This document shows, piece after piece, positions 1 to 64,000 of a stretch of DNA of 64,000 nucleotides (the stretch's first letter is position 1; each line of letters starts with the position of its first letter). The notes below the pieces were generated by a model, which ran no database searches, was not told the DNA's origin, and saw only the letters and a list, made by a program, of their open reading frames with translations. Position numbers and translations under genes: made by a program. This stretch comes from Streptomyces sp. CB09001 (lineage in GTDB: Bacteria > Actinomycetota > Actinomycetes > Streptomycetales > Streptomycetaceae), in assembly GCF_003369795.1 (NCBI RefSeq), contig NZ_CP026730.1:7121001-7185000 (forward strand). The letters run 5' to 3'.

Positions 1-851
1 CGGGGCACGACCCAGCGCGCCCCCGGAACCCGCGGCACCGGGTCGAAGGGGCAGACGTCACTCGCGGCGGCCGCCAGCAGCGCGGCCAGCTCGGTGCGCT
101 CGCCCGCGCTCCAGCCGGTGCCGACCCCGCCGACGTAGCGCAGCCGGCCCGCGGCGCGCTGGCCGACCAGGACGGCCCCGGGGAGGCCGCCGAGCCGCCC
201 CTTGCCGGGCAGCCAGCCGCCGACCACGACGTCCTCGCTGCGCATGTTGCGGATCTTGATCCAGGCCCGGGAGCGGACCCCGGGCTCGTACACCGAGTCC
301 AGCCGCTTGCACACCAGCCCCTCCAGACCGTGCTCGCGAGTGGCCCGCAGGGCCTGTGCGCCGTGCCCGACCAGCGCGGCCGGGGTCGACCACGACGGCC
401 CGTTCAGCCCGAGGTCCGTGAGCAGCTCACGGCGGCCGGTGTAGGGCAGGCGCAGCAGGGAGCGGCCCGCCAGGTGCAGGGCGTCGAACAGCACCAGGTG
501 GACGGGAACCTTCGCCGCCCGGTGCGCCGCCCGGACCGGGGTGTGCGCGAGGCCCATCCGGGACTGGAGCAACTGGAAGTCGGCACGGCCCTGTTCGTCC
601 AGCGCCAGCACTTCCCCGTCCAGCACGGCGGGGGTCCGGCCGAGCGCGGTGGCGAGCGGCGCCAGCTCCGGATAGGCGGGGGTGATGTCCTGGCCGGAGC
701 GGGCACGCAGCAGGACGCTCCCGTCGCCGGGCAGGTAGACCACCACGCGCTGCCCGTCCTGCTTGGTCTCGTAGGCCCAGCGCGCGTCCTGCCCGGCGGG
801 CGGCAGGGCGCCGGGGGTGGCGAGCATCGGGGGGATCGACGGCAGCTCCAC
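1..851 (-). CDS. ATP-dependent DNA ligase, LigD-type ligase domain (3' end beyond window)
   Basis: This looks like an adenylating DNA ligase that seals nicks, probably in non-homologous end joining. About 283 residues are visible. The adenylation motif KxDG is ETKQDGQ with Lys30, and EGLVCKRLDS around residue 180 fits motif IV. The OB-fold tail starts just before the window edge. GTG at 851 is chosen because an in-frame TGA lies only two codons upstream. There is no fused polymerase or phosphoesterase domain in the visible part, so it is a stand-alone ligase module. A separate phosphoesterase-domain gene lies 8.5 kb away. The family call is secure; the full length cannot be seen. Confidence 0.9.
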   Translation of the reverse strand, partial: MELPSIPPMLATPGALPPAGQDARWAYETKQDGQRVVVYLPGDGSVLLRARSGQDITPAYPELAPLATALGRTPAVLDGEVLALDEQGRADFQLLQSRMGLAHTPVRAAHRAAKVPVHLVLFDALHLAGRSLLRLPYTGRRELLTDLGLNGPSWSTPAALVGHGAQALRATREHGLEGLVCKRLDSVYEPGVRSRAWIKIRNMRSEDVVVGGWLPGKGRLGGLPGAVLVGQRAAGRLRYVGGVGTGWSAGERTELAALLAAAASDVCPFDPVPRVPGARWVVP

Positions 852-947
852 GGGTCAGTACTCGACCCGCCGGGGCGCCGTCACGCGCGTTGCCCGTCAG
901 GTTCGCCTGAACGGCGCCGGTCCCGGGCGGGACCGGCGCCGGCGCCG

Positions 948-2402
948 TCAGCGCACGGAGGCGGGCTCCGACGCGACACCGTCGGCCGGAGCCGGACCCG
1001 CCGGGGGGCCGGCCTGGCGGTGCCGGGGGATGAAGGACGCGAGGACGGTGGCCAGCAGGGCCGCGCCCGCGCCGATGGCCATGACCACCTTGAACGCGTT
1101 CTCGGACGGCAGGGCGAAGCCGCCGAGGTCGATGGTCATCTGGGCCAGGATCACACCGGCGATGGCGCTGGCGACCGACGTGCCCAGGGACCGCATGAGG
1201 GTGTTGAGGCTGTTCGCGGAGGCCGTCTCGCTCGGCGGCACCGCGCCCATGATCAGCGACGGCATGGCTCCGTAGGCGAAGCCGATGCCCGCGCTGATGA
1301 CGCAGGAGACCAGGACCAGGTGCCAGACCTCGGCCATCAGCACGATGTTCAGGCCGTAGCCGGCCGCCACGATCAGGGCGCCGATCATCAGCGTCACCTT
1401 CGGGCCCCTGGACCCCGAGACCTTCGCGGAGACCGGGGCGAACGCCATCATCACCAGGCCGGACGGCGCCATCACCAGGCCCGTGGTCAGCAGGGAGCGG
1501 CCGAGTCCGTAACCGGTGGCCTCGGGCAACTGAAGCAGCTGCGGAAGGACGAGGGACATCGCGAACATCGAGAAGCCGATGGCGACGGACGCCAGGTTGG
1601 TGAAGAGCACCTGGCGGCGGGCGGTGGTGCGCAGGTCCACCAGGGGCTCCGGGGTGTGCAGCTCCCACCGGCCCCAGGCCAGCAGGATCACCACGGCCGC
1701 CGCGAACAGGCCCAGGGTGGTGCCCGAGGACCAGCCCCAGTCGCCGCCCTTGGAGATGGCCAGCAGCAGGCTCGCGAGACCGGCGGCCATGCCGAGGCCG
1801 CCGGGCAGGTCGAAGCGGCCGCCGGTACGCACGGCCGACTCCGGCACCAACGAGAGCACGAGCACCAGGGACACCACTCCGAGCGCGCCCGAGAGCCAGA
1901 ACAGCATGTGCCAGTCGAGCTTGTCCGCGATCAGCGCGGCGGCCGGCAGGCCGAGCGCGCCGCCGACTCCGAGGGAGGCGCTCATCACCGCGGTGGCACC
2001 GGCCAGCCGCTCGACCGGAAGCTCGTCGCGCATGATGCTGATGCCGAGCGGGATCACGGCGGCGGACAGGCCCTGCAGGGCGCGGCCGGCGACCATCGGG
2101 ACCAGCGCGTCGCTCAGCGCGCAGACCGCGGAACCGGCGATCAGCAGCACCAGGCTGAGCAGCAGCATCCGCCGCTTGCCGAACATGTCGCCGAGCCGGC
2201 CGACGACCGGGGTGGCCACCGCGGAGGCGAGCAGCGTGGCGGTCACCGCCCAGGCCGCGTCCGAGGCCGACGCGTCCAGGAGCTTCGGCAGCTCCGGGAT
2301 GATCGGGATGACCAGGGTCTGCATCAGCGCGACGACGATCCCGGCCAGGGCCAGTACCGCCACCACGGCGTTCGGCCGTGGTGAGGCGGGGGAAGCGGGC
2401 AT
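948..2402 (-). CDS. MFS drug exporter, DHA2 family (14 TM)
   Basis: Proton-driven exporter of the DHA2 (EmrB/QacA-like) branch in the cytoplasmic membrane. The 484 residues and hydrophobicity pattern fit 14 transmembrane helices. The loop 2-3 signature GRLGDMFGKRRM is present around residues 68-79, and the helix-5 region is rich in Gly and Pro as expected for motif C. It is transcribed away from a TetR regulator across about 236 bp, the usual exporter-repressor pair, so drug or metabolite inducible expression is likely. The substrate cannot be read from the sequence. The long open frames on the opposite strand are GC-driven shadows. Confidence 0.92.
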   Translation of the reverse strand: MPASPASPRPNAVVAVLALAGIVVALMQTLVIPIIPELPKLLDASASDAAWAVTATLLASAVATPVVGRLGDMFGKRRMLLLSLVLLIAGSAVCALSDALVPMVAGRALQGLSAAVIPLGISIMRDELPVERLAGATAVMSASLGVGGALGLPAAALIADKLDWHMLFWLSGALGVVSLVLVLSLVPESAVRTGGRFDLPGGLGMAAGLASLLLAISKGGDWGWSSGTTLGLFAAAVVILLAWGRWELHTPEPLVDLRTTARRQVLFTNLASVAIGFSMFAMSLVLPQLLQLPEATGYGLGRSLLTTGLVMAPSGLVMMAFAPVSAKVSGSRGPKVTLMIGALIVAAGYGLNIVLMAEVWHLVLVSCVISAGIGFAYGAMPSLIMGAVPPSETASANSLNTLMRSLGTSVASAIAGVILAQMTIDLGGFALPSENAFKVVMAIGAGAALLATVLASFIPRHRQAGPPAGPAPADGVASEPASVR

Positions 2403-2460
2403 GGAAGAGCCTTTCGGGCGATGCGTCTTGCGACGGGTGGGAGAAACCGGAACGCGAACC

Positions 2461-2480
2461 TTTAAGTCAGTCGCTTGAAG
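2461..2480. promoter_or_regulatory. Imperfect dyad, candidate TetR operator
   Basis: TTTAAG and CTTGAA arms are separated by 7 bp between the divergent exporter and TetR genes. Seen from the exporter, a possible -10 (TAGGAT) lies directly upstream, so a bound repressor would cover the start of transcription. One arm position is mismatched, which makes this a weak call based mostly on location. Confidence 0.4.
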
Positions 2481-2638
2481 TATCCTACGGGGTGTGAGGG
2501 GCGAACGCCCGTCCGGGCCGGACGGCGATGCCTCGCCGCCGCGCCGTAGGCTTTCGCGAGAACCCGCCGTACGTCGGCGGACCTGCGACGACTCGAGGGA
2601 CTGGTCGTCGCGGGCGGTACGGAGAAAGTCCCGGCGCG

Positions 2639-3304
2639 GTGGTGATCATGGCGGGCAGGGCGGTCCGGACGGAACAGGTCAGCGCGACCCGGCAGCTGAT
2701 CCTGACCACCGCTGAGCGGCTGTTCGCCGAGCACGGGGTGTACGCGGTCTCCAACCGCCAGGTCAGCGAGGCCGCAGGGCAGGGCAACAACGCGGCGGTC
2801 GGCTACCACTTCGGCACCAAGGCGGACCTCGTCCGGGCCATCGCGCAGCGCCACTCGGAGCGGGTCGAGGAGCTGCGCGCCCGGCAGCTCGCCGCCCTCG
2901 GCGACTCGCCCGACCTGCGCGACTGGGTGGACTGCCTGGTCCGTCCACAGTTCGACCACCTGGCGGCGCTGGGCAGTCCCACCTGGTACGCGCGGTTCTG
3001 CGCCCAGGTCATGACCGACCCGGCGCTGCGGCAGATCATGACCGAGGAGTCCCGGGCATCCGCCTCCCTGCGGGCCATCATCGTGGGGCGCAACCGGTGC
3101 ATGCCCGCGCTGCCGGACGAGGTCCGTGCGGAGCGCGGCGACATGGCCCGTCACCTCATCGTGCACACGGCGGAGGAGCGCGAGCGGGCCCTGGCCGAGA
3201 ACCGTCCGACCCCGCGCGCCAGCTGGCAGGACGCGGCCGACGGCCTCGTCGACGCGATCGTGGGCATGTGGCTGGCGCCCGTCACGCCCCGGGGCGCGGA
3301 GTGA
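2639..3304 (+). CDS. TetR/AcrR family transcriptional regulator
   Basis: DNA-binding repressor of about 221 residues. The N-terminal HTH is clear: TRQLILTTAERLFAEHG, then VSEAAGQGNNAAVGYHFGTKADL, matching TetR helices 1-4. The C-terminal half is the ligand and dimerisation domain. GGAGAAAG at 2621-2628 lies 10 bp before a GTG-GTG-ATC-ATG string. I take GTG 2639 by spacing; ATG 2648 is the alternative and changes only three residues. The divergent DHA2 exporter is the obvious target, and the dyad at 2461-2480 a candidate site. The ligand is unknown. Confidence 0.88.
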   Translation: MVIMAGRAVRTEQVSATRQLILTTAERLFAEHGVYAVSNRQVSEAAGQGNNAAVGYHFGTKADLVRAIAQRHSERVEELRARQLAALGDSPDLRDWVDCLVRPQFDHLAALGSPTWYARFCAQVMTDPALRQIMTEESRASASLRAIIVGRNRCMPALPDEVRAERGDMARHLIVHTAEERERALAENRPTPRASWQDAADGLVDAIVGMWLAPVTPRGAE

Positions 3305-3334
3305 CGGGCGCCGGAAGGTGAAGGGGCGCGGTGG

Positions 3335-3555
3335 GCGGGAGAGGCGGATCCGGGTCACGGCGTCCTCGGCGCAGGCCCCCGACTCGTCGGCCACGCGGGC
3401 GACGCCGTCGGCGATCTCCGCGTGCCCGGGGTCGGCGCCGGTGTCCACGGTCTCCGCCCCGGCGCCCCGGCGCGGGTCGTCGACCCGGGCGACGGCGTCG
3501 TCGGTGCGGCTGCCGACGAGGACGTCCCCGGAGCGCTCGCGCGTAGGCCGGCGCG
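3335..3555 (-). pseudogene. Possible gene relic without start or stop
   Basis: On the minus strand one frame runs through about 60 consecutive codons with G or C in the third position (reading GDVLVGSRTDDAVARVDD and further), which is hard to get by chance even at this GC content. No start codon with a ribosome site precedes it, and no stop follows; the frame continues antisense into the TetR gene. It sits between that gene and the 168-bp tandem repeats. I read it as a truncated internal or C-terminal fragment left by rearrangement. I do not recognise the parent protein. It could also be non-coding sequence with chance composition. Confidence 0.3.
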
Positions 3556-3570
3556 CCCGGCGCCCGGGCC

Positions 3571-4056
3571 GCCGATGCTCACGGCCCGCGCACGCCGGTG
3601 TCGCGTGCCGGCGGTGACCCGACGGCGGGTGGGGTCGGGGGCGTGGCCGGTTCGCGCAGGCGGCACAGGAGCAGCCTGCCCACGGCGGGCAGTGCGACCA
3701 GCGGCAGCAGGGCCGTCCGCGGCCCCGGCGCCGGGGCCGCCGATGCTCACGGCCCGCGCACGCCGGTGTCGCGTGCCGGCGGTGACCCGACGGCGGGTGG
3801 GGCCGGGGGCGTGGCCGGTTCGCGCAGGCGGCACAGGAGCAGCCGGCCCACGGCGGGCAGTGCGACCAGCGGCAGCAGGGCCGTTCGCGGCCCCGGCGCC
3901 GGGGCCGCCGATGCTCACGGCCCGCGCACGCCGGTGTCGCGTGCCGGCGGTGACCCGACGGCGGGTGGGGCCGGGGGCGTGGCCGGTTCGCGCAGGCGGC
4001 ACAGGAGCAGCCTGCCCACGGCGGGCAGTGCGACCAGCGGCAGCAGGGCCGTCCGC
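3571..4056. repeat. 168-bp tandem repeat, about 2.9 copies, derived from the 3' end of the MFS gene
   Basis: The segment starting GCCGATGCTCACGGCC occurs at 3571, 3739 and 3907, a period of exactly 168 bp (56 codons), with only a few substitutions between copies. The third copy contains the real last ~47 codons and stop of the MFS gene that begins at 5108. The two outer copies repeat that coding end, including the stop codon, plus a short downstream spacer. They are therefore untranslated duplicates lying behind the gene. Confidence 0.93.
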
Positions 4057-5108
4057 AGCGAGGACGCGTCGGCCAGCGCGCCCAGCGCCGGGGCGGCGAG
4101 GCCGCCGACGCTCACCGCCAGTCCCAGCGTCACCCCGCTCGCCGTCCCCACCCGGCGCGGCAGGTAGTCCTGGCCCAGCGTGATGTGCAGGGAGAACGGC
4201 ACGTACAGCCCCGCCGACGTCAGGGCGACGAACAGGTACACCGCGGGACCCGGCACGAGGACGACCCCGGCCACCGCGAAGACCGTCAGGACGTACGACC
4301 GCCGCACCACCTTCAGCCGCCCGTACCGGTCGGCGAGCCGGCCCCCGGCGACGGTGCCCACCGCGCCGCCCAGATAGAGCACGAACAGCGCCGCCGTCCC
4401 CGCCGCGCTGCCGCCGTCCACCCGCTCCCGCACGTACAGCGCCACGAACGTGCTCAGGCCGACGAAGACGACGGAACGGCACACGACGGCGCCGGTGAGC
4501 CGCAGGAAGGACGCCCAGTCGTCGGCCCCCGCCGCCACCGCAGTACGGCCGCCCGCCGTGCGGGCCGCCCCGGCCGAACGCACCGCCGCCCCGCACAGCA
4601 CGGCCCCCGCCACCGCGGGCAGCGCCAGCAGCCAGGACGCACCGAGCCCGCCGCCGCCGACGACGGCCCACACCAGCGGCGGTGCCAGCGCGAAGCCGAC
4701 GTTGCCGCCCAGGGAGAACCACCCCATCGCCGTATGGCTGCCCTGTGCGGCGTCCCGCGCCGCCCGTGCCGCCTCCGGGTGGTACGCGGCGATCCCCACA
4801 CCGCCCGCCGCGACGGCCGCGAGGGTGAGCGGGTAGGAGTCGGTCACGCCGCCGAGGGCGACGCCCGCCCCGGCGGTCAGCGTGCTCAGCGGCAGCAGCC
4901 ACGGCAGCGCCCGCCGGTCGGTGAGCGCCCCGAACAGCGGCTGCACCAGCGACGACAGCAGCGAGGCGGCGAGGACGACGCCCGAGGCGGCGGCGTAGCC
5001 GTACGCCCGCTCGGCGACGAAGTACGGCACCAGGGCGGCCACGGTGCCCTGGTAGACGTCGACGCAGGCGTGGCCGAAGGACAGCAGGACGATGGGCCGG
5101 TCGCGCAT
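3915..5108 (-). CDS. MFS transporter, fosmidomycin-resistance (Fsr)-like
   Basis: Membrane exporter of 397 residues with about 12 helices. The N-terminus (LSFGHACVDVYQGTVAALVP) carries the conserved His/Asp helix-1 pattern of the Fsr-type branch, and GALTDRRALPW is the loop 2-3 motif. Start ATG 5108 is taken because the hydrophobic helix 1 begins at residue 6. The gene faces away from an AraC regulator with only 63 bp between starts, so co-regulation is likely. Its last ~140 bp are the template of the tandem triplication downstream. The substrate is uncertain; Fsr relatives export small, often phosphonate-like or aromatic compounds. Confidence 0.86.
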   Translation of the reverse strand: MRDRPIVLLSFGHACVDVYQGTVAALVPYFVAERAYGYAAASGVVLAASLLSSLVQPLFGALTDRRALPWLLPLSTLTAGAGVALGGVTDSYPLTLAAVAAGGVGIAAYHPEAARAARDAAQGSHTAMGWFSLGGNVGFALAPPLVWAVVGGGGLGASWLLALPAVAGAVLCGAAVRSAGAARTAGGRTAVAAGADDWASFLRLTGAVVCRSVVFVGLSTFVALYVRERVDGGSAAGTAALFVLYLGGAVGTVAGGRLADRYGRLKVVRRSYVLTVFAVAGVVLVPGPAVYLFVALTSAGLYVPFSLHITLGQDYLPRRVGTASGVTLGLAVSVGGLAAPALGALADASSLRTALLPLVALPAVGRLLLCRLREPATPPAPPAVGSPPARDTGVRGP

Positions 5109-5155
5109 GAGGGTCACCCGTCGATCGTCACGCGCACCGGGCCTGGCCCGCTTTC

Positions 5156-5161
5156 GATAAT
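5156..5161 (+). promoter_or_regulatory. -10 box (GATAAT) of a probably leaderless promoter
   Basis: GATAAT ends 10 bp before the ATG of the AraC gene and no ribosome-binding site follows, so transcription should begin close to or at the start codon. Confidence 0.45.
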
Positions 5162-5171
5162 CTGCCGACCT

Positions 5172-5966
5172 ATGCCGAACATCCGCCAGCCGAACATCCG
5201 CCACACCCCGGTCGCCCCGACCCGCGCCCAGCGGCTGGCCGCCGGGCAGCGGATCGACGCACACCGGCACGACGAGCACCAGATCATCCACGCCGGGTCC
5301 GGGGTCGTGGCCGTCAGTACCGAGGCGGGAACCTGGTTCGCGCCGGGGACACGGGCCATCTGGATCCCGGCCGGCACCGTGCACTCCCACCGCGCCCACG
5401 GCCGCCTCGACCTGCACCTGATCGGCCTGCCCGCCGACGCCAACCCGCTCGGCCTGGACAGCCCCGTCGTCCTCGCCGTCGGCCCCCTGCTGCGGGAGCT
5501 GATCGTCGCCTACACCGTCGACCCCCGGGACACGAGCCCGGAACGCGGCCGCCTCCTGGCCGTGCTGTGCGACCAGTTGCGCGCCTCGCCGCAGCAGCCG
5601 CTGAGCCTTCCCACCCCCAGGGACCCCCGGCTGGCCGAAGTCTGCGCGCTGGTGCACGCCGATCCCGCGGACACCCGCACCCTCGCGGCCCTCGGCGCCG
5701 CCACCGGCACCGCGGAACGCACCCTCAGCCGGCTCTTCCGTCGCGAGTTCGGTATGACCTTCCCCCAATGGCGCACCCAGTCCCGCCTCTACCACGCCCT
5801 GCGCATGCTCGCCGACGACCTGCCCGTCACCACCGTCGCGCACCGCTGCGGCTGGTCCTCCGCCAGCGCGTTCATCGAGGTCTTCCGGCGTGCCTTCGGG
5901 TGCACGCCAGGGACCCACAACCGCCGGGCACGAACCGTCCACCAGCCGGTCCTTACCGTCGAGTAA
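5172..5966 (+). CDS. AraC-family transcriptional regulator
   Basis: 264 residues. The N-terminal cupin-like half has the DAHRHDEHQIIHAGSGVVAV pattern of small-molecule-sensing AraC members. The C-terminal double HTH follows: first helix pair RTLAALGAATGTAERTLSRL with FGMTFPQWRTQSRL, then VTTVAHRCGWSSASAFIEVFRRAFG. The ATG at 5172 lies just after a -10-like GATAAT without a ribosome site, so the mRNA may be leaderless. Divergent from the Fsr-like exporter, it most likely controls that gene. Family assignment is firm; the ligand is unknown. Confidence 0.9.
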   Translation: MPNIRQPNIRHTPVAPTRAQRLAAGQRIDAHRHDEHQIIHAGSGVVAVSTEAGTWFAPGTRAIWIPAGTVHSHRAHGRLDLHLIGLPADANPLGLDSPVVLAVGPLLRELIVAYTVDPRDTSPERGRLLAVLCDQLRASPQQPLSLPTPRDPRLAEVCALVHADPADTRTLAALGAATGTAERTLSRLFRREFGMTFPQWRTQSRLYHALRMLADDLPVTTVAHRCGWSSASAFIEVFRRAFGCTPGTHNRRARTVHQPVLTVE

Positions 5967-5998
5967 TATCGCGCGGCAGGCCCCCCTGAGGAGGAACC

Positions 5999-6379
5999 GT
6001 GTCACGGTCCGAACGCTCACCCCTGCTGCTCGCCGGCCTGCTGGCCACCGCGGGCGCCGCCCATTTCGCCCGGCCCCGACCCTTCGACGCCACCGTGCCA
6101 CGCTCCCTGCCGGGCACCCCCCGGGCCTGGACGTACGCGAGCGGCGTCGCCGAACTCGCTCTGGCCGCCGGGCTCGCCGTGCCGCGCACCCGCAGGGCCG
6201 CCGCGCTGGGTGCCGCGGCCTTCTTCGTCGGGGTGTTCCCCGCCAACGTCAAGATGGCCTGGGACTGGCGGCACCACCCCGCCCCGCGGCAGGCCGCCGC
6301 CCTCGGACGGCTGCCCGTGCAGGTGCCGCTCGTGCTGTGGGCCCGCGCCGTCGCCCAGAGCAGCGGGAGCCGGTCATGA
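5999..6379 (+). CDS. DoxX-like small membrane protein
   Basis: 126 residues with about four membrane helices. LLLAGLLATAGAAHFARP, the ASGVAELALAAGLAVP helix and the FPANVKMAWDWRHHP loop are typical of the DoxX/DUF4267-type quinol-oxidase-associated family. Start GTG 5999 follows GAGGAGGA by 4-5 bp. Its stop overlaps the ATG of the peroxiredoxin gene (ATGA), so the two are translated together. That pairing suggests a redox or thiol-stress role, which is inference. Biochemical function within the family is poorly defined. Confidence 0.8.
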   Translation: MSRSERSPLLLAGLLATAGAAHFARPRPFDATVPRSLPGTPRAWTYASGVAELALAAGLAVPRTRRAAALGAAAFFVGVFPANVKMAWDWRHHPAPRQAAALGRLPVQVPLVLWARAVAQSSGSRS

Positions 6380-6843
6380 GCGCGCTGCCCGCCGTGGGCG
6401 ACACCGTCGAGGACTTCACGCTGCCGGACGAGACCGGCACCCCCCGCCGCCTGTCCGAACTGCTCGCCGACGGCCCGGTCGTCCTCTTCTTCTACCCCGC
6501 CGCCCTGACCACCGGCTGCACCGCGGAGGCCTGCCACTTCCGCGACCTCGCCGCCGAGTTCGCCGCGGTCGGCGCCCGGCCCGTCGGCGTCAGCGGCGAC
6601 CCCGTCGAACGCCAGCAGGAGTTCGCCGGGCGCCACACCCTGGGCATGCCGCTGCTGTCCGACACCGACGGCGCGGTGCGCGAGCGGTTCGGGGTGAAGC
6701 GGGGCTTCAGCCTGGCTCCCACCAAGCGGGTCACCTTCGTCATCGGGCAGGACCGCACCCTGCTGGAGGTCGTCCGCAGCGAGCTCAGGATGAACGCGCA
6801 CGCCGACCGCGCCCTCGCCGCGCTCAGCGGTGACCGACAGTGA
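6376..6843 (+). CDS. bcp: Thiol peroxidase, BCP/PrxQ-type peroxiredoxin
   Basis: Cytoplasmic peroxiredoxin of 155 residues that reduces hydroperoxides with thiol reductants. The core VVLFFYPAALTTGCTAEACHFRD contains the peroxidatic Cys in a T-x-x-C context and a second Cys five residues on (CTAEAC), the PrxQ arrangement for an intramolecular disulfide. DFTLPDETG is the family N-terminal motif. Usual PrxQ enzymes have FFYPKDxTPGC; here AALTTGC replaces it. The start overlaps the preceding DoxX stop, and its 3' end overlaps the most upstream possible start of the phosphatase gene by 14 bp, suggesting a three-gene unit. Confidence 0.9.
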   Translation: MSALPAVGDTVEDFTLPDETGTPRRLSELLADGPVVLFFYPAALTTGCTAEACHFRDLAAEFAAVGARPVGVSGDPVERQQEFAGRHTLGMPLLSDTDGAVRERFGVKRGFSLAPTKRVTFVIGQDRTLLEVVRSELRMNAHADRALAALSGDRQ

Positions 6844-9277
6844 CGGGACCACCGGCAGCCCGCCCCGGTTGATACCGCATCGTCCTGGGATGATCCTGGA
6901 CGGCATGGAGGATTCCTCCGCCGCGATGACCGTCGACGCCCGCGGACTGGTGACGGGCTGGAGCGACGGTGCGCGGCGGCTCACCGGATACGCGGCCGAG
7001 GAGGTCGCAGGACGCCCCGCACGGGACCTGCTCGCGCGGGGTGTACCCACCAGCACCCTGTCCCGCGCGGACCCGGCCGGCACCGCGCTGTCCGGCACCG
7101 TCGTGGTCCGCCACCGGGACGGCCGCCCGGTGAGCCTCGCGCTGCGGGTCTGTCCCCTGCGGGGCGCCGACGGCGCGCCCGGCGGCTACCTGGCGACCGC
7201 CGAGGCTCCCGGCGGCCCGGCGCCCGCCCTGATCGACGACGCCGTACGGCAGGCCTCCCTGTCGATGTCCGTCCTCGACCCCGAGCTGCGCTTCGTGCAC
7301 GTCAACGACACCGCGTGCCGGATGATGGGCAGGCCCGCGGAGGAACTGATCGGCCGCAGCCTGTCCGACACGCTGGCCGACTTCGAGGGCGACGCCCGGA
7401 GTTTCCTGCACCACCTGCGGGTGGCGGCCGACCGGGGGCGGCCCGTCCAGTACGAGAGCTACTCGCCCGCGCCCGCCGGTAACTGCCTGCACGCCTGGAC
7501 GGTGGAGATCTGGCCGGTCCACGACGCCTCCGGCACGCTCACCGCCGTCGCCATGGCGGCGCTGGAGAGCACCGAGCAGCACCGGGCCCGGGAGCGGCTG
7601 GCCCTGCTGAACGCGGCCGGCGCGGTCGGCAGCACCCTCGACGTCGTCCGCACCGCGGAGGAACTGGTCGGGCTCCTCGTACCCCGGTTCGCCGGTTTCG
7701 CCAGCGTCGACCTGCTCGACTGGGTGCTCGGCACCGACGAACCCCTCGCCGTGCCGCCCGGGACCGGCGCACTGCGCCGGGTGGCCCACGCCTCCGCCAC
7801 CGAGGGCTTCCCCACCCCCGCCGTGCACCTCGGCGGGCAGGAGGTCCACCCGTCCGACAGCCCGCCCGCCCGGGCGGTGCGCGAGGGCCGCGTCGTCCTC
7901 AGCGGCCCCGGCGACCCGGACTTCGACCGGTGGATGCGGACCCGCGAGGCCGATGCCCCGCACAACCGCCCGTTCCGCGAAGCGGTCTGCTCGACCCTGT
8001 CCGTCCCCCTGCGCGCCCGCGGCACCACGCTGGGTGTCGCGCTGGCCGCCCGGACCGTGCCCCGGGAGCCGTACGCCGCGGAGGACGCCGTACTGGCCGA
8101 GGAGCTCGTCTCCCGGGCCGCCGTGTCCGTGGACAACGCCCGCCGCTTCGCGCGCGAGCGCTCCACGGCCCTGGCGATCCAGCACAGCCTGCTGCCCAGG
8201 GACCTGCCCGGTCAGGCCGCGGTCGAGGTGGCCCACCGCTACCTCCCCTCCGCGTCGGCGGCGGGCATCGGCGGCGACTGGTTCGACGTCATCCCGCTCT
8301 CCGGCACCCGTGTCGGCCTCGTCGTCGGCGACGTCGTGGGCCACGGCATCCCGTCCACGGCGACCATGGGCCGCCTGTGCACGGCCGTACGCACCCTCGC
8401 CGACGTCGATCTGCCCCCCGACGAGCTCCTCACCCACCTCGACGACCTCGTCGCCCACCTGGCGGCCGGCGGCGCGAACGACGGCGGCGGCGCGGAGGTC
8501 GCGGAACTGGGCGCCACCTGCCTGTACGCCGTGTACGACCCCGTCTCCCGGCGACTGGCCCTGGCGGCCGCCGGTCACCCCGCCCCCGCCCTCCTCCTCC
8601 CCGACGGAACCACCCGCCTGGTCGCCATGAGTGCCGGGCCGCCGCTCGGCGTCGGTGGACTGCCCTTCGAGGCGACGGAGCTGGAGGTGCCGGAGGGCTC
8701 CGTCGTCGCTCTCTACACCGACGGACTGGTGGAGGACCGGGACCGCGACGTCGACCACGCCATCACGGAACTGCGCCGGGCCCTGGCCGCGCCCGCCACC
8801 TCTCTCGAAGCGCTGTGCGACGGCGTCCTCAAGGCGGTGCTGCCCGAGGAGCCCGGCGACGACGTCGCCCTGCTGCTGGCCCGCACCCGGGCGCTGGGCG
8901 AGGACCGGGTGCGCACCTGGGACGTCCCGCCGGACCCCTCCGGAGTGGCGGCCACCAGGCGGTCCGTCGGTGAACAGCTGACGGCCTGGGGGCTGGACGA
9001 GACGGCCTTCGTCACCGAACTCGTCGTCAGCGAACTGGTCACCAACGCGATCCGGTACGGCGAGCCGCCCATCCAGTTGCGTCTCATCCGCCACACCGCC
9101 CTCATCTGCGAGGTGTCCGACGCCAGCTCCACCTCGCCCCACCTGCGCCGTGCCCACGCCTTCGACGAGGGCGGCCGGGGCCTGCTCCTGGTCGCCCAGC
9201 TCACCCAGCGCTGGGGCAGCCGCCAGACGGACACCGGCAAGACCATCTGGGCCGAACAGCCCCTGCCCCCGGAGTGA
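6830..9277 (+). CDS. PAS-PAS-GAF PP2C phosphatase with anti-sigma-type HATPase domain
   Basis: Large cytoplasmic signalling protein (815 residues from GTG 6830; ATG 6890 or 6905 are possible shorter starts). Order: PAS at ~30-130 and ~140-250 (VNDTACRMMGRPAEELIGRS), GAF at ~260-435, SpoIIE-type PP2C at ~455-665 with metal motifs GGDWFDV and GDVVGHG, then an RsbW-like ATPase at ~690-810 with ELVTNAIRYG (N-box) and GGRGLLLV. Combining PP2C phosphatase and serine kinase domains in one chain is common in Streptomyces and implies partner-switching control of an anti-anti-sigma factor. No such factor is encoded next door. The signal sensed is unknown. Confidence 0.9.
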   Translation: MTDSDGTTGSPPRLIPHRPGMILDGMEDSSAAMTVDARGLVTGWSDGARRLTGYAAEEVAGRPARDLLARGVPTSTLSRADPAGTALSGTVVVRHRDGRPVSLALRVCPLRGADGAPGGYLATAEAPGGPAPALIDDAVRQASLSMSVLDPELRFVHVNDTACRMMGRPAEELIGRSLSDTLADFEGDARSFLHHLRVAADRGRPVQYESYSPAPAGNCLHAWTVEIWPVHDASGTLTAVAMAALESTEQHRARERLALLNAAGAVGSTLDVVRTAEELVGLLVPRFAGFASVDLLDWVLGTDEPLAVPPGTGALRRVAHASATEGFPTPAVHLGGQEVHPSDSPPARAVREGRVVLSGPGDPDFDRWMRTREADAPHNRPFREAVCSTLSVPLRARGTTLGVALAARTVPREPYAAEDAVLAEELVSRAAVSVDNARRFARERSTALAIQHSLLPRDLPGQAAVEVAHRYLPSASAAGIGGDWFDVIPLSGTRVGLVVGDVVGHGIPSTATMGRLCTAVRTLADVDLPPDELLTHLDDLVAHLAAGGANDGGGAEVAELGATCLYAVYDPVSRRLALAAAGHPAPALLLPDGTTRLVAMSAGPPLGVGGLPFEATELEVPEGSVVALYTDGLVEDRDRDVDHAITELRRALAAPATSLEALCDGVLKAVLPEEPGDDVALLLARTRALGEDRVRTWDVPPDPSGVAATRRSVGEQLTAWGLDETAFVTELVVSELVTNAIRYGEPPIQLRLIRHTALICEVSDASSTSPHLRRAHAFDEGGRGLLLVAQLTQRWGSRQTDTGKTIWAEQPLPPE

Positions 9278-9309
9278 GCCGGGCGCACGGCCCCTGGTCC
9301 GGCCCGCCC

Positions 9310-9948
9310 CTACTCCTCGCCGTCCTCGGCGGCCACCCGCGCCAGCGTGCGGCCGGTGCGCGCGGACCGGGCCCGCCGGGGATCGGGGGTGCGTTGCCCG
9401 CGCCCGCCGCCGGCCGTCTTCACCAGCAGCCACGCCGGGTCCGCACCGGCGCCGCCGTCGGGGCCGGTGCGGACCCGGGTCAGCGCGTACTCGCCGCGCA
9501 GCTTGGCGCCGTGCAGCCGGAACCGGGCGTGCCCGTGCGCGAGCGACTCGGCGAAGTCGACCGGCCGTCCCCGCCGGTCGTGGCTCAGCGGCTCGTAGGT
9601 GCCGTGGTCCCACACGATGACCGTGCCGCCCCCGTACTCACCCGCCGGGATCACGCCCTCGAACTCCTCGTACTCCAGCGGATGGTCCTCCGTCGGCACC
9701 GCGAGCCGCTTGTCGCTCGGGTCCGCCGACGGCCCCTTCGGCACGGACCAGGACTTCAGCACGCCGGCCACCTGCAGGCGGAAGTCGAAGTGCAGGGTGC
9801 TCGCGTCGTGGATCTGCACGACGAAGCGCGGTGCGCCCTCGCCGGGGGCTCCGCCCTCGCCGGGTGCCCCACGTCCCGCGGGCTCCCCGGTCCGGCCGAA
9901 GTCCCGTTTGCCGTGGTAGTCCCGCAGTCCGTCGCCCTCGCCGTCCAC
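9310..9948 (-). CDS. Stand-alone LigD 3'-phosphoesterase domain protein
   Basis: 212 residues forming only the phosphoesterase module of bacterial LigD, which trims 3'-phosphates and ribonucleotides at broken DNA ends. The metal motif HDASTLHFDFRL is intact, followed by WSVPKGPS, LEYEEFEGVIPAGEYGGG and WDHGTYEP. The N-terminal ~35 residues are low-complexity (Gly/Glu-Pro). GTG 9948 follows AGGAG at good spacing. With the separate ligase at the window start it suggests NHEJ functions split among separate genes; no Ku or polymerase gene is in view. Convergent with the upstream phosphatase gene. Confidence 0.92.
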   Translation of the reverse strand: MDGEGDGLRDYHGKRDFGRTGEPAGRGAPGEGGAPGEGAPRFVVQIHDASTLHFDFRLQVAGVLKSWSVPKGPSADPSDKRLAVPTEDHPLEYEEFEGVIPAGEYGGGTVIVWDHGTYEPLSHDRRGRPVDFAESLAHGHARFRLHGAKLRGEYALTRVRTGPDGGAGADPAWLLVKTAGGGRGQRTPDPRRARSARTGRTLARVAAEDGEE

Positions 9949-10005
9949 CTGCCGCTCCTTCCGGGGAGATCGGCGATCCTCGCCGACCCGGACCGGGTAC
10001 CCCGC

Positions 10006-10836
10006 TCAGAACTCCTCGTGCACCTCCGGGTCGCCGCCGATCCGCCGGTGGACGCGGTCCGCCACCGCGCGCATCTGCTCGGCGTCCAGTTCGAAGCCGA
10101 AGACGTCCAGGTTCGCCCGCTGCCGTGCCGGGTCGGCGGACTTCGGGATCGGCACCGCGCCCAGCTGGGTGTGCCAGCGCAGTACGGCCTGGGCGGGCGT
10201 CACACCGTGCGCCGCGGCGACCGCGGCGACGGCGGGGTCGTCCAGCAGGTCGCTGCCCCGGCCCAGCGGGCTCCAGCTCTCGGTGCGGATGCCCTTGCGT
10301 TCGTGGTAGGCGCGCAGCTCGTCCTGCGGGAGGAGCGGGTGCAGCTCGATCTGGTTGACGGACGGCAGGACGCCGGTCTCCTTCTCCAGCCGCTCGATGT
10401 GCTCCGCCGTGAAGTTGGAGACGCCCACCGAACGTACGAGGCCGTCCTCGCGCAGCTTGACCATGGCCTTCCAGGAGTCGACGTACTTGTCCACGCGCGG
10501 CAGCGGCCAGTGGATCAGGTACAGGTCGACGTACTCCAGACCGAGACGGGCGCGGGACTCCTCGAAGGAGGCGAGCGTCTCCTCGTAGCCGTGGTGCCTG
10601 CCGGGCAGTTTGGTCGTCACGACGATCTCCTCGCGCGGGAGACCGGCGGAGGCGACCCCGCGGCCGACGCCGGTCTCGTTGCGGTAGTTCGTCGCGGTGT
10701 CGATCAGGCGGTACCCCGTCTCCAGGGCCGCGCGGACCGCCCGTTCGGCCTCCTCGTCCTTCATCGGCCAGGTGCCCAGACCCAGGGCGGGGAGGGCGGT
10801 GCCGTCGTTGAGCGTGTACACGGGAATGCTGATCAC
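10006..10836 (-). CDS. Aldo/keto reductase
   Basis: NADPH-dependent carbonyl reductase of 276 residues, AKR5-like. LNDGTALPALGLGTWPM at the N-terminus, the catalytic tetrad Asp/Tyr in RLIDTATNYRNE (Asp and Tyr), Lys in VVTTKLPGRHHG and His in DLYLIHWPLP are present, with the C-terminal cofactor region IPKSADPARQRANLDVF. GTG 10836 is chosen because GGGAAGG lies 7 bp before it. The protein matches the full family length (275-285). Monocistronic, facing the dioxygenase gene; the substrate cannot be predicted. Confidence 0.92.
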   Translation of the reverse strand: MISIPVYTLNDGTALPALGLGTWPMKDEEAERAVRAALETGYRLIDTATNYRNETGVGRGVASAGLPREEIVVTTKLPGRHHGYEETLASFEESRARLGLEYVDLYLIHWPLPRVDKYVDSWKAMVKLREDGLVRSVGVSNFTAEHIERLEKETGVLPSVNQIELHPLLPQDELRAYHERKGIRTESWSPLGRGSDLLDDPAVAAVAAAHGVTPAQAVLRWHTQLGAVPIPKSADPARQRANLDVFGFELDAEQMRAVADRVHRRIGGDPEVHEEF

Positions 10837-10948
10837 CGTGGGACCTTCCCTCGACTGTGTGCGGCGGTGTGCCGCCCGTCCAGCCTCGCCCAGGGAAGGA
10901 CCGGTGATCAACCGGACGGCGCGGCGGAGGCTCTGCCACGATCTCCGC

Positions 10949-11947
10949 ATGACGACGGACAGCGCGAAGGACACGGCGACGGACAGGACGACGGACGGGA
11001 CGACGGACAGGACGACGGGAATCGAGGTGGCACCGGTCGCCGGGCACATCGGCGCCGAGATCCGCGGCGTCGACCTGGCGGCGGGCCTCGGCGCCGCTCA
11101 GGTCGCCGCGGTGCGCGCGGCGGTGCTGCGCTGGAAGGTGGTGTTCTTCCGCGACCAGCGCCTCGACCACGCCGGGCACGTCGCGTTCGCCCGTCTCTTC
11201 GGCGAGCCCGTCGTCCTGCCGCGGCGCGGCAAGGCGTCGCCGTCCGGCTTCCCGGAGATCGAGACCACCGCCGACCGGCTGGAACTGGGCGGACGCTTCG
11301 GGATGGAGCACGACGAGTGGCTGTGGCGCCGGCGCCACACGCTGCTGCGCGGCTGGCACTGCGACCACGGCGCCCGCGTCGACCCGCCGGCCGCGACCAT
11401 CCTGCGCGCCGAGACGGTACCGCCCTACGGCGGCGACACCACCTGGGCGAACCTCACCGCCGCCTACGCCGGACTCTCCGCCCCGCTGCGCGCCTTCGCC
11501 GACACCCTGCGCGCCGAACACCGGCTCGGCGTCGGCTACCAGCCCCGGCCCGGCGACGACGCCTACGTCCGGCACCTCCTCGGCCACCAGACCGCCACGG
11601 TGCACCCGCTGGTCCGGGTCCACCCGGAGACGGGGGAGCGGGTGCTGTTCGTCAACGGCTACTACGTCGAGCAGATCGCCGGGCTCTCCCGCCCCGAGAG
11701 CGCGGCGATCCTGGACCTCCTCCTGGAGCAGGCCACCCGCCCCGAGTACACCGTCCGCTTCCGCTGGGAGCCCGGCAGCGTCGCCTTCTGGGACAACCGC
11801 GCCACCATCCACCTCGCCCCCGGCGACCACGCCCACCTCGACCACCCCCGGACCATGCACCGGGTGATGCTCACCGGCGACGTGCCGGTGGGCGTCGACG
11901 GCACCCCGTCGGAGCCGGTCGTCGGCAGCGAGGCGGGCCGCTGGTGA
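10949..11947 (+). CDS. TauD/TfdA-family Fe(II)/2-oxoglutarate dioxygenase
   Basis: Non-haem iron dioxygenase of 332 residues. The iron-binding triad is visible: HxD in GWHCDHGARVD (around residue 138) and the distal His in PRTMHRVML near residue 307, with the 2-oxoglutarate-binding Arg likely in the same segment. VVFFRDQRLDHAGHVAFARLFG is the family N-terminal core. The first ~25 residues are a Thr/Asp/Arg-rich tail made by 12-bp tandem repeats (10979-11017), so the true start could be further in. The substrate might be a sulfonate, aryloxyalkanoate or similar acid; no sulfonate transporter is nearby. Confidence 0.9.
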   Translation: MTTDSAKDTATDRTTDGTTDRTTGIEVAPVAGHIGAEIRGVDLAAGLGAAQVAAVRAAVLRWKVVFFRDQRLDHAGHVAFARLFGEPVVLPRRGKASPSGFPEIETTADRLELGGRFGMEHDEWLWRRRHTLLRGWHCDHGARVDPPAATILRAETVPPYGGDTTWANLTAAYAGLSAPLRAFADTLRAEHRLGVGYQPRPGDDAYVRHLLGHQTATVHPLVRVHPETGERVLFVNGYYVEQIAGLSRPESAAILDLLLEQATRPEYTVRFRWEPGSVAFWDNRATIHLAPGDHAHLDHPRTMHRVMLTGDVPVGVDGTPSEPVVGSEAGRW

Positions 11948-11972
11948 GACGCCCCCCGGGGGGGAGGCGGGC

Positions 11973-11989
11973 CGGGTGACGGTCACCCG
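11973..11989. terminator. Inverted repeat between convergent genes
   Basis: CGGGTGAC-G-GTCACCCG, 8-bp perfect arms, sits between the stop of the dioxygenase gene (11947) and the stop of the opposing phosphoesterase gene (11983), overlapping the latter. A second GC run (CCCCCCGGGGGGG) precedes it. No T tract follows, as is usual in Streptomyces. Bidirectional termination is inferred from position. Confidence 0.5.
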
Positions 11990-13485
11990 AGCGGGATCGT
12001 CACCTCGTCCTCGACCGGCGGGTCCATCTCCTGGGCCCGGTTGCCCGTGGCGGCGTAGCAGCGCAGCCTGACCGCCTCCGGTGTCACGTCCAGGCGCAGA
12101 AAGCACTTGAAGAAGGGCGGGCTGTACGTCGCCGACCCCGGCGAGAACACCGATGTGTAGATCTTGCGCACGGGCAGCCGGAACCGCTTGCGGCGTTCGG
12201 GCCGGCGCGCGGTGCCGAGCAGCCCGGCCACGATCCGGGTGCGCCGGGTGATCCGGGCGCCGTCGCCCGGTGCGCGGCCGGTGCGGATGCCGAGGCGTTC
12301 CGCGATCACCGCCGTCGCCTCGGCCTCCGTGAGGGTGAACAGGCGCCGCATCCGCAGCCGGCGGCCGTACAGCGCGCTGTAGAAGGCGAGCGAGTCGCCG
12401 CGCAGCGGATAGGAGCGGAAGTCGTCCTCGGTGACACCGGCCACCGAGACGCGCGGGATGGTGTGCGTGGCGTGCATGAACGCACCCCCGCCGCCGGCCA
12501 CGACGTACTGCACGGTGCGGCCGTCCACGTCGACCGGGTAGCGCTGGTAGTTGTGGATGTCGCCGCCGATCGCCGCGACGTAGTGGTGGGCCGGATCGCG
12601 CACGAGGTCGTCGACCGTGCCGCCGCCCTCGATCTCGCAGGGGTGGTACTCGCCGTCCACGTACAGCGGCGAGCCGGTGACCAGGATCTTCGGCCGGTCT
12701 CCCGCCGACACCTCGCGCAGCCAGGCGCCCTGCTCGGCGTCGAGGGTGCCCAGCAGCCCCGTGTCGATGCCGACGATCCGGACCGGACCGGCGTCGACGG
12801 CCCAGTACGGGCCCGGCTGGGTGGCCCGCTGGGCGGGTGCGGGACGCTGTGTGCGCGCCTCGTCCAGGCGGGCGCCGTCGTCCGGGCGCGGGCGGTGCCA
12901 CAACAGCGACCGCAGCCACGCGGGGGTGAGGGGGCGCGGCGCGGGTTCCGGCGGCAGCGGCGGGGCGTCGTCGCAGAAGACCCGCATGAAGGCGCCGAGG
13001 TCCTCGTACCAGTCGTGGTTGCCCGGTATCGCGTAGATGGGCGCCGGGTAGTCGCCGTACGGGCGGAAGAACTTCGTGCCGTAGTCGTCGGCACTGCCCA
13101 CCGGGTAGATCACGTCGCTCGCGAGGACCGCGAACCGGGTGTCCCGGCCCGCCTCCAACAGCCCGGGCACGACGGCGTACTGGGGATCGCCGCCCTCGCC
13201 GGTGTCGCCGAGGACCAGGAAGGAGAACCGGTCGGGGTCGTCCCGGCGGATCACCTTGTCGGCCGGTGCACCGGCCGCCGCCCGCTGCGCCACCCAGCGG
13301 GAACGGGTGCGGCCCGTGGGGTCCCCGAACCAGGAGGCCAGCACGCCGTTGCGGGCGGCCCACAGCGTTCTCGGGCTCAGCCAGGACAGCTTCTCGGTGC
13401 GCCCCGGCATGAGCGCTCGGTAGGCGCCGGGCTCGGCGGAGCCCCAGCCGGCGCCTTCGGCGGAATCGCGTGAGGAGTTGGACAC
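11983..13485 (-). CDS. Calcineurin-like metallophosphoesterase
   Basis: 500-residue phosphoesterase with the two-metal signature: LVLGDTGEGGD (D-x-G equivalents), YAIPGNHDWYEDLGAF (GNHD), and AAIGGDIHNYQRYP (GGDxHxY) near residue 330. No signal peptide is evident, so it should act in the cytoplasm. The C-terminal ~150 residues (arginine-rich, then a beta-type end) are outside the core domain and unassigned. GTG 13485 is preferred: it has no ribosome site but a TTACCGT box 6 bp upstream, fitting a leaderless start; the longer reading frame adds a low-complexity leader. Substrate unknown. Confidence 0.85.
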   Translation of the reverse strand: MSNSSRDSAEGAGWGSAEPGAYRALMPGRTEKLSWLSPRTLWAARNGVLASWFGDPTGRTRSRWVAQRAAAGAPADKVIRRDDPDRFSFLVLGDTGEGGDPQYAVVPGLLEAGRDTRFAVLASDVIYPVGSADDYGTKFFRPYGDYPAPIYAIPGNHDWYEDLGAFMRVFCDDAPPLPPEPAPRPLTPAWLRSLLWHRPRPDDGARLDEARTQRPAPAQRATQPGPYWAVDAGPVRIVGIDTGLLGTLDAEQGAWLREVSAGDRPKILVTGSPLYVDGEYHPCEIEGGGTVDDLVRDPAHHYVAAIGGDIHNYQRYPVDVDGRTVQYVVAGGGGAFMHATHTIPRVSVAGVTEDDFRSYPLRGDSLAFYSALYGRRLRMRRLFTLTEAEATAVIAERLGIRTGRAPGDGARITRRTRIVAGLLGTARRPERRKRFRLPVRKIYTSVFSPGSATYSPPFFKCFLRLDVTPEAVRLRCYAATGNRAQEMDPPVEDEVTIPLG

Positions 13486-13576
13486 CCGGGCACGGTAACA
13501 ACGCCCGCACCCGGGGCCGGACGGGGGGAGGCGCGCCAACTCCCGCCCAGGACGGGCCGTTTCGGGTCGTCCGGGG

Positions 13577-14332
13577 TCAGAACGTCCGCTTCAGGAGGTC
13601 GAGCAGGGCCGCCCAGTGCCGCTCGGTCGCCTCCGCGTCGTACGCCGCCGTGTCGGCCTGCGTGAAGCCGTGGTGGGCGCCGGCGTAGACCTCGCACCGG
13701 TGCCGCACGCCGGCCGCCGTCAGGGCCGCGGCCAGGCGCTCCTGCTGCCCGGCGTCCATGCCCGGGTCCTGGTCCGCGTGGGCGAAGTACGCCTCGGCGG
13801 TGATGTCCCCGGCCACCAGGTGCGGACTGTGCGGCCCGTCCGTCGCCAGGTTCGCGCCGTGGAACCCGGCGACCGCGGCGACCCGGTCCGGATACGTCCC
13901 CGCGGTGCGCAGGGCGAGCCCGGCGCCCATGCAGTAGCCGACGAGCGCGACCGGGCCGTCGGCCGCCTCCGGACGGTCGGCCAGCAGGCGCAGGTAGGCG
14001 CCCGCGTCCCGCATCGCCAGGTCCGGGGTCAGCGACCGCATGACCGGGCCGAGCCGCTCGAAGATCTCCGGCCGCGCCCGCGGGTCGATGAACTCGGGCA
14101 GCTCCACGACGGGAGTCCGTCCACTGCGGTAGAACACGTTCGGAACCAGGACGGTGTATCCGGCACCGGCCAGCCGGTCGGCCATCGACCGCAGGCTCGG
14201 ACGCAGCCCGAAGGCGTCCATGAACAGCAGGACCGCGGGATGCGGTCCCTCCTCGGCCGGACGGGTCAGGTAGGCGTCGGCGGTGCCGTCGCCGGTGGGG
14301 ATGCCGACGGCGGTTCCGGCTGTGGCGGTCAT
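13577..14332 (-). CDS. Dienelactone hydrolase family protein
   Basis: Alpha/beta hydrolase of 251 residues. The nucleophile elbow is GYCMGAG, Cys as in dienelactone hydrolases, at about residue 132. The catalytic Asp/His pair is likely in YFAHADQDPGM and AGAHHGFTQAD. AVLLFMDAFGLRPSLRSMADRLAGAG supplies the oxyanion region. The length matches the family (230-260). It is followed on the same strand, after a 49-bp gap upstream, by the YrdC-type gene, so co-transcription is possible. The true substrate (dienelactone or another ester) is not evident. Confidence 0.9.
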   Translation of the reverse strand: MTATAGTAVGIPTGDGTADAYLTRPAEEGPHPAVLLFMDAFGLRPSLRSMADRLAGAGYTVLVPNVFYRSGRTPVVELPEFIDPRARPEIFERLGPVMRSLTPDLAMRDAGAYLRLLADRPEAADGPVALVGYCMGAGLALRTAGTYPDRVAAVAGFHGANLATDGPHSPHLVAGDITAEAYFAHADQDPGMDAGQQERLAAALTAAGVRHRCEVYAGAHHGFTQADTAAYDAEATERHWAALLDLLKRTF

Positions 14333-14381
14333 GCTGTGGTCTGCCTCTCTCTGTTCTTGCGGTCGGACGGCGGGCGCTTCG

Positions 14382-15002
14382 CTACTCGAACCGGGCCGTG
14401 TCGCCCGCGCCGTGCCGCACGATCTCCGCCTCGCCGCCGGAGAAGTCGACGACCGTGGTCGGCTCGGTGCCGCAGTCCCCGGAGTCGACGACCGCGTCCA
14501 GCACGTGGTCCAGCCGGTCCTTGATCTCCCAGCCCTGCGTCATCGGCTCCGCCTCGTCGGGCAGCAACAGCGTGCTGGACAGCAGCGGTTCACCGAGCTC
14601 GGCGAGCAGGGCCTGGGTGACGACGTGGTCGGGGATGCGCACACCCACGGTCTTCTTCTTGGGGTGCTGGAGCGCGCGCGGCACCTCCCGCGTCGCCGGC
14701 AGGATGAAGGTGTACTTGCCCGGGGTCGACGCCTTGATCGCCCGGAACACGTCGTTGTCGATCTGCACGAACTGCCCGAGCTGCGCGAAGTCCTGGCAGA
14801 CGAGGGTGAAGTGGTGCCGGTTGTCCAGGTGCCGGATCGACCGGATGCGGTCGATCCCGTCGCGGCTGCCCAGTCGGCAGCCCAGCGCGTAGCAGGAGTC
14901 CGTCGGATACGCGATCAGCGCACCGGCGCGGACGCTGTCGGCGACCTGGGCGATGCTGCGCGGCTGGGGGTTGTCGGGGTGCACGTCGAAGTACTTCGCC
15001 AT
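14382..15002 (-). CDS. L-threonylcarbamoyladenylate synthase-type protein (Sua5/YciO/YrdC)
   Basis: 206 residues with the YrdC fold. The nucleotide and phosphate-binding region is RAGALIAYPTDSCYALGC, followed by RIRSIRHLDNRHHFTLVCQD and the KKKTVGVRIPDH motif. In TsaC/Sua5 enzymes this fold makes threonylcarbamoyl-AMP for tRNA t6A. The sequence here (YPTDSCYALGC, KASTPGKYTFILPATREVPR) is closer to the YciO subgroup, whose role is less certain. Start ATG 15002 is unambiguous. Divergent from the PucR gene. Confidence 0.88.
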   Translation of the reverse strand: MAKYFDVHPDNPQPRSIAQVADSVRAGALIAYPTDSCYALGCRLGSRDGIDRIRSIRHLDNRHHFTLVCQDFAQLGQFVQIDNDVFRAIKASTPGKYTFILPATREVPRALQHPKKKTVGVRIPDHVVTQALLAELGEPLLSSTLLLPDEAEPMTQGWEIKDRLDHVLDAVVDSGDCGTEPTTVVDFSGGEAEIVRHGAGDTARFE

Positions 15003-15148
15003 TCACCGAGCTTATGCCCGCTCGCCCGCCCCGCCCGACAGGCCCGGCGCGGCCTGCCCGCCGACGCCGGAAGGGTTCCGCGGACAGAGCCATGAGGTAA
15101 CGTCCCCGACCTGGGCCGGGGACGAGGCGAGACGAGGAGAAGGCCGAC

Positions 15149-16678
15149 GTGGCGGGCCGAGAGGACGGCGGACGGCAGCGGACATCCGGGGCCGGTGAGC
15201 ACACGGGATGGGCGCAGGAACTGCTCGAGCACCTGCGGCCGGCCGGCCGCGACCTGAACCGGGTGGTGGCCTGGCTCGCGGGCATCGCGCGGGCGACCGT
15301 CTCGCTGCAGGACGACACCGGCCGGCTGCTGGCCGGCACCCGCGTCCCGCTGGACGAGGTCCTGGCCGCGGACGTCACCTCGGGCCGGATCGCGTCCGCC
15401 GCACTGGAGGACCGGGGCCGCCATCTGCGGCTGGTGCGCGTGGAGCGGTCCCGTCCGGCACCGGCCGCGGTGCTCGCGGTGGCCCGCGAGGAGCCCTTCG
15501 ACCGGCGCGTCTCCGACATCGTCACGCACTCCGCCCAGGTGCTGGAGCTGCTGCTGGCCGGCCACGAGTCGACCGCGGCCGGACACCGGCTGCGACGGGC
15601 CACCTCCGACCTGCGCCTGGCCATCCTGCAACTGCTGATGGTGGAGGACACCGTCTCCGCCCGCCGCGTCGCCGCCGGACTCTGGCCCGGCCTCCTCGAC
15701 ACCGACACGGCGTGCGTGTACGTCGTGGAGAGCAGCCCCGCCGAACGGGACCGCCTCGCCGAGGAGTGCCTCTCGGCGACGGGGGAACGGGCGCTGGTCG
15801 TGCGGTGCCCGGCGGTCGACGGACACGTCATCGTGCTCGCCCCGCGCGACACGGCCGGGCAGGAGCTGCGCACGCTCGTCGGCCGCCGCCCCGGCGTGTT
15901 CGTCGGCGGCAGCACCCGGCAGGGCCTCGCCCGCACCGCGGCCGCCTACGGTCAGGCCGTCAGCGCCCTGGCCGTGGCCCGGTTCCGCCCGGAGAAGGCG
16001 GCCCTGTACGCCGAGCGGACCCGCCCCGAGCGGCTGATGGACCCGGCGGCGCTGCACCACTGGACGGCCGACGTGCTGAGCCCCCTCGACAGCCTGGCGC
16101 ACCACACGCGCGCCGAACTGATCGCCACCACCCGGCTCGGCCTGGAGTTCACCGCCGTCAACACGGCGAAGGTCCTCGGAGTCAGCCGCAACACGGTCCG
16201 CGCCCGAATGGACCGCGTCGAGTCACTGCTGCGCACGGACTTCGCCGACCTGACCGTCCGGGCCGCCGTCCACCTGGCCCTGAACGCCCAGGTGGGCCTG
16301 GCCGAACCCCCGCCGGGCGCCGGCGCACGGGCCGGTGCCGCCCGGCTCACCGACCTGCTGTCCGGGCCCGCGCTGCGCGCCTGGGCCGTCGACCTGCTCG
16401 GCCGCCTCGACCCGGACGGCCGGGACCTGCGGCGCACGCTGCGCACCTGGATCGCCGCGGGCGGCAACGCCGAGCGTGCCGCCCACAAGCTCGGCATGCA
16501 CGCGCAGACCGTCCGCGAGCACGTCCGCAGCGCCGAGCCCGTCCTCGAACGCCAGCTGCTCGCCGCGGGCAGTGACCTGTACGAGGTCGTGCTGGCCCAC
16601 CTGGTGGCCGGTGACCTCGGCCAGCCGCTCCTGCACGGGACGAAACCGGGCCATCCGGACTCACCTGTGCACGAGTGA
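15149..16678 (+). CDS. PucR-type regulator with tandem C-terminal HTH
   Basis: 509 residues. The N-terminal ~200 residues form a ligand-sensing region, followed by a GGDEF-like CdaR domain around 210-290. The C-terminus holds two PucR-type helix-turn-helix units: KVLGVSRNTVRARMDRVESLL at ~345-365 and AERAAHKLGMHAQTVREHVR at ~440-460. GTG 15149 follows GAGGAGAAGG. A doubled HTH is a variation on the usual single one. It may regulate the divergent YrdC-like gene or a distant purine or sugar-acid pathway; the signal is unknown. Confidence 0.85.
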   Translation: MAGREDGGRQRTSGAGEHTGWAQELLEHLRPAGRDLNRVVAWLAGIARATVSLQDDTGRLLAGTRVPLDEVLAADVTSGRIASAALEDRGRHLRLVRVERSRPAPAAVLAVAREEPFDRRVSDIVTHSAQVLELLLAGHESTAAGHRLRRATSDLRLAILQLLMVEDTVSARRVAAGLWPGLLDTDTACVYVVESSPAERDRLAEECLSATGERALVVRCPAVDGHVIVLAPRDTAGQELRTLVGRRPGVFVGGSTRQGLARTAAAYGQAVSALAVARFRPEKAALYAERTRPERLMDPAALHHWTADVLSPLDSLAHHTRAELIATTRLGLEFTAVNTAKVLGVSRNTVRARMDRVESLLRTDFADLTVRAAVHLALNAQVGLAEPPPGAGARAGAARLTDLLSGPALRAWAVDLLGRLDPDGRDLRRTLRTWIAAGGNAERAAHKLGMHAQTVREHVRSAEPVLERQLLAAGSDLYEVVLAHLVAGDLGQPLLHGTKPGHPDSPVHE

Positions 16679-16766
16679 GTGCTCCGGGCCCGGCAGCGGG
16701 CACCGGCACGATTCACAACGGCGGACCCGTCCACGTAGGTTCGACGGCACGGGGGCACGACCGGAA

Positions 16767-16791
16767 CGGGGGACCGGTCGCGCCCCCCGTC
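16767..16791. terminator. Hairpin between convergent genes
   Basis: ACGGGGG and CCCCCGT arms with an 11-bp loop lie in the 154-bp gap between the PucR gene end and the alcohol dehydrogenase gene end, where a terminator is expected in both directions. Position and symmetry are the only evidence. Confidence 0.5.
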
Positions 16792-16832
16792 CGCCCCGGC
16801 GGATCGTGCCGCGGCCGCGGGGTCCGGCCCGG

Positions 16833-17873
16833 TCAGCCGTGCGGCAGGATCACTGCGCGGCCGTTGACCCTGCCCTCGTGCAGCCGCTCGTAGGCGAGCG
16901 GGGCGTCGTCCAGGGAGTACGTCTCGGTGTGCACCGACACGGCACCGGAGCGGGCCAGGTTCAGCACCTCGATCAGCTCGCCGCGGCTGCCCCAGTAGGG
17001 GGCGTTGACCGACACCTCGAACGGCAGCATGCCGAAGCCGACCGGCAGCGATCCGCCGCCGATGCCGACCAGGGTGACGTCGCCCTCGACGGCCGCGACG
17101 GCACCGGCGGTCTTCACGGTGGGCGCCACACCGACGAAGTCGAACACGGCCTCGGCGCCGAGACCGCCGGTGATCTCGCGCACCGTGTCCGCGGCCTTCG
17201 CGTCCGAGAGCACCGCCTCGTGCGCGCCCACCGCACGGGCGAGGCGCAGCTTCTCCTCGCTGACGTCCAGGGCGACCACCCGGGCCGACGTCAGGGCGCG
17301 CAGCAGCTGGATGGCGACATGGCCGAGACCACCGGTGCCGATGACCACCGCCGTCGAGCCGGGGACCAGCTTGGGCAGCGACCGCTTGATCGCGTGGTAC
17401 GGCGTCAGTCCGGCGTCGGTGAGCGGCACCGCCGCGACCGGGTCGAGCCCGTCCAGCGGGACCAGGTGCCGCGGGTCGTCGACGAGCAGGTACTCGGCCA
17501 TGGACCCCGGGCGGCCGAGCCCCGGCGGGCGGATGCCCAGCTCGTCGGCGCGCAGGCAGTAGTTCTCCTTGCCCTCCGCGCACTTGGCGCAGGTGCCGCA
17601 GCCCCAGGGCCCGTACACGGCGACCGCGTCGCCCTCGGCGAGCCCCGTCACCCCGGCGCCGAGGGCGGCGACGGTGCCGACGCCCTCGTGGCCGAGGGTG
17701 AGCGGCAGCTCGTACGGGAAGCCCTCGGCGGGCCAGCTCATCACCGCGATGTCGGAGTGGCAGACTCCGGCCGCGGTCACCCTCAACAGGACCTGGCCGG
17801 GGCCCGGTTCCGGGTCCGGGACCGTGACGACCTCGGGCGGGGCACCGATGGTGCGGTACTGCAGTGCCTTCAT
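16833..17873 (-). CDS. Zinc-dependent alcohol dehydrogenase (MDR superfamily)
   Basis: NAD(P)-dependent oxidoreductase of 346 residues. Catalytic zinc ligands are in GVCHSD and LGHEGVG; the structural zinc loop GCGTCAKCAEGKENYC is complete; the Rossmann motif is GTGGLGHVAIQLL around residues 173-185. It ends a TetR-SDR-ADH series on this strand, 55 bp behind the SDR gene. The set suggests an alcohol, aldehyde or ketone conversion under TetR control. Similar Streptomyces proteins act on medium-chain alcohols, but the substrate here is inference. Confidence 0.93.
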   Translation of the reverse strand: MKALQYRTIGAPPEVVTVPDPEPGPGQVLLRVTAAGVCHSDIAVMSWPAEGFPYELPLTLGHEGVGTVAALGAGVTGLAEGDAVAVYGPWGCGTCAKCAEGKENYCLRADELGIRPPGLGRPGSMAEYLLVDDPRHLVPLDGLDPVAAVPLTDAGLTPYHAIKRSLPKLVPGSTAVVIGTGGLGHVAIQLLRALTSARVVALDVSEEKLRLARAVGAHEAVLSDAKAADTVREITGGLGAEAVFDFVGVAPTVKTAGAVAAVEGDVTLVGIGGGSLPVGFGMLPFEVSVNAPYWGSRGELIEVLNLARSGAVSVHTETYSLDDAPLAYERLHEGRVNGRAVILPHG

Positions 17874-17928
17874 GATCGAACTCCTTTGTTCTCTTCCCCC
17901 CGACTTCCCCCGGACTGGTGAGTGCCGG

Positions 17929-18750
17929 TCAGACGGCGGTGTAGGCGCCGTCGACCAGGTGATAGCTGCCCGCGACGAAGGACGCGCGGTCGGACAGCAG
18001 GAAGGCGATCAGTTCCGCGACCTCCTCGGCCCGCCCGAGGCGGCCGGCCGGGTGCAGGGCGACCAGGCCGTTGTAGGCGGCCTCGTCCATGGTCTTCAGC
18101 AGCGGGGTGTCGATGAAGCCCGGACCGACCGCGTTGATCCGGATGCCCCGGGCGGCGTACTCGGCGGCCGCCGCCTTGGTCAGCCCGACCACGCCGTGCT
18201 TGGCGGCGACGTAGGCGGGGGAACCGGCGAAGCCGACCGAGCCGAGGATGGAGGCGACGTTCACGACGGAGCCGCCCTTGCCGGCCGCCTCGATGGCGGG
18301 CAGCTCGTAGCGCATCGAGTAGAAGACGCCGTCGAGGTTGGTGCGGACGACGCGCTGGTAGGCCTCCACGTCGTACTCGCCGGTCGGGGCGCTGGGGCCG
18401 CCGATGCCGGCGTTGTTGACGGCGAGGTCCAGCGAGCCGTACGTGTCGACGGCGAACCCGACGGCCGCCTCGACGGACTCCGGACGGGTGACGTCCAGCT
18501 CGACCGCGGCGGCTTCGACGCCCTCGGCCCGCAGCTCGGCGGCGGCCTTCTCGGCGCCCTCGGCGTTGTAGTCGGCGACGACGACCCGGGCGCCGCCGGC
18601 GCCGAGCCGACGGGCGGTGGCCAGGCCGATGCCGGAGGCGGCGCCGGTGACGAGGGCGGTCCGTCCGCCGAACTCGGTCGCGTGGTCGGGGGCGGATGCG
18701 GTGGGTGCGGTGGCGGGGGTGGTGCCTGTGGTGCTGCCGGTGGTGCTCAT
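17929..18750 (-). CDS. Short-chain dehydrogenase/reductase
   Basis: Classical SDR of 273 residues. Cofactor motif VTGAASGIGLA at ~33-43, NNAG in LAVNNAGIGG, catalytic Ser in ASILGS and Tyr-Lys in YVAAKHG around residues 178-182. VVVADYN at the second strand favours NAD(H). An N-terminal Thr/Ala-rich stretch of ~25 residues precedes the domain. The stop of the TetR gene lies only 10 bp upstream, so the two are in one transcript, followed by the alcohol dehydrogenase gene. Confidence 0.92.
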   Translation of the reverse strand: MSTTGSTTGTTPATAPTASAPDHATEFGGRTALVTGAASGIGLATARRLGAGGARVVVADYNAEGAEKAAAELRAEGVEAAAVELDVTRPESVEAAVGFAVDTYGSLDLAVNNAGIGGPSAPTGEYDVEAYQRVVRTNLDGVFYSMRYELPAIEAAGKGGSVVNVASILGSVGFAGSPAYVAAKHGVVGLTKAAAAEYAARGIRINAVGPGFIDTPLLKTMDEAAYNGLVALHPAGRLGRAEEVAELIAFLLSDRASFVAGSYHLVDGAYTAV

Positions 18751-18760
18751 GGTGCTGTTC

Positions 18761-19426
18761 TCACTCTTCGGTGGTGCTTTCGGGGGTCGCGGCCGCGGCC
18801 TCCGAGGTCAGGGCGTCGTAGGCCTGCTCCACGAGGGCGGCGAGGTCTGCGGCTGCCGAGTCCCCCTCACCGCCGCGCGCCCACAGGCGCAGGGCGGCGA
18901 TCAGGACCCCGGCGGCGGCGTCCACGACGGCGGCCGGGCGCACGTCCCGGACGTCGTCGCTGCCGAGCCGGGCGGCGACGATGCGGATCGACTCCTCCTG
19001 GGCGTCGACCCGGATGCGCTGGTAGGCGGCGAACAGCTCGGGCTCGGTGTCGGCCAGGGCCAGCAGGCGGCGCATCCGCGGACGCACGTGCCAGGCCGGG
19101 TCCTCCCGGTCCGCCAGCCACTCCCGTACGGCCCTGCGATAGGCCAGCAGGGGCGGCTCCTCGGCGGGGCGGGACCGCAACAGCGCGTTGATCCGGTCGC
19201 CGTCCCGGCGGACGAAGTCGAGCGCCGCGTCCTCCTTGCCGGCGAAGTGCCTGCTGAACGTGCGGCGCGTGACGTCCGCGCGCTCGGCGATCGCCTCCAC
19301 CGTGGTCGCCGCCGACCCGCGCTCCAGGATCAGGTCGCAGGCGGCGGTGGCCAGCGCGTCGCGGGTCTGCCGCGCCTTGCGCTGCCGCCGGTCCTCGGTG
19401 GCGGGGGAGGGCTTCGTTGCCGTCAT
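18761..19426 (-). CDS. TetR family transcriptional regulator
   Basis: 221 residues; HTH in RDALATAACDLILERG, IAERADVTRRTFSRHFAGKEDA. The C-terminal half is the ligand domain. ATG 19426 has GGAGG directly in front, closer than usual (1 bp), and an in-frame ATG lies upstream within the operator; the later start is retained because the HTH begins ~20 residues in. First gene of the TetR-SDR-ADH operon, with palindromes immediately upstream pointing to autoregulation. The ligand is unknown. Confidence 0.88.
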   Translation of the reverse strand: MTATKPSPATEDRRQRKARQTRDALATAACDLILERGSAATTVEAIAERADVTRRTFSRHFAGKEDAALDFVRRDGDRINALLRSRPAEEPPLLAYRRAVREWLADREDPAWHVRPRMRRLLALADTEPELFAAYQRIRVDAQEESIRIVAARLGSDDVRDVRPAAVVDAAAGVLIAALRLWARGGEGDSAAADLAALVEQAYDALTSEAAAATPESTTEE

Positions 19427-19448
19427 GCCTCCGAGCCTACACCTGGAA

Positions 19449-19482
19449 ATGTCCCAATGGGACATGTGACCCGTTGGGACAT
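19449..19482. promoter_or_regulatory. Double palindromic operator upstream of TetR gene
   Basis: ATGTCCCAATGGGACAT (19449-19465) is a 17-bp palindrome with 7-bp perfect arms. It is followed, nearly continuous, by a second, less perfect copy, GTGACCCGTTGGGACAT. Two stacked sites ending 23 bp upstream of the start codon fit cooperative binding of the adjacent TetR protein. Confidence 0.72.
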
Positions 19483-19570
19483 TACTGTCCGGGACGCCAC
19501 TGCCGCCGACCCGGTGAAAAGCGCCCGGTGTGCCGATCGAAGAGCCCCGGTGCGGGGGAGCAGTGGGACT

Positions 19571-19894
19571 ATGACCAGTTCAGCGTTTCATCGCACCATC
19601 GTTCTGCCCGCCCCCGTGTGCCGGCAGGCCGCACAGCACCTCGAGCAGGCGGTGCACAAGGCCATCGACGGTGCCGCCACACCGTGGCGCGCCTTCCGCG
19701 GGGCCGACGGCGACGACTTCGCCTTCTCCGTCCCGGTCGTCGAGCAGGCCGCGGGCTGCCTGCTGGTGCTGGCCGCCGAGAGCGCCCAGAGCCTGCGGCC
19801 CTCCGCGCTGCGCGCCCTGATCTCCGTCGCGCTGCACCTGCGGGACGCCGCCGAAGCGGTCCGGCGGCCGGCGGTCCCCAGCCCGGCGTGGTGA
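19571..19894 (+). CDS. Hypothetical small protein
   Basis: 107 residues starting MTSSAFHRTIVLPAPVCRQA. It has good third-position GC and a GGGGGAG ribosome site 12 bp upstream. No membrane segment or known motif; an alternation of helix and strand (FAFSVPVVEQAAGCLLVLAAES) suggests a small alpha/beta fold. It is read away from the TetR operon, so the palindromes at 19449-19482 could also affect it. I do not recognise the family. Confidence 0.6.
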   Translation: MTSSAFHRTIVLPAPVCRQAAQHLEQAVHKAIDGAATPWRAFRGADGDDFAFSVPVVEQAAGCLLVLAAESAQSLRPSALRALISVALHLRDAAEAVRRPAVPSPAW

Positions 19895-19980
19895 GCGCGG
19901 GCCGTGCCCGGGGGCGTGGGGCAGCCGGAGGCGTGGAAAACACCGTGCCCCGGTCCTGAACATGTGTTTGGCTCGGCGGC

Positions 19981-20748
19981 ATGGAGTTCCCCCGCTTCCT
20001 CGACTGCCTCGCCACCGACCACGACCGGCTGCGGGGCGTCGTCGAGACCGGCCCCGACGCCCCGGTGCCCACCTGCCCCGGCTGGACCGTCGCCGATCTC
20101 ACCCGTCATGTCGGCGAGGTCTACCTGCACAAGGCAGCCGCCATGCGCGACGGCGCCGAGCCCGAGCCGTGGCCGCCCAAGGAGTTCGCCGACGAGGCAC
20201 CGACGGCGCTGCTCGACCGGGGCTACACCGCGCTGCGCGCCGAGTTCGCCGCCCGCGCCCCCGAGGACCCGGCCGGCACCTGGTACGGGCCCGATCAGAG
20301 CGTCGGCTTCTGGATCCGGCGGATGGCGCAGGAGACCGTCGTCCACCGCATCGACGCCGAACTCGCCACCGGACGGCCCGTCACCGCCGTACCGGACGAC
20401 CTCGCCCTGGACGGCGTCGACGAACTGCTGAAGGTCTTCGCCGCGTACTCGGTGGCGGAGTGGGGCGACTACTTCACCGAGATCCTGGACGGCTCGCCGG
20501 GGCGCACGTTCCTGGTGCGGGCCGGGGACGACGCGGCCTGGCGGGTGCGGACCGGGCCGGGCGAGTTCACCGTCACGGACGGCGCGGGCGACGGCACGGC
20601 CGACGCGACGCTGAGCGGCTCCCCGGAGAGCGTGCTGCGGTCGCTGTGGAACCGGGCGGGTGCCGACGGGGGTGCCGGTGTGGCGGTCGAGGGCGATCCC
20701 CTGGCCGTGGCGGAACTCAGGCGCTGCATCGTCGTGGCCACCGAGTGA
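19981..20748 (+). CDS. Maleylpyruvate isomerase/mycothiol-dependent enzyme family protein
   Basis: 255 residues of the DinB-like MDMPI family. The N-terminal four-helix bundle has the metal motif pattern: PTCPGWTVADLTRHVGEVYLH (His near residue 43) and AQETVVHRIDAELATG (His ~120 and Asp). The C-terminal ~90 residues form the sterol-carrier-like domain typical of the family. In actinobacteria such enzymes use mycothiol as thiol cofactor in isomerisation or transfer; the substrate here is unknown. No clear ribosome site precedes ATG 19981, suggesting a leaderless or short-leader message. Confidence 0.88.
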   Translation: MEFPRFLDCLATDHDRLRGVVETGPDAPVPTCPGWTVADLTRHVGEVYLHKAAAMRDGAEPEPWPPKEFADEAPTALLDRGYTALRAEFAARAPEDPAGTWYGPDQSVGFWIRRMAQETVVHRIDAELATGRPVTAVPDDLALDGVDELLKVFAAYSVAEWGDYFTEILDGSPGRTFLVRAGDDAAWRVRTGPGEFTVTDGAGDGTADATLSGSPESVLRSLWNRAGADGGAGVAVEGDPLAVAELRRCIVVATE

Positions 20749-20781
20749 GCGCACGTCCGGCGGGCGGCGGCGCCGCGGGCG

Positions 20782-22140
20782 TCAGGCGCCGACGAGGCGC
20801 ACCGCTCCCCACAGGGCCACCGTCGACGAGGCGACCGTGGCCGGCACGGTGAGCAGTCCCAGCGCGGTGAACCGGCCCAGCTCCACCTCGACGCCGTACC
20901 GGTGCAGGATGCGCCGCCACAGCAGGGTCGCCAGCGAACCGACGTAGGTCAGGTTGGGGCCCAGGTTCACCCCGATCAGCACGGCGAGGACCTGGGCCGG
21001 ACCGGCGGGCGCGGCCAGCGGGAGCAGAGCGAGTACGGCGGGCAGGTTGTTGACGACGTTGGCCAGCACCGCGGCGACCGCCGCCACCCCGAGCAGCGCC
21101 GGCAGCGAGTCCCCGTCCGGCAGCAGCCGCCCGAGCCCGCTCGCCGACGCGCCCGCCAGCACCCCCTCCACCACGATGCCGAGGGCGAGTACGAACAGGC
21201 AGAACAGCGGCGCGGCGGCGCCCACCGTCTCCCGGGGCGTGACATGGCGGCGGGCCAGCGCCCGTACCCCGAGCACCAGCACGCCGCCGAGCGCGGCCCA
21301 GGCGGGGTCCACCCCGGCCGGCGAGGCCACCGCGAACCCGGCCAGGGTCAGGGCCACGACGACCACGGTGAAACGGGGCACGGCGGGCGCGGGCGGCGCG
21401 GACGCCACGCTCGGCCCGGCACCGGGGGCGCCGCCCGCGGCCTTCGCGGGGGCGGGTCCGGTGGCTCCGGGAGCGACGGACACGGTGCCGACGCGTGCGG
21501 GGGCCGCGGACACCGGCTCGGCCAGGTCCGCGCGGAAGAAGCGGCGGAACACCGCGTACTCGACGGCGATCGCGGCCAGCCAGGGCAGCGCCATCAGCAC
21601 GGCGAACCGGGTGAAGGACAGCCCGCTGGCCGCGAAGGCCAGCAGGTTGGTCAGGTTGGAGACCGGCAGGAGCAGCGAGGCGGAGTTCGCCAGATGCGCG
21701 GTCGCGTACACGTGCGGGCGGGCCCGCGCACCGGCCCGCGAAGCGGTGGCCAGGACCACGGGGGTGAGCAGTACGGCGGTGGCGTCCAGACTGAGCACCG
21801 CCGTGACCGCGCAGGCCACCGCGAAGACTCCGGTCATGAGCCGCCGCGGACTGCCGCCGCACCGGCGGGCCAAGGCCGCGCCGACGGCCTCGAACAGGCC
21901 CTCCTTGGCACACAGGTACGCCAGCATCAGCACGAGTGCGAGGAAGGCGACGACCGGCAGCAGCGTACGGGTCTGCTCCCACGCCCGGTGCGGGGAAACC
22001 ATGCCCAGCGCCACGACCAGCACCGCGGCGGGCACGGCGGCCACCGCCTCCGGCAGCCCCCGGGGGCGCAGCACGGCGAAGGCCAGGACGCCCAGCAGCA
22101 GGACCACGGGGACGGCCTCGGAGAGGACGGTGTTGCTCAG
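20782..22140 (-). CDS. ArsB/NhaD-type (ion transporter superfamily) permease, probable CTG start
   Basis: Integral membrane transporter with about 11 helices in two halves joined by an Ala/Pro-rich loop at ~225-265. SLDATAVLLTPVVLATA and ANVVNNLPAVLALLPLA, plus GVNLGPNLTYVGSLATLLW, are the paired conserved segments of the ArsB/NhaD superfamily, so arsenite efflux or Na+/H+ exchange are the main options. The start is odd: the only upstream ATG (22218) has no ribosome site and adds a charged non-membrane leader, whereas CTG 22140 has GGAGGAG 5 bp before it and directly precedes helix 1. No arsenic genes are nearby. Confidence 0.85.
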   Translation of the reverse strand: MSNTVLSEAVPVVLLLGVLAFAVLRPRGLPEAVAAVPAAVLVVALGMVSPHRAWEQTRTLLPVVAFLALVLMLAYLCAKEGLFEAVGAALARRCGGSPRRLMTGVFAVACAVTAVLSLDATAVLLTPVVLATASRAGARARPHVYATAHLANSASLLLPVSNLTNLLAFAASGLSFTRFAVLMALPWLAAIAVEYAVFRRFFRADLAEPVSAAPARVGTVSVAPGATGPAPAKAAGGAPGAGPSVASAPPAPAVPRFTVVVVALTLAGFAVASPAGVDPAWAALGGVLVLGVRALARRHVTPRETVGAAAPLFCLFVLALGIVVEGVLAGASASGLGRLLPDGDSLPALLGVAAVAAVLANVVNNLPAVLALLPLAAPAGPAQVLAVLIGVNLGPNLTYVGSLATLLWRRILHRYGVEVELGRFTALGLLTVPATVASSTVALWGAVRLVGA

Positions 22141-22412
22141 GACTGCTCCTCCACACCGGTGGGCCGGTCGGGACCCCGCTGATCGACGAACGCGCTCCAG
22201 GGTCGCATCCCCGGGCATGGAGGGGTCGTACGAGGTGGCGCGTCCGTTGCCACGCCGGCGACGAGAGCCGGGCCGTGTTCCGCGCGGTGCGCCGAGGGCC
22301 CCTCACACGCGGTGCCGAAGGAACCGCTCAGCCGGGCTTCCCCCACCCCGACAAGGCGTTCCGCACCCGTTCGACCGCAGCGGCGTGACCCGGGTCGGGG
22401 GCCGGCGCCCGG

Positions 22413-22946
22413 TCAGACACCCAGCCTGGCCCGGAGACCGCCCGCCCGTGCCGCGGGGCCGGCCGCGGCCCGGACCGAGCGGTGCACCAGGTGGGCGTCG
22501 TGCCGCAGGTCCTGGGCGGCGTGCCGGCCGCGCCACAGCAACGAGGGGGCGCCGCCCGTGTCGTCGGCGGCGATCAGGAGCCCGCCCATAATGGACAGGT
22601 TCTTGAGGAAGTGGACGCGTTGCTGGGCGCGGTCGGACGGGTCCTCCGCCTCCCAGTACCGGTGCGCCGCCAGCGTGGTGGGGACCAGCGTCACCGCGAG
22701 GGCCAGCGCGGCCAGCCGCGGACACCGGCCGAGCCCGAGCATGATCCCGCCCACCACGTGCACGGCGCCGTTGAGCCGTACGAGTTGCTCGGTGCTGTCC
22801 GGCAGCACCGGCACCCGGTCGGCCACCGGCCGCACGATCGGCTCGGCCGCCGGTGCCACGTCCTGGGGCCTGCGCAGAGACTGCAGGCCGCCCGCGACGA
22901 ACATCGAGGCGAGCATCGGCCGGCCGGCCAGACGCAGAAGACTCAT
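22413..22946 (-). CDS. DoxX family membrane protein
   Basis: 177 residues with about four helices. AGRPMLASMFVAGGLQSLRRP is the DoxX N-terminal signature, and LVRLNGAVHVVGGIMLGLGRCPRLAALAL and HFLKNLSIMGGLLIAADD give the following helices. The C-terminus is a basic cytoplasmic tail. ATG 22946 is used because the preceding in-frame residues are charged and the start fits a weak GAGAG site. DoxX proteins sit in the membrane and are linked to redox or thiol homeostasis. The genes on either side give no functional clue. Confidence 0.85.
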   Translation of the reverse strand: MSLLRLAGRPMLASMFVAGGLQSLRRPQDVAPAAEPIVRPVADRVPVLPDSTEQLVRLNGAVHVVGGIMLGLGRCPRLAALALAVTLVPTTLAAHRYWEAEDPSDRAQQRVHFLKNLSIMGGLLIAADDTGGAPSLLWRGRHAAQDLRHDAHLVHRSVRAAAGPAARAGGLRARLGV

Positions 22947-23101
22947 GACGCTGTCTCGCTCTCTTGGAGGGGGTGCCGACGGGAACACCAGCGGGGTGGT
23001 GCCCCACTGGGATCATCAGGTGCCCCGGCCCGCCGCCGCCATTCGGCATCCGGTGACGCACCGGCGCCGCCGGGCATCGCACCGGGCGGGGAAGGCGCAG
23101 C

Positions 23102-23593
23102 TCAGAGGCTGGTGAGGAGCTGCGGCGACAAGTTCTTGATCATGGTGTTGGTCCAGCGCATCTGGCGCAGTGTCCGCGGGTGGCAGGAGGAGGCGAGCGT
23201 CAGCAGACCGCTGTCCCTCGACGCCTGGGCGGCCTGGGCCAGCATCTCCCAGTGCAGTGAGTTCTCCACGGCGGAGACGTGCAGCTCCCGCAGGTCGCGC
23301 AGGAGCAGCAGGCCCGGCTCCGGCCGGTGCACGACCGCCTCGGACGCCTTCTTGCGCAGGGTCGCGAAGACGCCGTCCGAGGAGTGGTCCGGCGCCTCGC
23401 CCAGTTTCACGCCGTGCTCCGCGGCGGTCTCGGCGAGCAGCCGGACGTGCTCGCGGGACCAGCGGGCGAGGTCGGTGGCGACATGGTGGACCTCGTGCTC
23501 GGTGCGGTGCCGCTCGGCGACGGTCACCAGATCGTGGGCGAGACGCCGCTCGCCGCGGTGCAGCGTGCGCAGGGTCGGATTGATGCCGTTCAC
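23102..23593 (-). CDS. Hypothetical His-rich helical protein, partner of molybdopterin oxidoreductase
   Basis: 163 residues, almost entirely predicted helix. The N-terminal half resembles a ferritin/haemerythrin-like bundle: HRGERRLAHDLVTVAERH, EHEVHHVATDLARWSREHVR with His/Glu at regular spacing (H-x3-EHEVHH, REH), which could hold a metal. No signal peptide or membrane segment. GTG 23593 follows AGGAGGG by 6 bp and overlaps the stop of the oxidoreductase (GTGA), so translation is coupled. I do not recognise a named family. Role as electron or metal partner of the oxidoreductase is inference from coupling and the histidine pattern. Confidence 0.72.
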   Translation of the reverse strand: MNGINPTLRTLHRGERRLAHDLVTVAERHRTEHEVHHVATDLARWSREHVRLLAETAAEHGVKLGEAPDHSSDGVFATLRKKASEAVVHRPEPGLLLLRDLRELHVSAVENSLHWEMLAQAAQASRDSGLLTLASSCHPRTLRQMRWTNTMIKNLSPQLLTSL

Positions 23594-26082
23594 CGGGCGC
23601 CCTCCTGGTGGCCGTGCCGGAACCCGGTGGGCTCCTGCTCCGTCGTGCGCGCCGCCGGTCCGCCCGCGGTGGGCGGGGCGGCACCGACGGCGACCGGTGC
23701 CGACGCGGTCGTGGTGGGTGCTGGGGCGGGCCGGCCGTCCCCGCGTTCCACGAGGGTGAGGGCGGCCGTGGCGGTCTTGAACAGCGGCTGCTTGGAGGCC
23801 GGGTCCCAGTCGGTGACGGTGGTCTCGTTCGCGGCCCGTCCCGGGGTGTCCGGGCCCGGCCCCGACCCGCCCGCGGTGTCCCAGTAGCCGTAGTGGAACG
23901 GCACGAACAGCAGCCCCGCGCGGATGCCGGTCACCCGTAGCCGCCCGCGCAGGGAGCCGCGCCTGCTGGTGACCTCGACCAGGTCGCCCTCGCCGAGGCC
24001 GAGCCGCTCCGCGTCCCCGGCGGAGACCTCCACCCACACGTCGGGGGCGGCGGCGTTCAGCTGGGGCGCCCGCCCGGTCTTCGTACGGGTGTGGAAGTGG
24101 TAGAGCGTCCGGCCGGTCGTGAGCTGGAACGGGTACTCCTCGTCCGGCTCCTCGTGCGGCGGCAGAAAGGCGGCGGCCTTCAGCATCGCCTTGCCGTCGG
24201 GGTTGAGGGAGCGGTACTCCACGACCTCCTGCGAGGCCCCGGTCTCCAGGTCCTTGCCGTAGCTCTCGCACCTGTCGGGGTGGGCCCAGCCGATGCCGTC
24301 CGTGTAGAGCCGTGCCGTCCCCTCGGGGGTCCGCTCGTCGCAGGGCCACTGGATGCCGCCGGCGTCGCGCAGCTTGGCGTAGGACAGTCCGGTGTAGTCG
24401 CAGGGGCGGCCCGCGCTGCACCGCTTCCACGCCTCGAACGCCGACTCGGGGTCGTCCCAGGTGACCAGCGGACCGCCGTCCTTGTCCCGGAAGTCCATGC
24501 GCCGCGCGTAGTCCAGGAAGATGTCCAGGTCGGGCCTGGCCTCGCCGGGCGGTTCCACCGCCTTGCAGGACAGGTGCACCGTACGGTCCGCGTTGGTGAG
24601 CGCGCCGGTCTTCTCGCCCCAGGTCGCGGCGGGCAGCACCACGTCGGCCAGCTGCGCCGTCTCCGTCAGGTACAGGTCCTGTACGACGGTGAACAGCCGC
24701 TCCTGCGCCAGGATCGAGCGGATGCGCGGCAGTTCGGGCATCGAGACGGCGGGGTTGGTTCCGCTGATCCACAGCATCCGCAGCGAGCCCTGCTCCGCGT
24801 ACCGGAAGATCTGCATGGCGTGGGTGGGCGGCGCGAAGTGCGGGACGGTCTCCGGCTCGACGTTCCACACCCGGGCCAGGTCGGCCACATGGGCGTCGTT
24901 CTGCCAGTTGCGGAAGCCCGGCAGGTCGCCGTTGGCCCCGCACTCGCGGGTGTTCTGGGCGGTGGGCTGGCCGTTCATCTGGAGGAGCCCGGCGCCGGGC
25001 CGGCCCAGCATCCCGCGGATCAGGTGCAGGTTGTTGATCTGGACGGCGGCGGCGGTCGCCTGGTGGGACTGGTAGACGCCCTGGAGGACGGTGGACACCA
25101 ACGCGTCGGTGGTGCCGACCAGTTCGGCCGCCTCCTCGATCCGGGCGGCGGGGACGTCGCAGATCTCCGCGGCCCACTTGGGCGTGCAGTCGGCGACCCG
25201 GGCGGCCAGCTCGTCGAAGCCGACGGTGTGCGCGGCGATGAAGTCCCGGTCGGTCCGCTCGTGCCGGATCGTCTCGTGCAGCAGGGCGTTGAGCAGGGCG
25301 ACGTTGGTGCCGCTGCGGGGCGCGAGGTGTACCGCGGCGTGTGCGGCGACGCGGGTGGGGCGCGGGTCCACGCACAGCAGCCGCGGCGGGTCGGCCCCCT
25401 CCAGGCGGTCGAGGAGACGCATCCACTGCACGGGCTGCGTCTCGGCGATGTTGTGGCCGAACAGCGCCACCACGTCGGCGTGGTCGAAGTCGTCGTAGCT
25501 GCCGGGCTGCCCGTCGCAGCCGAAGGTCTCCTTCAGCGCTTCCGCCGCGGTGGCGGTGCACAGGCGGGTGTTGCCGTCGAGGTGGTTGGTGCCGATGCCG
25601 GCCCGGGCCAGGACCGTGAGCGTGTAGTACTCCTCCAGGAACAGCTGACCGCTCGTGTAGAAGCCGATCGAGCCCGGTCCGCGCGAGTCCAGCAGTTCGT
25701 GCGAGCGGGCCGCCACCAGATCCATCGCCGTGTCCCAGTCCGTCTCCGTCAACCGCCCGTTCCGCCGCACCAGCGGCCGGGTCAGCCGGTCACGGGAGGC
25801 GTTGGCCTGCCACCCGAACAGGTCCTTCGGACCGAGCCGCCCCCGGTTGACCCGGTCCACGTCCCGGCCCCGTACGCCCACCATGCGGCCGTCGGCCACC
25901 GCGATGTCCATGGCGTCGCCGTCCGAGTGCAGGATCGACGCGGACTGCACCCACCGCTGCACCGCCCCGGGCTCCACTCCGTCGGCGAGGAACGTGTCCA
26001 CCCGGGCCGGCCAGGACTCGTGCCGTCCGAAGGGCACCCGTGTGCCCCACGGCCGCGCGATCCGGTCCGTCGCATCCTCCAT
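23590..26082 (-). CDS. Molybdopterin oxidoreductase lacking the [4Fe-4S] cysteines
   Basis: 830-residue enzyme of the nitrate reductase/formate dehydrogenase (DMSO reductase) family. Molybdopterin-binding segments are present: VNRGRLGPKDLFGWQAN, the probable Mo ligand Cys175 in NTRLCTATA, GQPTAQNTRECGANGDLPG, and the C-terminal molydopterin dinucleotide domain from TTGRTLYHFHTRTKTGR. The N-terminal motif that should be CxxCxxxC...C reads SASILHSDGDAMD, with Ser49, His52, Asp56 and Gly84 in place of the cysteines; the codons confirm this. It thus should carry no cluster. ATG 26082 has GGGAGG 6 bp upstream. No Tat signal, so cytoplasmic. The natural substrate is unknown; the small partner gene follows. 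Confidence 0.9.
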   Translation of the reverse strand: MEDATDRIARPWGTRVPFGRHESWPARVDTFLADGVEPGAVQRWVQSASILHSDGDAMDIAVADGRMVGVRGRDVDRVNRGRLGPKDLFGWQANASRDRLTRPLVRRNGRLTETDWDTAMDLVAARSHELLDSRGPGSIGFYTSGQLFLEEYYTLTVLARAGIGTNHLDGNTRLCTATAAEALKETFGCDGQPGSYDDFDHADVVALFGHNIAETQPVQWMRLLDRLEGADPPRLLCVDPRPTRVAAHAAVHLAPRSGTNVALLNALLHETIRHERTDRDFIAAHTVGFDELAARVADCTPKWAAEICDVPAARIEEAAELVGTTDALVSTVLQGVYQSHQATAAAVQINNLHLIRGMLGRPGAGLLQMNGQPTAQNTRECGANGDLPGFRNWQNDAHVADLARVWNVEPETVPHFAPPTHAMQIFRYAEQGSLRMLWISGTNPAVSMPELPRIRSILAQERLFTVVQDLYLTETAQLADVVLPAATWGEKTGALTNADRTVHLSCKAVEPPGEARPDLDIFLDYARRMDFRDKDGGPLVTWDDPESAFEAWKRCSAGRPCDYTGLSYAKLRDAGGIQWPCDERTPEGTARLYTDGIGWAHPDRCESYGKDLETGASQEVVEYRSLNPDGKAMLKAAAFLPPHEEPDEEYPFQLTTGRTLYHFHTRTKTGRAPQLNAAAPDVWVEVSAGDAERLGLGEGDLVEVTSRRGSLRGRLRVTGIRAGLLFVPFHYGYWDTAGGSGPGPDTPGRAANETTVTDWDPASKQPLFKTATAALTLVERGDGRPAPAPTTTASAPVAVGAAPPTAGGPAARTTEQEPTGFRHGHQEGAR

Positions 26083-26178
26083 CGCCGGCCTCCCGCCAAC
26101 TCCCGCCAACGTTTCCTCTTTCCGTCACACTGCCGGCCGCCGGGTACCCGGGCGCCACCCATCGAAGCGAACCACTTG

Positions 26179-26192
26179 TGGGAGCGCTCCCA
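26179..26192. promoter_or_regulatory. 14-bp palindrome TGGGAGCGCTCCCA, CebR/LacI-type operator
   Basis: A perfect palindrome identical to the consensus described for the cellobiose-responsive LacI-family regulator CebR in Streptomyces. It lies 16-19 bp before the GNAT start and 97 bp upstream of the divergent molybdopterin gene start, well placed to control either. Confidence 0.65.
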
Positions 26193-26210
26193 GGCGGGCA
26201 GGATGCCGTG

Positions 26211-26906
26211 GTGACAGCGACTGCCTCCGTACGCCCCTACCGACCCGCCGACGCCCCGGCCCTCGACGACATCTGCATCCGGACCGCGCACAACGGCCGG
26301 GACAGCCGGCCCGTGTACGCCGACCCCGCCGTCCTGCCGGCCATCTTCGCCGCGCCCTACGTCCACCTGGATCCCGACCTGGTCTTCGTGCTGGACGACG
26401 GGCAGGGCCAGGCGGTCGGCTACATCCTCGGCACGGCGGACACCGCGCGCTTCGCCGCCGAGTTCCGGGCGACGTGGCTGCCGAGGGTCGCCGACCGGTA
26501 TCCGGCCCCGCAGGGTCCGCCCGGCACCCGCACCCCGGACGAGGTCATGGCCGGGCTGCTGCACGACCCGGAGCGCATGGTCGTCCCGGAACTGGCGGCC
26601 TACCCCGCCCATCTGCACATCGACCTGCTGCCCGACTGGCAGGGGCAGGGGCACGGCCGGACCCTGATGCGGACGTTGTGGCGGGCCCTGCGCGAACGCG
26701 GCGTCCCGGCCGTCCACCTGGTCATGGCGACGGCCAACACCCCGGCCAGGGCCTTCTACGACCGCCTGGGCTTCCACGAGATCGCGGCGTCGGGCCTCGA
26801 CCCCGCGGACGTCACCTGCCTGGGCCGTACGACGCGGGACACGGGCCGTACGACGCGGGACACGGCGCGCACGACGCGGGACGCCGGACGGAGCCGACGC
26901 GGCTGA
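26211..26906 (+). CDS. GNAT family N-acetyltransferase
   Basis: Acetyltransferase of about 231 residues. N-terminal VRPYRPADAPALDDICIRTA and the acetyl-CoA site LHIDLLPDWQGQGHGRTLMRTL (Q-x-x-G-x-G/A), followed by ATANTPARAFYDRLGF, define the GNAT fold. In-frame GTGs at 26208 and 26211 are both possible; no good ribosome site is seen. The C-terminal tail carries three copies of a seven-residue unit (GRTTRDT) encoded by 21-bp repeats. Relatives include glucosamine-related acetyltransferases; the CebR-like operator upstream fits a sugar link but that is inference. Confidence 0.9.
   Translation: MTATASVRPYRPADAPALDDICIRTAHNGRDSRPVYADPAVLPAIFAAPYVHLDPDLVFVLDDGQGQAVGYILGTADTARFAAEFRATWLPRVADRYPAPQGPPGTRTPDEVMAGLLHDPERMVVPELAAYPAHLHIDLLPDWQGQGHGRTLMRTLWRALRERGVPAVHLVMATANTPARAFYDRLGFHEIAASGLDPADVTCLGRTTRDTGRTTRDTARTTRDAGRSRRG
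26822..26887 (+). repeat. 21-bp tandem repeat within GNAT gene end
   Basis: Three consecutive 21-bp units at 26822, 26843 and 26864 encode GRTTRDT, GRTTRDT and ARTTRDA at the C-terminus of the acetyltransferase. The period is a multiple of three, so copy changes would keep the frame. Confidence 0.85.
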
Positions 26907-26913
26907 CGGGCGG

Positions 26914-27642
26914 TCAGGCCGGTTCCAGCCGATAGACGTTGAAGGCCCGGCGGATGACCGGCTGCGCCACGTTGCGCACCCGGACTCCGCCCGCCGTCAT
27001 CCCGTGCTCCGAGCCCAGGTGGGCGTGTCCGTGGACGGCCAGATCGGCGCCGGCCGTGTCGATCGCCTCCGCCAGGAGGTAGCTCCCGAGGAACGGATGG
27101 ATCTCCGGCGGCTCCCCGGCGAGCGTGTCGGCGACGGGGGAGAAGTGGGTCAGCGCCACCCGCGCCGCGCAGGCCTCCTCGTCCAGCCGCTTCAGCGCGG
27201 CGTGCAGGCCGTCCGCCGAACGGCGGGTGGTCCGCACGAACTCCTTCATCACCGGCTCGCCGAACTCGCCGGCGCTGCGCCCCACGAACCCGCCGCCGAA
27301 CCCCTTGGTCCCGGCGATTCCCACCCGGCCCCCGGCACACTCCACGACGGTCGTCCCGCCCTCCAGTACGGTCACACCGGCGTCCCGGAGGATCGCGGTG
27401 ACCTCCTCGGGCCGTTCGTCGTGGTGGTCGTGGTTTCCGAGGACCGCCACCACCGGCACCGGCAGGCCGCCCACCTCCCGGGCGACCACCCGTGCCTCCT
27501 GAGGGGTGCCGTGCCGGGTGAGGTCCCCGGCGAGCAGCAGCAGGTCGGCACAGTCGGGTAGGGTTTCGAACGCCGGCCTCAGCAGCCCTTCGCTGTCGGG
27601 TCCCATGTGGATGTCCCCGACGGCGGCGACCCGGATCGTCAC
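26914..27642 (-). CDS. Metallophosphoesterase
   Basis: Calcineurin-like phosphoesterase of 242 residues. Metal motifs in order: AVGDIHMGP (D-x-H), LLAGDLTRHG (GDLT), VAVLGNHDHHD (GNHD), LTHFSPV and AVHGHAHLGSEHG (GHxH). No secretion signal, so cytoplasmic. The ATG overlaps the stop of the BON-domain gene (ATGA), placing it last in a translationally coupled three-gene operon with a nucleotidyltransferase. Such Icc/CpdA-like enzymes hydrolyse cyclic nucleotides or phosphodiesters; which here is unknown. Confidence 0.92.
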   Translation of the reverse strand: MTIRVAAVGDIHMGPDSEGLLRPAFETLPDCADLLLLAGDLTRHGTPQEARVVAREVGGLPVPVVAVLGNHDHHDERPEEVTAILRDAGVTVLEGGTTVVECAGGRVGIAGTKGFGGGFVGRSAGEFGEPVMKEFVRTTRRSADGLHAALKRLDEEACAARVALTHFSPVADTLAGEPPEIHPFLGSYLLAEAIDTAGADLAVHGHAHLGSEHGMTAGGVRVRNVAQPVIRRAFNVYRLEPA

Positions 27643-27959
27643 AGCTCCTCCGCGTGGTCGGGACGGGTGGTCTCGGCCACCACGAGGTCGGTGTGCACGG
27701 TCAGTCCGGCCAGTTCCTCGCGGGCGACGCGCAGCACGGTCTCACGGCACTGCGCCGAGGGCACGGTGCCGGTGAGCGCGATCGCCCCGGCCCGGATCTC
27801 GGCACGTACGCCGAGTTCACCCAGTTCCTCCGCGGCGAGCCGGTCCTGCAGGTGCGCCACACGGTATTCGACGTTCTCGGGCCCACCGGCCGCGGATACG
27901 GGGCCGCTCGCCGCGGGACCGCTCGCCGCGGGTCCCTGGTGGCCGACGGGGTCGCTCAT
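27639..27959 (-). CDS. BON domain protein
   Basis: 106 residues. After an Ala/Ser/Gly/Pro-rich head of ~28 residues, YRVAHLQDRLAAEELGELGVRAEIRAGAIALTGTVPS and the rest match a BON domain, a small alpha/beta unit thought to bind phospholipid or attach to membranes. No signal peptide or lipobox is visible, unlike periplasmic OsmY, so it should be cytoplasmic. Starts and ends overlap its neighbours by 4 bp each, showing it belongs to the nucleotidyltransferase-BON-phosphoesterase operon. Confidence 0.88.
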   Translation of the reverse strand: MSDPVGHQGPAASGPAASGPVSAAGGPENVEYRVAHLQDRLAAEELGELGVRAEIRAGAIALTGTVPSAQCRETVLRVAREELAGLTVHTDLVVAETTRPDHAEEL

Positions 27960-28666
27960 CGCTGCTCCTCGTTCGAGGCGGTGGCCGGGGGCCCGGCCGG
28001 GGGGATGATCTCCAGTCGTTCGAGAATGAAGAAGAACGCGGCGGGCATCGGGGCGTCGCCGCAGTCGCGGCGCAGCGCCTCCCAGTCGATCTTCTCGCGC
28101 AGGGTGCGGGCGATCGGCAGCACCGCACCGAAGTCGCAGTGGTGCTCGGAGAAGGCCGCCAGCAGACCGCGCAGCAGGTCGGTCGGCGAGAGGACCGGCA
28201 TCAGCACCGAGTCGACCGAGAGGTCCCGGGCCCGGGCCAGCAGAGCCGTCGTGACGGGCTCGTGCGCCAGCTCGAAGATGAGGTCGACCTGCTGTCCCAG
28301 GCAGTCCGCCTTGAGCAGCCAGTCCTCGGGCGGCGTGTAGACCGTCAGCCCCGCTTCCCGCAGCGTCGCGGCGACGGCGTCCGCGTCCTCGGGCCGGATG
28401 CAGAAGTCGACGTCGTGCTGGAGGTTCTGGGTGCCGCCGTGGGCGTACACGGCGACGCTGCCGGCCAGGGCGAACGGGTGCTCCGCCCTCTTCAGGGTCG
28501 AGCCCACCTGCTTGGCGGCCTGGAGGATCGCCTGGTTGCGGTCGAGCGGGAGATCCTCGCGAGGCGCCTCGCGCCGCGGGACGGGGCCGGTGTCCCCGGG
28601 GGCCGGACGCAGCTCGGAGACGCCGGCGCGGCGGCCGGTGGCGTGGTCGTCGGCGGGCTGCCTCAT
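27956..28666 (-). CDS. Nucleotidyltransferase-fold protein
   Basis: 236 residues. The core HPFALAGSVAVYAHGGTQNLQHDVDFCI has the GS...DxD arrangement of the nucleotidyltransferase superfamily (aminoglycoside/MNT-like branch), around residues 75-100, and a distal DLIFELA supplies the third acidic residue. The first ~50 residues are disordered. ATG 28666 is chosen: GGAAGGGG lies 6 bp in front, whereas the ATG two codons earlier touches it. The stop overlaps the BON gene. Whether it modifies a small molecule, RNA or protein cannot be told. Confidence 0.82.
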   Translation of the reverse strand: MRQPADDHATGRRAGVSELRPAPGDTGPVPRREAPREDLPLDRNQAILQAAKQVGSTLKRAEHPFALAGSVAVYAHGGTQNLQHDVDFCIRPEDADAVAATLREAGLTVYTPPEDWLLKADCLGQQVDLIFELAHEPVTTALLARARDLSVDSVLMPVLSPTDLLRGLLAAFSEHHCDFGAVLPIARTLREKIDWEALRRDCGDAPMPAAFFFILERLEIIPPAGPPATASNEEQR

Positions 28667-28810
28667 CGTCATCCCCTTCCCGGGCTGTCGCCGTCGGCGG
28701 AACGGACCGGACGGGCTCTCCCCTGCGGACGCGGGTACCCGGCGCCGTACCGCCGACACCGCGGGCCTCGCCGGTGTGGGGCGTACGGGGATCGGGGGCA
28801 CTCGTCCGGC

Positions 28811-29125
28811 ATGAGCGACAGGCGGATGCGACAGGGGACCGACGACCCGGCCGACCGGCGGACCGTGGAACGGCTGGTGGCGGCCTGGCTGGCCGAGACC
28901 GAGCGGCACGACCCGGAGGCCGCCGGCGAGGGCCGGGACGGATGGGAGCGGGGCGCGCTGTCCGAACGGGCCGCCCAGGACCTGGCCACCTGGGTCACCG
29001 CCCGGGTCACGGACACCGGATTCACCGAGGACGAGGGCCCCTACGTGGCGGGCCCCGTGCGGATCACACCGGCGGACAAGGACACCGTGCACGCCTGGCT
29101 GCGCTCCCGGGGGCACGCCGTCTGA
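28811..29125 (+). CDS. Hypothetical protein
   Basis: 104 residues, charged and mostly helical (VERLVAAWLAETERHDPEAAGEG, AAQDLATWVTARVTDTGFTEDEGPYVAGPVRITPADKDTVHAWLR). No recognised motif or membrane segment. The coding character is good. It stands alone between the nucleotidyltransferase operon (divergent) and the PP2C gene (convergent). Function unknown. Confidence 0.65.
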   Translation: MSDRRMRQGTDDPADRRTVERLVAAWLAETERHDPEAAGEGRDGWERGALSERAAQDLATWVTARVTDTGFTEDEGPYVAGPVRITPADKDTVHAWLRSRGHAV

Positions 29126-29151
29126 GGCGGGTACCGGCGCGCCGGGCCGCC

Positions 29152-30333
29152 TCACGCGGGCGGCCGCCACTCGAACATCAAAAGCGTCGCGTCGTCCCGC
29201 AGCCGCCCCTCCTGCATGGCCAGGATCGAATGGATCAGCCGGCGCAGGGACTCCGGAGCCGGCTCACCGCCGGCGGTGGCCCGGATGACGTAGTCGGCGA
29301 AGCGTTCGAGGCCCAGCAGCTTGGCCTCCCGGGTCCGGGCCTCCACGACCCCGTCGGTGTACATCAGCACCCGGTCCCCGGGCTCCAGCGAGATCTCGTG
29401 CGTCCGGCGCGAGCCCGAGCTGAGCAGGGACGGCATGCCCATGGGCGGGTCGGCGTCGCGCTCCATGGCGTCGATGATCAACCGCTGGCCGCGGATCAGG
29501 ATGGGAGCGGGGTGACCGCAGTTGGCCCAGCGCAGCACGCCGGTGACCAGGTCCAGCTGCGCGATGACCGAGGTGCAGAACTTGTCCGGGAGCCAGCTGG
29601 ACAGCGCCTCGTCCACGCTGCGCACCAGCTCGGGCAGGTCGGCACCGCTGCGCCGGGCATTGCGGCAGGCCGCCACCGAGACGGTGGTGGTGAGCCCGGA
29701 GGCCAGGTCGTGCCCCATCGCGTCCAGGACGGCCACGTGCAGGGTCGTCTCGGTCAGCGCGTGGTCGAAGGCGTCACCGCCGATCTCGTACGCGGGCTCC
29801 AGTACGGCCGTCGACACGACGTTGCCGTCGCCGATGGTGCGCGGCGGCAGCAGGGCGCGGAGCATCTCCGCGGGCAGTTGCATGCGCTCGGTGCGGGTGC
29901 GCCGCGCGAAGGAGTCCTCGTAGACCCGCTTGGACGTGATCACCATGGCGAGCAGCGAGGCGAGCGCCCGGCCGCGGGTCAGCGAGGAGGCGGTGAGGGC
30001 CGTCTCGTGCACGGCCAGGACGCCGAGCCGCTCCGCGCCGTCCAGCAGCGGGAACCAGGCGGTGATGCCACCGCCCGCCCCGGACTCCTCCACCCGCAGC
30101 GACTGCGTGCGGTACGCCCATCCCGCCAGGGAGCCGTCGACCGGCACGGACGGGGCCACGGCAGTCTGGGGCACCAGGTGGCGCTGCTGGAGGTCGACGA
30201 GGTAGACGACGGCGTGCCGCAGTCCCAGTGCCCTGGCGCACCGGGCGGTGGCGGTGCGCAGGTCCAGGGTGCGGTGGGCCGGATCGGCGAGGAAGTTCCG
30301 CAGCCCCGTGTCGTCCGGGTCCGACGTGGACAC
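29152..30333 (-). CDS. GAF-domain PP2C/SpoIIE protein phosphatase
   Basis: 393 residues. N-terminal GAF-like sensor at ~20-150 (LRHAVVYLVDLQQRHLVPQ, GVLAVHETALTAS), then a SpoIIE-type PP2C domain at ~170-390 with YEIGGDAFDHALTE and VLDAMGHDLASG metal motifs, ANCGHPAPILIRG and VLMYTDGVVEARTRE. It should dephosphorylate an anti-sigma antagonist or similar phosphoprotein in response to a ligand. GTG 30333 has GGGGAG 6 bp upstream. Unlike the 6.8-kb phosphatase it lacks a kinase-type ATPase domain. It faces the SRPBCC gene across 168 bp. Confidence 0.92.
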   Translation of the reverse strand: MSTSDPDDTGLRNFLADPAHRTLDLRTATARCARALGLRHAVVYLVDLQQRHLVPQTAVAPSVPVDGSLAGWAYRTQSLRVEESGAGGGITAWFPLLDGAERLGVLAVHETALTASSLTRGRALASLLAMVITSKRVYEDSFARRTRTERMQLPAEMLRALLPPRTIGDGNVVSTAVLEPAYEIGGDAFDHALTETTLHVAVLDAMGHDLASGLTTTVSVAACRNARRSGADLPELVRSVDEALSSWLPDKFCTSVIAQLDLVTGVLRWANCGHPAPILIRGQRLIIDAMERDADPPMGMPSLLSSGSRRTHEISLEPGDRVLMYTDGVVEARTREAKLLGLERFADYVIRATAGGEPAPESLRRLIHSILAMQEGRLRDDATLLMFEWRPPA

Positions 30334-30501
30334 CTCGTCTCCCCTCGTCGCAGGCCCGCCCGGCGGGGCCGGTGCACAGCAGTCTGGCACCGCCCGGCCC
30401 GCGCCGCCCGGCGGGCCGAAGCGCCCGCGCGAGCGCTTCGGCCCCGGCAGAAGGGGCACGCGTCCCCTCGTACGACCCCGAGCGCCGAGGAGTGGTGCCG
30501 T

Positions 30502-30915
30502 ATGACCGAGTACGAGCGTTCCCGCACCATGCCCGCCCAGCCGGAGCAGGTCTTCGACCAGGCCGCGAACGTCGGACAGCTGGAGACCTGGCTGCCCCGG
30601 GACCTGCACGTGGAGCCGGAGGAACCGCCCGCCGTCACCGTGCACGAGGACCGCACCGATCAGAACACCTCGGCGCTGCTGAGCGCCCGGCCCGAGCAGA
30701 TGCGGCTGGAGTGGGGCACCCGCGAGCAGGGCAGCTACGCCGGCTGGCTTCAGGTCGCCGGGCTCGACAGCGGGGCCAGCGAGGTCACGGTGCACCTGTC
30801 GTTCTTCGACGACAGCCACGACCCGGGGCGGCGGACGGTGGCCGAGGCCCTCGACGGCAGCCTGCGGCGGCTGGAGGAACAGGTGAGGCTGCGCACCGAC
30901 AACGCGGCCGGCTGA
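30502..30915 (+). CDS. SRPBCC (START-like) family protein
   Basis: 137 residues of the Bet v1/START-like fold: SRTMPAQPEQVFDQAANVGQL at the N-terminus, a ligand-cavity strand series (MRLEWGTREQGSYAGWLQVAG, SEVTVHLSFF) and the closing long helix from GRRTVAEALDGSLRRLEEQV. Such proteins bind hydrophobic ligands. It is followed, 12 bp downstream, by a strong ribosome site and a frameshifted gene relic, so it was probably once the first gene of a two-gene operon. Confidence 0.85.
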   Translation: MTEYERSRTMPAQPEQVFDQAANVGQLETWLPRDLHVEPEEPPAVTVHEDRTDQNTSALLSARPEQMRLEWGTREQGSYAGWLQVAGLDSGASEVTVHLSFFDDSHDPGRRTVAEALDGSLRRLEEQVRLRTDNAAG

Positions 30916-30926
30916 GGAGGACCGAA

Positions 30927-31258
30927 CTGTCGCCGCACCCCGCCTCCGACTGGTACGCGGGGCCGGTCGCCGCCGGACAGCCCGACCGGCTGCCGTCCGC
31001 GTCGGCGACGCGCTGCCGTCCACCGCCTCCCACCGCCGGTACTGGACCGACTACGGCACCGGCGCGCTCCAGGTCACCGGTCGTCGGGCGCGGCCCCCGG
31101 CGGGCCGAGCGGCTCGCCACCCCGCCGCGCGAGGGCCTCGACGACTGCGCGCGCAGTGGTGGAGCGGAACCCCGAGGCGTCCGCGGCGTCCACACGGTCA
31201 CCGAGTGGGGGCCACGGGCATCGGGCGGTTCTCGGTCGGCCCCGTACGCCCGCCCTGA
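30927..31258 (+). pseudogene. Frameshifted gene relic downstream of SRPBCC gene
   Basis: A ribosome site GAGGAGG at 30914-30920 is followed by CTG (30927) where a start is expected. Coding-like stretches with G/C third positions continue but jump frames: SPHPASDWYAGPVAAGQPDR, then SHRRYWTDYGTGALQVTG in a second frame, then ERLATPPREGLDDCARSG to VHTVTEWGP in a third, ending IGRFSVGPVRPP and TGA at 31256. Together they would make a protein of about 110 residues. At least three frameshifts mean it is not expressed intact. I do not recognise the family. The alternative is chance composition. Confidence 0.45.
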
Positions 31259-31463
31259 CCGGGCGTCAGGGGGACCCGTCGACGACACGTCACGCGACCA
31301 CCCGTGCAGGGCCGGTTGGCTGATCGTTTGCAGCCCTCCGGGTGTGCGTCCGACCCGGCCGGCCGAAACGGCCGTCACCCGAATGGACCCCGCGCGGTAC
31401 TGGTCACGGCCGAACCGGTGTCTCCTGGAGGGTGTCAGCGGCGTCCAGGCTGGGAGGCCGATC
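31259..31463. other. Intergenic region, nothing recognised
   Basis: About 205 bp between the gene relic and the small Cys-rich protein gene. I see no convincing coding frame, RNA gene or strong promoter. With the relic (30916-31258) it makes a 548-bp stretch without an intact gene. Confidence 0.5.
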
Positions 31464-31658
31464 ATGTACGAAATGTGCGTGGGCCCGGAGAAGGCGGGCG
31501 GAGCGTTGGTGTGGCACGTACTGGCCAAACAGGCCGCGGCCACACTCTGCGGACAGCAGCTCCGCGAACGTATCGAGGCATCCGACGGTGAACGGGCGCG
31601 TCACTGCCCGGACTGCATGGCTTCCTTCGAGAAGTTGATGGCAACCACACCGTGCTGA
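31464..31658 (+). CDS. Small Cys/His-rich protein, probable zinc binding
   Basis: 64 residues. ATG 31464 has GGGAGG 6 bp upstream. His18 (WHVL), Cys29 (TLCGQQL), Cys48 and Cys51 (RHCPDC) form an HCCC set that fits a structural zinc, similar to small proteins widespread in Streptomyces. Cys5 and a C-terminal Cys lie outside the set. No membrane segment. The function is unknown; possible roles are RNA, DNA or protein interaction. It is isolated, with 205 bp of non-coding sequence upstream and almost 1 kb downstream. Confidence 0.72.
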   Translation: MYEMCVGPEKAGGALVWHVLAKQAAATLCGQQLRERIEASDGERARHCPDCMASFEKLMATTPC

Positions 31659-32296
31659 CGGACCGTCCGCAAGCCGTCCGCCCCGTCGCATCCCGCGGCG
31701 GGGCGGACGGCGTACCCGGGTCGGCGTGATCGTCGGCCGGGGTCATGGTCATGGGTGCCCGGTCGGCTCCGGAGCCCGGGCGGGAAACCGGGAGCGGGGG
31801 CACGGTCCCTGACGATCACTCGGTTGGTGCAGTGTCGTGGTGGGGAGCGGGGGAAATCGCCGGTCATGCCCCGGCGCGCGTCGTCCTCCCGCACCCGGGG
31901 CGGCAGGAGGCGCCGCGGCCGGGATCCCCGAGTCGGCCGCGGCGCATCCTCCGCGGGCCTCCGAGCGGCTTCCCCCGCGGCCCGATGGGTGTCGGCCGCC
32001 GGACCATTTGGGTGTCGTCCCCGATGGCCGTGCGGTGGCCCGGCGTGTGACCGTGGACCGGCGCCGCGCCCCGGCGGTCCTCGCGGGTGCCGGGGGAGGG
32101 GGCGTGGGCCGGCCCGTGCCGCCCGTTCACGGGTGTTGCCGCGTGGTGCGTTCCGGGTGTGACGTGCGCACCCGGGTGCCGGGGGCGGTGTCGAGGCACG
32201 GACGCCCCGGGCGGCGTGTTCGCCCGTGTGTCCCCGTGCCGGTTTGCCCGTCCGCCCGTCTGCCTGTCCGCCTGTCCGCCCGTCCACAGTCTGCCC
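31659..32296. other. Long intergenic stretch, no gene recognised
   Basis: About 640 bp before the 35-bp repeat array. Frames are open only because of high GC; none has a good ribosome site and consistent third-position bias. From ~32220 the sequence becomes CCG/TCCG-rich and grades into the array. I see no RNA gene or mobile element. Confidence 0.5.
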
Positions 32297-32560
32297 GGCT
32301 CCCGTCCGCCGGTCCGTTCGCCCGTCTGCCCGGCTCCCGTCCGCCGGTCCGTTCGCCCGTCTGCCCGGCTCCCGTCCGCCGGTCCGTTCGCCCGTCTGCC
32401 CGGCTCCCGTCCGCCGGTCCGACCGCCCGGCTCCCGTCCGCCCGTCCGACCGCCCGTCCGCCCGGCTCCCGTCCGCCCGTCCGTTCGCCCGTCCGCCCGG
32501 CTCCTGCCCGGCCGTCTGAGCGCCCGCCTGCCCGGCTCCCGTCCGCCCGCCCGCCCGCAC
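32297..32560. repeat. 35-bp minisatellite upstream of antiporter gene
   Basis: The unit beginning GGCTCCCGTCCGCCGGTCCG recurs at 32297, 32332, 32367 and 32402; the first three are identical, the fourth is cut to 27 bp, and degenerate 35-bp units follow at 32429, 32464 and 32499, with a partial one at 32534. The period is not a multiple of three, so it is unlikely to encode protein. There are no spacers, which excludes a CRISPR array. The strand bias (C/T-rich top strand) is strong. Confidence 0.92.
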
Positions 32561-32649
32561 GATGACGCATCCCCGAAGAAGGAGAACCCGCATCCATCCC
32601 CGTCAAGTGAAGCCCTCCCGAACCTCCGCGCGGTCGAAGGCGGTGACCC

Positions 32650-33981
32650 GTGGGACACGCTGACACCCTGCTCGCCATGGGCGGTGCTTTCGTCGCCGCC
32701 GCGTTCCTCGCCCGCCTCGGCGGGAGGATCGGACTTCCGACGATCCCGCTGTTCATGCTCGCCGGCATCCTGCTCGGCCCTCACACACCGGGCTTCGTCC
32801 TGGTCGAGGACGCGCACGACTTCGAGATGCTCTCCGCGCTCGGACTGGTCCTGCTCCTCTTCTACCTCGGGCTGGAGTTCCACCTCGACGACCTCAAGAG
32901 CGGCGGCAAACGGCTGCTCACCGCCGGGGGCATCTACCTGCTCCTCAACGTCGGCGCCGGACTCGGCTTCGGGTTCGTCCTCGGTTGGGGTGTGCGCGAG
33001 GCCTTGGTGCTGGCGGGTGTGCTCGGCATCTCCTCCTCCGCGATCGTCACCAAGATCCTCATCGACCTGGGCCGGATCGGCCGCCCGGAGACCCGCCTGA
33101 TCCTCGGCGTCATCGTCGTCGAGGACATCTTCCTCGCGCTGTACCTGGCCGCCCTGCAACCGGTGATCTCGGGCGCGCACGGCGTCGCCGACACGGCCCT
33201 CCAGGCGGGCAAGGCCTTCGGCTTCCTGCTGGTACTGGCCGCCGCGGCCCGCTACGGCACCCGGCTCGTGGGGCGCCTGATCCACACGCGGGACAACGAG
33301 CTGCTCGTCATCAGCTTCCTCGGTGCCGCGGTGCTCGTCGCCGGGGTCTCCGAAGTCCTGGGCGTCGCCGACGCCATCGGTGCCTTCATGGTCGGCCTGA
33401 TCCTCGCCGGGACCCCCTCGGGGCCGCGGATCCGTGAACTGGTGCACCCGCTGCGCGACGCCTTCGCGGCCATCTTCTTCTTCGCGTTCGGGCTGGCCAT
33501 CGACCCCGGCGACCTCGCCTCCGTCGCCGGTCCGGTCGCCGCGGCGGCGGCCCTGACCGTCGTCATGAACATCGTCGCCGGGCTGTGCGTCGCCCGGGTC
33601 TACCACTACGGTTCCCAGCCGGCCGCGGAGATCGCCACCACCCTCGTCGCCCGCGGGGAGTTCGCGCTGATCCTGGCCGCCATGGCCGCGGGCGCCGGAC
33701 TCGACGCCCGGCTCGCTCCCTTCATCGCCGGATACGTGCTCGTCCTCGCCGTCCTCGGCCCGATCGTCGCGGGACGCGCCCACGTCCTCGCCGCCGCGCT
33801 GCGCGCCGTCGGCGGACTCCTGCCGGGGGCGAGGACTCCGGCCGTGGCGGCGGGCGGCGGGTCCGGCGCGGAGGCGGAGGGAGCCGGCGGCCCGGAGCCG
33901 GGACCGGTACCGGTGCCGGCCCGGGCCGCTCCCTCGTTCGGGTCGTCCACCTCCTCGGAGCAGACGGAGGCAGAGCACTGA
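32650..33981 (+). CDS. CPA2-type cation:proton antiporter (KefB-like membrane domain)
   Basis: 443 residues with about 12-13 helices exchanging K+ or Na+ for protons. LGGRIGLPTIPLFMLAGILLGPHTPG is the family opening; the ion-site region is GVADAIGAFMVGLILAGTP, and ISSSAIVTKILIDLG the crossover segment. The C-terminal ~60 residues are Ala/Gly/Pro/Glu-rich and probably disordered, with no TrkA-N or TrkA-C regulatory domain. No separate regulatory subunit gene is beside it, although many Streptomyces antiporters have one. GTG 32650 has only a weak ribosome site; the 35-bp repeat lies 90 bp upstream. Confidence 0.9.
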   Translation: MGHADTLLAMGGAFVAAAFLARLGGRIGLPTIPLFMLAGILLGPHTPGFVLVEDAHDFEMLSALGLVLLLFYLGLEFHLDDLKSGGKRLLTAGGIYLLLNVGAGLGFGFVLGWGVREALVLAGVLGISSSAIVTKILIDLGRIGRPETRLILGVIVVEDIFLALYLAALQPVISGAHGVADTALQAGKAFGFLLVLAAAARYGTRLVGRLIHTRDNELLVISFLGAAVLVAGVSEVLGVADAIGAFMVGLILAGTPSGPRIRELVHPLRDAFAAIFFFAFGLAIDPGDLASVAGPVAAAAALTVVMNIVAGLCVARVYHYGSQPAAEIATTLVARGEFALILAAMAAGAGLDARLAPFIAGYVLVLAVLGPIVAGRAHVLAAALRAVGGLLPGARTPAVAAGGGSGAEAEGAGGPEPGPVPVPARAAPSFGSSTSSEQTEAEH

Positions 33982-34144
33982 AGCCGGGCCGGGGACGGGA
34001 AGGGCCAGGCAGCGGTGCCCGTGGGCGTGGCCGGTCGTCGCCCCGGGCGGCGCGGCGCCTCGGTTCCCGGTGGGACAATCTGCCCACAGGGTCGTTGTCC
34101 GACGCCGTGGTCGGACGCGTCCGGGACCGGAAGGAGCCGTCAGC

Positions 34145-34588
34145 ATGATCGAGTGGGTGCCCCTGGGCAGCGGTGCCAGACCCGTTCCCCGGCCGGTCGC
34201 GGCTCCCGTGGTGTGGGCCGGGGCATTCGGCGGCGCCCTCCTCCTGGTCGCGCTGCTCAACGGCACCGTGGGCTCGGGGCGTCCGGGACTCGCCCTGGTC
34301 GCGCTCTCCCTGCTGGCGGCCGTGCTCGGCCTCTGCGCCCGGTTCACGGCGGCGCCGGGGACGGCCGTGCTGTGCTGGCTGTCCCTCAACGGCTTCGCCA
34401 TACCGCCGGCCGGCGTGCTCACCTGGGCCGGCCGGCGGGACGCGCTCTGGCTGGCCTGCCTGCTCGGTGCGGCCCTCGTCGGCACGGCGCTGGCCCGTCT
34501 GGTCCACGCGCGGGCCGCCTACCGTCGGCTGACCACGGCGACGGGCCTGGACGTGCCGGAGCCCGGGACCGGACCCGGCGACGTCTGA
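34145..34588 (+). CDS. Small integral membrane protein, unknown function
   Basis: 147 residues with four likely helices: VVWAGAFGGALLLVALLNG, LALVALSLLAAVLGLCARF, AVLCWLSLNGFAIPPAGVL and ALWLACLLGAALVGTALARL, plus a hydrophilic tail. ATG 34145 follows GGAAGGAG by 7 bp. The helix pattern resembles DUF4118-like or sensor-less membrane domains, but I cannot place it firmly. It is 163 bp behind the antiporter gene and could be co-transcribed. Confidence 0.72.
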   Translation: MIEWVPLGSGARPVPRPVAAPVVWAGAFGGALLLVALLNGTVGSGRPGLALVALSLLAAVLGLCARFTAAPGTAVLCWLSLNGFAIPPAGVLTWAGRRDALWLACLLGAALVGTALARLVHARAAYRRLTTATGLDVPEPGTGPGDV

Positions 34589-34688
34589 GCCCACCGGCAC
34601 GCGGGGGACGCGGAACCGCGGACACCGGCGGCCGGGAAGGGCCGGACCGTGGACTCGGCCCGGCCCGGCCCTCCCCACCGCTGTCCGG

Positions 34689-35861
34689 TCAGGCCGTGTG
34701 CAGGGTCAGGCCGTAGCGGTTGAGGATCTCGTTGACCGGCTGGAACCACGTCTCCCCGCCGCTGGAGCAGTTGCCCCAACCGCCCGAGGTGACGCCCTGC
34801 GCCTGGTCACCGCTGATGAAGGAGCCGCCGGAGTCGCCGCCCTCGGCGCACACACTGGTCTTGGTCAGCTGGTGCACCACCGAGCCGTCGCTGTAGTTCA
34901 CCGTCTCGTTGTGCGCGAGCACGGTGCCGCAGTGCCAGTGCGTGGTGGACCCGGAGCGGCAGATCGAGGCACCGACAGGTGCCACGTTCGAGCCGCGTAC
35001 GAGCTGGTCGGAGACGGTGCCCCAGCCGAGCACGACCGGCACCGTCCACCAGCCGCTGCCCACGCTGACCCACGCGTAGTCGTTGTCGGGGAAGGACGAG
35101 CCCTGGAAGGTGCCGATGTACGAGCGGTCCCAGCCGCTGACCCCGGCGCCCGCCCGGCCGCAGTGTCCGGCGGTGACGAACCCGCCGTGCACCGAGAAGC
35201 CGATGGAGCAGCGGACGTTGCCGGTGTAGTAGGGGTCACCGCCGACGGTGCCCGCCGCGAAGGTCTGCGGGGCCGACGGTACCGTCCGCACCGTGACCGG
35301 TGCGGCCTCGCGGGCCTGCTTCAGGAAGCTCTGGACATCGTTGTCAGCGCGCTCGCCCGCGACCACGTCCACGACGACCCTGCTGGTGGCCTGGTCGACG
35401 CGCCAGCTGCTCACTCCGGCCGGTGCGTCGAGACGGTCGACGCGCGCCTTGGCGGCGTCGAGCTGCCGTGCGCTGTGCGCCACGGTGCGGACCTGCGCGC
35501 CGGTGGCACGGACCGCCCGCAGGGTCGAGGGTGCCGCGTCCGCGGTGACGGCCACCGTAAGCCGTCCGGCGTCCGCGTCGAACCACGAGCCGCCGAAGGC
35601 CTTTCCGGCCGCCCGGCGTGCCACGGGCTCGATGCCGGTGGCGTCGCGTTCGGCCGCGAGCCGGTCCTCGGCCTCGGCCCTGGTGAGGCCGAAGTCCCGC
35701 TGCATGGCGTCCAGCAGGCCGGCGGAGGCCGGCTGCTCGGAGGACGAGGGGGAGTGGGCGGGGGCGTCGGCCGCCGAGGCCGGCAGGGTGCCGACCGCGG
35801 TGAGGCTGCCGAGCACGAGAAGTCCGGCCAGGCCGAGGTGCCTGAGTCTGCTGCGTCTCAC
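34689..35861 (-). CDS. Secreted streptogrisin-like serine protease (S1 family, with propeptide)
   Basis: Pre-pro-protease of 390 residues. Signal peptide to about residue 31 (LGLAGLLVLGSLTAVGTLPASA). The alpha-lytic-type propeptide spans ~45-190 (LLDAMQRDFGLTRAEAEDRLAAE is its start). The mature chymotrypsin fold begins near AAGTVGGDPYYTGN. The triad is visible as TAGHCG, PDNDYAWVS and GDSGGSF, with paired cysteines (RCSIGF/HCG, CRSG/HCG, CAEGG/NCSSG). GTG 35861 is preceded by AAGGG. The protein is exported and self-processed. A palindrome 66 bp upstream may regulate it. Confidence 0.95.
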   Translation of the reverse strand: MRRSRLRHLGLAGLLVLGSLTAVGTLPASAADAPAHSPSSSEQPASAGLLDAMQRDFGLTRAEAEDRLAAERDATGIEPVARRAAGKAFGGSWFDADAGRLTVAVTADAAPSTLRAVRATGAQVRTVAHSARQLDAAKARVDRLDAPAGVSSWRVDQATSRVVVDVVAGERADNDVQSFLKQAREAAPVTVRTVPSAPQTFAAGTVGGDPYYTGNVRCSIGFSVHGGFVTAGHCGRAGAGVSGWDRSYIGTFQGSSFPDNDYAWVSVGSGWWTVPVVLGWGTVSDQLVRGSNVAPVGASICRSGSTTHWHCGTVLAHNETVNYSDGSVVHQLTKTSVCAEGGDSGGSFISGDQAQGVTSGGWGNCSSGGETWFQPVNEILNRYGLTLHTA

Positions 35862-35926
35862 GGGAGTTGCCCTTCGTCGTTCCAGCAAGGTGGGGGTGGA
35901 ACAGATGGCATGGAACAACCGCGGTT

Positions 35927-35940
35927 TGAGAGCGCTCTCA
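35927..35940. promoter_or_regulatory. 14-bp palindrome TGAGAGCGCTCTCA
   Basis: Perfect palindrome 66-79 bp upstream of the protease start and ~186 bp upstream of the divergent SRPBCC gene. The central GAGCGCTC is shared with LacI/CebR-type operators, but the outer bases differ. No LacI gene is adjacent. Confidence 0.5.
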
Positions 35941-36125
35941 TCGGGTCGCTTCGAGCTTAGCCAGCAGTTGTCATCAGGTCCATGCCAATGCAGGGCCTTT
36001 CCGTGCCGCCGGTTCGGTGCCACGGCGATCCGGCCCCCTCCGGTTGGCCGGCCGTCGACGGGGCACTCAGTGCTGCGTCCTCGCGATGACGGCCGCACGG
36101 CGGCCACTGGACGTAGGAGGTACGC

Positions 36126-36632
36126 GTGGCGGTCAGGCACAGGCTCATCCAGGCGACACCGGACGCGGTCTGGGACGTTCTCGCGGACGGCGACCTGTAC
36201 GTGGAATGGGTCGTGGGGCCCTCCGAGGTCACCCCCAGGGACGGACAGTGGCCGCAGGTCGGCGCGACGATCGCGTACGAGGTGGGGCTCGGACCGCTGC
36301 GGCTGCACAACGAGTCGGTGGTCAGACGCTGCGTCCCGGGCTCGGAGCTGGAGCTGGAGGCGAAGGCGGGCAGACTCGGCACGGCCAGGATCGCCATCGA
36401 GCTGCGCCCCTGGGGCGAGCAGTGCCTGGTGATCGTGGACGAACACCCCCTGCGCGGCCCCGGCGGCCTGCTGCACAACGTCGGCGTCGAGGCGCTGATC
36501 CAGGTACGGCACCGGGCCATGCTCGCCAGGCTCGCGAAACTGTGCGAGTCCACGGCCGGTGGGCGGTGCCGTCCCGACCCCCCGGGCGTGACGGGGTCCG
36601 TGGAGTACCGGCCGGGAACCGGCCGTGCCTGA
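36126..36632 (+). CDS. SRPBCC family protein
   Basis: 168 residues with a START-like fold: VRHRLIQATPDAVWDVLADGDLYVEWV is the classical polyketide-cyclase/dehydrase N-terminus, followed by cavity strands and the C-terminal helix around ALIQVRHRAMLARLAKLCE. A GC-rich extension of ~25 residues ends the protein. GTG 36126 follows GGAGG at 5 bp. It overlaps the next gene by 8 bp, so it is the first gene of a three-gene operon with an FAD oxidoreductase and an SDR. A hydrophobic small-molecule ligand is likely. Confidence 0.88.
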   Translation: MAVRHRLIQATPDAVWDVLADGDLYVEWVVGPSEVTPRDGQWPQVGATIAYEVGLGPLRLHNESVVRRCVPGSELELEAKAGRLGTARIAIELRPWGEQCLVIVDEHPLRGPGGLLHNVGVEALIQVRHRAMLARLAKLCESTAGGRCRPDPPGVTGSVEYRPGTGRA

Positions 36633-38244
36633 CGCCGTCGTGGTCGGGGCCGGCCCCAACGGCCTGGTGGCGGCGAACGTGCTGGCCGACGCCGGCTGGA
36701 GCGTCACGGTCCTGGAGGAACAGCCCGAGCCGGGCGGCGCGGTGCGGCACGACGGCGAGGTCGCCCCCGGCTTCGTCAACGACCTGTTCAGCTCCTTCTA
36801 CCCGCTCGCCGCGGCCTCCCCGGTCCTCGGCGGACTGCGGCTGGAGGACCACGGGCTGCGCTGGGCCCACGCGCCCCACGTGCTGGCCCATCCCCTGACC
36901 GACGGGACCTGCGCCGTCCTCGACCGCGACGTCGCGACCACCGCCGCCTCCCTCGACGCCTTCGCCCTCGGGGACGGCGCCGCCTGGGAGCGGCTGCACG
37001 AGGTGTGGGACCGCTACCGGGCCGACATCCTGGACGCTCTGTTCACCCCCTTCCCGCCGGTGCGCGCCACCGCCCGGATGGCCCTGCGGCTGCGCGGCGC
37101 GGGCGGACTCAGGCTCGCCCGCACCCTGGTGCTGCCGGTGCGCCGCATGGGCGAGGAGGAGTTCCGCGGCGAGGGCGGCAGGCTGCTTCTGGCCGGCAAC
37201 GCCCTGCACGCCGACCTCGCTCCCGAGGCGGCGGGCAGCGGCGGCTTCGGCTGGCTGATGTCGATGCTGGGACAGAGCTACGGCTTCCCCGTGCCGGTCG
37301 GCGGTGCCGGCGCCCTCACCGAGGCCCTCGTCCACCGGCTGCGCGCCCGGGGCGGCACGCTGCACTGCGGGCGGCGCGTCGAACGGGTCCTGGTCCGCGA
37401 CCGGCGCGCCGTCGGCGTGCGCACCGCCGACGGGGAGACGGTCACCGCCCGCCGCGCCGTCCTCGCGGACGTCTCCGTGCCCGCCCTCTACGGCGGGCTC
37501 GTCGCCCCGGCGGACCTGCCGGACCAGGTCCTCACCGACCTGCGGCGCTTTCAGTGGGACTTCGCCACCTTCAAGGTGGACTGGGCGCTGGACGGGCCCG
37601 TGCCCTGGCGGTGCGAGGAGGCGGCGCGGGCCGGCACCGTGCATCTGTCCGACGGTCTCGACGAGCTGACCCGGTTCGCCGCCCAGATCGCCATGCGGCA
37701 GGTCCCCGACCGTCCCTTCTCGCTGTTCGGCCAGATGACCACCACGGACCCGACCCGCTCACCGTCCGGCACGGAGTCCGCCTGGGCCTACACCCACGTC
37801 CCCCACGACATCCGCGCCGACGCGGGCGAGGAGGGCATCACCGGGACGTGGGACAGCAGGGAGCGCGAACTGATGGCCGACCGGGTCGAACGCCAGGTGG
37901 AACGCTTCGCGCCCGGCTTCCGGGCGCTGGTACGGGCCCGCCGCGTGCTCGCCCCGCCGACGCTCCAGGCCATGGACGCCAACCTGGAGGGCGGCGCCAT
38001 CAACGGCGGCACCACCGCCATGCACCAGCAACTCGTCTTCCGGCCCGTGCCCGGCACCGGGCGGCCGGAGACACCGGTGGCCGGTCTCTTCCTCGCCTCC
38101 GCGGGCGCCCACCCCGGGGGCGGGGTGCACGGAGCACCCGGCGCCAACGCCGCGCGCGCCGCACTGCGCCAGCACCGGTTCGCGGGCCTCGCCCGGATCC
38201 AGCGGGCCCTGACCCGGCGGGACCGGGCCGGTGACCGGCACTGA
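36625..38244 (+). CDS. FAD-dependent oxidoreductase, phytoene desaturase-like
   Basis: 539 residues. FAD-binding VVVGAGPNGLVAANVLADAGWSVTVLE at residues ~4-30 (GxGxxG and E), substrate domain in the middle, and C-terminal flavin motif ASAGAHPGGGVHGAPGANAA. It resembles the carotenoid/phytoene desaturase-type NAD(P)-binding oxidoreductases often annotated as such in actinobacteria, yet there is no carotenoid synthase nearby. GTG 36625 overlaps the SRPBCC gene by 8 bp. Probable desaturation or oxidation of a lipid or isoprenoid; unproven. Confidence 0.9.
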   Translation: MPDAVVVGAGPNGLVAANVLADAGWSVTVLEEQPEPGGAVRHDGEVAPGFVNDLFSSFYPLAAASPVLGGLRLEDHGLRWAHAPHVLAHPLTDGTCAVLDRDVATTAASLDAFALGDGAAWERLHEVWDRYRADILDALFTPFPPVRATARMALRLRGAGGLRLARTLVLPVRRMGEEEFRGEGGRLLLAGNALHADLAPEAAGSGGFGWLMSMLGQSYGFPVPVGGAGALTEALVHRLRARGGTLHCGRRVERVLVRDRRAVGVRTADGETVTARRAVLADVSVPALYGGLVAPADLPDQVLTDLRRFQWDFATFKVDWALDGPVPWRCEEAARAGTVHLSDGLDELTRFAAQIAMRQVPDRPFSLFGQMTTTDPTRSPSGTESAWAYTHVPHDIRADAGEEGITGTWDSRERELMADRVERQVERFAPGFRALVRARRVLAPPTLQAMDANLEGGAINGGTTAMHQQLVFRPVPGTGRPETPVAGLFLASAGAHPGGGVHGAPGANAARAALRQHRFAGLARIQRALTRRDRAGDRH

Positions 38245-38286
38245 CCGTCGCGACGGTACGCCAACACCCGAGGAAGGACCCGACCG

Positions 38287-39165
38287 GTGACAGACAGCCC
38301 CCTCCAGAACCGCACCGTCGTGGTGACCGGCGCCGCGCGCGGACTCGGCGCCGCCCTGGCCCGCGCCTGCGCACTCCGCGGCGCCCGGATCGCGCTGCTC
38401 GGTCTCGAGAAGCCCCGACTGGACGCCCTCGCGGCGGACCTGCCGACCCCGGCGCTCGCCGTCGAGACCGACGTCACCGACCCCGCCGCGCTGGCCGCCG
38501 CGGCCGGCGAGACACGCCGGCGCCTGGGAAAGCCGTCGGTCGTCGTGGCGAACGCCGGGATCGCGCACGGCGGACCCTTCGCCACGACGGACCCCGCCGA
38601 GTGGCGCCGCGTCGTCGACGTGAACCTGACCGGCAGCGCCCACACCGCCCGCGCCTTCCTGCCGGACCTGCTCGACACCGCCGGCTACCACCTCCAGATC
38701 GCCTCACTGGCCTCGCTCGGTGCCGCACCCATGATGAGCGCCTACTGCGCCTCCAAGGCGGGCGTGGAGGCCTTCGCCCACTCGCTGCGCGCCGAGGTGG
38801 CCCACCGCGGTGTCGCCGTGGGCGTCGCCTACCTCAACTGGATCGACACCGACATGATCCGCGACGCCGACCGTTACCCGGTCCTGCGCGAACTGCGCGC
38901 CCACCTGCCACCCCCCGCCCGCCGCACCTTCCCGGCGGACGACGTCGCGGCCCGGCTGGTCCGCGCGCTGGAGCGTCGCCGCAGCGCCGTGTACGTGCCG
39001 GGCTGGCTGCGCCTGGTGCAGCTGGGGCGCGCGGCACTGCCGCCCGCGGTGGCCCGGCTGTCCCGCCACGAACTGCCCCGTCTGGAGGCCGAGGAGACAC
39101 TGGGACCCACCGGTCCGCTCGGCGCGGGCGGCCGGGCCGGCCACGCGGCGGGGACGAGGACCTAG
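38287..39165 (+). CDS. Short-chain dehydrogenase/reductase
   Basis: 292 residues. VVTGAARGLGAALARA cofactor motif at ~12-28, VVANAGIAHGG, and YCASKAGVEAFAHSLRAEVA as catalytic Tyr-Lys. The C-terminal ~60 residues (VYVPGWLRLVQLGRAALPPAV) are longer and more hydrophobic than in classical SDRs, as in membrane-associated lipid-acting members. GTG 38287 is preceded by GAGGAAGGA. It lies 42 bp behind the FAD oxidoreductase and completes the SRPBCC-oxidase-SDR set. Confidence 0.9.
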   Translation: MTDSPLQNRTVVVTGAARGLGAALARACALRGARIALLGLEKPRLDALAADLPTPALAVETDVTDPAALAAAAGETRRRLGKPSVVVANAGIAHGGPFATTDPAEWRRVVDVNLTGSAHTARAFLPDLLDTAGYHLQIASLASLGAAPMMSAYCASKAGVEAFAHSLRAEVAHRGVAVGVAYLNWIDTDMIRDADRYPVLRELRAHLPPPARRTFPADDVAARLVRALERRRSAVYVPGWLRLVQLGRAALPPAVARLSRHELPRLEAEETLGPTGPLGAGGRAGHAAGTRT

Positions 39166-39320
39166 CCGCCGGCGCCGGCGCGGAGCGGCCCCCGTCGGGA
39201 GCCACGCCACGCCGCTCGGCCCGGACGGAGCGGGCGGCCGCACCCGGCGTCGGCGAGGCCGTGGCCGCCCCCTCGGACCGGACCGGCTTTCCCCCCCGGC
39301 GGGACGACCTCGCCCACCGC

Positions 39321-39380
39321 GAACGCCGTGGACACCTGCGCGCCCACCCCGAACGCCGTGGACACCTGCGCGCCCACGGC
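39321..39380. repeat. 30-bp direct repeat, two copies
   Basis: Copies beginning GAACGCCGTGGACACCTGCG at 39321 and 39351 lie in the 246-bp gap between the SDR gene and the MSMEG_6728-like gene. Nothing else is recognised in the gap. Confidence 0.8.
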
Positions 39381-39411
39381 CTCTTCCCCGGCCGAACGGA
39401 GCGGAACCGGC

Positions 39412-39903
39412 ATGCAGACCTTCCTCCCCCACCCCGGTTTCCGGGAATCGGCACTCGCCCTGGACCGGCGCCGCCTGGGCAAACAGCGCGTCGAGGCGCT
39501 CCAGGTGCTGCGCGGGCTCACCGTCCCCGGCTACGGCTGGCGCCGGCACCCGGCGGTGCGGATGTGGACCGGCTACGAGGAGGCACTGGTCCGGTACGGC
39601 CTCGACGTCTGCCGGGTCTGGCGCGAGCACGGTCACCAGGACAGCTGCGCGGCCTCCCTCGTCGCGGGACTCGCCGCGGTCCGTCCGGGTGAGCCGGTGC
39701 GCGACCAGCCGGACCTGGCGGCCGCCGGGGAACTGCCGCCCTGGCTGGGCGACGAGGCCTTCCACCGCAGCCACCGCTCGGCACTGGTGCGCAAGGATCC
39801 CGCGGTGTACGCGGAACTGTTCCCCGGGGTACCCGACGACCTGCCCTACGTGTGGCCCCGTTCGGACCGCGAGCGCGGCGAGCCGGGGAGCGGCGCCGCC
39901 TGA
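39412..39903 (+). CDS. MSMEG_6728 family protein (pyrimidine-dimer glycosylase-like)
   Basis: 163 residues. MQTFLPHPGFRESALALDRRRLGKQRVEALQVLRGL and GWRRHPAVRMWTGYEEALVRYGLDVC are the conserved segments of this actinobacterial family, which resembles endonuclease V-type pyrimidine-dimer glycosylases of phage T4. The Arg/Lys-rich N-terminus would contact DNA. C-terminal FHRSHRSALVRKDPAVYAELFPG is also conserved. Start ATG 39412 follows CGGAGCGGAA. Function in DNA repair is inferred by family similarity, not demonstrated. Confidence 0.88.
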   Translation: MQTFLPHPGFRESALALDRRRLGKQRVEALQVLRGLTVPGYGWRRHPAVRMWTGYEEALVRYGLDVCRVWREHGHQDSCAASLVAGLAAVRPGEPVRDQPDLAAAGELPPWLGDEAFHRSHRSALVRKDPAVYAELFPGVPDDLPYVWPRSDRERGEPGSGAA

Positions 39904-39985
39904 GACGGGTCAGAACGGTCCTCGTCGCGGATTGGTCCCCGACGGCGCACGCGAAGTGGACCCCGTGACGGACCGCCGCGCTCTC

Positions 39986-39991
39986 TAGCGT
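39986..39991 (+). promoter_or_regulatory. -10 box (TAGCGT) for a leaderless EamA transcript
   Basis: TCTAGCGT ends 7 bp before ATG 39999 with no ribosome site between, the usual arrangement of leaderless promoters in Streptomyces. Confidence 0.45.
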
Positions 39992-39998
39992 CGTGGCC

Positions 39999-40937
39999 AT
40001 GAACGCCACCACCACACGCGGGTCCCTGCTCGCCGCGCTCGCCTGCGTCCTCGTCGGAGGATCCTTCACCGCCAACAGCCTGCTCGGCGACTACCCGTAC
40101 GCGGGCGGCCAGTTCCTGCGCTACGGCCTGGCCTTCCTGCTGCTCCTCCCGCTGGCCGGGCCCGGCGCGGCGACCCGGCTGCGCGCGCTCGGTGCCGGCC
40201 GGTGGCTGCGCCTCGCGCTGCTCGCGGCCGTGGGCATGGTCGGCTTCAACCTCGCCGTCCTCGCCGCGGAACGCACGGCGGAGCCCGCGGTACCCGGCGT
40301 CTTCGTCGGCTGCGCGCCCGTGGTCGTCGCCGTCGTCGTCCCCCTCCTGGAGGGGCGCCGTCCGCAACGGATCGTCCTGTACGGCGCGTTGTTCGTGGCC
40401 GTGGGGGCCTTCACGGTCCAGGGCTGGGGGCGCACCGACGGCGCGGGCATCGCCTTCTCCGTGTGCGCGCTGGTCGGCGAGGTCGGCTTCGCGGTGCTGG
40501 CCGTGCCCGTCCTGCGGCCGCTGGGCCCGCGGCTGCTGTCCACCGTGGTGTGCGGCATCGCGGCGGCCGAGTCGGCGCTGGCGGGTGTCCTGGCCGACGG
40601 GTCCGGATGGCTGCGCCGTCCGGACGCGGTGGAGGCGGGTGCGCTGCTGTGGCAGGCGGTGGTGGTCACCGTCGTCGGGTTCGTGTGCTGGTACATGGGC
40701 ATGCAGCGGATCGGGGCCGAGCGCGCCACCCTGTTCTCCGGGTTGATCCCGGTCGCCGCCGCCTGCACGGCACCGCTCGTCGGCACCGGTTCCTACGGCG
40801 CCGCCCAGGCCGTGGGCAGCGCCCTCGTCTTCGCCGGGGTCGCCGTGGGGTCGGGCGCGACGCGCCCGTTCGCGCGCGGACGACGGCCCGCGGCCGAGCG
40901 TCAGACGGCGCCCGAGCGGTCCTTGGAGAAGCTGTAG
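39999..40937 (+). CDS. EamA/DMT superfamily transporter
   Basis: 312 residues, 10 helices in two EamA repeats: first AALACVLVGGSFTANSLLG to ~140, second from FSVCALVGEVGFAVLAVPV to GSALVFAGVAVG. It probably exports a metabolite or amino acid. The start shows a leaderless layout. Its 3' end overlaps the convergent MHS transporter gene by 37 bp. The C-terminus is an Arg-rich hydrophilic tail. Substrate unknown. Confidence 0.9.
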   Translation: MNATTTRGSLLAALACVLVGGSFTANSLLGDYPYAGGQFLRYGLAFLLLLPLAGPGAATRLRALGAGRWLRLALLAAVGMVGFNLAVLAAERTAEPAVPGVFVGCAPVVVAVVVPLLEGRRPQRIVLYGALFVAVGAFTVQGWGRTDGAGIAFSVCALVGEVGFAVLAVPVLRPLGPRLLSTVVCGIAAAESALAGVLADGSGWLRRPDAVEAGALLWQAVVVTVVGFVCWYMGMQRIGAERATLFSGLIPVAAACTAPLVGTGSYGAAQAVGSALVFAGVAVGSGATRPFARGRRPAAERQTAPERSLEKL

Positions 40938-42439
40938 AGGTCCTTCGAGGTCGTGATGAGTTCGCCCTGTTCCTGCCGGGAGCCGACCATGGGCTGCGAA
41001 CCGTGCAGCGGCACCTGGGCGCTCTCGGGCAGGAACTTCACGGTCACCAGGCCGACGGCGCCCGCGACCATCAGGTAGTAGGCGGGCATCAGTTCGTCCC
41101 CGGTGATGCTGACCAGCGCCTCGGCGACCAGCGGTGTGGTGCCGCCGAAGGCCGCGACGGCGAAGTTGAAGCCGATGGCCATGGCGGCGTAGCGCACGGC
41201 GGTCGGGAACAGCGCCGGCAGGGTGGCGGCGCTCGGCGCGGCGAAGCAGGCCAGCAGGGTGGACAGCAGCAGGACCCCGGCGACCGGTGCCCAGACGCCG
41301 TCCGACCTCAGCAGCAGGAAGGCCGGGACGGCGAGGACGATCATCGCCGCGGCGCCGGTGGCGTAGAGCGGACGGCGGCCGACGTGGTCGCTGAGCCGGC
41401 CCAGGAAGGTGATCAGCAGCACGATCCACACCATGCCGATCAGCACCAGCACGTCCGCGAAGCCGCTGGAGCGGTCCAGGGTCTCCGTCTGGTACGTCGG
41501 CAGATAGCCGGTCACCATGTAGTTGGTGACGTTGTAGAGCAGCACCAGGCCCATGCACACCAGCAGCGGGCGCCAGTGCTCGCGCACGATGGTCTTGAAC
41601 TCGCTGCCCGCCGACTCCTGCGCGAGGCCCTTCTCGTGTTCGTCGAGCTGCTGCTGGAAGGCGGGCGACTCCTCCAGCTTGAGCCGCATGTACAGGCCGA
41701 TGATGCCGAGCGGCCCGGCGATCAGGAACGGCAGCCGCCAGCCCCAGTGCAGCATCTGGGCGTCGGTCAGCGCCAGGTTCAGGACGGTGACCAGCGCCGA
41801 GCCGAGGGCGTAGCCGACGAAGGTGCCGAAGTCGAGCCAGCTGGAGAGGAAGCCGCGCCGCCGGTCGGGTGAGTATTCGGCGACGAAGGTGGTGGCGCCG
41901 CCGTACTCGCCGCCCGTGGAGAAGCCCTGGACCATCCGGGCGAGCAGCAGCAGGATCGGGGCGGCGATACCGATGGTGGCGTAGCTGGGGATGAGGCCGA
42001 TGGAGAAGGTGCCGAGGGCCATCATGATCATGGTGGTGGCGAGCACCTTCTGCCGTCCGATGCGGTCCCCGAGCGGCCCGAAGACCAGGCCGCCGAGCGG
42101 GCGTACGACGAAGGCCGCGGCGAAGGTGGCGAAGGAGGAGACGACCTGGGCGGCGGGGGAGGCGCCGGGGAAGAACACCTTCCCGATGGTGGCGGCCAGG
42201 TAGCTGTAGACGCCGAAGTCGAACCACTCCATGCAGTTGCCGAGCGCCGAGGCCCCGACCGCGCGCTTGAGCAGCGGTGCCTCGACGACCTGGACGTCCT
42301 CCTCGCGGAAGGCCCGCCCGCTGCGGCGGAGCCGGCGGGCCAGCTCCTCGCGCACCTGCCGCGGCAGGTGCGCGACCGTGCCCGGCATCCTCGCCCCGCC
42401 CGGCGGACCGGACCCGCCGTCGGGCTTCGCCTCCACCAC
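40901..42439 (-). CDS. MHS family MFS transporter (proline/betaine/organic-acid type)
   Basis: 512 residues, 12 helices. The MHS signature is clear: ALGNCMEWFDFGVYSYLAATIGKVFFP, RPLGGLVFGPLGDRIGRQKVL and FSTGGEYGGATTFVAEY. Family members take up proline/betaine, alpha-ketoglutarate or citrate with protons. GTG 42439 is chosen because GGAGAGG lies 7 bp before it; ATG 42388 is a downstream alternative. Facing the EamA gene, it shares 37 bp of 3' sequence with it. Substrate unknown. Confidence 0.92.
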   Translation of the reverse strand: MVEAKPDGGSGPPGGARMPGTVAHLPRQVREELARRLRRSGRAFREEDVQVVEAPLLKRAVGASALGNCMEWFDFGVYSYLAATIGKVFFPGASPAAQVVSSFATFAAAFVVRPLGGLVFGPLGDRIGRQKVLATTMIMMALGTFSIGLIPSYATIGIAAPILLLLARMVQGFSTGGEYGGATTFVAEYSPDRRRGFLSSWLDFGTFVGYALGSALVTVLNLALTDAQMLHWGWRLPFLIAGPLGIIGLYMRLKLEESPAFQQQLDEHEKGLAQESAGSEFKTIVREHWRPLLVCMGLVLLYNVTNYMVTGYLPTYQTETLDRSSGFADVLVLIGMVWIVLLITFLGRLSDHVGRRPLYATGAAAMIVLAVPAFLLLRSDGVWAPVAGVLLLSTLLACFAAPSAATLPALFPTAVRYAAMAIGFNFAVAAFGGTTPLVAEALVSITGDELMPAYYLMVAGAVGLVTVKFLPESAQVPLHGSQPMVGSRQEQGELITTSKDLYSFSKDRSGAV

Positions 42440-42525
42440 ACCGTCGCCTCTCCGTCGCTCCACCACGATTCGCCTGAGCGAATTCTGTGCAGGAACCCGG
42501 GGTCGGCGCATGCCGGAGGCAGGGC

Positions 42526-43863
42526 TCAGGGCTGTACGGGCATGCTCCAGCAGTTGGAGCCGGCGGGCTCGCCGGAGAGCCGGTCGGTGAGCCAGGCGAT
42601 GGCGTTGCCCTGATCGGCGAGCAACGGGGCGAAGTGGTTGAGCAGGCCGCTGCCCACGCCCGGCAGCAGCACGGGGACGTAGGTCACCTTCCCGCCCTCG
42701 CCGCACCAGTCGACGGCCAGTTGGCGAGCCTGGCCGTGCGGGACCAGGTCGTCGCTGACGCCGGTGGCCACGCGGACCGGGCTGCCGGGCTCCATCGAGC
42801 CGATGCGCTGCTCGGCGAGGAAGCTCTGCAGCGCGGGTTCGGCGCGGATGACGTCGCTGATGGACTGCCCCGTCCTCGTCCAGTCCGTGCTGCTGTCGCC
42901 GCCGTAGCCGAAGAGCGCGTCGCCCACGCACATCGTCGACAGGTCCTTCAGCGCCTCCTGCCCCGCCTCGTTGATGTACCGGTCGGCGATGGGCCGCAGG
43001 GCGGGCTCGGTCTGCAGGAAGCCGTTGAGCGACCAGCCCAGGGCGCCCGCGAGGTCGCTGCCGTCGATCGCCTTCGTCACCTTTGTGAGGTCGGCGGGCG
43101 GGGCGCCGGCGTAGGTGCCCGCCAGTTGGACGTCCGGGGCGTAGGAGGGCTGGAGCTCGGCCGCTGCCGCCGTGGCGCCGCCGCCCTGGCTGTACCCGAA
43201 CAGACCCACCCGGGAGGCGGAGGTGACGGACGCCGAGTCGAGGGAGCGTGCGGCGCGCACGGCGTCCAGTACGGCGTGGGCCCCGTCGACACGGTTGACG
43301 TAGGTGTGCAGCCGGTCGGTGGTGCCGAGGCCGACGTAGTCGGTGACGACGACGGCGACGCCGCGCAGCAGCAGCCGGTAGACCGACAGGTCCTCGTAAC
43401 CGACGGAGACCGTCCGGCCGTTGAGTCGCAGGGGGTGCTCCAGGGCCATCGAGGCGGCGCACTGGTCGCCCTGCCCCATGGTGCCGGGCGCGACGGCGAC
43501 CAGGGGGCGCGGCCCGTCGCCGCGCCACTTGGCGGCCGGTTCGATGTAGGCGCCGGTCACGGCGACCGCTTCGCCGTTCGCGTCGGTGGACTTGTACATC
43601 AGCCGGGTCGCCCGGCCGGGGAGGGGGCCGTCGATGCCCGGCAGGCTGAGCGCCAGGGGGAGCGGCTCGCTGCGGATCAGCGTGCCGTCGGCGCCGGGCA
43701 GTTCGGACGGCGGGGTGTAGAAGGCGGGGATCTCGACGCCGCGGGACGTCGTGGCCGTCGAGCCGCCGGCCGGGCCGTCGGCCGCGGCGGCCGGGACGGC
43801 CTGGGCGCCGAGGGCGAGGGCGGCGGCGATCGCCGCGGCGAGCGTGCGTGGACGTGGGGGCAT
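42526..43863 (-). CDS. Secreted lipase/alpha-beta hydrolase (LIP family)
   Basis: 445 residues. A signal peptide ends near residue 28 (AAAIAAALALGAQAVPAAAA). The nucleophile elbow is GLFGYSQGGGA around residue 222, and VATGVSDDLVPHGQA and LLNHFAPL provide the likely Asp and His. The secretory-lipase family (fungal LIP/actinobacterial) has this layout. Exported and probably active on short-to-medium acyl esters; several cysteines could make disulfides. Two dyads lie in the promoter region upstream. Confidence 0.92.
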   Translation of the reverse strand: MPPRPRTLAAAIAAALALGAQAVPAAAADGPAGGSTATTSRGVEIPAFYTPPSELPGADGTLIRSEPLPLALSLPGIDGPLPGRATRLMYKSTDANGEAVAVTGAYIEPAAKWRGDGPRPLVAVAPGTMGQGDQCAASMALEHPLRLNGRTVSVGYEDLSVYRLLLRGVAVVVTDYVGLGTTDRLHTYVNRVDGAHAVLDAVRAARSLDSASVTSASRVGLFGYSQGGGATAAAAELQPSYAPDVQLAGTYAGAPPADLTKVTKAIDGSDLAGALGWSLNGFLQTEPALRPIADRYINEAGQEALKDLSTMCVGDALFGYGGDSSTDWTRTGQSISDVIRAEPALQSFLAEQRIGSMEPGSPVRVATGVSDDLVPHGQARQLAVDWCGEGGKVTYVPVLLPGVGSGLLNHFAPLLADQGNAIAWLTDRLSGEPAGSNCWSMPVQP

Positions 43864-43943
43864 GGCGAACCTCCTGGGGAAGGGCCGGATCCGGTCGTCC
43901 GCGGTCCCGTGGGGTCAGGTCCGTGGTCGCGCTGCTCCTGTGG

Positions 43944-43961
43944 GGTTACGGGACGGTAACC
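43944..43961. promoter_or_regulatory. Inverted repeat GGTTAC-N6-GTAACC upstream of lipase
   Basis: Two 6-bp arms with a 6-bp centre, 81-98 bp upstream of the lipase start. GTTAC/GTAAC half-sites recur several times in this 158-bp gap, which suggests a regulator-binding region. Confidence 0.4.
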
Positions 43962-43994
43962 GGACAGGAGTTACCAGGGGTAGCACCTGACTCA

Positions 43995-44008
43995 TTACGG
44001 TTCAGTAA
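43995..44008. promoter_or_regulatory. Dyad TTACGGTTCAGTAA upstream of lipase
   Basis: TTAC and GTAA arms around a 6-bp centre, 27 bp from the exonuclease stop. It shares its arms with the other dyad in the same gap and may be a second site or an upstream promoter element. Confidence 0.35.
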
Positions 44009-44021
44009 CTTGACGTCGCGT

Positions 44022-44618
44022 CTAACAAGAGCCGGGCCAGGCATCCCGACCGGCCAGCCCCAGCACCAGTGCCGCGATGTTCCAGGCGTCGTCCACGCCC
44101 CGGTGGTGCCGCCCTTCCAGGGGCAGCCCGGCGATCTCCAGGGCCGCCGCCATGCCGGGGCGTCGGCGCAGTCCGTGGGCGTCGGCGAAGACCGCCTTGG
44201 CGTTGGTGTGCGCACGCTCGGCCGGGTGGCCGAAGGGGTACGGCACGCCGTCGGCCGCGCACTGGCGGACGAACTGCTTCCGGTCGTAGTCGCCCCAGCT
44301 CGTCCAGGGCCGCACGCCCGCCCCGTGCTCGCGCACCAGCGTCTCGCAGGCCGCGGCGAAACCCACACCCCGGTCGGCCTCGGCCCGGGTGAGGCCGGTC
44401 AGCTCCGTGCAGAAGGCGCTGACGCGGGAGCGGGCGGGCCGCACCAGGATCCGGTGCCGGGCCACCCGCTCCCGGGCGTCGAGGTCGACCACGGCGAGCC
44501 CGATCTCGATGATCTCGCTCACCTCGCCGGGCGGCGGCTGCCCGTCCCAGCAGGTGGCCTCGAGGTCGATGACGTTCAGCAGGCCCGCGTGGCCCCCGTC
44601 CGCGGCGCGCCGGTCCAT
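44022..44618 (-). CDS. DEDD-type 3'-5' exonuclease
   Basis: 198 residues of the RNase H-like DEDD superfamily. Exo I is VIDLEATCW (Asp and Glu), Exo II near the WTSWGDYDRKQF segment, and Exo III is HRGVDDAWNIAAL (H-x4-D), giving the DEDDh set. It lacks accessory domains, resembling the ERI1/KapD-like histone-mRNA exonuclease subgroup. ATG 44618 is preferred over an earlier start because the longer frame has no ribosome site. Substrate (RNA or DNA) uncertain. Its stop is 158 bp from the lipase gene. Confidence 0.9.
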   Translation of the reverse strand: MDRRAADGGHAGLLNVIDLEATCWDGQPPPGEVSEIIEIGLAVVDLDARERVARHRILVRPARSRVSAFCTELTGLTRAEADRGVGFAAACETLVREHGAGVRPWTSWGDYDRKQFVRQCAADGVPYPFGHPAERAHTNAKAVFADAHGLRRRPGMAAALEIAGLPLEGRHHRGVDDAWNIAALVLGLAGRDAWPGSC

Positions 44619-44678
44619 GCCCGCACCGTACGGGGGCACACGGCTCGCCGGCACCCGGATTTCTCTCCCCCGGCGTGC

Positions 44679-46763
44679 CTAGCGACGGCTCCGGACCAGC
44701 AGGTACAGGAAGTACGGTGTCCCGATCACCGCCGTCATGAGCCCGGCGCCGAGCTGGGCCGGGGCGATGACCGTGCGGCCGAGGAGGTCGGCGGCGCAGA
44801 CGAGCGTGGCACCGAGGAGGATCGCGACCGGCACGACCCGCACGTGCCGACGGCCGACCAGAGCGCGGGCGGCGTGCGGCGCCACCAGCCCCACGAACCC
44901 GATGGTGCCGGCGCAGGCCACCGCGGTCGCGCTGAGGACGACGCTCAGCACCAGGAAGCCCAGGCGCCCCGGCGCCAGCCGCAGACCGAGCAGCCGCGGC
45001 GTGTCCTCGTCCAGGGAGATCAGGTCCAGTTCGGTGCGCCGGGCGACCGCGACACCGATGCCGACCAGCAGCGCCAGCGCGACCGGCACGACGTCGGGCA
45101 TGGTCCGCCCGTAGGTCGAACCCGACAGCCAGGTCAGCGCCTTGTTGGCGTTGAAGGGGTCGGTGAGCACGATCAGCAGGCTGATCAGCGCCGCCGTCCC
45201 GGAGGCCACGCCGATGCCGACGAGGACCAGCCGGTTCTGCCGGAAACCGCCCCGGGCGGCGAGCCCGAAGACGAGGACGGCGGTCACCGCGGACCCCGCG
45301 AACGCGGCTCCCGCCACGCCCCACGTCCCGGCGGCCGGCACGGTGGTCACCAGGATCACCGCGCCCAGCGCGCCGCCGCCGGTCACGCCGAGGACGTTCG
45401 GTTCGGCGAGCGGGTTGCGGGTGACGGCCTGCACGAGCGTGCCGGCCAGGGCGAGCGCCGCGCCCGCGCCCAGCGCGGCGAGCACGCGCGGGACCCGCGT
45501 GTCCAGGACGAAGGAGACGGTCCGACCGGCCCGGCCCTGGGCCCAGTTGACGACGTCACCGAGCAGCAGCTTGCTGTCGCCCACCAGCACTGCGGCGATC
45601 ACGAGTCCGACCAGGACCACGACCAGGACGGCGACCGTGGCCAGGAACACCGCCCGGCCCGGGATCCGCAGCCGGTCCGGCGCCCCGGCCCCGGCGGTGT
45701 CCCGCACCCGCAGCGCCATGGCGACCAGGAACACGGCGCCGACCAGGCTGGTGACCACACCCGTGGGCACGGACACCGCCCGGTCGCCCCCGACCAGGGC
45801 CCGCAGCAGCACGTCCGAACCCAGCACCAGGGCCGCGCCGGTGAGCGCCGCGGCGGGCATCGCCGTACGGGAGCGGGCGAAGCCGCGGAAGCGGCGGGCG
45901 AGCGGGCGCACCAGGGCCGGCGCGCACAGGCCGACGAAGCCGATCGGGCCGGCGAGCGTCACCGCGGCGGCGGACAGCAGCGCCGCGAGCACGACGACCG
46001 TGACCCGGGTGGCCCGCACCGGCACGCCGAGACCGCGCGCCGCGTCCTCGCCGAGGGCCAGCGCGTCCACCCGGCGGGCCGTCAGCATCAGGCCCACGAG
46101 CCCGATCAGGGCGATCGGCAGCATCTGCAGGACGCCGTCGAAGCCGTTCTGGGCGATGCTGCCCTGGTTCCACTCGTACAGGCCCTTCGTCTGCTCCGGG
46201 AAGAGCAGCAGCAGTGCCTGCGTCATGGAGTGCAGACCCAGCATCAGCGCGGTGCCGGCCAGCACCAGCCGGACGGTGCCCGTGCCGAGTCCGGACAGTC
46301 CGAGCACGACGGCCGCCGCCGCCAGGCCGCCCACGAAGGCGATGCCGGACGAGGCGAGCATCGGCAGTGAGAGGCCGGTGGCGCCGGCCAGCCCGAGCGC
46401 CAGATAGGACCCCGCGTTCACCGCGAGCGTGTCGGGCGAGGCCAGCACGTTGCGGCTGACCGCCTGGAGCACGGAGCCGGCCATGCCGAGGACGGCGCCG
46501 ACCAGGAGCCCCGCGGTCATCCGGGGCAGCCGGGAGGCGACGACGACGGACGCGTCGTCGGCGTCGGCCCGCCCGGTCAGGGCCTTGAAGACCTCCGACG
46601 GGCCGACGGAGGCGGTGCCCTGGGTGATGTCGACGACGGCGAGGACGGCGACCAGCAGGACGATTCCGGCCGTCACCGCGGCCGCGCCCGACCGGGACGA
46701 CGGGACCGTCGACGGACGGGCCGCGGTGGGCTCGGTGGCGGGTTCGGTCGCGGTGACGGCCAT
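44679..46763 (-). CDS. Iron(III)-siderophore ABC transporter, fused double FecCD permease
   Basis: 694 residues with two complete BtuCD/FecCD units joined in one chain, at ~25-345 and ~365-690, as in FhuB. Duplicated landmarks: LPRMTAGLLVGAVLGMAGSVLQ versus VPRVLAALGAGAALALAGTLVQAV, and GPIGFVGLCAPALVRPLARR versus GTIGFVGLVAPHAARALVGR. Each half has about 10 helices. It would form the whole membrane channel with the ATPase and lipoprotein encoded upstream. It follows the binding-protein gene by 7 bp and lies last in the operon. Substrate is presumably a hydroxamate-like siderophore. Confidence 0.94.
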   Translation of the reverse strand: MAVTATEPATEPTAARPSTVPSSRSGAAAVTAGIVLLVAVLAVVDITQGTASVGPSEVFKALTGRADADDASVVVASRLPRMTAGLLVGAVLGMAGSVLQAVSRNVLASPDTLAVNAGSYLALGLAGATGLSLPMLASSGIAFVGGLAAAAVVLGLSGLGTGTVRLVLAGTALMLGLHSMTQALLLLFPEQTKGLYEWNQGSIAQNGFDGVLQMLPIALIGLVGLMLTARRVDALALGEDAARGLGVPVRATRVTVVVLAALLSAAAVTLAGPIGFVGLCAPALVRPLARRFRGFARSRTAMPAAALTGAALVLGSDVLLRALVGGDRAVSVPTGVVTSLVGAVFLVAMALRVRDTAGAGAPDRLRIPGRAVFLATVAVLVVVLVGLVIAAVLVGDSKLLLGDVVNWAQGRAGRTVSFVLDTRVPRVLAALGAGAALALAGTLVQAVTRNPLAEPNVLGVTGGGALGAVILVTTVPAAGTWGVAGAAFAGSAVTAVLVFGLAARGGFRQNRLVLVGIGVASGTAALISLLIVLTDPFNANKALTWLSGSTYGRTMPDVVPVALALLVGIGVAVARRTELDLISLDEDTPRLLGLRLAPGRLGFLVLSVVLSATAVACAGTIGFVGLVAPHAARALVGRRHVRVVPVAILLGATLVCAADLLGRTVIAPAQLGAGLMTAVIGTPYFLYLLVRSRR

Positions 46764-46770
46764 GGCCCCG

Positions 46771-47754
46771 CTACTTCGTCAGCGCGCCGACGACGGCGTC
46801 GATGTACGCCTCCATCGACCCGGGACCGCCGAACATCCAGATGCCGTCGTCGAGGCGGTGTACGTCCCCCGCCTTCACGAACGGCAGGGACTTCCACACC
46901 GAGTTCTTGGCCAGCTCACCCGTGAAGGGGGTGGCGCTCGGGTCGTCGTCGTTGCCGATGTAGGCGAACTGGGTGTCCTCGGGCAGCTTGGTCAGGCCCT
47001 CGACGTCGGTGGCGCCGAGACCGTAGGCCTCGTCGCCCTTCACCGTCCAGGCGTTCTTCAGACCGACGGCCTCGTTGACCTCACCGATGAGCGAGGTCGC
47101 GGTGTAGGGGCGGATCGAGACCTGGTTGGAGGCGACGTAGCCGTCCGCGAAGGCGATGTCCTTGCCGGCCATCCCGGCGTCGGCCAGGGCCTTCCTGCCC
47201 TCGGCGACCTTGGCCTCGAAGCCGTCCCGCAGCGACTTCGCCCTGTCCGTGGTGCCGGTGGCCCTGGCGATGAGGTCGACGTTCTCCAGCATCCGGTCGA
47301 TCTGGCCGGTGCCGTCGGCGGACGTCACCTCGATCACCGGAGCGACCTCGCGCAACTGCTTCACCGCGGCGGGGCTGAGGTCCGTGGTGGCGACGATGAG
47401 GTCCGGGGCGAGGGAGGCGACGGTGTCCATGCTCGGCTCGCCACGGGTGCCGATGTCCTTGGGCTCGTTCTCGAGCGGAACGGCGCTGTCCCAGGTCTTG
47501 TAGCCCTTGACGTCCGCGACGCCGACCGGGTCCACCCCGAGTGAGACGAGGCTCTCGACGACGTTCCACTCGGTGGCGACGACCTTGGTGGCCGGTCCGT
47601 CGAGCTTCACCTCGGTGCCCTTGCCGTCCTTGAGCGTGATCGCCTCGGAGGCCTTCTTCTCCGTCTTGTCGGCGGCGGGTTCGGTGGTGCCGCAGGCGGC
47701 CAGGGTGAGCGCCGCGGCGGTGGTGGCGGCCGCGGTGAGCAGGAGGCGTCTCAT
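46771..47754 (-). CDS. Iron-siderophore ABC transporter substrate-binding lipoprotein
   Basis: 327 residues. Lipoprotein signal with LAAC, Cys21 acylated, then a FecB/FhuD-type bilobed domain: TKVVATEWNVVESLVSLGVDP, LAPDLIVATTDLS, and the long connecting helix with NVDLIARATG. Anchored outside the membrane it captures ferric siderophore and delivers it to the fused permease. ATG 47754 overlaps the stop of the ATPase gene (ATGA). Ligand specificity cannot be told. Confidence 0.93.
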   Translation of the reverse strand: MRRLLLTAAATTAAALTLAACGTTEPAADKTEKKASEAITLKDGKGTEVKLDGPATKVVATEWNVVESLVSLGVDPVGVADVKGYKTWDSAVPLENEPKDIGTRGEPSMDTVASLAPDLIVATTDLSPAAVKQLREVAPVIEVTSADGTGQIDRMLENVDLIARATGTTDRAKSLRDGFEAKVAEGRKALADAGMAGKDIAFADGYVASNQVSIRPYTATSLIGEVNEAVGLKNAWTVKGDEAYGLGATDVEGLTKLPEDTQFAYIGNDDDPSATPFTGELAKNSVWKSLPFVKAGDVHRLDDGIWMFGGPGSMEAYIDAVVGALTK

Positions 47755-48632
47755 GAGGTGGTGCCGAGCCTTTCGGGGGTTCGTGTGCGGGGGGTGCGTA
47801 TGTGGTGGCGGCCGATCGGGCGGGTGCGCAGCCGGCCGGTCAGGGGGTCGGTGTCGACGTCGATCCGGATGCCGTAGACGGCGGTGAGCCGCTCCGGCGT
47901 CAGCACGTCCTCGGGCGGGCCGTCGGCGACGATCCGGCCCGCTTCGAGCAGCGTGATCCGGTCGGCGACGGCCGCCGCCTGGTCGAGGTCGTGCAGGACG
48001 ACACCGACGGCGATGCCGTGGTCGTCCGCCAGGTCGCGGACGAGGTCGAGGAGTTCGACCTGGTAGCGCAGGTCCAGGTAGGTCGTGGGTTCGTCCAGGA
48101 GCAGTACGCCGGTCTCCTGGGCGAGACAGCTCGCGAGCCACACCCGCTGCAACTGCCCGCCGGAGAGGTGGTCCGCGCCGCGGTCGGCGAGGCCGTCGAC
48201 GCCGGTGAGCGCGAGCGCCCGCTCGACGGCGGCCGGGCCGTCCGGATCGGGCCGTCCCCAGCGGCCCCGGTACGGGTAGCGGCCGAACTCGACGAGGTCG
48301 CGCACGGTCAGCCCGCCGGGCGTCGGACGTCCCTGCGTCAGCAGGGCGACGTACCGCGAGAACTCACGGGACGTCAGCGCCAGCCCGTCGGTGGTGCCGT
48401 CCAGGCTGAGCGTGGCACTGCGGGCCCGCTGCAGCCGGGCGACGGTCCGCAGCAGCGTCGACTTCCCGCTGCCGTTCGGGCCCACCAGGACGGTCACTTC
48501 GCCGGGCCTGAGCCTGACCCCGGCGTCGTGCACGACATCCACACCGTCGTACGCGACGGTCACGCCCGTGGCCGACAGCTCATGTCCGCGCAGGCGCGGG
48601 GTACCGGCTGCTGCGTCTTCACCTGATCTCAC
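47751..48632 (-). CDS. Iron-siderophore ABC transporter ATP-binding protein
   Basis: 293-residue ATPase of the FecE/FhuC group. Walker A GPNGSGKST (51-59), Q-loop in LLTQGRPT, ABC signature LSGGQLQRV near 158, Walker B GVLLLDEPTT and H-loop VLHDLDQ. First gene of the operon, translated ahead of the binding protein and permease. GTG 48632 lies 5 bp from an iron box, with a TAACCT sequence 7 bp upstream, so the message may be leaderless and iron-repressed. The C-terminal tail (~20 residues, Arg/Thr-rich) is outside the domain. Confidence 0.93.
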   Translation of the reverse strand: MRSGEDAAAGTPRLRGHELSATGVTVAYDGVDVVHDAGVRLRPGEVTVLVGPNGSGKSTLLRTVARLQRARSATLSLDGTTDGLALTSREFSRYVALLTQGRPTPGGLTVRDLVEFGRYPYRGRWGRPDPDGPAAVERALALTGVDGLADRGADHLSGGQLQRVWLASCLAQETGVLLLDEPTTYLDLRYQVELLDLVRDLADDHGIAVGVVLHDLDQAAAVADRITLLEAGRIVADGPPEDVLTPERLTAVYGIRIDVDTDPLTGRLRTRPIGRHHIRTPRTRTPERLGTTS

Positions 48633-48637
48633 GCGGT

Positions 48638-48656
48638 GAAGGTTAGCCTAACCTAA
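48638..48656 (-). promoter_or_regulatory. Iron box (DmdR/IdeR site) of siderophore importer
   Basis: On the coding strand TTAGGTTAGGCTAACCTTC matches the DmdR1/IdeR consensus in nearly all positions. It ends 5 bp before the start codon, covering the promoter, and should repress the operon when iron is plentiful. Confidence 0.85.
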
Positions 48657-48734
48657 ATAGTGCTGGTAGAGGCGGGGGTCACACGGGCGCCGCGGGCGCT
48701 GTGCCGTCCCTCGGCCTGGGGCCGCGCGATGGGC

Positions 48735-49391
48735 TCAACTCGCTTGCGAAGGCCCGGATTTCCACAGTCCTGCCCGGTTCAGGGACATCGGGCAGTGGAG
48801 GTAGATCTCGTCGATCTCCAGGAGCAGGGCGAGGTCCGGACGCCGTCCGTCGCGCACCATCGCGTCGAAGAAGGGCGCGTCGGTGAGGATGCGGGCCCGG
48901 CCGTTGACCCGGAGCACCTCCTTGCCGCCGGGGATCAGATAGAGCAGGCCGGCGTGCGGATTGTCGAGGATGTTGTGGAAGCTGTCCCCGCGCCGGTTGC
49001 CCGCCCGGTCCGGCAGGGCGAGGGTGCGCGAGTCGAGGACGTGGGTGAAGCCGGGGGTGTCGCCGCGCGGCGACACGTCGCAGTTGCCGCCCGCGTCGGA
49101 GGTCGCCAGGAGGCAGAAGGGGGAGCGGGCCAGGATGTGCCGGTCCTCGTCCGTGAGCCGGTCGTGCACCTTGTCGATGACGAGGGGCCAGGGTTCGCCC
49201 AGCAGCTCGCGCAGCTGTGCGCGCGAGCCGAGTTCGACCCAGCCCTCGGCGGTGGCGGTGGCTGTGTCGGAGGCGGTGGCGGCGTCCGGCCGGTCTCCGG
49301 CCGTCTCGATCGTGTGTGGCAAGGCCGGCTCCCAGGTGTGCTCGCGAAACCGCCGGAAGGGTTGTCCCGATGGTTGTTGCACACGCAACAT
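48735..49391 (-). CDS. Pyridoxamine 5'-phosphate oxidase-like FMN-binding protein (MSMEG_1061-type)
   Basis: Up to 218 residues. The split-barrel core is RHILARSPFCLLATSDAGGNCDVSPRGD with ALPDRAGNRRGDSFHNILDNPHAGLL and later VNGRARILTD, typical of flavin- or haem-binding PNPOx-like proteins. The start is uncertain: ATG 49391, or GTG 49382 as a leaderless start, since CAGATAAT lies 7 bp before it. An iron box sits just upstream, so it should be iron-repressed with the neighbouring importer. A role in ferric-siderophore reduction or haem release is plausible but inferred. Confidence 0.85.
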   Translation of the reverse strand: MLRVQQPSGQPFRRFREHTWEPALPHTIETAGDRPDAATASDTATATAEGWVELGSRAQLRELLGEPWPLVIDKVHDRLTDEDRHILARSPFCLLATSDAGGNCDVSPRGDTPGFTHVLDSRTLALPDRAGNRRGDSFHNILDNPHAGLLYLIPGGKEVLRVNGRARILTDAPFFDAMVRDGRRPDLALLLEIDEIYLHCPMSLNRAGLWKSGPSQAS

Positions 49392-49400
49392 TATCTGATC

Positions 49401-49419
49401 TTAGGTTCGCCTTACCTGG
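49401..49419 (-). promoter_or_regulatory. Second iron box, upstream of PNPOx-like gene
   Basis: TTAGGTTCGCCTTACCTGG on the plus strand agrees with the DmdR/IdeR consensus at most positions, less well than the first. It overlaps the -35 region of the GATAAT promoter for the gene to its left. Confidence 0.72.
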
Positions 49420-49526
49420 GGCCCCGGCGGCCGCGCTCGGCGTTGTCCGCCGTGTCACGCACCCCGTCGGGGGCATACGCGAGATACGGCACCGCCCCGG
49501 TGCCGCCGATCCGAAGGGTGTACACC

Positions 49527-49703
49527 GTGCTCGCCATCGTCGCGGCGGTTCTGTTCCTCATCGCCTGGCTGATCAACGCGGCGGAGGTGTCGACCAACGA
49601 CATCTTCACCTCCACCAACGTCATGCTCATCGGCCTCGCCCTGCTCGCCCTGCACGTCGCCGGGATCGGCAGCGGCCGGGCGGTACGCGGGCGTCGTCGC
49701 TGA
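49527..49703 (+). CDS. Small two-helix membrane protein
   Basis: 58 residues: helix VLAIVAAVLFLIAWLINAA, a short loop with VSTNDIFTST, second helix VMLIGLALLALHVAGIG, then an Arg-rich end that should stay in the cytoplasm. GTG 49527 is chosen by GAAGGG 8 bp upstream; an earlier in-frame GTG (49518) has no ribosome site. Common small Streptomyces proteins share this layout. Function unknown. The iron box upstream faces the other way but could affect it. Confidence 0.65.
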   Translation: MLAIVAAVLFLIAWLINAAEVSTNDIFTSTNVMLIGLALLALHVAGIGSGRAVRGRRR

Positions 49704-49706
49704 ACC

Positions 49707-49748
49707 CGCGCACCGGAGTCCGCGCACCGGAGTCCGCGCACCGGAGTC
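49707..49748. repeat. 14-bp tandem repeat, three copies
   Basis: CGCGCACCGGAGTC occurs three times head to tail in the gap between the small membrane protein gene and the convergent methyltransferase gene. Too short for known function; it might serve as a transcription-ending structure or be neutral. Confidence 0.8.
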
Positions 49749-49770
49749 CGCGCCCCGGGTCCCGTGCCCG

Positions 49771-50562
49771 TCAGGGGATGCGCGCCACGCCCGCGTAGAT
49801 ACCGCTCTCCTCCGGCGCGGGCGGCTCCAGGCCCTCGCCGGACCACTCGGTGGCCGTGACCAGGCCCGGCGGCACCAGCTCCAGGCCGTCGAAGAAACGG
49901 GTGACCTCCGCCCGGGTGCGGAAGCCGAGCCGGATGCCGCCCTTGGCGTACTGGGCGATCACCTGCTCCGCCAGCTCCGGGAAGAGGTCGATCGCGGCGT
50001 GCGACAGAACCAGGTGGCTGCCCGACGGGAGGGTCTCCACCAGTCCCCGGACAATGCCGTGGGCGTCCTGGTCGTCCGGAACGAAGTGCATCAGCGCGAT
50101 CAGCGACAGCGCGATCGGCCGGTCGAAGTCCAGGATCCCGCGCGCGTGCCGCACGATTTCCTCGGGCTCGCGGACGTCGGCCTGGATGTAGTCCGTGGCC
50201 CCCTCGGGGCTGCTCACCAGCAGCGCCTCCGCGTGCCGCAGCACGATCGGGTCGTTGTCGGCGTAGACGACCCTGGCCCCGGGCACCGTCCGCTGGACGA
50301 TCTGGTGCAGGTTGGGCTCGGTCGGGATGCCCGTGCCGATGTCCAGGAACTGGTCGATGCCCCGGGCGGCGAGATGCGCCACCGCGCGGTTCATGAACGC
50401 GCGGTTCTGCCGCGCCGCGTCCCGTGCCTCGGGCGGCAGCGTCTCGCCCACCGCCTCGTCGACCGGGTAGTTGTCCTTGCCGCCCAGCAGCCAGTCGTAG
50501 ACCCGCGCCGGGTGGGCCCGGCCGGTGTCGATCTGGGGAGGCTGGGTGTGGTCCGTGGTCAT
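49771..50562 (-). CDS. SAM-dependent methyltransferase, DUF574/actinobacterial S-adenosyl methyltransferase type
   Basis: 263 residues. IDTGRAHPARVYDWLLGGKDNYPVDEAVGE is the family N-terminus, and IDQFLDIGTGIPTEPNLHQIVQ is the SAM-binding motif I. RVVYADNDPIVLRHAEALL gives motif II. This family is abundant and actinomycete-specific; substrates are largely unknown, with a few cases linked to natural-product tailoring. ATG 50562 is used; an upstream frame extension is without ribosome site. No biosynthetic cluster is around it. Confidence 0.92.
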   Translation of the reverse strand: MTTDHTQPPQIDTGRAHPARVYDWLLGGKDNYPVDEAVGETLPPEARDAARQNRAFMNRAVAHLAARGIDQFLDIGTGIPTEPNLHQIVQRTVPGARVVYADNDPIVLRHAEALLVSSPEGATDYIQADVREPEEIVRHARGILDFDRPIALSLIALMHFVPDDQDAHGIVRGLVETLPSGSHLVLSHAAIDLFPELAEQVIAQYAKGGIRLGFRTRAEVTRFFDGLELVPPGLVTATEWSGEGLEPPAPEESGIYAGVARIP

Positions 50563-50665
50563 GGCAGGCTCCGTGGTCCGGGAGGGTGACGCTCCGCCGC
50601 AGTTCTGGATCATCGTACTGCGGTGTGGCCGTGCCATGTGCCGGGCGGGCGGCGGAAGTTGCCGG

Positions 50666-51319
50666 TCACCCCGGTCCCCCGTCCCGACCCGGGCCCAGGG
50701 TGCGGGGCGGACGGTAGGTCCACTCGCGGTCGGCGTCCGTGATCTCGCGCAGTACCCGGGCCGGGGTCCCGGCGACGACCGTCATCGGCGGCACGTGTGC
50801 CGTCACCACGCTGCCCGCACCGACCACCGAGCCCCGGCCGACGGTCACCCCCGGCATGATCAGCGCGCCGGCCCCGATCCACACGTCGTCCTCGATGCGC
50901 ACCGGAGCCGAGAACTGGGTGCCGTCCCTGCGCAGATCCGGGTGGACGGGGTGACCGGTGGTGCTGACGGTCACGTGCGGGGCGAACATCACCCGGTCGC
51001 CGACGAAGACCTCGACGTCGTCGACGAGGGTGAGGCCGAAGTTGGCGTACACGTCGTCGCCCAGGTGGATCCGGTTGCCGTAGGCCACGTGCAGCGGCGG
51101 CTCGATCCACACCCCCGTGCCGAGCGAGGCGAGCATCTCCTTGAGGAGTGCCCGGCGGCCCTCCTCGTCCCGCGCGCCGGTCCGGTTGTAGGCGTCGGCC
51201 AGTTCCTTGCCGCGCAGCCGCTCCTCGGCGAGGCCCTCCAGGCCCGGGGCGCCGTCCGCGTACAGCTCACGGGCCGCCATCCTGCGGCGGACCTCGCGCT
51301 CACGGGGGTCGGTGGTCAT
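50666..51319 (-). CDS. Sugar O-acetyltransferase (maltose/galactoside type, left-handed beta-helix)
   Basis: 217 residues of the LacA/Maa group. The N-terminal helix region MAARELYADGAPGLEGLAEERLRG is typical. Hexapeptide repeats follow (DVYANFGLTLVDD, VFVGDRVMFAPHVTVSTTGHPV, VWIGAGALIMPGVTVGRGSVVGAGSVVTAHVPP). The catalytic His is likely in TGHPVHPD. It is 91 bp behind the GH30 gene on the same strand and so probably the last gene of the galactan operon, where it would acetylate non-metabolised galactosides, as LacA does in the lac operon. That role is inference. Confidence 0.9.
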   Translation of the reverse strand: MTTDPREREVRRRMAARELYADGAPGLEGLAEERLRGKELADAYNRTGARDEEGRRALLKEMLASLGTGVWIEPPLHVAYGNRIHLGDDVYANFGLTLVDDVEVFVGDRVMFAPHVTVSTTGHPVHPDLRRDGTQFSAPVRIEDDVWIGAGALIMPGVTVGRGSVVGAGSVVTAHVPPMTVVAGTPARVLREITDADREWTYRPPRTLGPGRDGGPG

Positions 51320-51410
51320 GCGGTCCTCTCGTGTCCGAACGGGGTGGGCCGACGGTCCGTCCGCACCTCGGCGAGCGTGCGGACGGGACCGCCGGCAACC
51401 TGGGAAGGGA

Positions 51411-53450
51411 TCAGCCGGCGGACCCGTCCGTCAGCGTCCAGCGCTGGTTGGCACCGGAGTTGGGCGGCCAGGTCGTGACGGCCGCACCGTCGTGGGTGGC
51501 CTGGCCGCCCACTTCGAGCAGGCGCCCGGTGGCGGCGTTGACCAGGGTCCAGGTGCCGTCGCCGGTGCTCGAGGCGAGCCACTCGGCGGCCCGGTCCGGC
51601 CTGCCCGTGTCGGGCTCGGCCACCGGGACGTCGTCGCGCACGGCGAGGCGGGTGCCGTCCTCGGGCCGGGTGAAGACGTAGCGGTCGCGGACGCCGCCGT
51701 CGTGGCGCACCGCGCTCAGCCGCCACTGCCGGGCGCTCGCGTCGGCCCCGGTCCCGAGGACCAGGTTCGTGCCGTCCGCGGCCACGGTGACGGCCTTGCC
51801 GCTCTGCACGCCGGTCAGCGTGTAGGTGTGCCCCTTGCGCAGCGCGGCGGCGTCCTTCGCGACCCCCGAGACGCCCTCGATCGCGAAGGAGGTGACGGAC
51901 TGGGCGGGCACGGTGAAGGTGGCCGTGCGGTCGCTCACTCTGATCGGGGACTGCTTCTCCAGCTTGCCGTCGGCGCTGGTCACGACCGGGGTCACGGTGG
52001 CGCGGCGGCTCACGTCGCGGAACTTGGACAGATCGAGGGTGACCGTGCGGGCCTCGGTGGTGCGGTTGACGTGGACGAGCGAGGCGCCCTTGCCGTCGCG
52101 GGTGACCGCGGCGGCGCTGGAGGTGTCGTCCGTCTGGATCAGCCGGTCGCCGGGCTTGATGAAATGGGTGAAGTTGCGGGCGGCGTCGAACTTGGTGTTG
52201 GTCCGGATCGGGCAGGTCTCCAGGGTGTCCTGGGCCGTGCAGTCGAACGGGAGCTGGATGCTGCCCCAGTTGCCGCCCTTCGCGGACTCGCCGCCCGGCT
52301 TCATGTTGTCGTAGTCCTCGACGGGCTGCCAGAACACCCAGGCGCGGGGCTCCAGTTCCCGCAGGTCGTCGACGATCTGCTGGGCGAGGCCGAGGCCGGG
52401 CCGCATGTCCTCGAAGTCCTGGCCGTCGCCCCAGTCGCCGCCCACCTCGCTCATCCACAGCGGTTTGTCCGCGGCCTTGGCGAGGTCCCGCACGGTGGTG
52501 CGCTGCCCGGTGCCGTAGGTGTGGACGTTCATCTGCCCGACGAGCGCCCGGTCGGCCGCGGAGTAGGCGTTCCAGTTCTTGGCGAAGGTGCCCGGGTTGG
52601 TCTCGTCCATGGCCGAGACGTCAGCCTTGACCTTCGCCTTCCTCAGTGCCGGGGCGAGGGCTCGGAGCACCTCGCGCTGCAGCTCGGGACCCATGTGGGC
52701 CCCTTCCTGCCGGCCGCCGACGGGCTCGCCGTCCGCGCCGAGCTGTGTACCCCAGTACGGGGTGTTGGGCTCGTTGAACGGGTCGACGGTGTCGACCTCG
52801 ATGCCCTCGGCCTTCTCCAGCCGTCTGGTCGCCCCCGCGACGTAGGCGGCGAAGTCGTCGACCGACTCGGGCTTCAGCTGGTCGGCGGAGGAGTCGAAGC
52901 CGCCGGAGACGTATCCGCTGACGGTCATGAACCAGGGCGGGGAGTTGCTGAACGTCTCCCAGTGGTCGATGTCGTCCTTGATGCGCTCGACCCACCAGCG
53001 CTGGGTGGCGTCGGCGTCCTCGTTCCAGTCGGCCGGGTCGTCGGCGCTCCACCAGTCGATGTCCTCGCGCGTGGTGCCCGCGGGCGCCTGCCACCAGCCC
53101 TCTACCGCCCCGCCGGCCCGCAGGTAGTCCTTGACGTCCGGCGCGTTGCCGCCGCCGATGTTGTAGCGGGCGATGTTGAGTCCGAGGCCGTTCTCGCCGA
53201 ACAGGAGGCGGGCCAGCCTCTCGCGGATCTCGGGCGGGTAGTCGCCCGTGGCGTTGGCGAACCAGACCAGGCTGGTGCCCCAGCCCTCGAACGCCTCCTG
53301 CTGGTACGAGGGGTCCGGCCGCACGGTGACGGAGGCGGGGGCGGCGGCCGGATCGGCCTGTGCGGGGACGCCGAGCAGGGCGGCCCCGGTGGTCAGAGCG
53401 GTCAGGACCGCGGCGCCGAGGAGGCGTCTGCTGCGGGTACGGCGTGCCAT
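51411..53450 (-). CDS. Secreted GH30 endo-beta-1,6-galactanase with C-terminal ricin-type CBM
   Basis: 679 residues. Signal peptide to about residue 32 (LLGAAVLTALTTGAALLGVPAQA). The GH30 barrel starts with EGWGTSLVWFANATG; the acid/base Glu is in VDPFNEPNTPYW near residue 226 and the nucleophile Glu in WMSEVGGDWGDG near 333. A beta-sandwich (~430-525) follows, then a ricin-type (CBM13) trefoil at ~530-679 with QxW-like repeats. It should be exported and cut beta-1,6-galactan side chains of arabinogalactan. Order and spacing place it fifth in the LacI-controlled operon. Confidence 0.92.
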   Translation of the reverse strand: MARRTRSRRLLGAAVLTALTTGAALLGVPAQADPAAAPASVTVRPDPSYQQEAFEGWGTSLVWFANATGDYPPEIRERLARLLFGENGLGLNIARYNIGGGNAPDVKDYLRAGGAVEGWWQAPAGTTREDIDWWSADDPADWNEDADATQRWWVERIKDDIDHWETFSNSPPWFMTVSGYVSGGFDSSADQLKPESVDDFAAYVAGATRRLEKAEGIEVDTVDPFNEPNTPYWGTQLGADGEPVGGRQEGAHMGPELQREVLRALAPALRKAKVKADVSAMDETNPGTFAKNWNAYSAADRALVGQMNVHTYGTGQRTTVRDLAKAADKPLWMSEVGGDWGDGQDFEDMRPGLGLAQQIVDDLRELEPRAWVFWQPVEDYDNMKPGGESAKGGNWGSIQLPFDCTAQDTLETCPIRTNTKFDAARNFTHFIKPGDRLIQTDDTSSAAAVTRDGKGASLVHVNRTTEARTVTLDLSKFRDVSRRATVTPVVTSADGKLEKQSPIRVSDRTATFTVPAQSVTSFAIEGVSGVAKDAAALRKGHTYTLTGVQSGKAVTVAADGTNLVLGTGADASARQWRLSAVRHDGGVRDRYVFTRPEDGTRLAVRDDVPVAEPDTGRPDRAAEWLASSTGDGTWTLVNAATGRLLEVGGQATHDGAAVTTWPPNSGANQRWTLTDGSAG

Positions 53451-53573
53451 CGTGTGCTCCCAACGGAAAGGTGTGGTCGCTGCGGTGGCCCCCGCCACCG
53501 GGTTCGGGGCAGCGGGGGATGGCCCCGGGGCGGGCCGTGCCCGCTCCGGGGAGCATGGGGTGGTGCGGGGGGC

Positions 53574-55619
53574 CTAGGAGGTGGGCGTGCGCAGGACGGC
53601 GACCCCTCGGCCCGCCAGGACGACGGCGCCCTCGTCACCGGTGTCGCCCACCAGGACCTCTCCGGCGAGCCCGGGGACGGTCACGGTCTCGTCGGTCCGG
53701 TTGACCAGGAACAGGAACCGTCCCCCGGCGCCCCGGCGCACGGTTGCCTCGACCCGTCCCCGCACCGAGGCGGGCAGCTCGCTCTTCACCCCGGCCGCCT
53801 CCAGCAGCCTCGGCAGCAGCGCGGCGAGCCCGTCGGCGCCGAGCCGGGTGGAGACGTAGGCGGCCGAACCGGCGCCCGCCGGACGCCGGGTGACGGCGGG
53901 GCGGCCCGCATGGGTGCCGGTGCGGTAGTGCGCCAGGACCTCGGTCTCCGGCGCGGTCACGGTGATCCGGTCGGTCCACAGATCCCCGCTGCCCGCGCCG
54001 TCCAGCTCCACACTCTGTCCGGCGGGCAGCGGGCCGAACTCCTCGACACGGATGCCGAGCAGGTCTCGCAGCGCGCCCGGGTAACCACCCAGCCAGACGT
54101 GGTCGTGCTCGTCCACGATGCCGGAGAAGTACGTGGTGACCAGGTGACCGCCCTGCTCGGCGTAGCGCGTGAGGTCCTTGGCCAGCTCGGCCGGGACCAT
54201 GTGCAGCACCGGGGCGATCAGCACCCGGTGGCGGCTCAGGTCGGCGCCGGTGGTGACGACGTCGGCGCGGATGCCCAGGGAGAGCAGCGCCGAGTACCAG
54301 TCGAGCGCCTCCTGGTGGTAGTCGAGCAGCGAGGTGGGGTGCGAGTCCTGCTCGCTGGCCCACCTGGACTCCCAGTCGAAGACGATGCCGACCGCGGCCG
54401 GCTCCCGCTCGCTCCCGGCGACCGGCGCGAGCGCCTTCAGGGTGTCGCCGAGCGCGGTGACCGCACGGAACAGGTCGCTGTCCGCACCGGCGTGCGGGAC
54501 CATCGCCGAGTGGTACTTCTCGGCTCCGGCCGCCGACTGGCGCCACTGGAAGAAGCACACCGCGTCGGCGCCGTGCGCCACGTGGGTCAGCGAGTCCCGG
54601 GCCATCTCGCCGGGCTGCTTGGCCAGGTTGACGGGCTGCCAGTTCACCGCGCTGGTGGAGTGCTCCATCAGGAACCACGGACGGCCGCCCGCGATGCCGC
54701 TGGTGAGGTTCGCCGAGAACGACAGCTCGTCGCGGGCCTGGGGGTGCGGGACGACGTAGTGGTCGTTGGCGACGAAGTCGACCTCGCCGGCCCAGTCCGC
54801 GTAGTTCATGCCCTTGGTGCCGGGCATCACCATGAAGTTGGTGGTGACCGGGACGTCCGGGGTCAGCTCCCGCAGCAGGTCCCGCTCCGCGCGCAGGTGG
54901 TCCTTGAGCGCGTCCGAGGAGAAGCGCTTGAAGTCCAGCTGCTGGGTCGGGTTCGGATGCGAGGCCGCCAGCCGGGGCGGCAGGATCTCCGCCCAGTCGC
55001 CGTAGCGCTGCGACCAGAACGCCGTGCCCCAGGCGTGGTTGAGGGCGTCCGTCGTGCCGTACCGCGCGCGCAGCCAGTCCCGGAAGGCACGGGCCGCGTC
55101 GTCGGAGTAGTCGTAGACGTTGTGGCAGCCCAGCTCGTTGTTGACGTGCCAGGCGACGAGCGCCGGGTGGTCGGCGTAGCGGGTGGCCAGCTTCCGGACC
55201 AGGCGCAGGGCGTGCTCCCGGAAGACGGGCGAGGTCGGGCGCCAGTGCTGGCGCGCTCCCGGCCACAGCGTCTCGCCCCGGTCGGTGACCGGGAGGATCT
55301 CGGGATGCGCGGTGGTCAGCCACGGCGGAGGGGAGGCGGTGGCGGTCGCCAGGTCGACGCCGACGCCGTGCCGGTGCAGCAGGTCCATCACCTCGTCGAG
55401 CCAGGCGAAGTCCCAGGTGCCCGGCCCCGGCTGGATGCGGGCCCAGGAGAAGATGCCGAGCGACACGATGTTGACCCCGGCCTCCCGCATCAGCCGTACG
55501 TCCTCCTCCCACACCTCCCGGGGCCACTGCTCGGGGTTGTAGTCGGCGCCGTAGGCGAGACGCGGGGCGGGCGCACCGTCCGCCCCGCGGTGCAGGCGGG
55601 AGTGGAGGGTGGAGATCAT
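53574..55619 (-). CDS. GH42 beta-galactosidase
   Basis: 681 residues, full family length. The barrel starts LAYGADYNPEQWPREVWEEDVRLMREAGVN; the acid/base Glu is in WHVNNELGCHN (~162) and the nucleophile Glu in FLMEHSTSAVNWQ (~319). A trimerisation domain and C-terminal beta domain follow. No signal peptide, so it hydrolyses imported galacto-oligosaccharides in the cytoplasm. It lies 26 bp behind the binding-protein gene, mid-operon. Linkage preference (beta-1,3/1,4/1,6) cannot be read from sequence; the GH30 neighbour favours beta-1,6. Confidence 0.95.
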   Translation of the reverse strand: MISTLHSRLHRGADGAPAPRLAYGADYNPEQWPREVWEEDVRLMREAGVNIVSLGIFSWARIQPGPGTWDFAWLDEVMDLLHRHGVGVDLATATASPPPWLTTAHPEILPVTDRGETLWPGARQHWRPTSPVFREHALRLVRKLATRYADHPALVAWHVNNELGCHNVYDYSDDAARAFRDWLRARYGTTDALNHAWGTAFWSQRYGDWAEILPPRLAASHPNPTQQLDFKRFSSDALKDHLRAERDLLRELTPDVPVTTNFMVMPGTKGMNYADWAGEVDFVANDHYVVPHPQARDELSFSANLTSGIAGGRPWFLMEHSTSAVNWQPVNLAKQPGEMARDSLTHVAHGADAVCFFQWRQSAAGAEKYHSAMVPHAGADSDLFRAVTALGDTLKALAPVAGSEREPAAVGIVFDWESRWASEQDSHPTSLLDYHQEALDWYSALLSLGIRADVVTTGADLSRHRVLIAPVLHMVPAELAKDLTRYAEQGGHLVTTYFSGIVDEHDHVWLGGYPGALRDLLGIRVEEFGPLPAGQSVELDGAGSGDLWTDRITVTAPETEVLAHYRTGTHAGRPAVTRRPAGAGSAAYVSTRLGADGLAALLPRLLEAAGVKSELPASVRGRVEATVRRGAGGRFLFLVNRTDETVTVPGLAGEVLVGDTGDEGAVVLAGRGVAVLRTPTS

Positions 55620-55645
55620 GGCGGTCCTTCCGGTGGGGGCGTGCG

Positions 55646-57001
55646 CTACTTCTCGACGGTGAAGCCCTGCTCCTCGCCGTACTTGACCGAGGCCTCCTGC
55701 CAGGACTCGAGGCCCTCGGCCAGCGTGGTGCCGGAGACGTAGGCCTTGCCGACGGTGTCGTTGAAGACCGAGTTCGCGTAGACCTGGTAGGGCAGGTACG
55801 ACCAGTCGTCGGGGACCTCGGCGGCCGACTCGGCGAAGATCTTGTTGGCCTTCTGGCCGCCGAAGTACGGGAACGCGGTGTCCTGGAACTTGGTGGACTG
55901 CAGATCCGCGGTGGTCGCCGGGAAGGCGCCGTTCTTCAGCCGGGTCTGCACGCCGTCACCCGCGTTCGCGTACTCGACGAAGGCGTACGCCAGTGCCTCG
56001 TTCTTGCCGAGTTCCGGGAGCGCGAGCGCGCTGCCGCCGTTCTCGGCGCTGACCTTGTCGCCCGCCTTCCACTGGGGCATCGGGGCGACGCGCCAGTCGC
56101 CGGAGGCCGCCTTCGCGCCGGACTCCAGGTTGGCGGGCATCCAGGCGCCGGTCGCCAGCGTCGCGATGCTGCCGTCGCCGAGGCCCTTGTACCACTCGTC
56201 GGTCCAGGCGGGCACGGAGGCGAGCAGCTTCTCGTCGATCAGCTGCTGCCAGGTGCCGGTGAACGTCTTGGCGCCCTGGTCGGAGAAGTCGATCTTCACC
56301 TTGGTGCCGTCGACCGTGTAGGGGCGCGAACCGGCCTGCCAGAGCATGCTGGTGGCGAACCCGGCGTCGCCGTTGTCGGCGGTGATGTACGCCTTCGGGT
56401 CGGCCTTGTGCAGGTCGCGGGCGGCGTCCAGGTACTCGGCCCAGGTGGTGGGGACCTTGATGTCGTACTTGTCGAAGACCTTCTTGTTGTAGAACAGGGC
56501 CATCGGACCGGAGTCCATCGGCAGCGCGTAGACGCCGTCCGAACCGGCCTTCACCCCGTTCCACGGGCCGGGGGAGAACTGGGCGGAGAGCTTGTCGGCG
56601 CCGAAGGACTTGAGGTCGGTGAGCTGCTTGGTCAGGGCGTACTGGCCCATCGCGTAGTACTCGATCTGGGCGACGTCCGGGACGCCCTTCTTCGCCGAGA
56701 TGGCGTTCTGCAACGCCGTGTACTGGTCCTTGTTGGTGCCGGCGTTGACCAGGTCGACCTTGACGCCGGGGTGTTTCTTCTCGAAGTCGGTGGCCACCTG
56801 CTTGAGGGTGGGCTCCCACGCCCAGACCGTGATGGTGCCGCCCTCCTTGAGGGCCGCCTGTATGTCCGCCTCGGAGACGGCCTTCTGGCTCGATCCCCCG
56901 TCGTCGGAGTCGCCGCAGGCACTCGCTCCCAGGGCGAGGGCGCAGACGAGGACCGTGCCGCGCAGGAGGCGGCGCGAGTGCTTGGTCAGGTGTGTGGGCA
57001 T
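55646..57001 (-). CDS. Carbohydrate ABC transporter substrate-binding lipoprotein
   Basis: 451 residues. Lipoprotein signal with Cys29 (LALGASAC). Family CUT1 (MalE-like) fold: EGGTITVWAWEPTLKQVATDFEKKHPGVKV, then GVPDVAQIEYYAMGQYAL, and DSGPMALFYNKKVFDKYD. Trp and Asp residues in the binding region (AWTDEWYKGLGDG) fit a sugar cleft. ATG 57001 is standard. It probably binds galacto-oligosaccharides released by the GH30 enzyme. It is third in the operon, after both permeases, which is uncommon. Confidence 0.93.
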   Translation of the reverse strand: MPTHLTKHSRRLLRGTVLVCALALGASACGDSDDGGSSQKAVSEADIQAALKEGGTITVWAWEPTLKQVATDFEKKHPGVKVDLVNAGTNKDQYTALQNAISAKKGVPDVAQIEYYAMGQYALTKQLTDLKSFGADKLSAQFSPGPWNGVKAGSDGVYALPMDSGPMALFYNKKVFDKYDIKVPTTWAEYLDAARDLHKADPKAYITADNGDAGFATSMLWQAGSRPYTVDGTKVKIDFSDQGAKTFTGTWQQLIDEKLLASVPAWTDEWYKGLGDGSIATLATGAWMPANLESGAKAASGDWRVAPMPQWKAGDKVSAENGGSALALPELGKNEALAYAFVEYANAGDGVQTRLKNGAFPATTADLQSTKFQDTAFPYFGGQKANKIFAESAAEVPDDWSYLPYQVYANSVFNDTVGKAYVSGTTLAEGLESWQEASVKYGEEQGFTVEK

Positions 57002-57093
57002 GGGCGTGCTTCCACTTCTTCGTGGCCGGAACCGGCACCGTTGAGGGTTGGCGAGGTTGTGGTCGGGGGAGGCGGGCGAGGGACGGGGGAGGG

Positions 57094-58044
57094 CTACTCC
57101 TTGACGCTTCCGGCGGCGAGACCGGACTGCCAGTACTTCTGGAGCAGCAGGAACGCGGCGATCAGCGGCAGGATGGTGATCAGCGAGCCGGTGACGACGA
57201 GGTTGAAGACGGCCTCGCCGCCCGCGGTCGCGGCCTGCTGGTTCCAGCTGTTGAGCCCCAGGGTCAGCGGGTACCAGTCGGGGTCCTTGAGCATGACCAG
57301 CGGCAGGAAGTAGTTGTTCCAGGTGGCGACCATGGTGAACAGCAGGACGGTGACGATGCCGGGCGCCAGCAGCGGCAGGGCGACCCGGAAGAAGGTGCGC
57401 ACCTCGCCCGCCCCGTCGATGCGGGCGGCCTCCATCAGCTCGGTCGGGATGGCCTCGGTCGCGAACACCCACATCAGATAGAGGCCGAAGGGCGAGATCA
57501 GGGACGGGATGATCACCGCCCAGGGGGTGTTGGTGAGGCCCATCTTGCTGAACATCAGGAAGGTCGGCACCGCCAGCGCCGTCCCCGGCACGGCCACCGC
57601 GCCGATGACGACGGCGAAGACGGCGCGTCGGCCGGGGAAGTCGAACTTGGCGAGCGCGTAACCGCCGAGCACGGCGAGGAAGGTGGCACCGCCCGCGCCG
57701 AGCCCCACGTACAGCAGGGTGTTGAGCAGCCAGCGGGTGAAGACGCCGTCGTGGTACGTGAACGTCTCGGTGATGTTGTCCCACAGCGCGAAGTCGCCGT
57801 CGAACCAGAGCCCGGCGGAACGGGACAGCCCCTCCTGCGTCTTGGTGGCGCTGATGGCCAGCCAGACCAGCGGAACCAGGCTGTACAGCAGGACGAGCGA
57901 GGTGAGCACGGTCAGCAGCACGCTGCGCCGGGGCTGGTCGGCGGAGTGCCGGCGCCGGGGGGTACGCAGCCGCGGGGCGGAGCGGGAGGTGCCGGACGGC
58001 GTGGGCGCGGAACGGTCCGAGGCGGTGGCGACGGGACTGGTCAT
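57094..58044 (-). CDS. Carbohydrate ABC transporter permease (MalG-type)
   Basis: 316 residues, six helices after a basic N-terminal tail of ~40 residues. VAVPGTALAVPTFLMFSKMGLTNTPWAVIIPSLISPFGLYLM and the EAA loop (EAARIDGAGEVRTFFRVALPLLAPG) identify the CUT1 inner-membrane component that contacts the ATPase. It starts 7 bp after the stop of the MalF-type permease. No ATPase gene is in this operon, so a shared MsiK-type ATPase encoded elsewhere is expected, as in other Streptomyces sugar importers. Confidence 0.94.
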   Translation of the reverse strand: MTSPVATASDRSAPTPSGTSRSAPRLRTPRRRHSADQPRRSVLLTVLTSLVLLYSLVPLVWLAISATKTQEGLSRSAGLWFDGDFALWDNITETFTYHDGVFTRWLLNTLLYVGLGAGGATFLAVLGGYALAKFDFPGRRAVFAVVIGAVAVPGTALAVPTFLMFSKMGLTNTPWAVIIPSLISPFGLYLMWVFATEAIPTELMEAARIDGAGEVRTFFRVALPLLAPGIVTVLLFTMVATWNNYFLPLVMLKDPDWYPLTLGLNSWNQQAATAGGEAVFNLVVTGSLITILPLIAAFLLLQKYWQSGLAAGSVKE

Positions 58045-58051
58045 CGCTGCT

Positions 58052-58978
58052 TCACACTCCCTTGCGCATGCCGCGCAGCTGCACGGCGTAGGCGATGACC
58101 ATGGTGATCAGCCCCATGACGATGGCGACCGTCGCGGAGTAGTTGTGCTGCTGCCCGTTGAAGGACAGCGCGTACGTGTAGTAGTTCGGCGTGTAGTCGG
58201 TGGTGATCGCGTTGCGCGCCAGGGGCTGCAGGATGCTGGGCTCGTTGAAGAGCTGGAAACTGCCGATGATCGAGAAGATCGTGGCGATCACCAGGGCCCC
58301 GCGGATGGCCGGGAGCTTGATGGCGGTGATCACGCGGATCTGCCCGGCGCCGTCGATCTGCGCCGCCTCGTACAGCGAGTGCGGCACGACGCGCAGCGCC
58401 GAGTAGAAGATCAGCATGTTGTAGCCGACGAACTCCCAGGTCACGATGTTGCCGATGGAGGCGAGCACCAGGTCCGGGGAGAGCGGGTCGGGCAGCGAGA
58501 CGCCCAGCGCGCCGTTGATGTCACCGACCAGGCCGAAGCGGGTGCCGTACATGAAGCCCCACATCAGGGTGGCCACCACGGCGGGCACGGCGTACGGCAG
58601 GAAGATGGAGATGCGGAAGAAGCTCCGGCCGTAGAGGCGGCCGCTGTCCAGCGCGAGGGCCACGAGCAGCGCGATGCCGAGCATGATCGGCACCTGTACG
58701 GCGAGGAAGAGCGAGACCCGGCCGAGCGAGGCCCAGAACCGGTCGTCCTTGAGCGCCTCGCCGTAGTTGTCGAGGCCGACGAAGGTGGTCCCGCCGATCA
58801 GCTGGTCGCGGAAGAGGCTGAGGTAGACCGAGTACGCGAGGGGCGCGAGGAACACCAGGGCGAAGACGGCCACGAAGGGGCCGAGGAAGCCCCACCCCGT
58901 CCAGGAACGGCGGTCCCGCCTCACCGGGGGCGGAGCCGGCCGCGGCTCGGCGGCGGCCGGCGGTTGCAGCGTCGTCAT
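58052..58978 (-). CDS. Carbohydrate ABC transporter permease (MalF-type)
   Basis: 308 residues with six helices. GWGFLGPFVAVFALVFLAPLAYSVYLSLF opens; the EAA loop is EAAQIDGAGQIRVITAIKLPAIRG near residue 210. It pairs with the MalG-type permease to form the channel. First gene of the operon, reading away from the LacI gene; the start lies 39 bp from the nearer operator, so bound repressor would block transcription. Substrate inferred from the operon as galacto-oligosaccharides. Confidence 0.94.
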   Translation of the reverse strand: MTTLQPPAAAEPRPAPPPVRRDRRSWTGWGFLGPFVAVFALVFLAPLAYSVYLSLFRDQLIGGTTFVGLDNYGEALKDDRFWASLGRVSLFLAVQVPIMLGIALLVALALDSGRLYGRSFFRISIFLPYAVPAVVATLMWGFMYGTRFGLVGDINGALGVSLPDPLSPDLVLASIGNIVTWEFVGYNMLIFYSALRVVPHSLYEAAQIDGAGQIRVITAIKLPAIRGALVIATIFSIIGSFQLFNEPSILQPLARNAITTDYTPNYYTYALSFNGQQHNYSATVAIVMGLITMVIAYAVQLRGMRKGV

Positions 58979-59016
58979 GTCGTTCCTCGCTCGTCCACGT
59001 CCTGGAGCTTCGCCTG

Positions 59017-59032
59017 ATGTTTACGTAAACAT
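59017..59032. promoter_or_regulatory. LacI operator 1 (ATGTTTACGTAAACAT)
   Basis: Perfect 16-bp palindrome 39 bp upstream of the first permease start. Identical to operator 2; AT-rich core stands out sharply from the surrounding GC-rich sequence. Confidence 0.88.
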
Positions 59033-59061
59033 GGCGCACCGCGAAAGAGCGACGACCTGTT

Positions 59062-59077
59062 ATGTTTACGTAAACAT
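59062..59077. promoter_or_regulatory. LacI operator 2 (ATGTTTACGTAAACAT)
   Basis: Second perfect copy, 45 bp centre to centre from operator 1 and 94 bp upstream of the LacI start. The spacing of about four helical turns suits cooperative or looped binding. Confidence 0.88.
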
Positions 59078-59170
59078 CTGATGGCGGCATGTCTACACTG
59101 CCCCGATGACGACGGTCAAGGGTCCTTCCGCACCGGGACCCGACAGCGACAGAGAGGCGGCTGACGGCGA

Positions 59171-60229
59171 GTGAGCACGGCTGAGGAAGTCCCGACGAGC
59201 GCACCCGTGCCACCCCGGCGCGGCCGGGACCGCACGGCCTCCATGGCGGACGTGGCCCGGCTGGCCGGAGTCTCCTCGCAGACCGTCTCCCGCGTCTCCA
59301 ACGGCTACGCGGGCGTGACCGAGGAGACCCGGCAACAGGTGCTGGCGGCCATGAAGGAGCTGGGCTACCGGCCCAACAGCGCGGCCCGGGCCCTCAAGCG
59401 GGGCGAGTTCCGCACCATCGGCGTCATCACCTTCACGCTGGCCACCACGGGCAACGTGCGCACCCTGGAGGCCATCGCGACCTCCGCGGCGAGCGAGGGG
59501 TACGCGGTGACGCTGCTCCCGGTCGCCGTCCCCACCCAGGACGAGGTGCGCGGCGCGTTCTCGCGGCTGGAGGAACTGGCCGTCGACGCGGTCATCGTCA
59601 TCATGGAGGTCCACCTCCTGGACGCGGCCTCCCTCAAACTGCCGCCGCACGTCCAGGTCGTCGTGGTCGACTCCGACGCCGGCGACACCTACACGGTCGT
59701 CGACACCGACCAGGCCGGCGGCAGCCGCGCCGCCGTGCGCCACCTGCTGGACCTCGGGCACGACACGGTGTGGCACCTGGGCGGCCCCGAAGGCTCCTTC
59801 GCCGCCCAGCGCCGCACCGACGCCTGGCGGCGCACCCTCACCGAGGCCGGCCGCACCCCGCCGCCGCTCGTGAGGGGCGACTGGTCGGCGGAGTCCGGCT
59901 ACCGGGCCGGCCTGGAACTCGCCGCCCGCGAGGACTGCACCGCCGTCTTCGCGGCCAACGACCAGATGGCCCTCGGCCTGCTGCGCGCCCTGCACGAACG
60001 CGGCCGGCGCGTGCCCGAGGACGTCAGCGTCATCGGCTTCGACGACATCGCCGAGGCCGGTTCCTTCCTGCCCCCGCTGACCACCGTCCACCAGGACTTC
60101 GCCGAGGTCGGGCGGCTGTGCGTGCGGGCCGTGCTGCGCACGATGCGCGAGGCGGGTCCGCAGCGGGGCACCACGCTGGTGCCCACCCGGCTGGTGACCC
60201 GCGCGAGCACGGCGCCGCCGCCCGCGTAG
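59171..60229 (+). CDS. LacI family transcriptional regulator of the galactan operon
   Basis: 352 residues. HTH and hinge: SMADVARLAGVSSQTVSRVSNGYAGVTEETRQQV at ~18-52, hinge RPNSAARALKRGE, then the periplasmic-binding-like effector domain (TIGVITFTLATTGNV, VFAANDQMALGLLRAL, VIGFDDIAEAGSFLPPLTTVHQDF). Divergent from the ABC/glycosidase operon with two identical operators in between, so it should repress both directions until a galactoside binds. GTG 59171 follows a GGCGG-type site. The effector is inferred. Confidence 0.93.
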   Translation: MSTAEEVPTSAPVPPRRGRDRTASMADVARLAGVSSQTVSRVSNGYAGVTEETRQQVLAAMKELGYRPNSAARALKRGEFRTIGVITFTLATTGNVRTLEAIATSAASEGYAVTLLPVAVPTQDEVRGAFSRLEELAVDAVIVIMEVHLLDAASLKLPPHVQVVVVDSDAGDTYTVVDTDQAGGSRAAVRHLLDLGHDTVWHLGGPEGSFAAQRRTDAWRRTLTEAGRTPPPLVRGDWSAESGYRAGLELAAREDCTAVFAANDQMALGLLRALHERGRRVPEDVSVIGFDDIAEAGSFLPPLTTVHQDFAEVGRLCVRAVLRTMREAGPQRGTTLVPTRLVTRASTAPPPA

Positions 60230-60338
60230 GGGGAGGGGACCCGCGAACGGCCGCGAGGGGACGCGGGGCCGGTTTAGGAGCGGCCGCGACGGTAACCCCA
60301 CACACCGACCGTCGTCCCCGCACGCCTGGGAGAGCCCC

Positions 60339-62141
60339 ATGACCCAAGTCGCCGACTATGTGCTCCAGCGCCTGTCCGAGTGGGGCGTCCAGCGGGTGTA
60401 CGGCTATCCGGGCGACGGCATCAACGGTCTGCTCGGCGCTTTCGACCGGGCCGACGGCGACCCCGAGTTCATCCAGGCCAGGCACGAGGAGATGGCCGCG
60501 TTCATGGCCTGCGGCCACGCCAAGTTCACCGGCGAGGTGGGCTGTTGCGTCGCCACCTCGGGGCCGGGCGCCGTCCACCTGCTCAACGGCCTGTACGACG
60601 CCAAGCTCGACCACCAGCCCGTGGTGGCGGTGGTGGGCCAGCAGAAGCGGCTGTCGCTGGGCACCCACTACCAGCAGGAGATCGCCCTCGACCAGCTGTT
60701 CGCGGACGTGTCCGAGTACTGCCAGATGGTCGTGCACCCGGGCCAGGCCCGGCACGTCATCGACCGGGCCTTCAAGACCGCGCTGACCACCCGGGGCGTC
60801 GCCACCGTCATCATCCCGGGCGACATCCAGGAGGAGGAGGCCCAGCCCTCCCCGCCCAGGGAGCACGGCTCCGTCTTCTCCAGCGTCGGCTGGAGCAGGC
60901 CGCGGGTGCTGCCCGACCTCGACGAGCTGCGCAAGGCCGCCGACGTGCTCAACGCGGGCAACAAGGTCGCGATGCTCGTCGGCCAGGGCGCGGCGAACGC
61001 GGAGGCCGAGGTGAAGGAGGTCGCCGAACTGCTCGGCGCCGGCGTCGCCAAGGCCCTGCTCGGCCGCCAGGTCCTGCCCGACGACCTGCCCTACGTCACC
61101 GGCCCCATCGGCCTGCTGGGCAGCAAGGCCAGCGACAACATGATCCAGGGCTGCGACACCCTGCTCATGGTCGGCAGCAGCTTCCCGTACTCGGAGTGGC
61201 TGCCCGAGGAGGGGCAGGCCCGGGGCGTCGAGATCGACATCGACGGCCGCATGATCGGCATCCGCTACCCCATGGACGCCCACCTCGTCGGCGACTCCCG
61301 GGAGACCCTGCGCGCCCTGATCCCGATGCTCCAGCGCAAGGCGGACCGGGGCTGGCGGGAGAAGATCGAGAAGGACGTCCGGGAGTGGCACGACCTGTGC
61401 GACCGCTGGGCGGGCGAGCACTTCGGCAAGACCATCAACCCCCAGGCCGTCGCCGCCGAACTCTCCCCGCGGCTGCCGGACGACGTCATCCTGACGGCCG
61501 ACTCCGGTTCGGGCACCAACTGGTGGGCGCGCCACCTCCTGCTGCGCGACGGCATGCAGGCCTCGCTCTCCGGCACCCTGGCCACGATGGGCCCGGGGAC
61601 GCCGTACGCCATCGCGGCGCGGTTCGCGTACCCCGAGCGTCCGGTGATCGCCTTCATCGGGGACGGTGCCTTCCAGATGAACGGCATGAACGAGATGATC
61701 ACCGTCAAGCGCTATCTGGACCGCCTGTCCGGGTCGGCACCGCTCATCTTCTGCGTGTTCAACAACCAGGACCTCAACCAGGTCACCTGGGAGCAGCGCG
61801 CCATGGCCGGCGACCCCAAGTACCCGGGCTCCCAGGACATCCCCGACGTCCCCTACGCCGCCTACGCCGAGCTCCTCGGCCTCAAGGGCATCGTCTGCGC
61901 CGACCCCAAGAAGGTCGGCTCCGCCTGGGACGAGGCGCTCGCCGCCGACCGGCCGGTGGTCCTGGAGTTCAAGGTCGACGCGGAGATCGCGCCGATCCCG
62001 CCGCACATCATGAAGGACCAGGGCAAGAAGGCCATCAAGGCGGCGCTGCACGACCCGGAGCTGACCGGGATCGCCACCAAGGGCGTACGCCAGAAGCTCA
62101 CCGAGTACGCCGGGCACCTCCCCGGCCGGGGCAGGAAGTGA
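60339..62141 (+). CDS. Thiamine pyrophosphate-dependent enzyme, pyruvate oxidase/dehydrogenase-like
   Basis: 600 residues with the three-domain fold of the pyruvate oxidase group. N-terminal catalytic region [19 protein letters not shown] has the activating Glu, central FAD-binding-like domain ~190-330, and C-terminal TPP domain with [13 protein letters not shown] (GDG...N) for Mg-[25 protein letters not shown] is the expected N-domain loop. Most likely decarboxylates pyruvate to acetate or acetyl phosphate. Transcribed with the next SDR (GTGA overlap). Acetolactate synthase-type activity cannot be excluded. Confidence 0.9.
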
Positions 62142-63181
62142 GCGGCACCCGGCACCGGGGGACGAAGGGCACCGAGGTCGTCGTCGTCACCGGCGCGACC
62201 GGCGGCGTCGGCCGGGCCACCGCCCGGGCCTTCGGCGCCCGCGGGGCCGCGGTGGCCCTGCTCGCGCGGGGCGAGTACGCCCTTCGGCGGGCGGCCGAGG
62301 AGGTCGAGAAGGCAGGCGGGCGGGCGCTGCCGCTGGTCGTGGACGTCGCCGACGCGGCGGCCGTGGACGAGGCGGCCGGCCGGGTCGAGGAGGAACTCGG
62401 CCCGATCGACGTCTGGGTGAACGCCGCGTTCTCGACCGTCTTCGCGCCCGTGCCGGAGATCCGGCCCGAGGAGCTGAGGCGGGCCACCGAGGTCACCTAC
62501 TTCGGCTTCGTCCACGGCACCCAGGCAGCCCTGCGGCGCATGACGCCGCGCGACCGAGGCACCATCGTCCAGGTCGGCTCGGCCCTGGCCGAACGCAGCG
62601 TCCCCCTCCAGGCCGTCTACTGCGGGGCCAAGCACGCCATCCAGGGGTTCACCGAGTCGCTGCGCTGCGAGCTGCTGCACGACCGCAGCGGGGTGCGGGT
62701 GACGATGGTGCAGATGCCCGGGCTCAACACGCCCCAGTTCAGCTGGGTCCTCACCCGGCTGCCCCGCCATCCCCGCCCGGTGGCCCCCGTCTACCAGCCC
62801 GAGGTGGCCGCCCGTGCCGTGCTGCACGCCGCGGACCATCCCGAGCGGCGCGTGTACTGGGTCGGGGGCTCCACCGTCGCCACCCTGCTGGGCCAGAAGT
62901 TCGCCCCGGGCCTTCTCGACCGCTACCTGGCCCGCACCGGCTACGACGGGCAGCAGACGGACGAGCCCGTCGACCCGTCGCGGCCCGTCAACCTCTGGAA
63001 GCCGCCGGACGACACCGCCCCCGACGACTACGGCGCACACGGGATCTTCGACGACGAGGCCCATCCGCGCAGCGTCCAGTTCTGGATATCCCGCAACCGC
63101 CGGCCGCTGGCCCTGGCCACGGCCGCGACCGGGGCGGTCGCCGCGGCCCTGGCCGGGGGCCTGCGCCGGCGCGCCTGCTGA
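62138..63181 (+). CDS. Short-chain dehydrogenase/reductase with C-terminal extension
   Basis: 347 residues. [18 protein letters not shown] at ~14-31, NAAFSTVF (in place of NNAG), and [11 protein letters not shown] as Tyr-Lys around 163-167. The ~80-residue C-terminal extension ends in a membrane-like segment ([17 protein letters not shown]), suggesting membrane attachment. GTG 62138 overlaps the stop of the TPP enzyme gene, so translation is coupled. A joint reaction on the product of that enzyme is inferred only. Confidence 0.88.
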
Positions 63182-63184
63182 CCG

Positions 63185-63991
63185 TCAGTCCGGCGGTCTT
63201 CGGTCGATGTTCCGCGCCCACCAGTGGTGCTCGCAGAACCAGTGCCCGACCATCGCGCCGCCGAAGACGACGAACCCGACGCCGATCAGCCAGGACTCCA
63301 CCACCAGCACGATGCCGACCGCGCCGTAGCTGAACGCGTTGTCGAGGATCAGCGGCGTGAAGAAGAGGTACGAGAAGCCGCGCAGGCCGATCAGCCCCAC
63401 CATCGTGGCGAACGCCCCCGGCAGCAGGTCGCGCCAGCGGACCTGGCCGCCCAGCAGGAAGTGCTGGCCCCACCAGAAGAACAGCATGCCGCTGGCGGTC
63501 GACAGCGCGATCCGCGCCGTACCGTGCAGCGCGGTCCGCGTCTGCACCTCCTGGTAGAGGTAGGCGGTCAGCAGGACCACCCAGGTCATCTGGCGCCAGA
63601 TGCGGTGCCACGGGCCCGAGGGCAGTTCCCAGATGCGCTCGTAACCGTTCTGGACGCTCGCCGCGAAGGACACGCCGAACACGCCGAGCAGGATTCCGCC
63701 CCACACGCTCGTGGTGCCGACGACCTTGGTCGGCGGGCTGATGATGTCGGTCAGCACCTTGGCCGACCGCCCGGACAGGCCCATGCCGTCGGCCAGCCAC
63801 GAGGCGAAGCCCCCACGCCCCAGCGGGTCGGCCGCCGCCACCACGATCAGCAGCGGTGCCAGCGTGACCAGGGCGAGGGTGGCGAAGCCCATGGCCCTGT
63901 GCATCAGCTCCAGGTCCCGGCCGCGCCGGACCAGGGCGGACGCGGCCAGCCAGTCCCACACACGGTGGAACGGCCGCCACAACCGGTTCAC
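63185..63991 (-). CDS. YihY/BrkB family membrane protein
   Basis: 268 residues with six helices. ATLALVTLAPLLIVVAAADPLG, VWGGILLGVFGVSFAASVQNGYERIW and PGAFATMVGLIGLRGFSYLFFTPLI follow the YihY pattern, formerly named RNase BN but shown not to be a nuclease. GTG 63991 has GGAG at the window edge. It is separated by 3 bp from the convergent SDR stop. Function (envelope or transport) is unclear in the family. Confidence 0.9.
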   Translation of the reverse strand: MNRLWRPFHRVWDWLAASALVRRGRDLELMHRAMGFATLALVTLAPLLIVVAAADPLGRGGFASWLADGMGLSGRSAKVLTDIISPPTKVVGTTSVWGGILLGVFGVSFAASVQNGYERIWELPSGPWHRIWRQMTWVVLLTAYLYQEVQTRTALHGTARIALSTASGMLFFWWGQHFLLGGQVRWRDLLPGAFATMVGLIGLRGFSYLFFTPLILDNAFSYGAVGIVLVVESWLIGVGFVVFGGAMVGHWFCEHHWWARNIDRRPPD

Positions 63992-64000
63992 GGGTGCTCC

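Follow-up and report, generated by a model that had tools for sequence, protein, structure and literature searches.

A molybdopterin oxidoreductase family of Actinomycetota that lacks the four cysteines of the N-terminal [4Fe-4S] motif and is paired with a predicted ferritin-like protein

The window, a 64,000-nt stretch of the Streptomyces sp. CB09001 genome, contains an oxidoreductase gene that runs uninterrupted on the minus strand from ATG 26082 to TGA 23592–23590 and encodes 830 aa. The features considered here are:

23590–26082, minus strand: oxidoreductase of the MopB superfamily (830 aa), lacking the Fe-S ligands (ORF, Pfam domains, NapA/Fdh nearest)
25822–25938, minus strand: former Fe-S motif, S49, H52, D56 ... 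G84-P-K86-D87 (codon positions, alignment)
25555–25560, minus strand: C175-T176, the Cys expected to ligate Mo and the Thr after it (alignment, codon positions)
23102–23593, minus strand: partner gene, 163 aa, GTG start, predicted ferritin-like four-helix bundle (ORF, model)
26040–26906, plus strand: divergent GNAT acetyltransferase ORF, context only (ORF list, Pfam)
22413–22988, minus strand: downstream DoxX-family membrane protein, context only

As listed, the GNAT ORF runs into the 5' end of the oxidoreductase gene; the real start codon probably lies at a more internal position. Both GNAT and DoxX genes were found only in the ten closest (L009–L018) of the fetched homologous loci searched.

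The 830-aa protein contains the two domains that define the MopB / DMSO reductase superfamily, PF00384 (Molybdopterin; E 3.2e-54, 184.7 bits) and PF01568 (Molydop_binding; E 8e-27, 93.9 bits), both above the cut-off; the full length and the molybdopterin segments reported in a preliminary description of this DNA are borne out. The Pfam search did not find Molybdop_Fe4S4 (PF04879) in the window oxidoreductase. Among the family members tested, this domain exceeded the cut-off in 5/5 with three cluster cysteines vs 0/2 with none. NapA and Fdh are the closest proteins both by sequence and by fold. A TAT model gave no match in the window oxidoreductase, slight evidence that the enzyme may be cytoplasmic; E. 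coli NapA gives a weak match just below the cut-off. Our literature search found no biochemical characterisation of any family member. MSMEG_6816, a 'molybdopterin oxidoreductase' of M. smegmatis (720 aa, GlnR-regulated, dispensable for nitrate reduction), and likewise MSMEG_2237 (760 aa) were followed through the literature as possible characterised members; neither serves as evidence here.

The preliminary description placed Ser49, His52, Asp56 and Gly84 where relatives keep cluster cysteines and named Cys175 as the retained, probable Mo ligand. The minus-strand codons agree: TCG 25938–25936 (S49), CAC 25929–25927 (H52), GAC 25917–25915 (D56), GGT 25833–25831 (G84) and TGC 25560–25558 (C175). 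In a phmmer alignment, S49, H52, D56 and G84 match the four cluster cysteines of Desulfovibrio NapA (2jio), positions at which nitrate reductases and formate dehydrogenases carry their four cluster cysteines; the window enzyme has 0/4 cysteines of the nitrate-reductase N-terminal [4Fe-4S] motif. Because the cluster ligands are missing, the normal cluster wire should be unusable, as had been proposed. The oxidoreductase model has low confidence precisely at residues 50–55 and 170–194 (pLDDT <50) and therefore does not confirm site geometry or cofactor binding.

Absence of the cysteines characterises a whole subfamily, a possibility that the preliminary description had raised: 115 of 146 distinct homologues lack all four. 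The cysteine-less members seen all belong to Actinomycetota and come from many actinobacterial genera. H52, D56, K86 and D87 are present in 115/115 cysteine-less rows, a class defined by H52 and D56 but not by D87. C175 and T176 are likewise present in all 115, and long invariant stretches run through both molybdopterin domains. Position 49 varies (S 98, T 11, A 6), as does position 84 (G 93, D 21, E 1). We therefore rejected a conserved S/H/D/G site; of the S/H/D conservation proposed as a check in orthologues, H and D hold and S does not, and the substitutions that are conserved are H52, D56 and D87, alongside the retained K86. The fourth cysteine had already gone at an earlier stage, a loss common to the three-cysteine homologues. 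Four sequences of genus g161 have diverged further; all four lost H52 and two of them lost Cys175, so absence of the Mo ligand is tolerable in this family. Alignment A2 comprises 43 of 80 homologues and the window oxidoreductase.

Fifteen relatives from several phyla retain three cysteines (CxxCxxxC) with G at position 84, and have Cys/Cys/Gly at the positions of H52/D56/D87. The likely order is therefore loss of the fourth cysteine before that of the remaining three. Under strict thresholds, only 52, 56 and 87 of the 830 sites separate the 115 cysteine-less rows from 14 of the 15 three-cysteine rows (L145_2 omitted), and all three fall inside the cluster motif. A control split within the cysteine-less group (59 vs 56 rows, made by locus number, not by clade) gave no separating site; splitting the three-cysteine rows (7 vs 5) gave 17, none in the motif, a count inflated by small groups. 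For the actual split, relaxed thresholds yielded nine sites, namely 49, 52, 56 and 87 plus five outside the motif. The residues at positions 11, 201 and 202 reach at least 95% fixation among cysteine-less rows but are rare among three-cysteine rows. Trees were built with the motif columns excluded, without the fragmentary or misaligned L145_1, L001_1 and L101_1, and without cysteine-less rows >80% identical to a retained row (67 rows retained). Changes of cysteine state are at or close to the minimum, and the later loss of the three cysteines probably happened once; branch support for a single origin of the cysteine-less group is weak (41) in one tree, and in a second the free topology split the group, with the constrained grouping not rejected (AU p 0.674).

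The partner gene lies directly downstream in 128/133 distinct family rows. In the window, the GTG start codon of the partner and the stop codon of the oxidoreductase share the sequence GTGA (23593–23590); in Halomonas the partner is fused to the oxidoreductase. Three-cysteine members also possess the gene, so the partner did not arise as a replacement for the cluster. Its model (pLDDT 88.6, pTM 0.80) has four long helices, and VIA matched it to 3hiu (Z 18.9 over 141 residues), bacterioferritin (4cvs, Z 18.3) and YciE (3ogh, Z 17.6). By this predicted model the partner would be a ferritin-like four-helix bundle. Foldseek on the same model gave a best E of 0.016 and none <0.001. Sequence comparison with YciF, YciE and Bfr gave no significant match, and the sole match of the partner profile to PDB sequences was at chance level (E 1.2). 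With an E limit of 1, DUF892 matches 2/67 partner members, the best at E 0.00098; it also matches one of eight other members at E 0.0076, below its cut-off.

The di-iron ligands of ferritin-like proteins follow the order Glu, ExxH, Glu, ExxH; the last helix of the window partner lacks ExxH. Beside cysteine-less enzymes, the partner sequences largely keep E15, H33, E34, H37, D41, H49, E116 and H138. Beside three-cysteine enzymes, the positions of H33, D41, E116 and H138 mostly hold P, T, T and E/S. Alignment A1 comprises 66 of 78 partner references and the window partner. A looser test found 19 partner positions that differ between the two enzyme classes. Most of these are not metal-type residues, so the partner's remodelling does not point specifically to a metal site.

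Genes that recur nearby across 89 thinned rows encode SDR (12), hemerythrin-domain (8) and zinc alcohol dehydrogenase (7) proteins, their types checked on one fragment each; most other neighbour clusters were frame-overlap ORFs and were disregarded. This is only a hint of a stress-gene setting. Among twelve annotated plasmid loci, formate/nitrite-transporter or HPP genes adjoin three of eight cysteine-bearing vs none of four cysteine-less loci.

We think, with moderate confidence, that the protein is a catalytically active Mo-bisMGD oxidoreductase, located in the cytoplasm and belonging to the Cys-ligated Nas/Nap/Fdh lineage, which lost its cluster in two steps, works in a complex with its partner and receives electrons by a direct route. 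Loss of the fourth cysteine would have produced the CxxCxxxC...G state common to relatives of several phyla. The other three cysteines would then have become S/T/A, H and D together with a G87D change, in what was probably a single event, confined among the members seen to Actinomycetota. Apart from this the enzyme would have changed little from the three-cysteine relatives, and its Mo site (Cys175, Thr176) not at all. The small ferritin-like protein may be an obligate partner in the complex. Electrons would pass straight to Mo, supplied either by a soluble reductant or by a donor that the partner presents or gives a docking site, much as in the cluster-free DorA and BisC. H52, D56 and D87, with K86, would fill the space vacated by the cluster, the simplest arrangement being a network of hydrogen bonds or salt bridges.

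The alternatives differ in what became of the cavity and of catalysis. It is extremely improbable that this is a conventional nitrate reductase copy in recent decay, although 15 of 19 plasmid records with >55% identity are annotated as nitrate reductase. The preliminary description had judged the gene intact and named intact-cysteine close relatives, together with a high non-synonymous rate in this copy, as signs of the opposite; among the nearest 80 homologues, H52 and D56 occur in 80/80 and Cys at 49 or 84 in 0/80, and dN/dS against nine homologues of 71–95% identity is 0.16–0.39, with purifying selection covering the motif region too. The gene is not decaying, and with the cysteine loss common to 115 rows of many genera, we rejected this explanation. 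A pseudo-enzyme or scaffold, which retains fold and partner without redox catalysis, has precedents in FhcB, Nqo3 and ActB, MopB members that kept the fold after losing the Mo/W cofactor (PMC10100899), and fits the Cys175 losses in g161. The invariant Cys175-Thr176 and the long conserved stretches of both molybdopterin domains argue against it, and we regard it as very unlikely.

The cavity could also have become another metal site, in which H52, D56 and D87, joined by D/E84 in 22/115 members, bind a mononuclear metal that transfers or gates electrons. These three residues co-occur in every cysteine-less row, and at no other site do the strict thresholds separate these rows from the three-cysteine group, yet a salt-bridge network involving K86 and arginines would accommodate them too; G84 in 93/115 rows and S/T/A at 49 leave few further side-chain ligands in most members, and the low-confidence motif loop makes the geometry unreadable. 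On balance a metal site is unlikely. A bolder form, in which the Fe-S site was converted once, in place, into a conserved His-Asp-Asp site that binds another metal or acts as a proton/electron relay and the remodelled partner delivers electrons from a non-Fe-S metal centre, seems to us quite unlikely; if true, it would describe a molybdoenzyme entirely without Fe-S chemistry. The superfamily also includes non-redox reactions, for example that of acetylene hydratase. If the enzyme worked as a hydratase or transhydroxylase, or exchanged oxygen atoms, its reaction would be non-redox or self-contained and would need no wire; cluster loss without change elsewhere would suit an already dispensable cluster, and the transhydroxylase PgtL is a superfamily member (PMC10100899). 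However, most of the cluster motif persists in three-cysteine relatives that share the Mo motif and the partner gene, and the neighbour genes seen suggest no such substrate, which makes this reading very unlikely as well.

The N-terminal cluster is the presumed entry or exit for electrons in superfamily enzymes, most of which possess it (PMC10100899). Here its loss can be traced in sequence from four cysteines to three to none, and the rest of the enzyme is nearly constant between the last two states. Given this background and the shared partner, the need for the cluster is directly testable. The family could also illustrate the adaptation of a molybdoenzyme to an aerobic lifestyle free of oxygen-sensitive Fe-S.

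NapA, NasA and NasC resemble the window enzyme most, being nearest in sequence (2jio, E 1.3e-103) and fold (2v45, E 1.3e-48) and sharing a Cys ligand for Mo and the GQP motif. The nitrate-reductase references differ in having four cluster cysteines, Cys-Met and TGQ, whereas the window enzyme has no cluster cysteine, Cys-Thr and NGQP, with Asn370 in place of Thr. It misses the NCBIfam cut-offs for NasC (387.9/1100 bits), haloarchaeal NasA (362.3/1000) and NapA (326.8/930.55). Its best NCBIfam score is for Fdh-alpha (446 bits vs a cut-off of 666.25), but formate dehydrogenases have Cys/Sec-His (or Gln; His in E. coli FdhF) and RG(Q/H), and the window enzyme has neither His nor Gln next to Cys175 and carries Asn in place of the arginine. 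TorA and BisC are superfamily enzymes that function without the N-terminal cluster. The same holds for DorA, and these three belong to another major clade, the Ser-coordinating group (PMC10100899); their Mo ligand is Ser, while that of the window enzyme is, by alignment, Cys175, and its bisC_fam score is 130.9 vs a cut-off of 1017.55 bits. The [3Fe-4S] cluster that replaces [4Fe-4S] in AioA, after loss of a single cysteine, resembles the first loss step seen in the three-cysteine relatives. IdrA has the same replacement, and in both AioA and IdrA Mo has no amino-acid ligand (PMC10100899); unlike the window enzyme, both retain a cluster. DUF892 / YciE-YciF proteins and bacterioferritin have a fold in common with the partner according to its model. 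In ForCE of B. subtilis, one of the cytoplasmic formate dehydrogenases, a catalytic subunit, ForC, with five Fe-S clusters acts with a small essential partner, the DUF1641 protein ForE (PMC8808070); the window pair would follow a similar plan with a partner that is ferritin-like by model.

The window enzyme is encoded by an open reading frame that overlaps the gene of its small partner, with a transporter gene nearby:

Window 26082-23590, minus strand: enzyme ORF, open, 830 codons
Window 23593-23590 (GTGA), minus strand: start of the 163-aa partner gene, overlapping the enzyme stop codon
Window 20782-22218: ArsB/CitMHS-type transporter, near the enzyme locus

The source genome (7.79 Mb, a single contig) contains nine PF00384 matches. 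Profiles place the Molybdopterin and Molydop_binding domains in the window enzyme, as the preliminary description had anticipated, and a domain search found no Molybdop_Fe4S4 domain in it. The nearest solved structure by sequence is Desulfovibrio NapA (E 1.3e-103); NapA and formate dehydrogenases also rank first in a fold comparison. In the alignment to Desulfovibrio NapA, the four cluster cysteines face S49, H52, D56, and G84, bearing out the claim that every Fe-S ligand is replaced, and Cys175 faces the cysteine that ligates Mo. Among the homologues fetched, the closest belong to Streptomyces (S. tendae, 95%). The ORF (GC3 = 0.958) is not decaying, again as first described: dN/dS is 0.16–0.39 against nine homologues (71–95% identical), and pN in the motif region 40–95 lies below the whole-gene value in 9/9 comparisons.

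H52, D56, and Cys175 are each present in 81/81 sequences (80 nearest homologues and the query). Of the S/H/D triad whose conservation in orthologues was to mark a distinct subfamily, His and Asp are kept, and position 49 varies between S, T, and A in a wider set. Among 146 distinct sequences, three of which are not scorable at the motif positions, 115 lack any cluster cysteine, a class defined by H52 and D56; all 115 also have K86, D87, C175, and T176. In these rows position 49 is S (98), T (11), or A (6), and position 84 is G (93), D (21), or E (1). Another 15 combine C49, C52, C56, and G84 with K86-G87 and C175-T176, and in two more the motif positions read S, G, D, D, R, and E, while residue 175 is G. 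Four cysteines are found in 11 outgroup sequences, with Met after the Mo cysteine in 9/11.

An even draw of 197 genomes from the window's class yielded 32 with a family member (E up to 1e-200): 23 cysteine-less with H/D, five three-cysteine, and four of the further-drifted type. Three-cysteine members occur in Deinococcus, Hymenobacter, Halomonas, Staphylococcus, and several actinobacteria. Every cysteine-less member seen comes from Actinomycetota, a soft limit because the sampling of other phyla drew on plasmid records alone, part of which were fetched. One genome has a four-cysteine Nas-like gene ~5.7 kb from its cysteine-less gene (locus L115, genome G076). In the drifted branch of one genus (g161; L142, L143, L157, L158), H52 is G and K86 is R in 4/4, and Cys175 is G in two and retained in the other two. 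L142 and L143 deviate at 58/194 otherwise near-invariant sites and their partner has a long glycine/FD-rich insert; this branch is perhaps a pseudo-enzyme in the making.

To be scored as a fixed difference, a residue had to occur in at least 90% of the 115 cysteine-less rows and another residue in at least 85% of 14 three-cysteine rows. Of 830 positions, only 52 (Cys replaced by His), 56 (Cys by Asp), and 87 (Gly by Asp) pass; a control split inside the cysteine-less group gave no sites. Relaxed thresholds gave nine differing sites, four of them inside the motif. At positions 11, 201, and 202, too, the cysteine-less rows are fixed for a residue that few other rows have. The change is thus focused on the cluster site, an argument for unchanged Mo chemistry.

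With the motif columns excluded from tree building, the four states take 3 changes, the minimum possible; in this tree, cysteine-less L109 joins the two drifted rows and is separated from the remaining cysteine-less rows at an unresolved fork. A mixture model of 42 rows places the cysteine-less group and the two drifted rows on one side of a branch with a support of only 41. With drifted and Staphylococcus rows removed, the free tree takes 3 changes (minimum 2), yet likelihood favors a tree constrained to keep the cysteine-less group as one (AU p 0.674). Therefore, a single origin of the cysteine-less state is likely, not proven.

By profile (≤1.5 kb downstream or C-terminal), the partner accompanies 135/140 family rows, or 128/133 without duplicates, a count in which L145, split into two rows, enters twice and the match beside L133 is weak (43 bits). 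None was found by profile at L073, L085, L102, and L112, or at L111, which lies at a contig end. On a Halomonas plasmid, enzyme and ferritin-like partner form a single polypeptide (L100:5983-8811), followed by an HPP gene, with fdhD, DUF1641, and fdhF genes near. L102:5956-8382, on a Staphylococcus saprophyticus plasmid, is a 42% relative that keeps three cysteines and has a LysM domain at its C-terminus; SDR, alcohol dehydrogenase, and stress-protein genes lie near it.

A confident model of the partner (pLDDT 88.6, pTM 0.80) predicts a ferritin-like fold resembling bacterioferritin (VIA Z 18.3) and YciE (17.6), with 18.9 to 3hiu, although helical bundles generally score high and Foldseek E-values are weak (best 0.016). 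Partners beside cysteine-less enzymes (n = 111) have H33 (94), E34 (94), D41 (100), E116 (98), and H138 (99), whereas in 12 beside three-cysteine enzymes these positions are mostly P, D, T, T, and E/S; the same test separates the groups at 14 more positions. E15, H29, H49, W115, Q120, and W147 are common to both. Since three-cysteine members have the partner too, it predates full loss of the cluster.

Nitrate-reductase references have Met, and E. coli FdhF has His, where the window enzyme has Thr176; N370-G-Q-P stands where the named relatives have TGQ or RG(Q/H). These active-site letters set the family apart from those relatives. Neither the window enzyme nor four relatives reach an equivalog cut-off among the families listed, and therefore 'nitrate reductase' in database records is a label rather than a finding. 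Three-cysteine members in Deinococcus and Halomonas adjoin formate/nitrite-transporter and HPP genes; neither kind of gene was seen at the four plasmid loci viewed that hold cysteine-less members. A Gloeothece plasmid has a broken three-cysteine copy (L101) with a disrupted N-terminal frame, its partner as two ORFs, and then an HPP gene. These neighbours, the one of the broken copy included, are a weak hint of small anions. Deinococcus aetherius pDAETH-1 carries two family copies (L097, L144), one of which precedes genes for the partner, a formate/nitrite transporter, and an HPP protein. The window's ArsB/CitMHS-type transporter has no homologue in the fetched loci within their limited flanks.

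The most economical account, which we favor with moderate confidence, is a working Mo-bisMGD enzyme that would be oxidised or reduced directly, with the small subunit as its obligate partner and H52, D56, D87, and K86 closing the empty cluster cavity. A bolder proposal, that the former cavity now holds a new metal relay, is allowed by the data but finds no support in the geometry, and we consider it improbable. Titles and abstract openings of open-licence literature yielded nothing on the window family, an absence that is not proof. In the parts consulted of a published classification, FDH, Nas, Nap, and AioA form one clade, DorA, in which the cluster is absent, belongs to another, and no cysteine-less Nas-like family appears (PMC10100899). 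A soluble FDH whose essential small partner couples it to menaquinone offers a precedent (PMC8808070).
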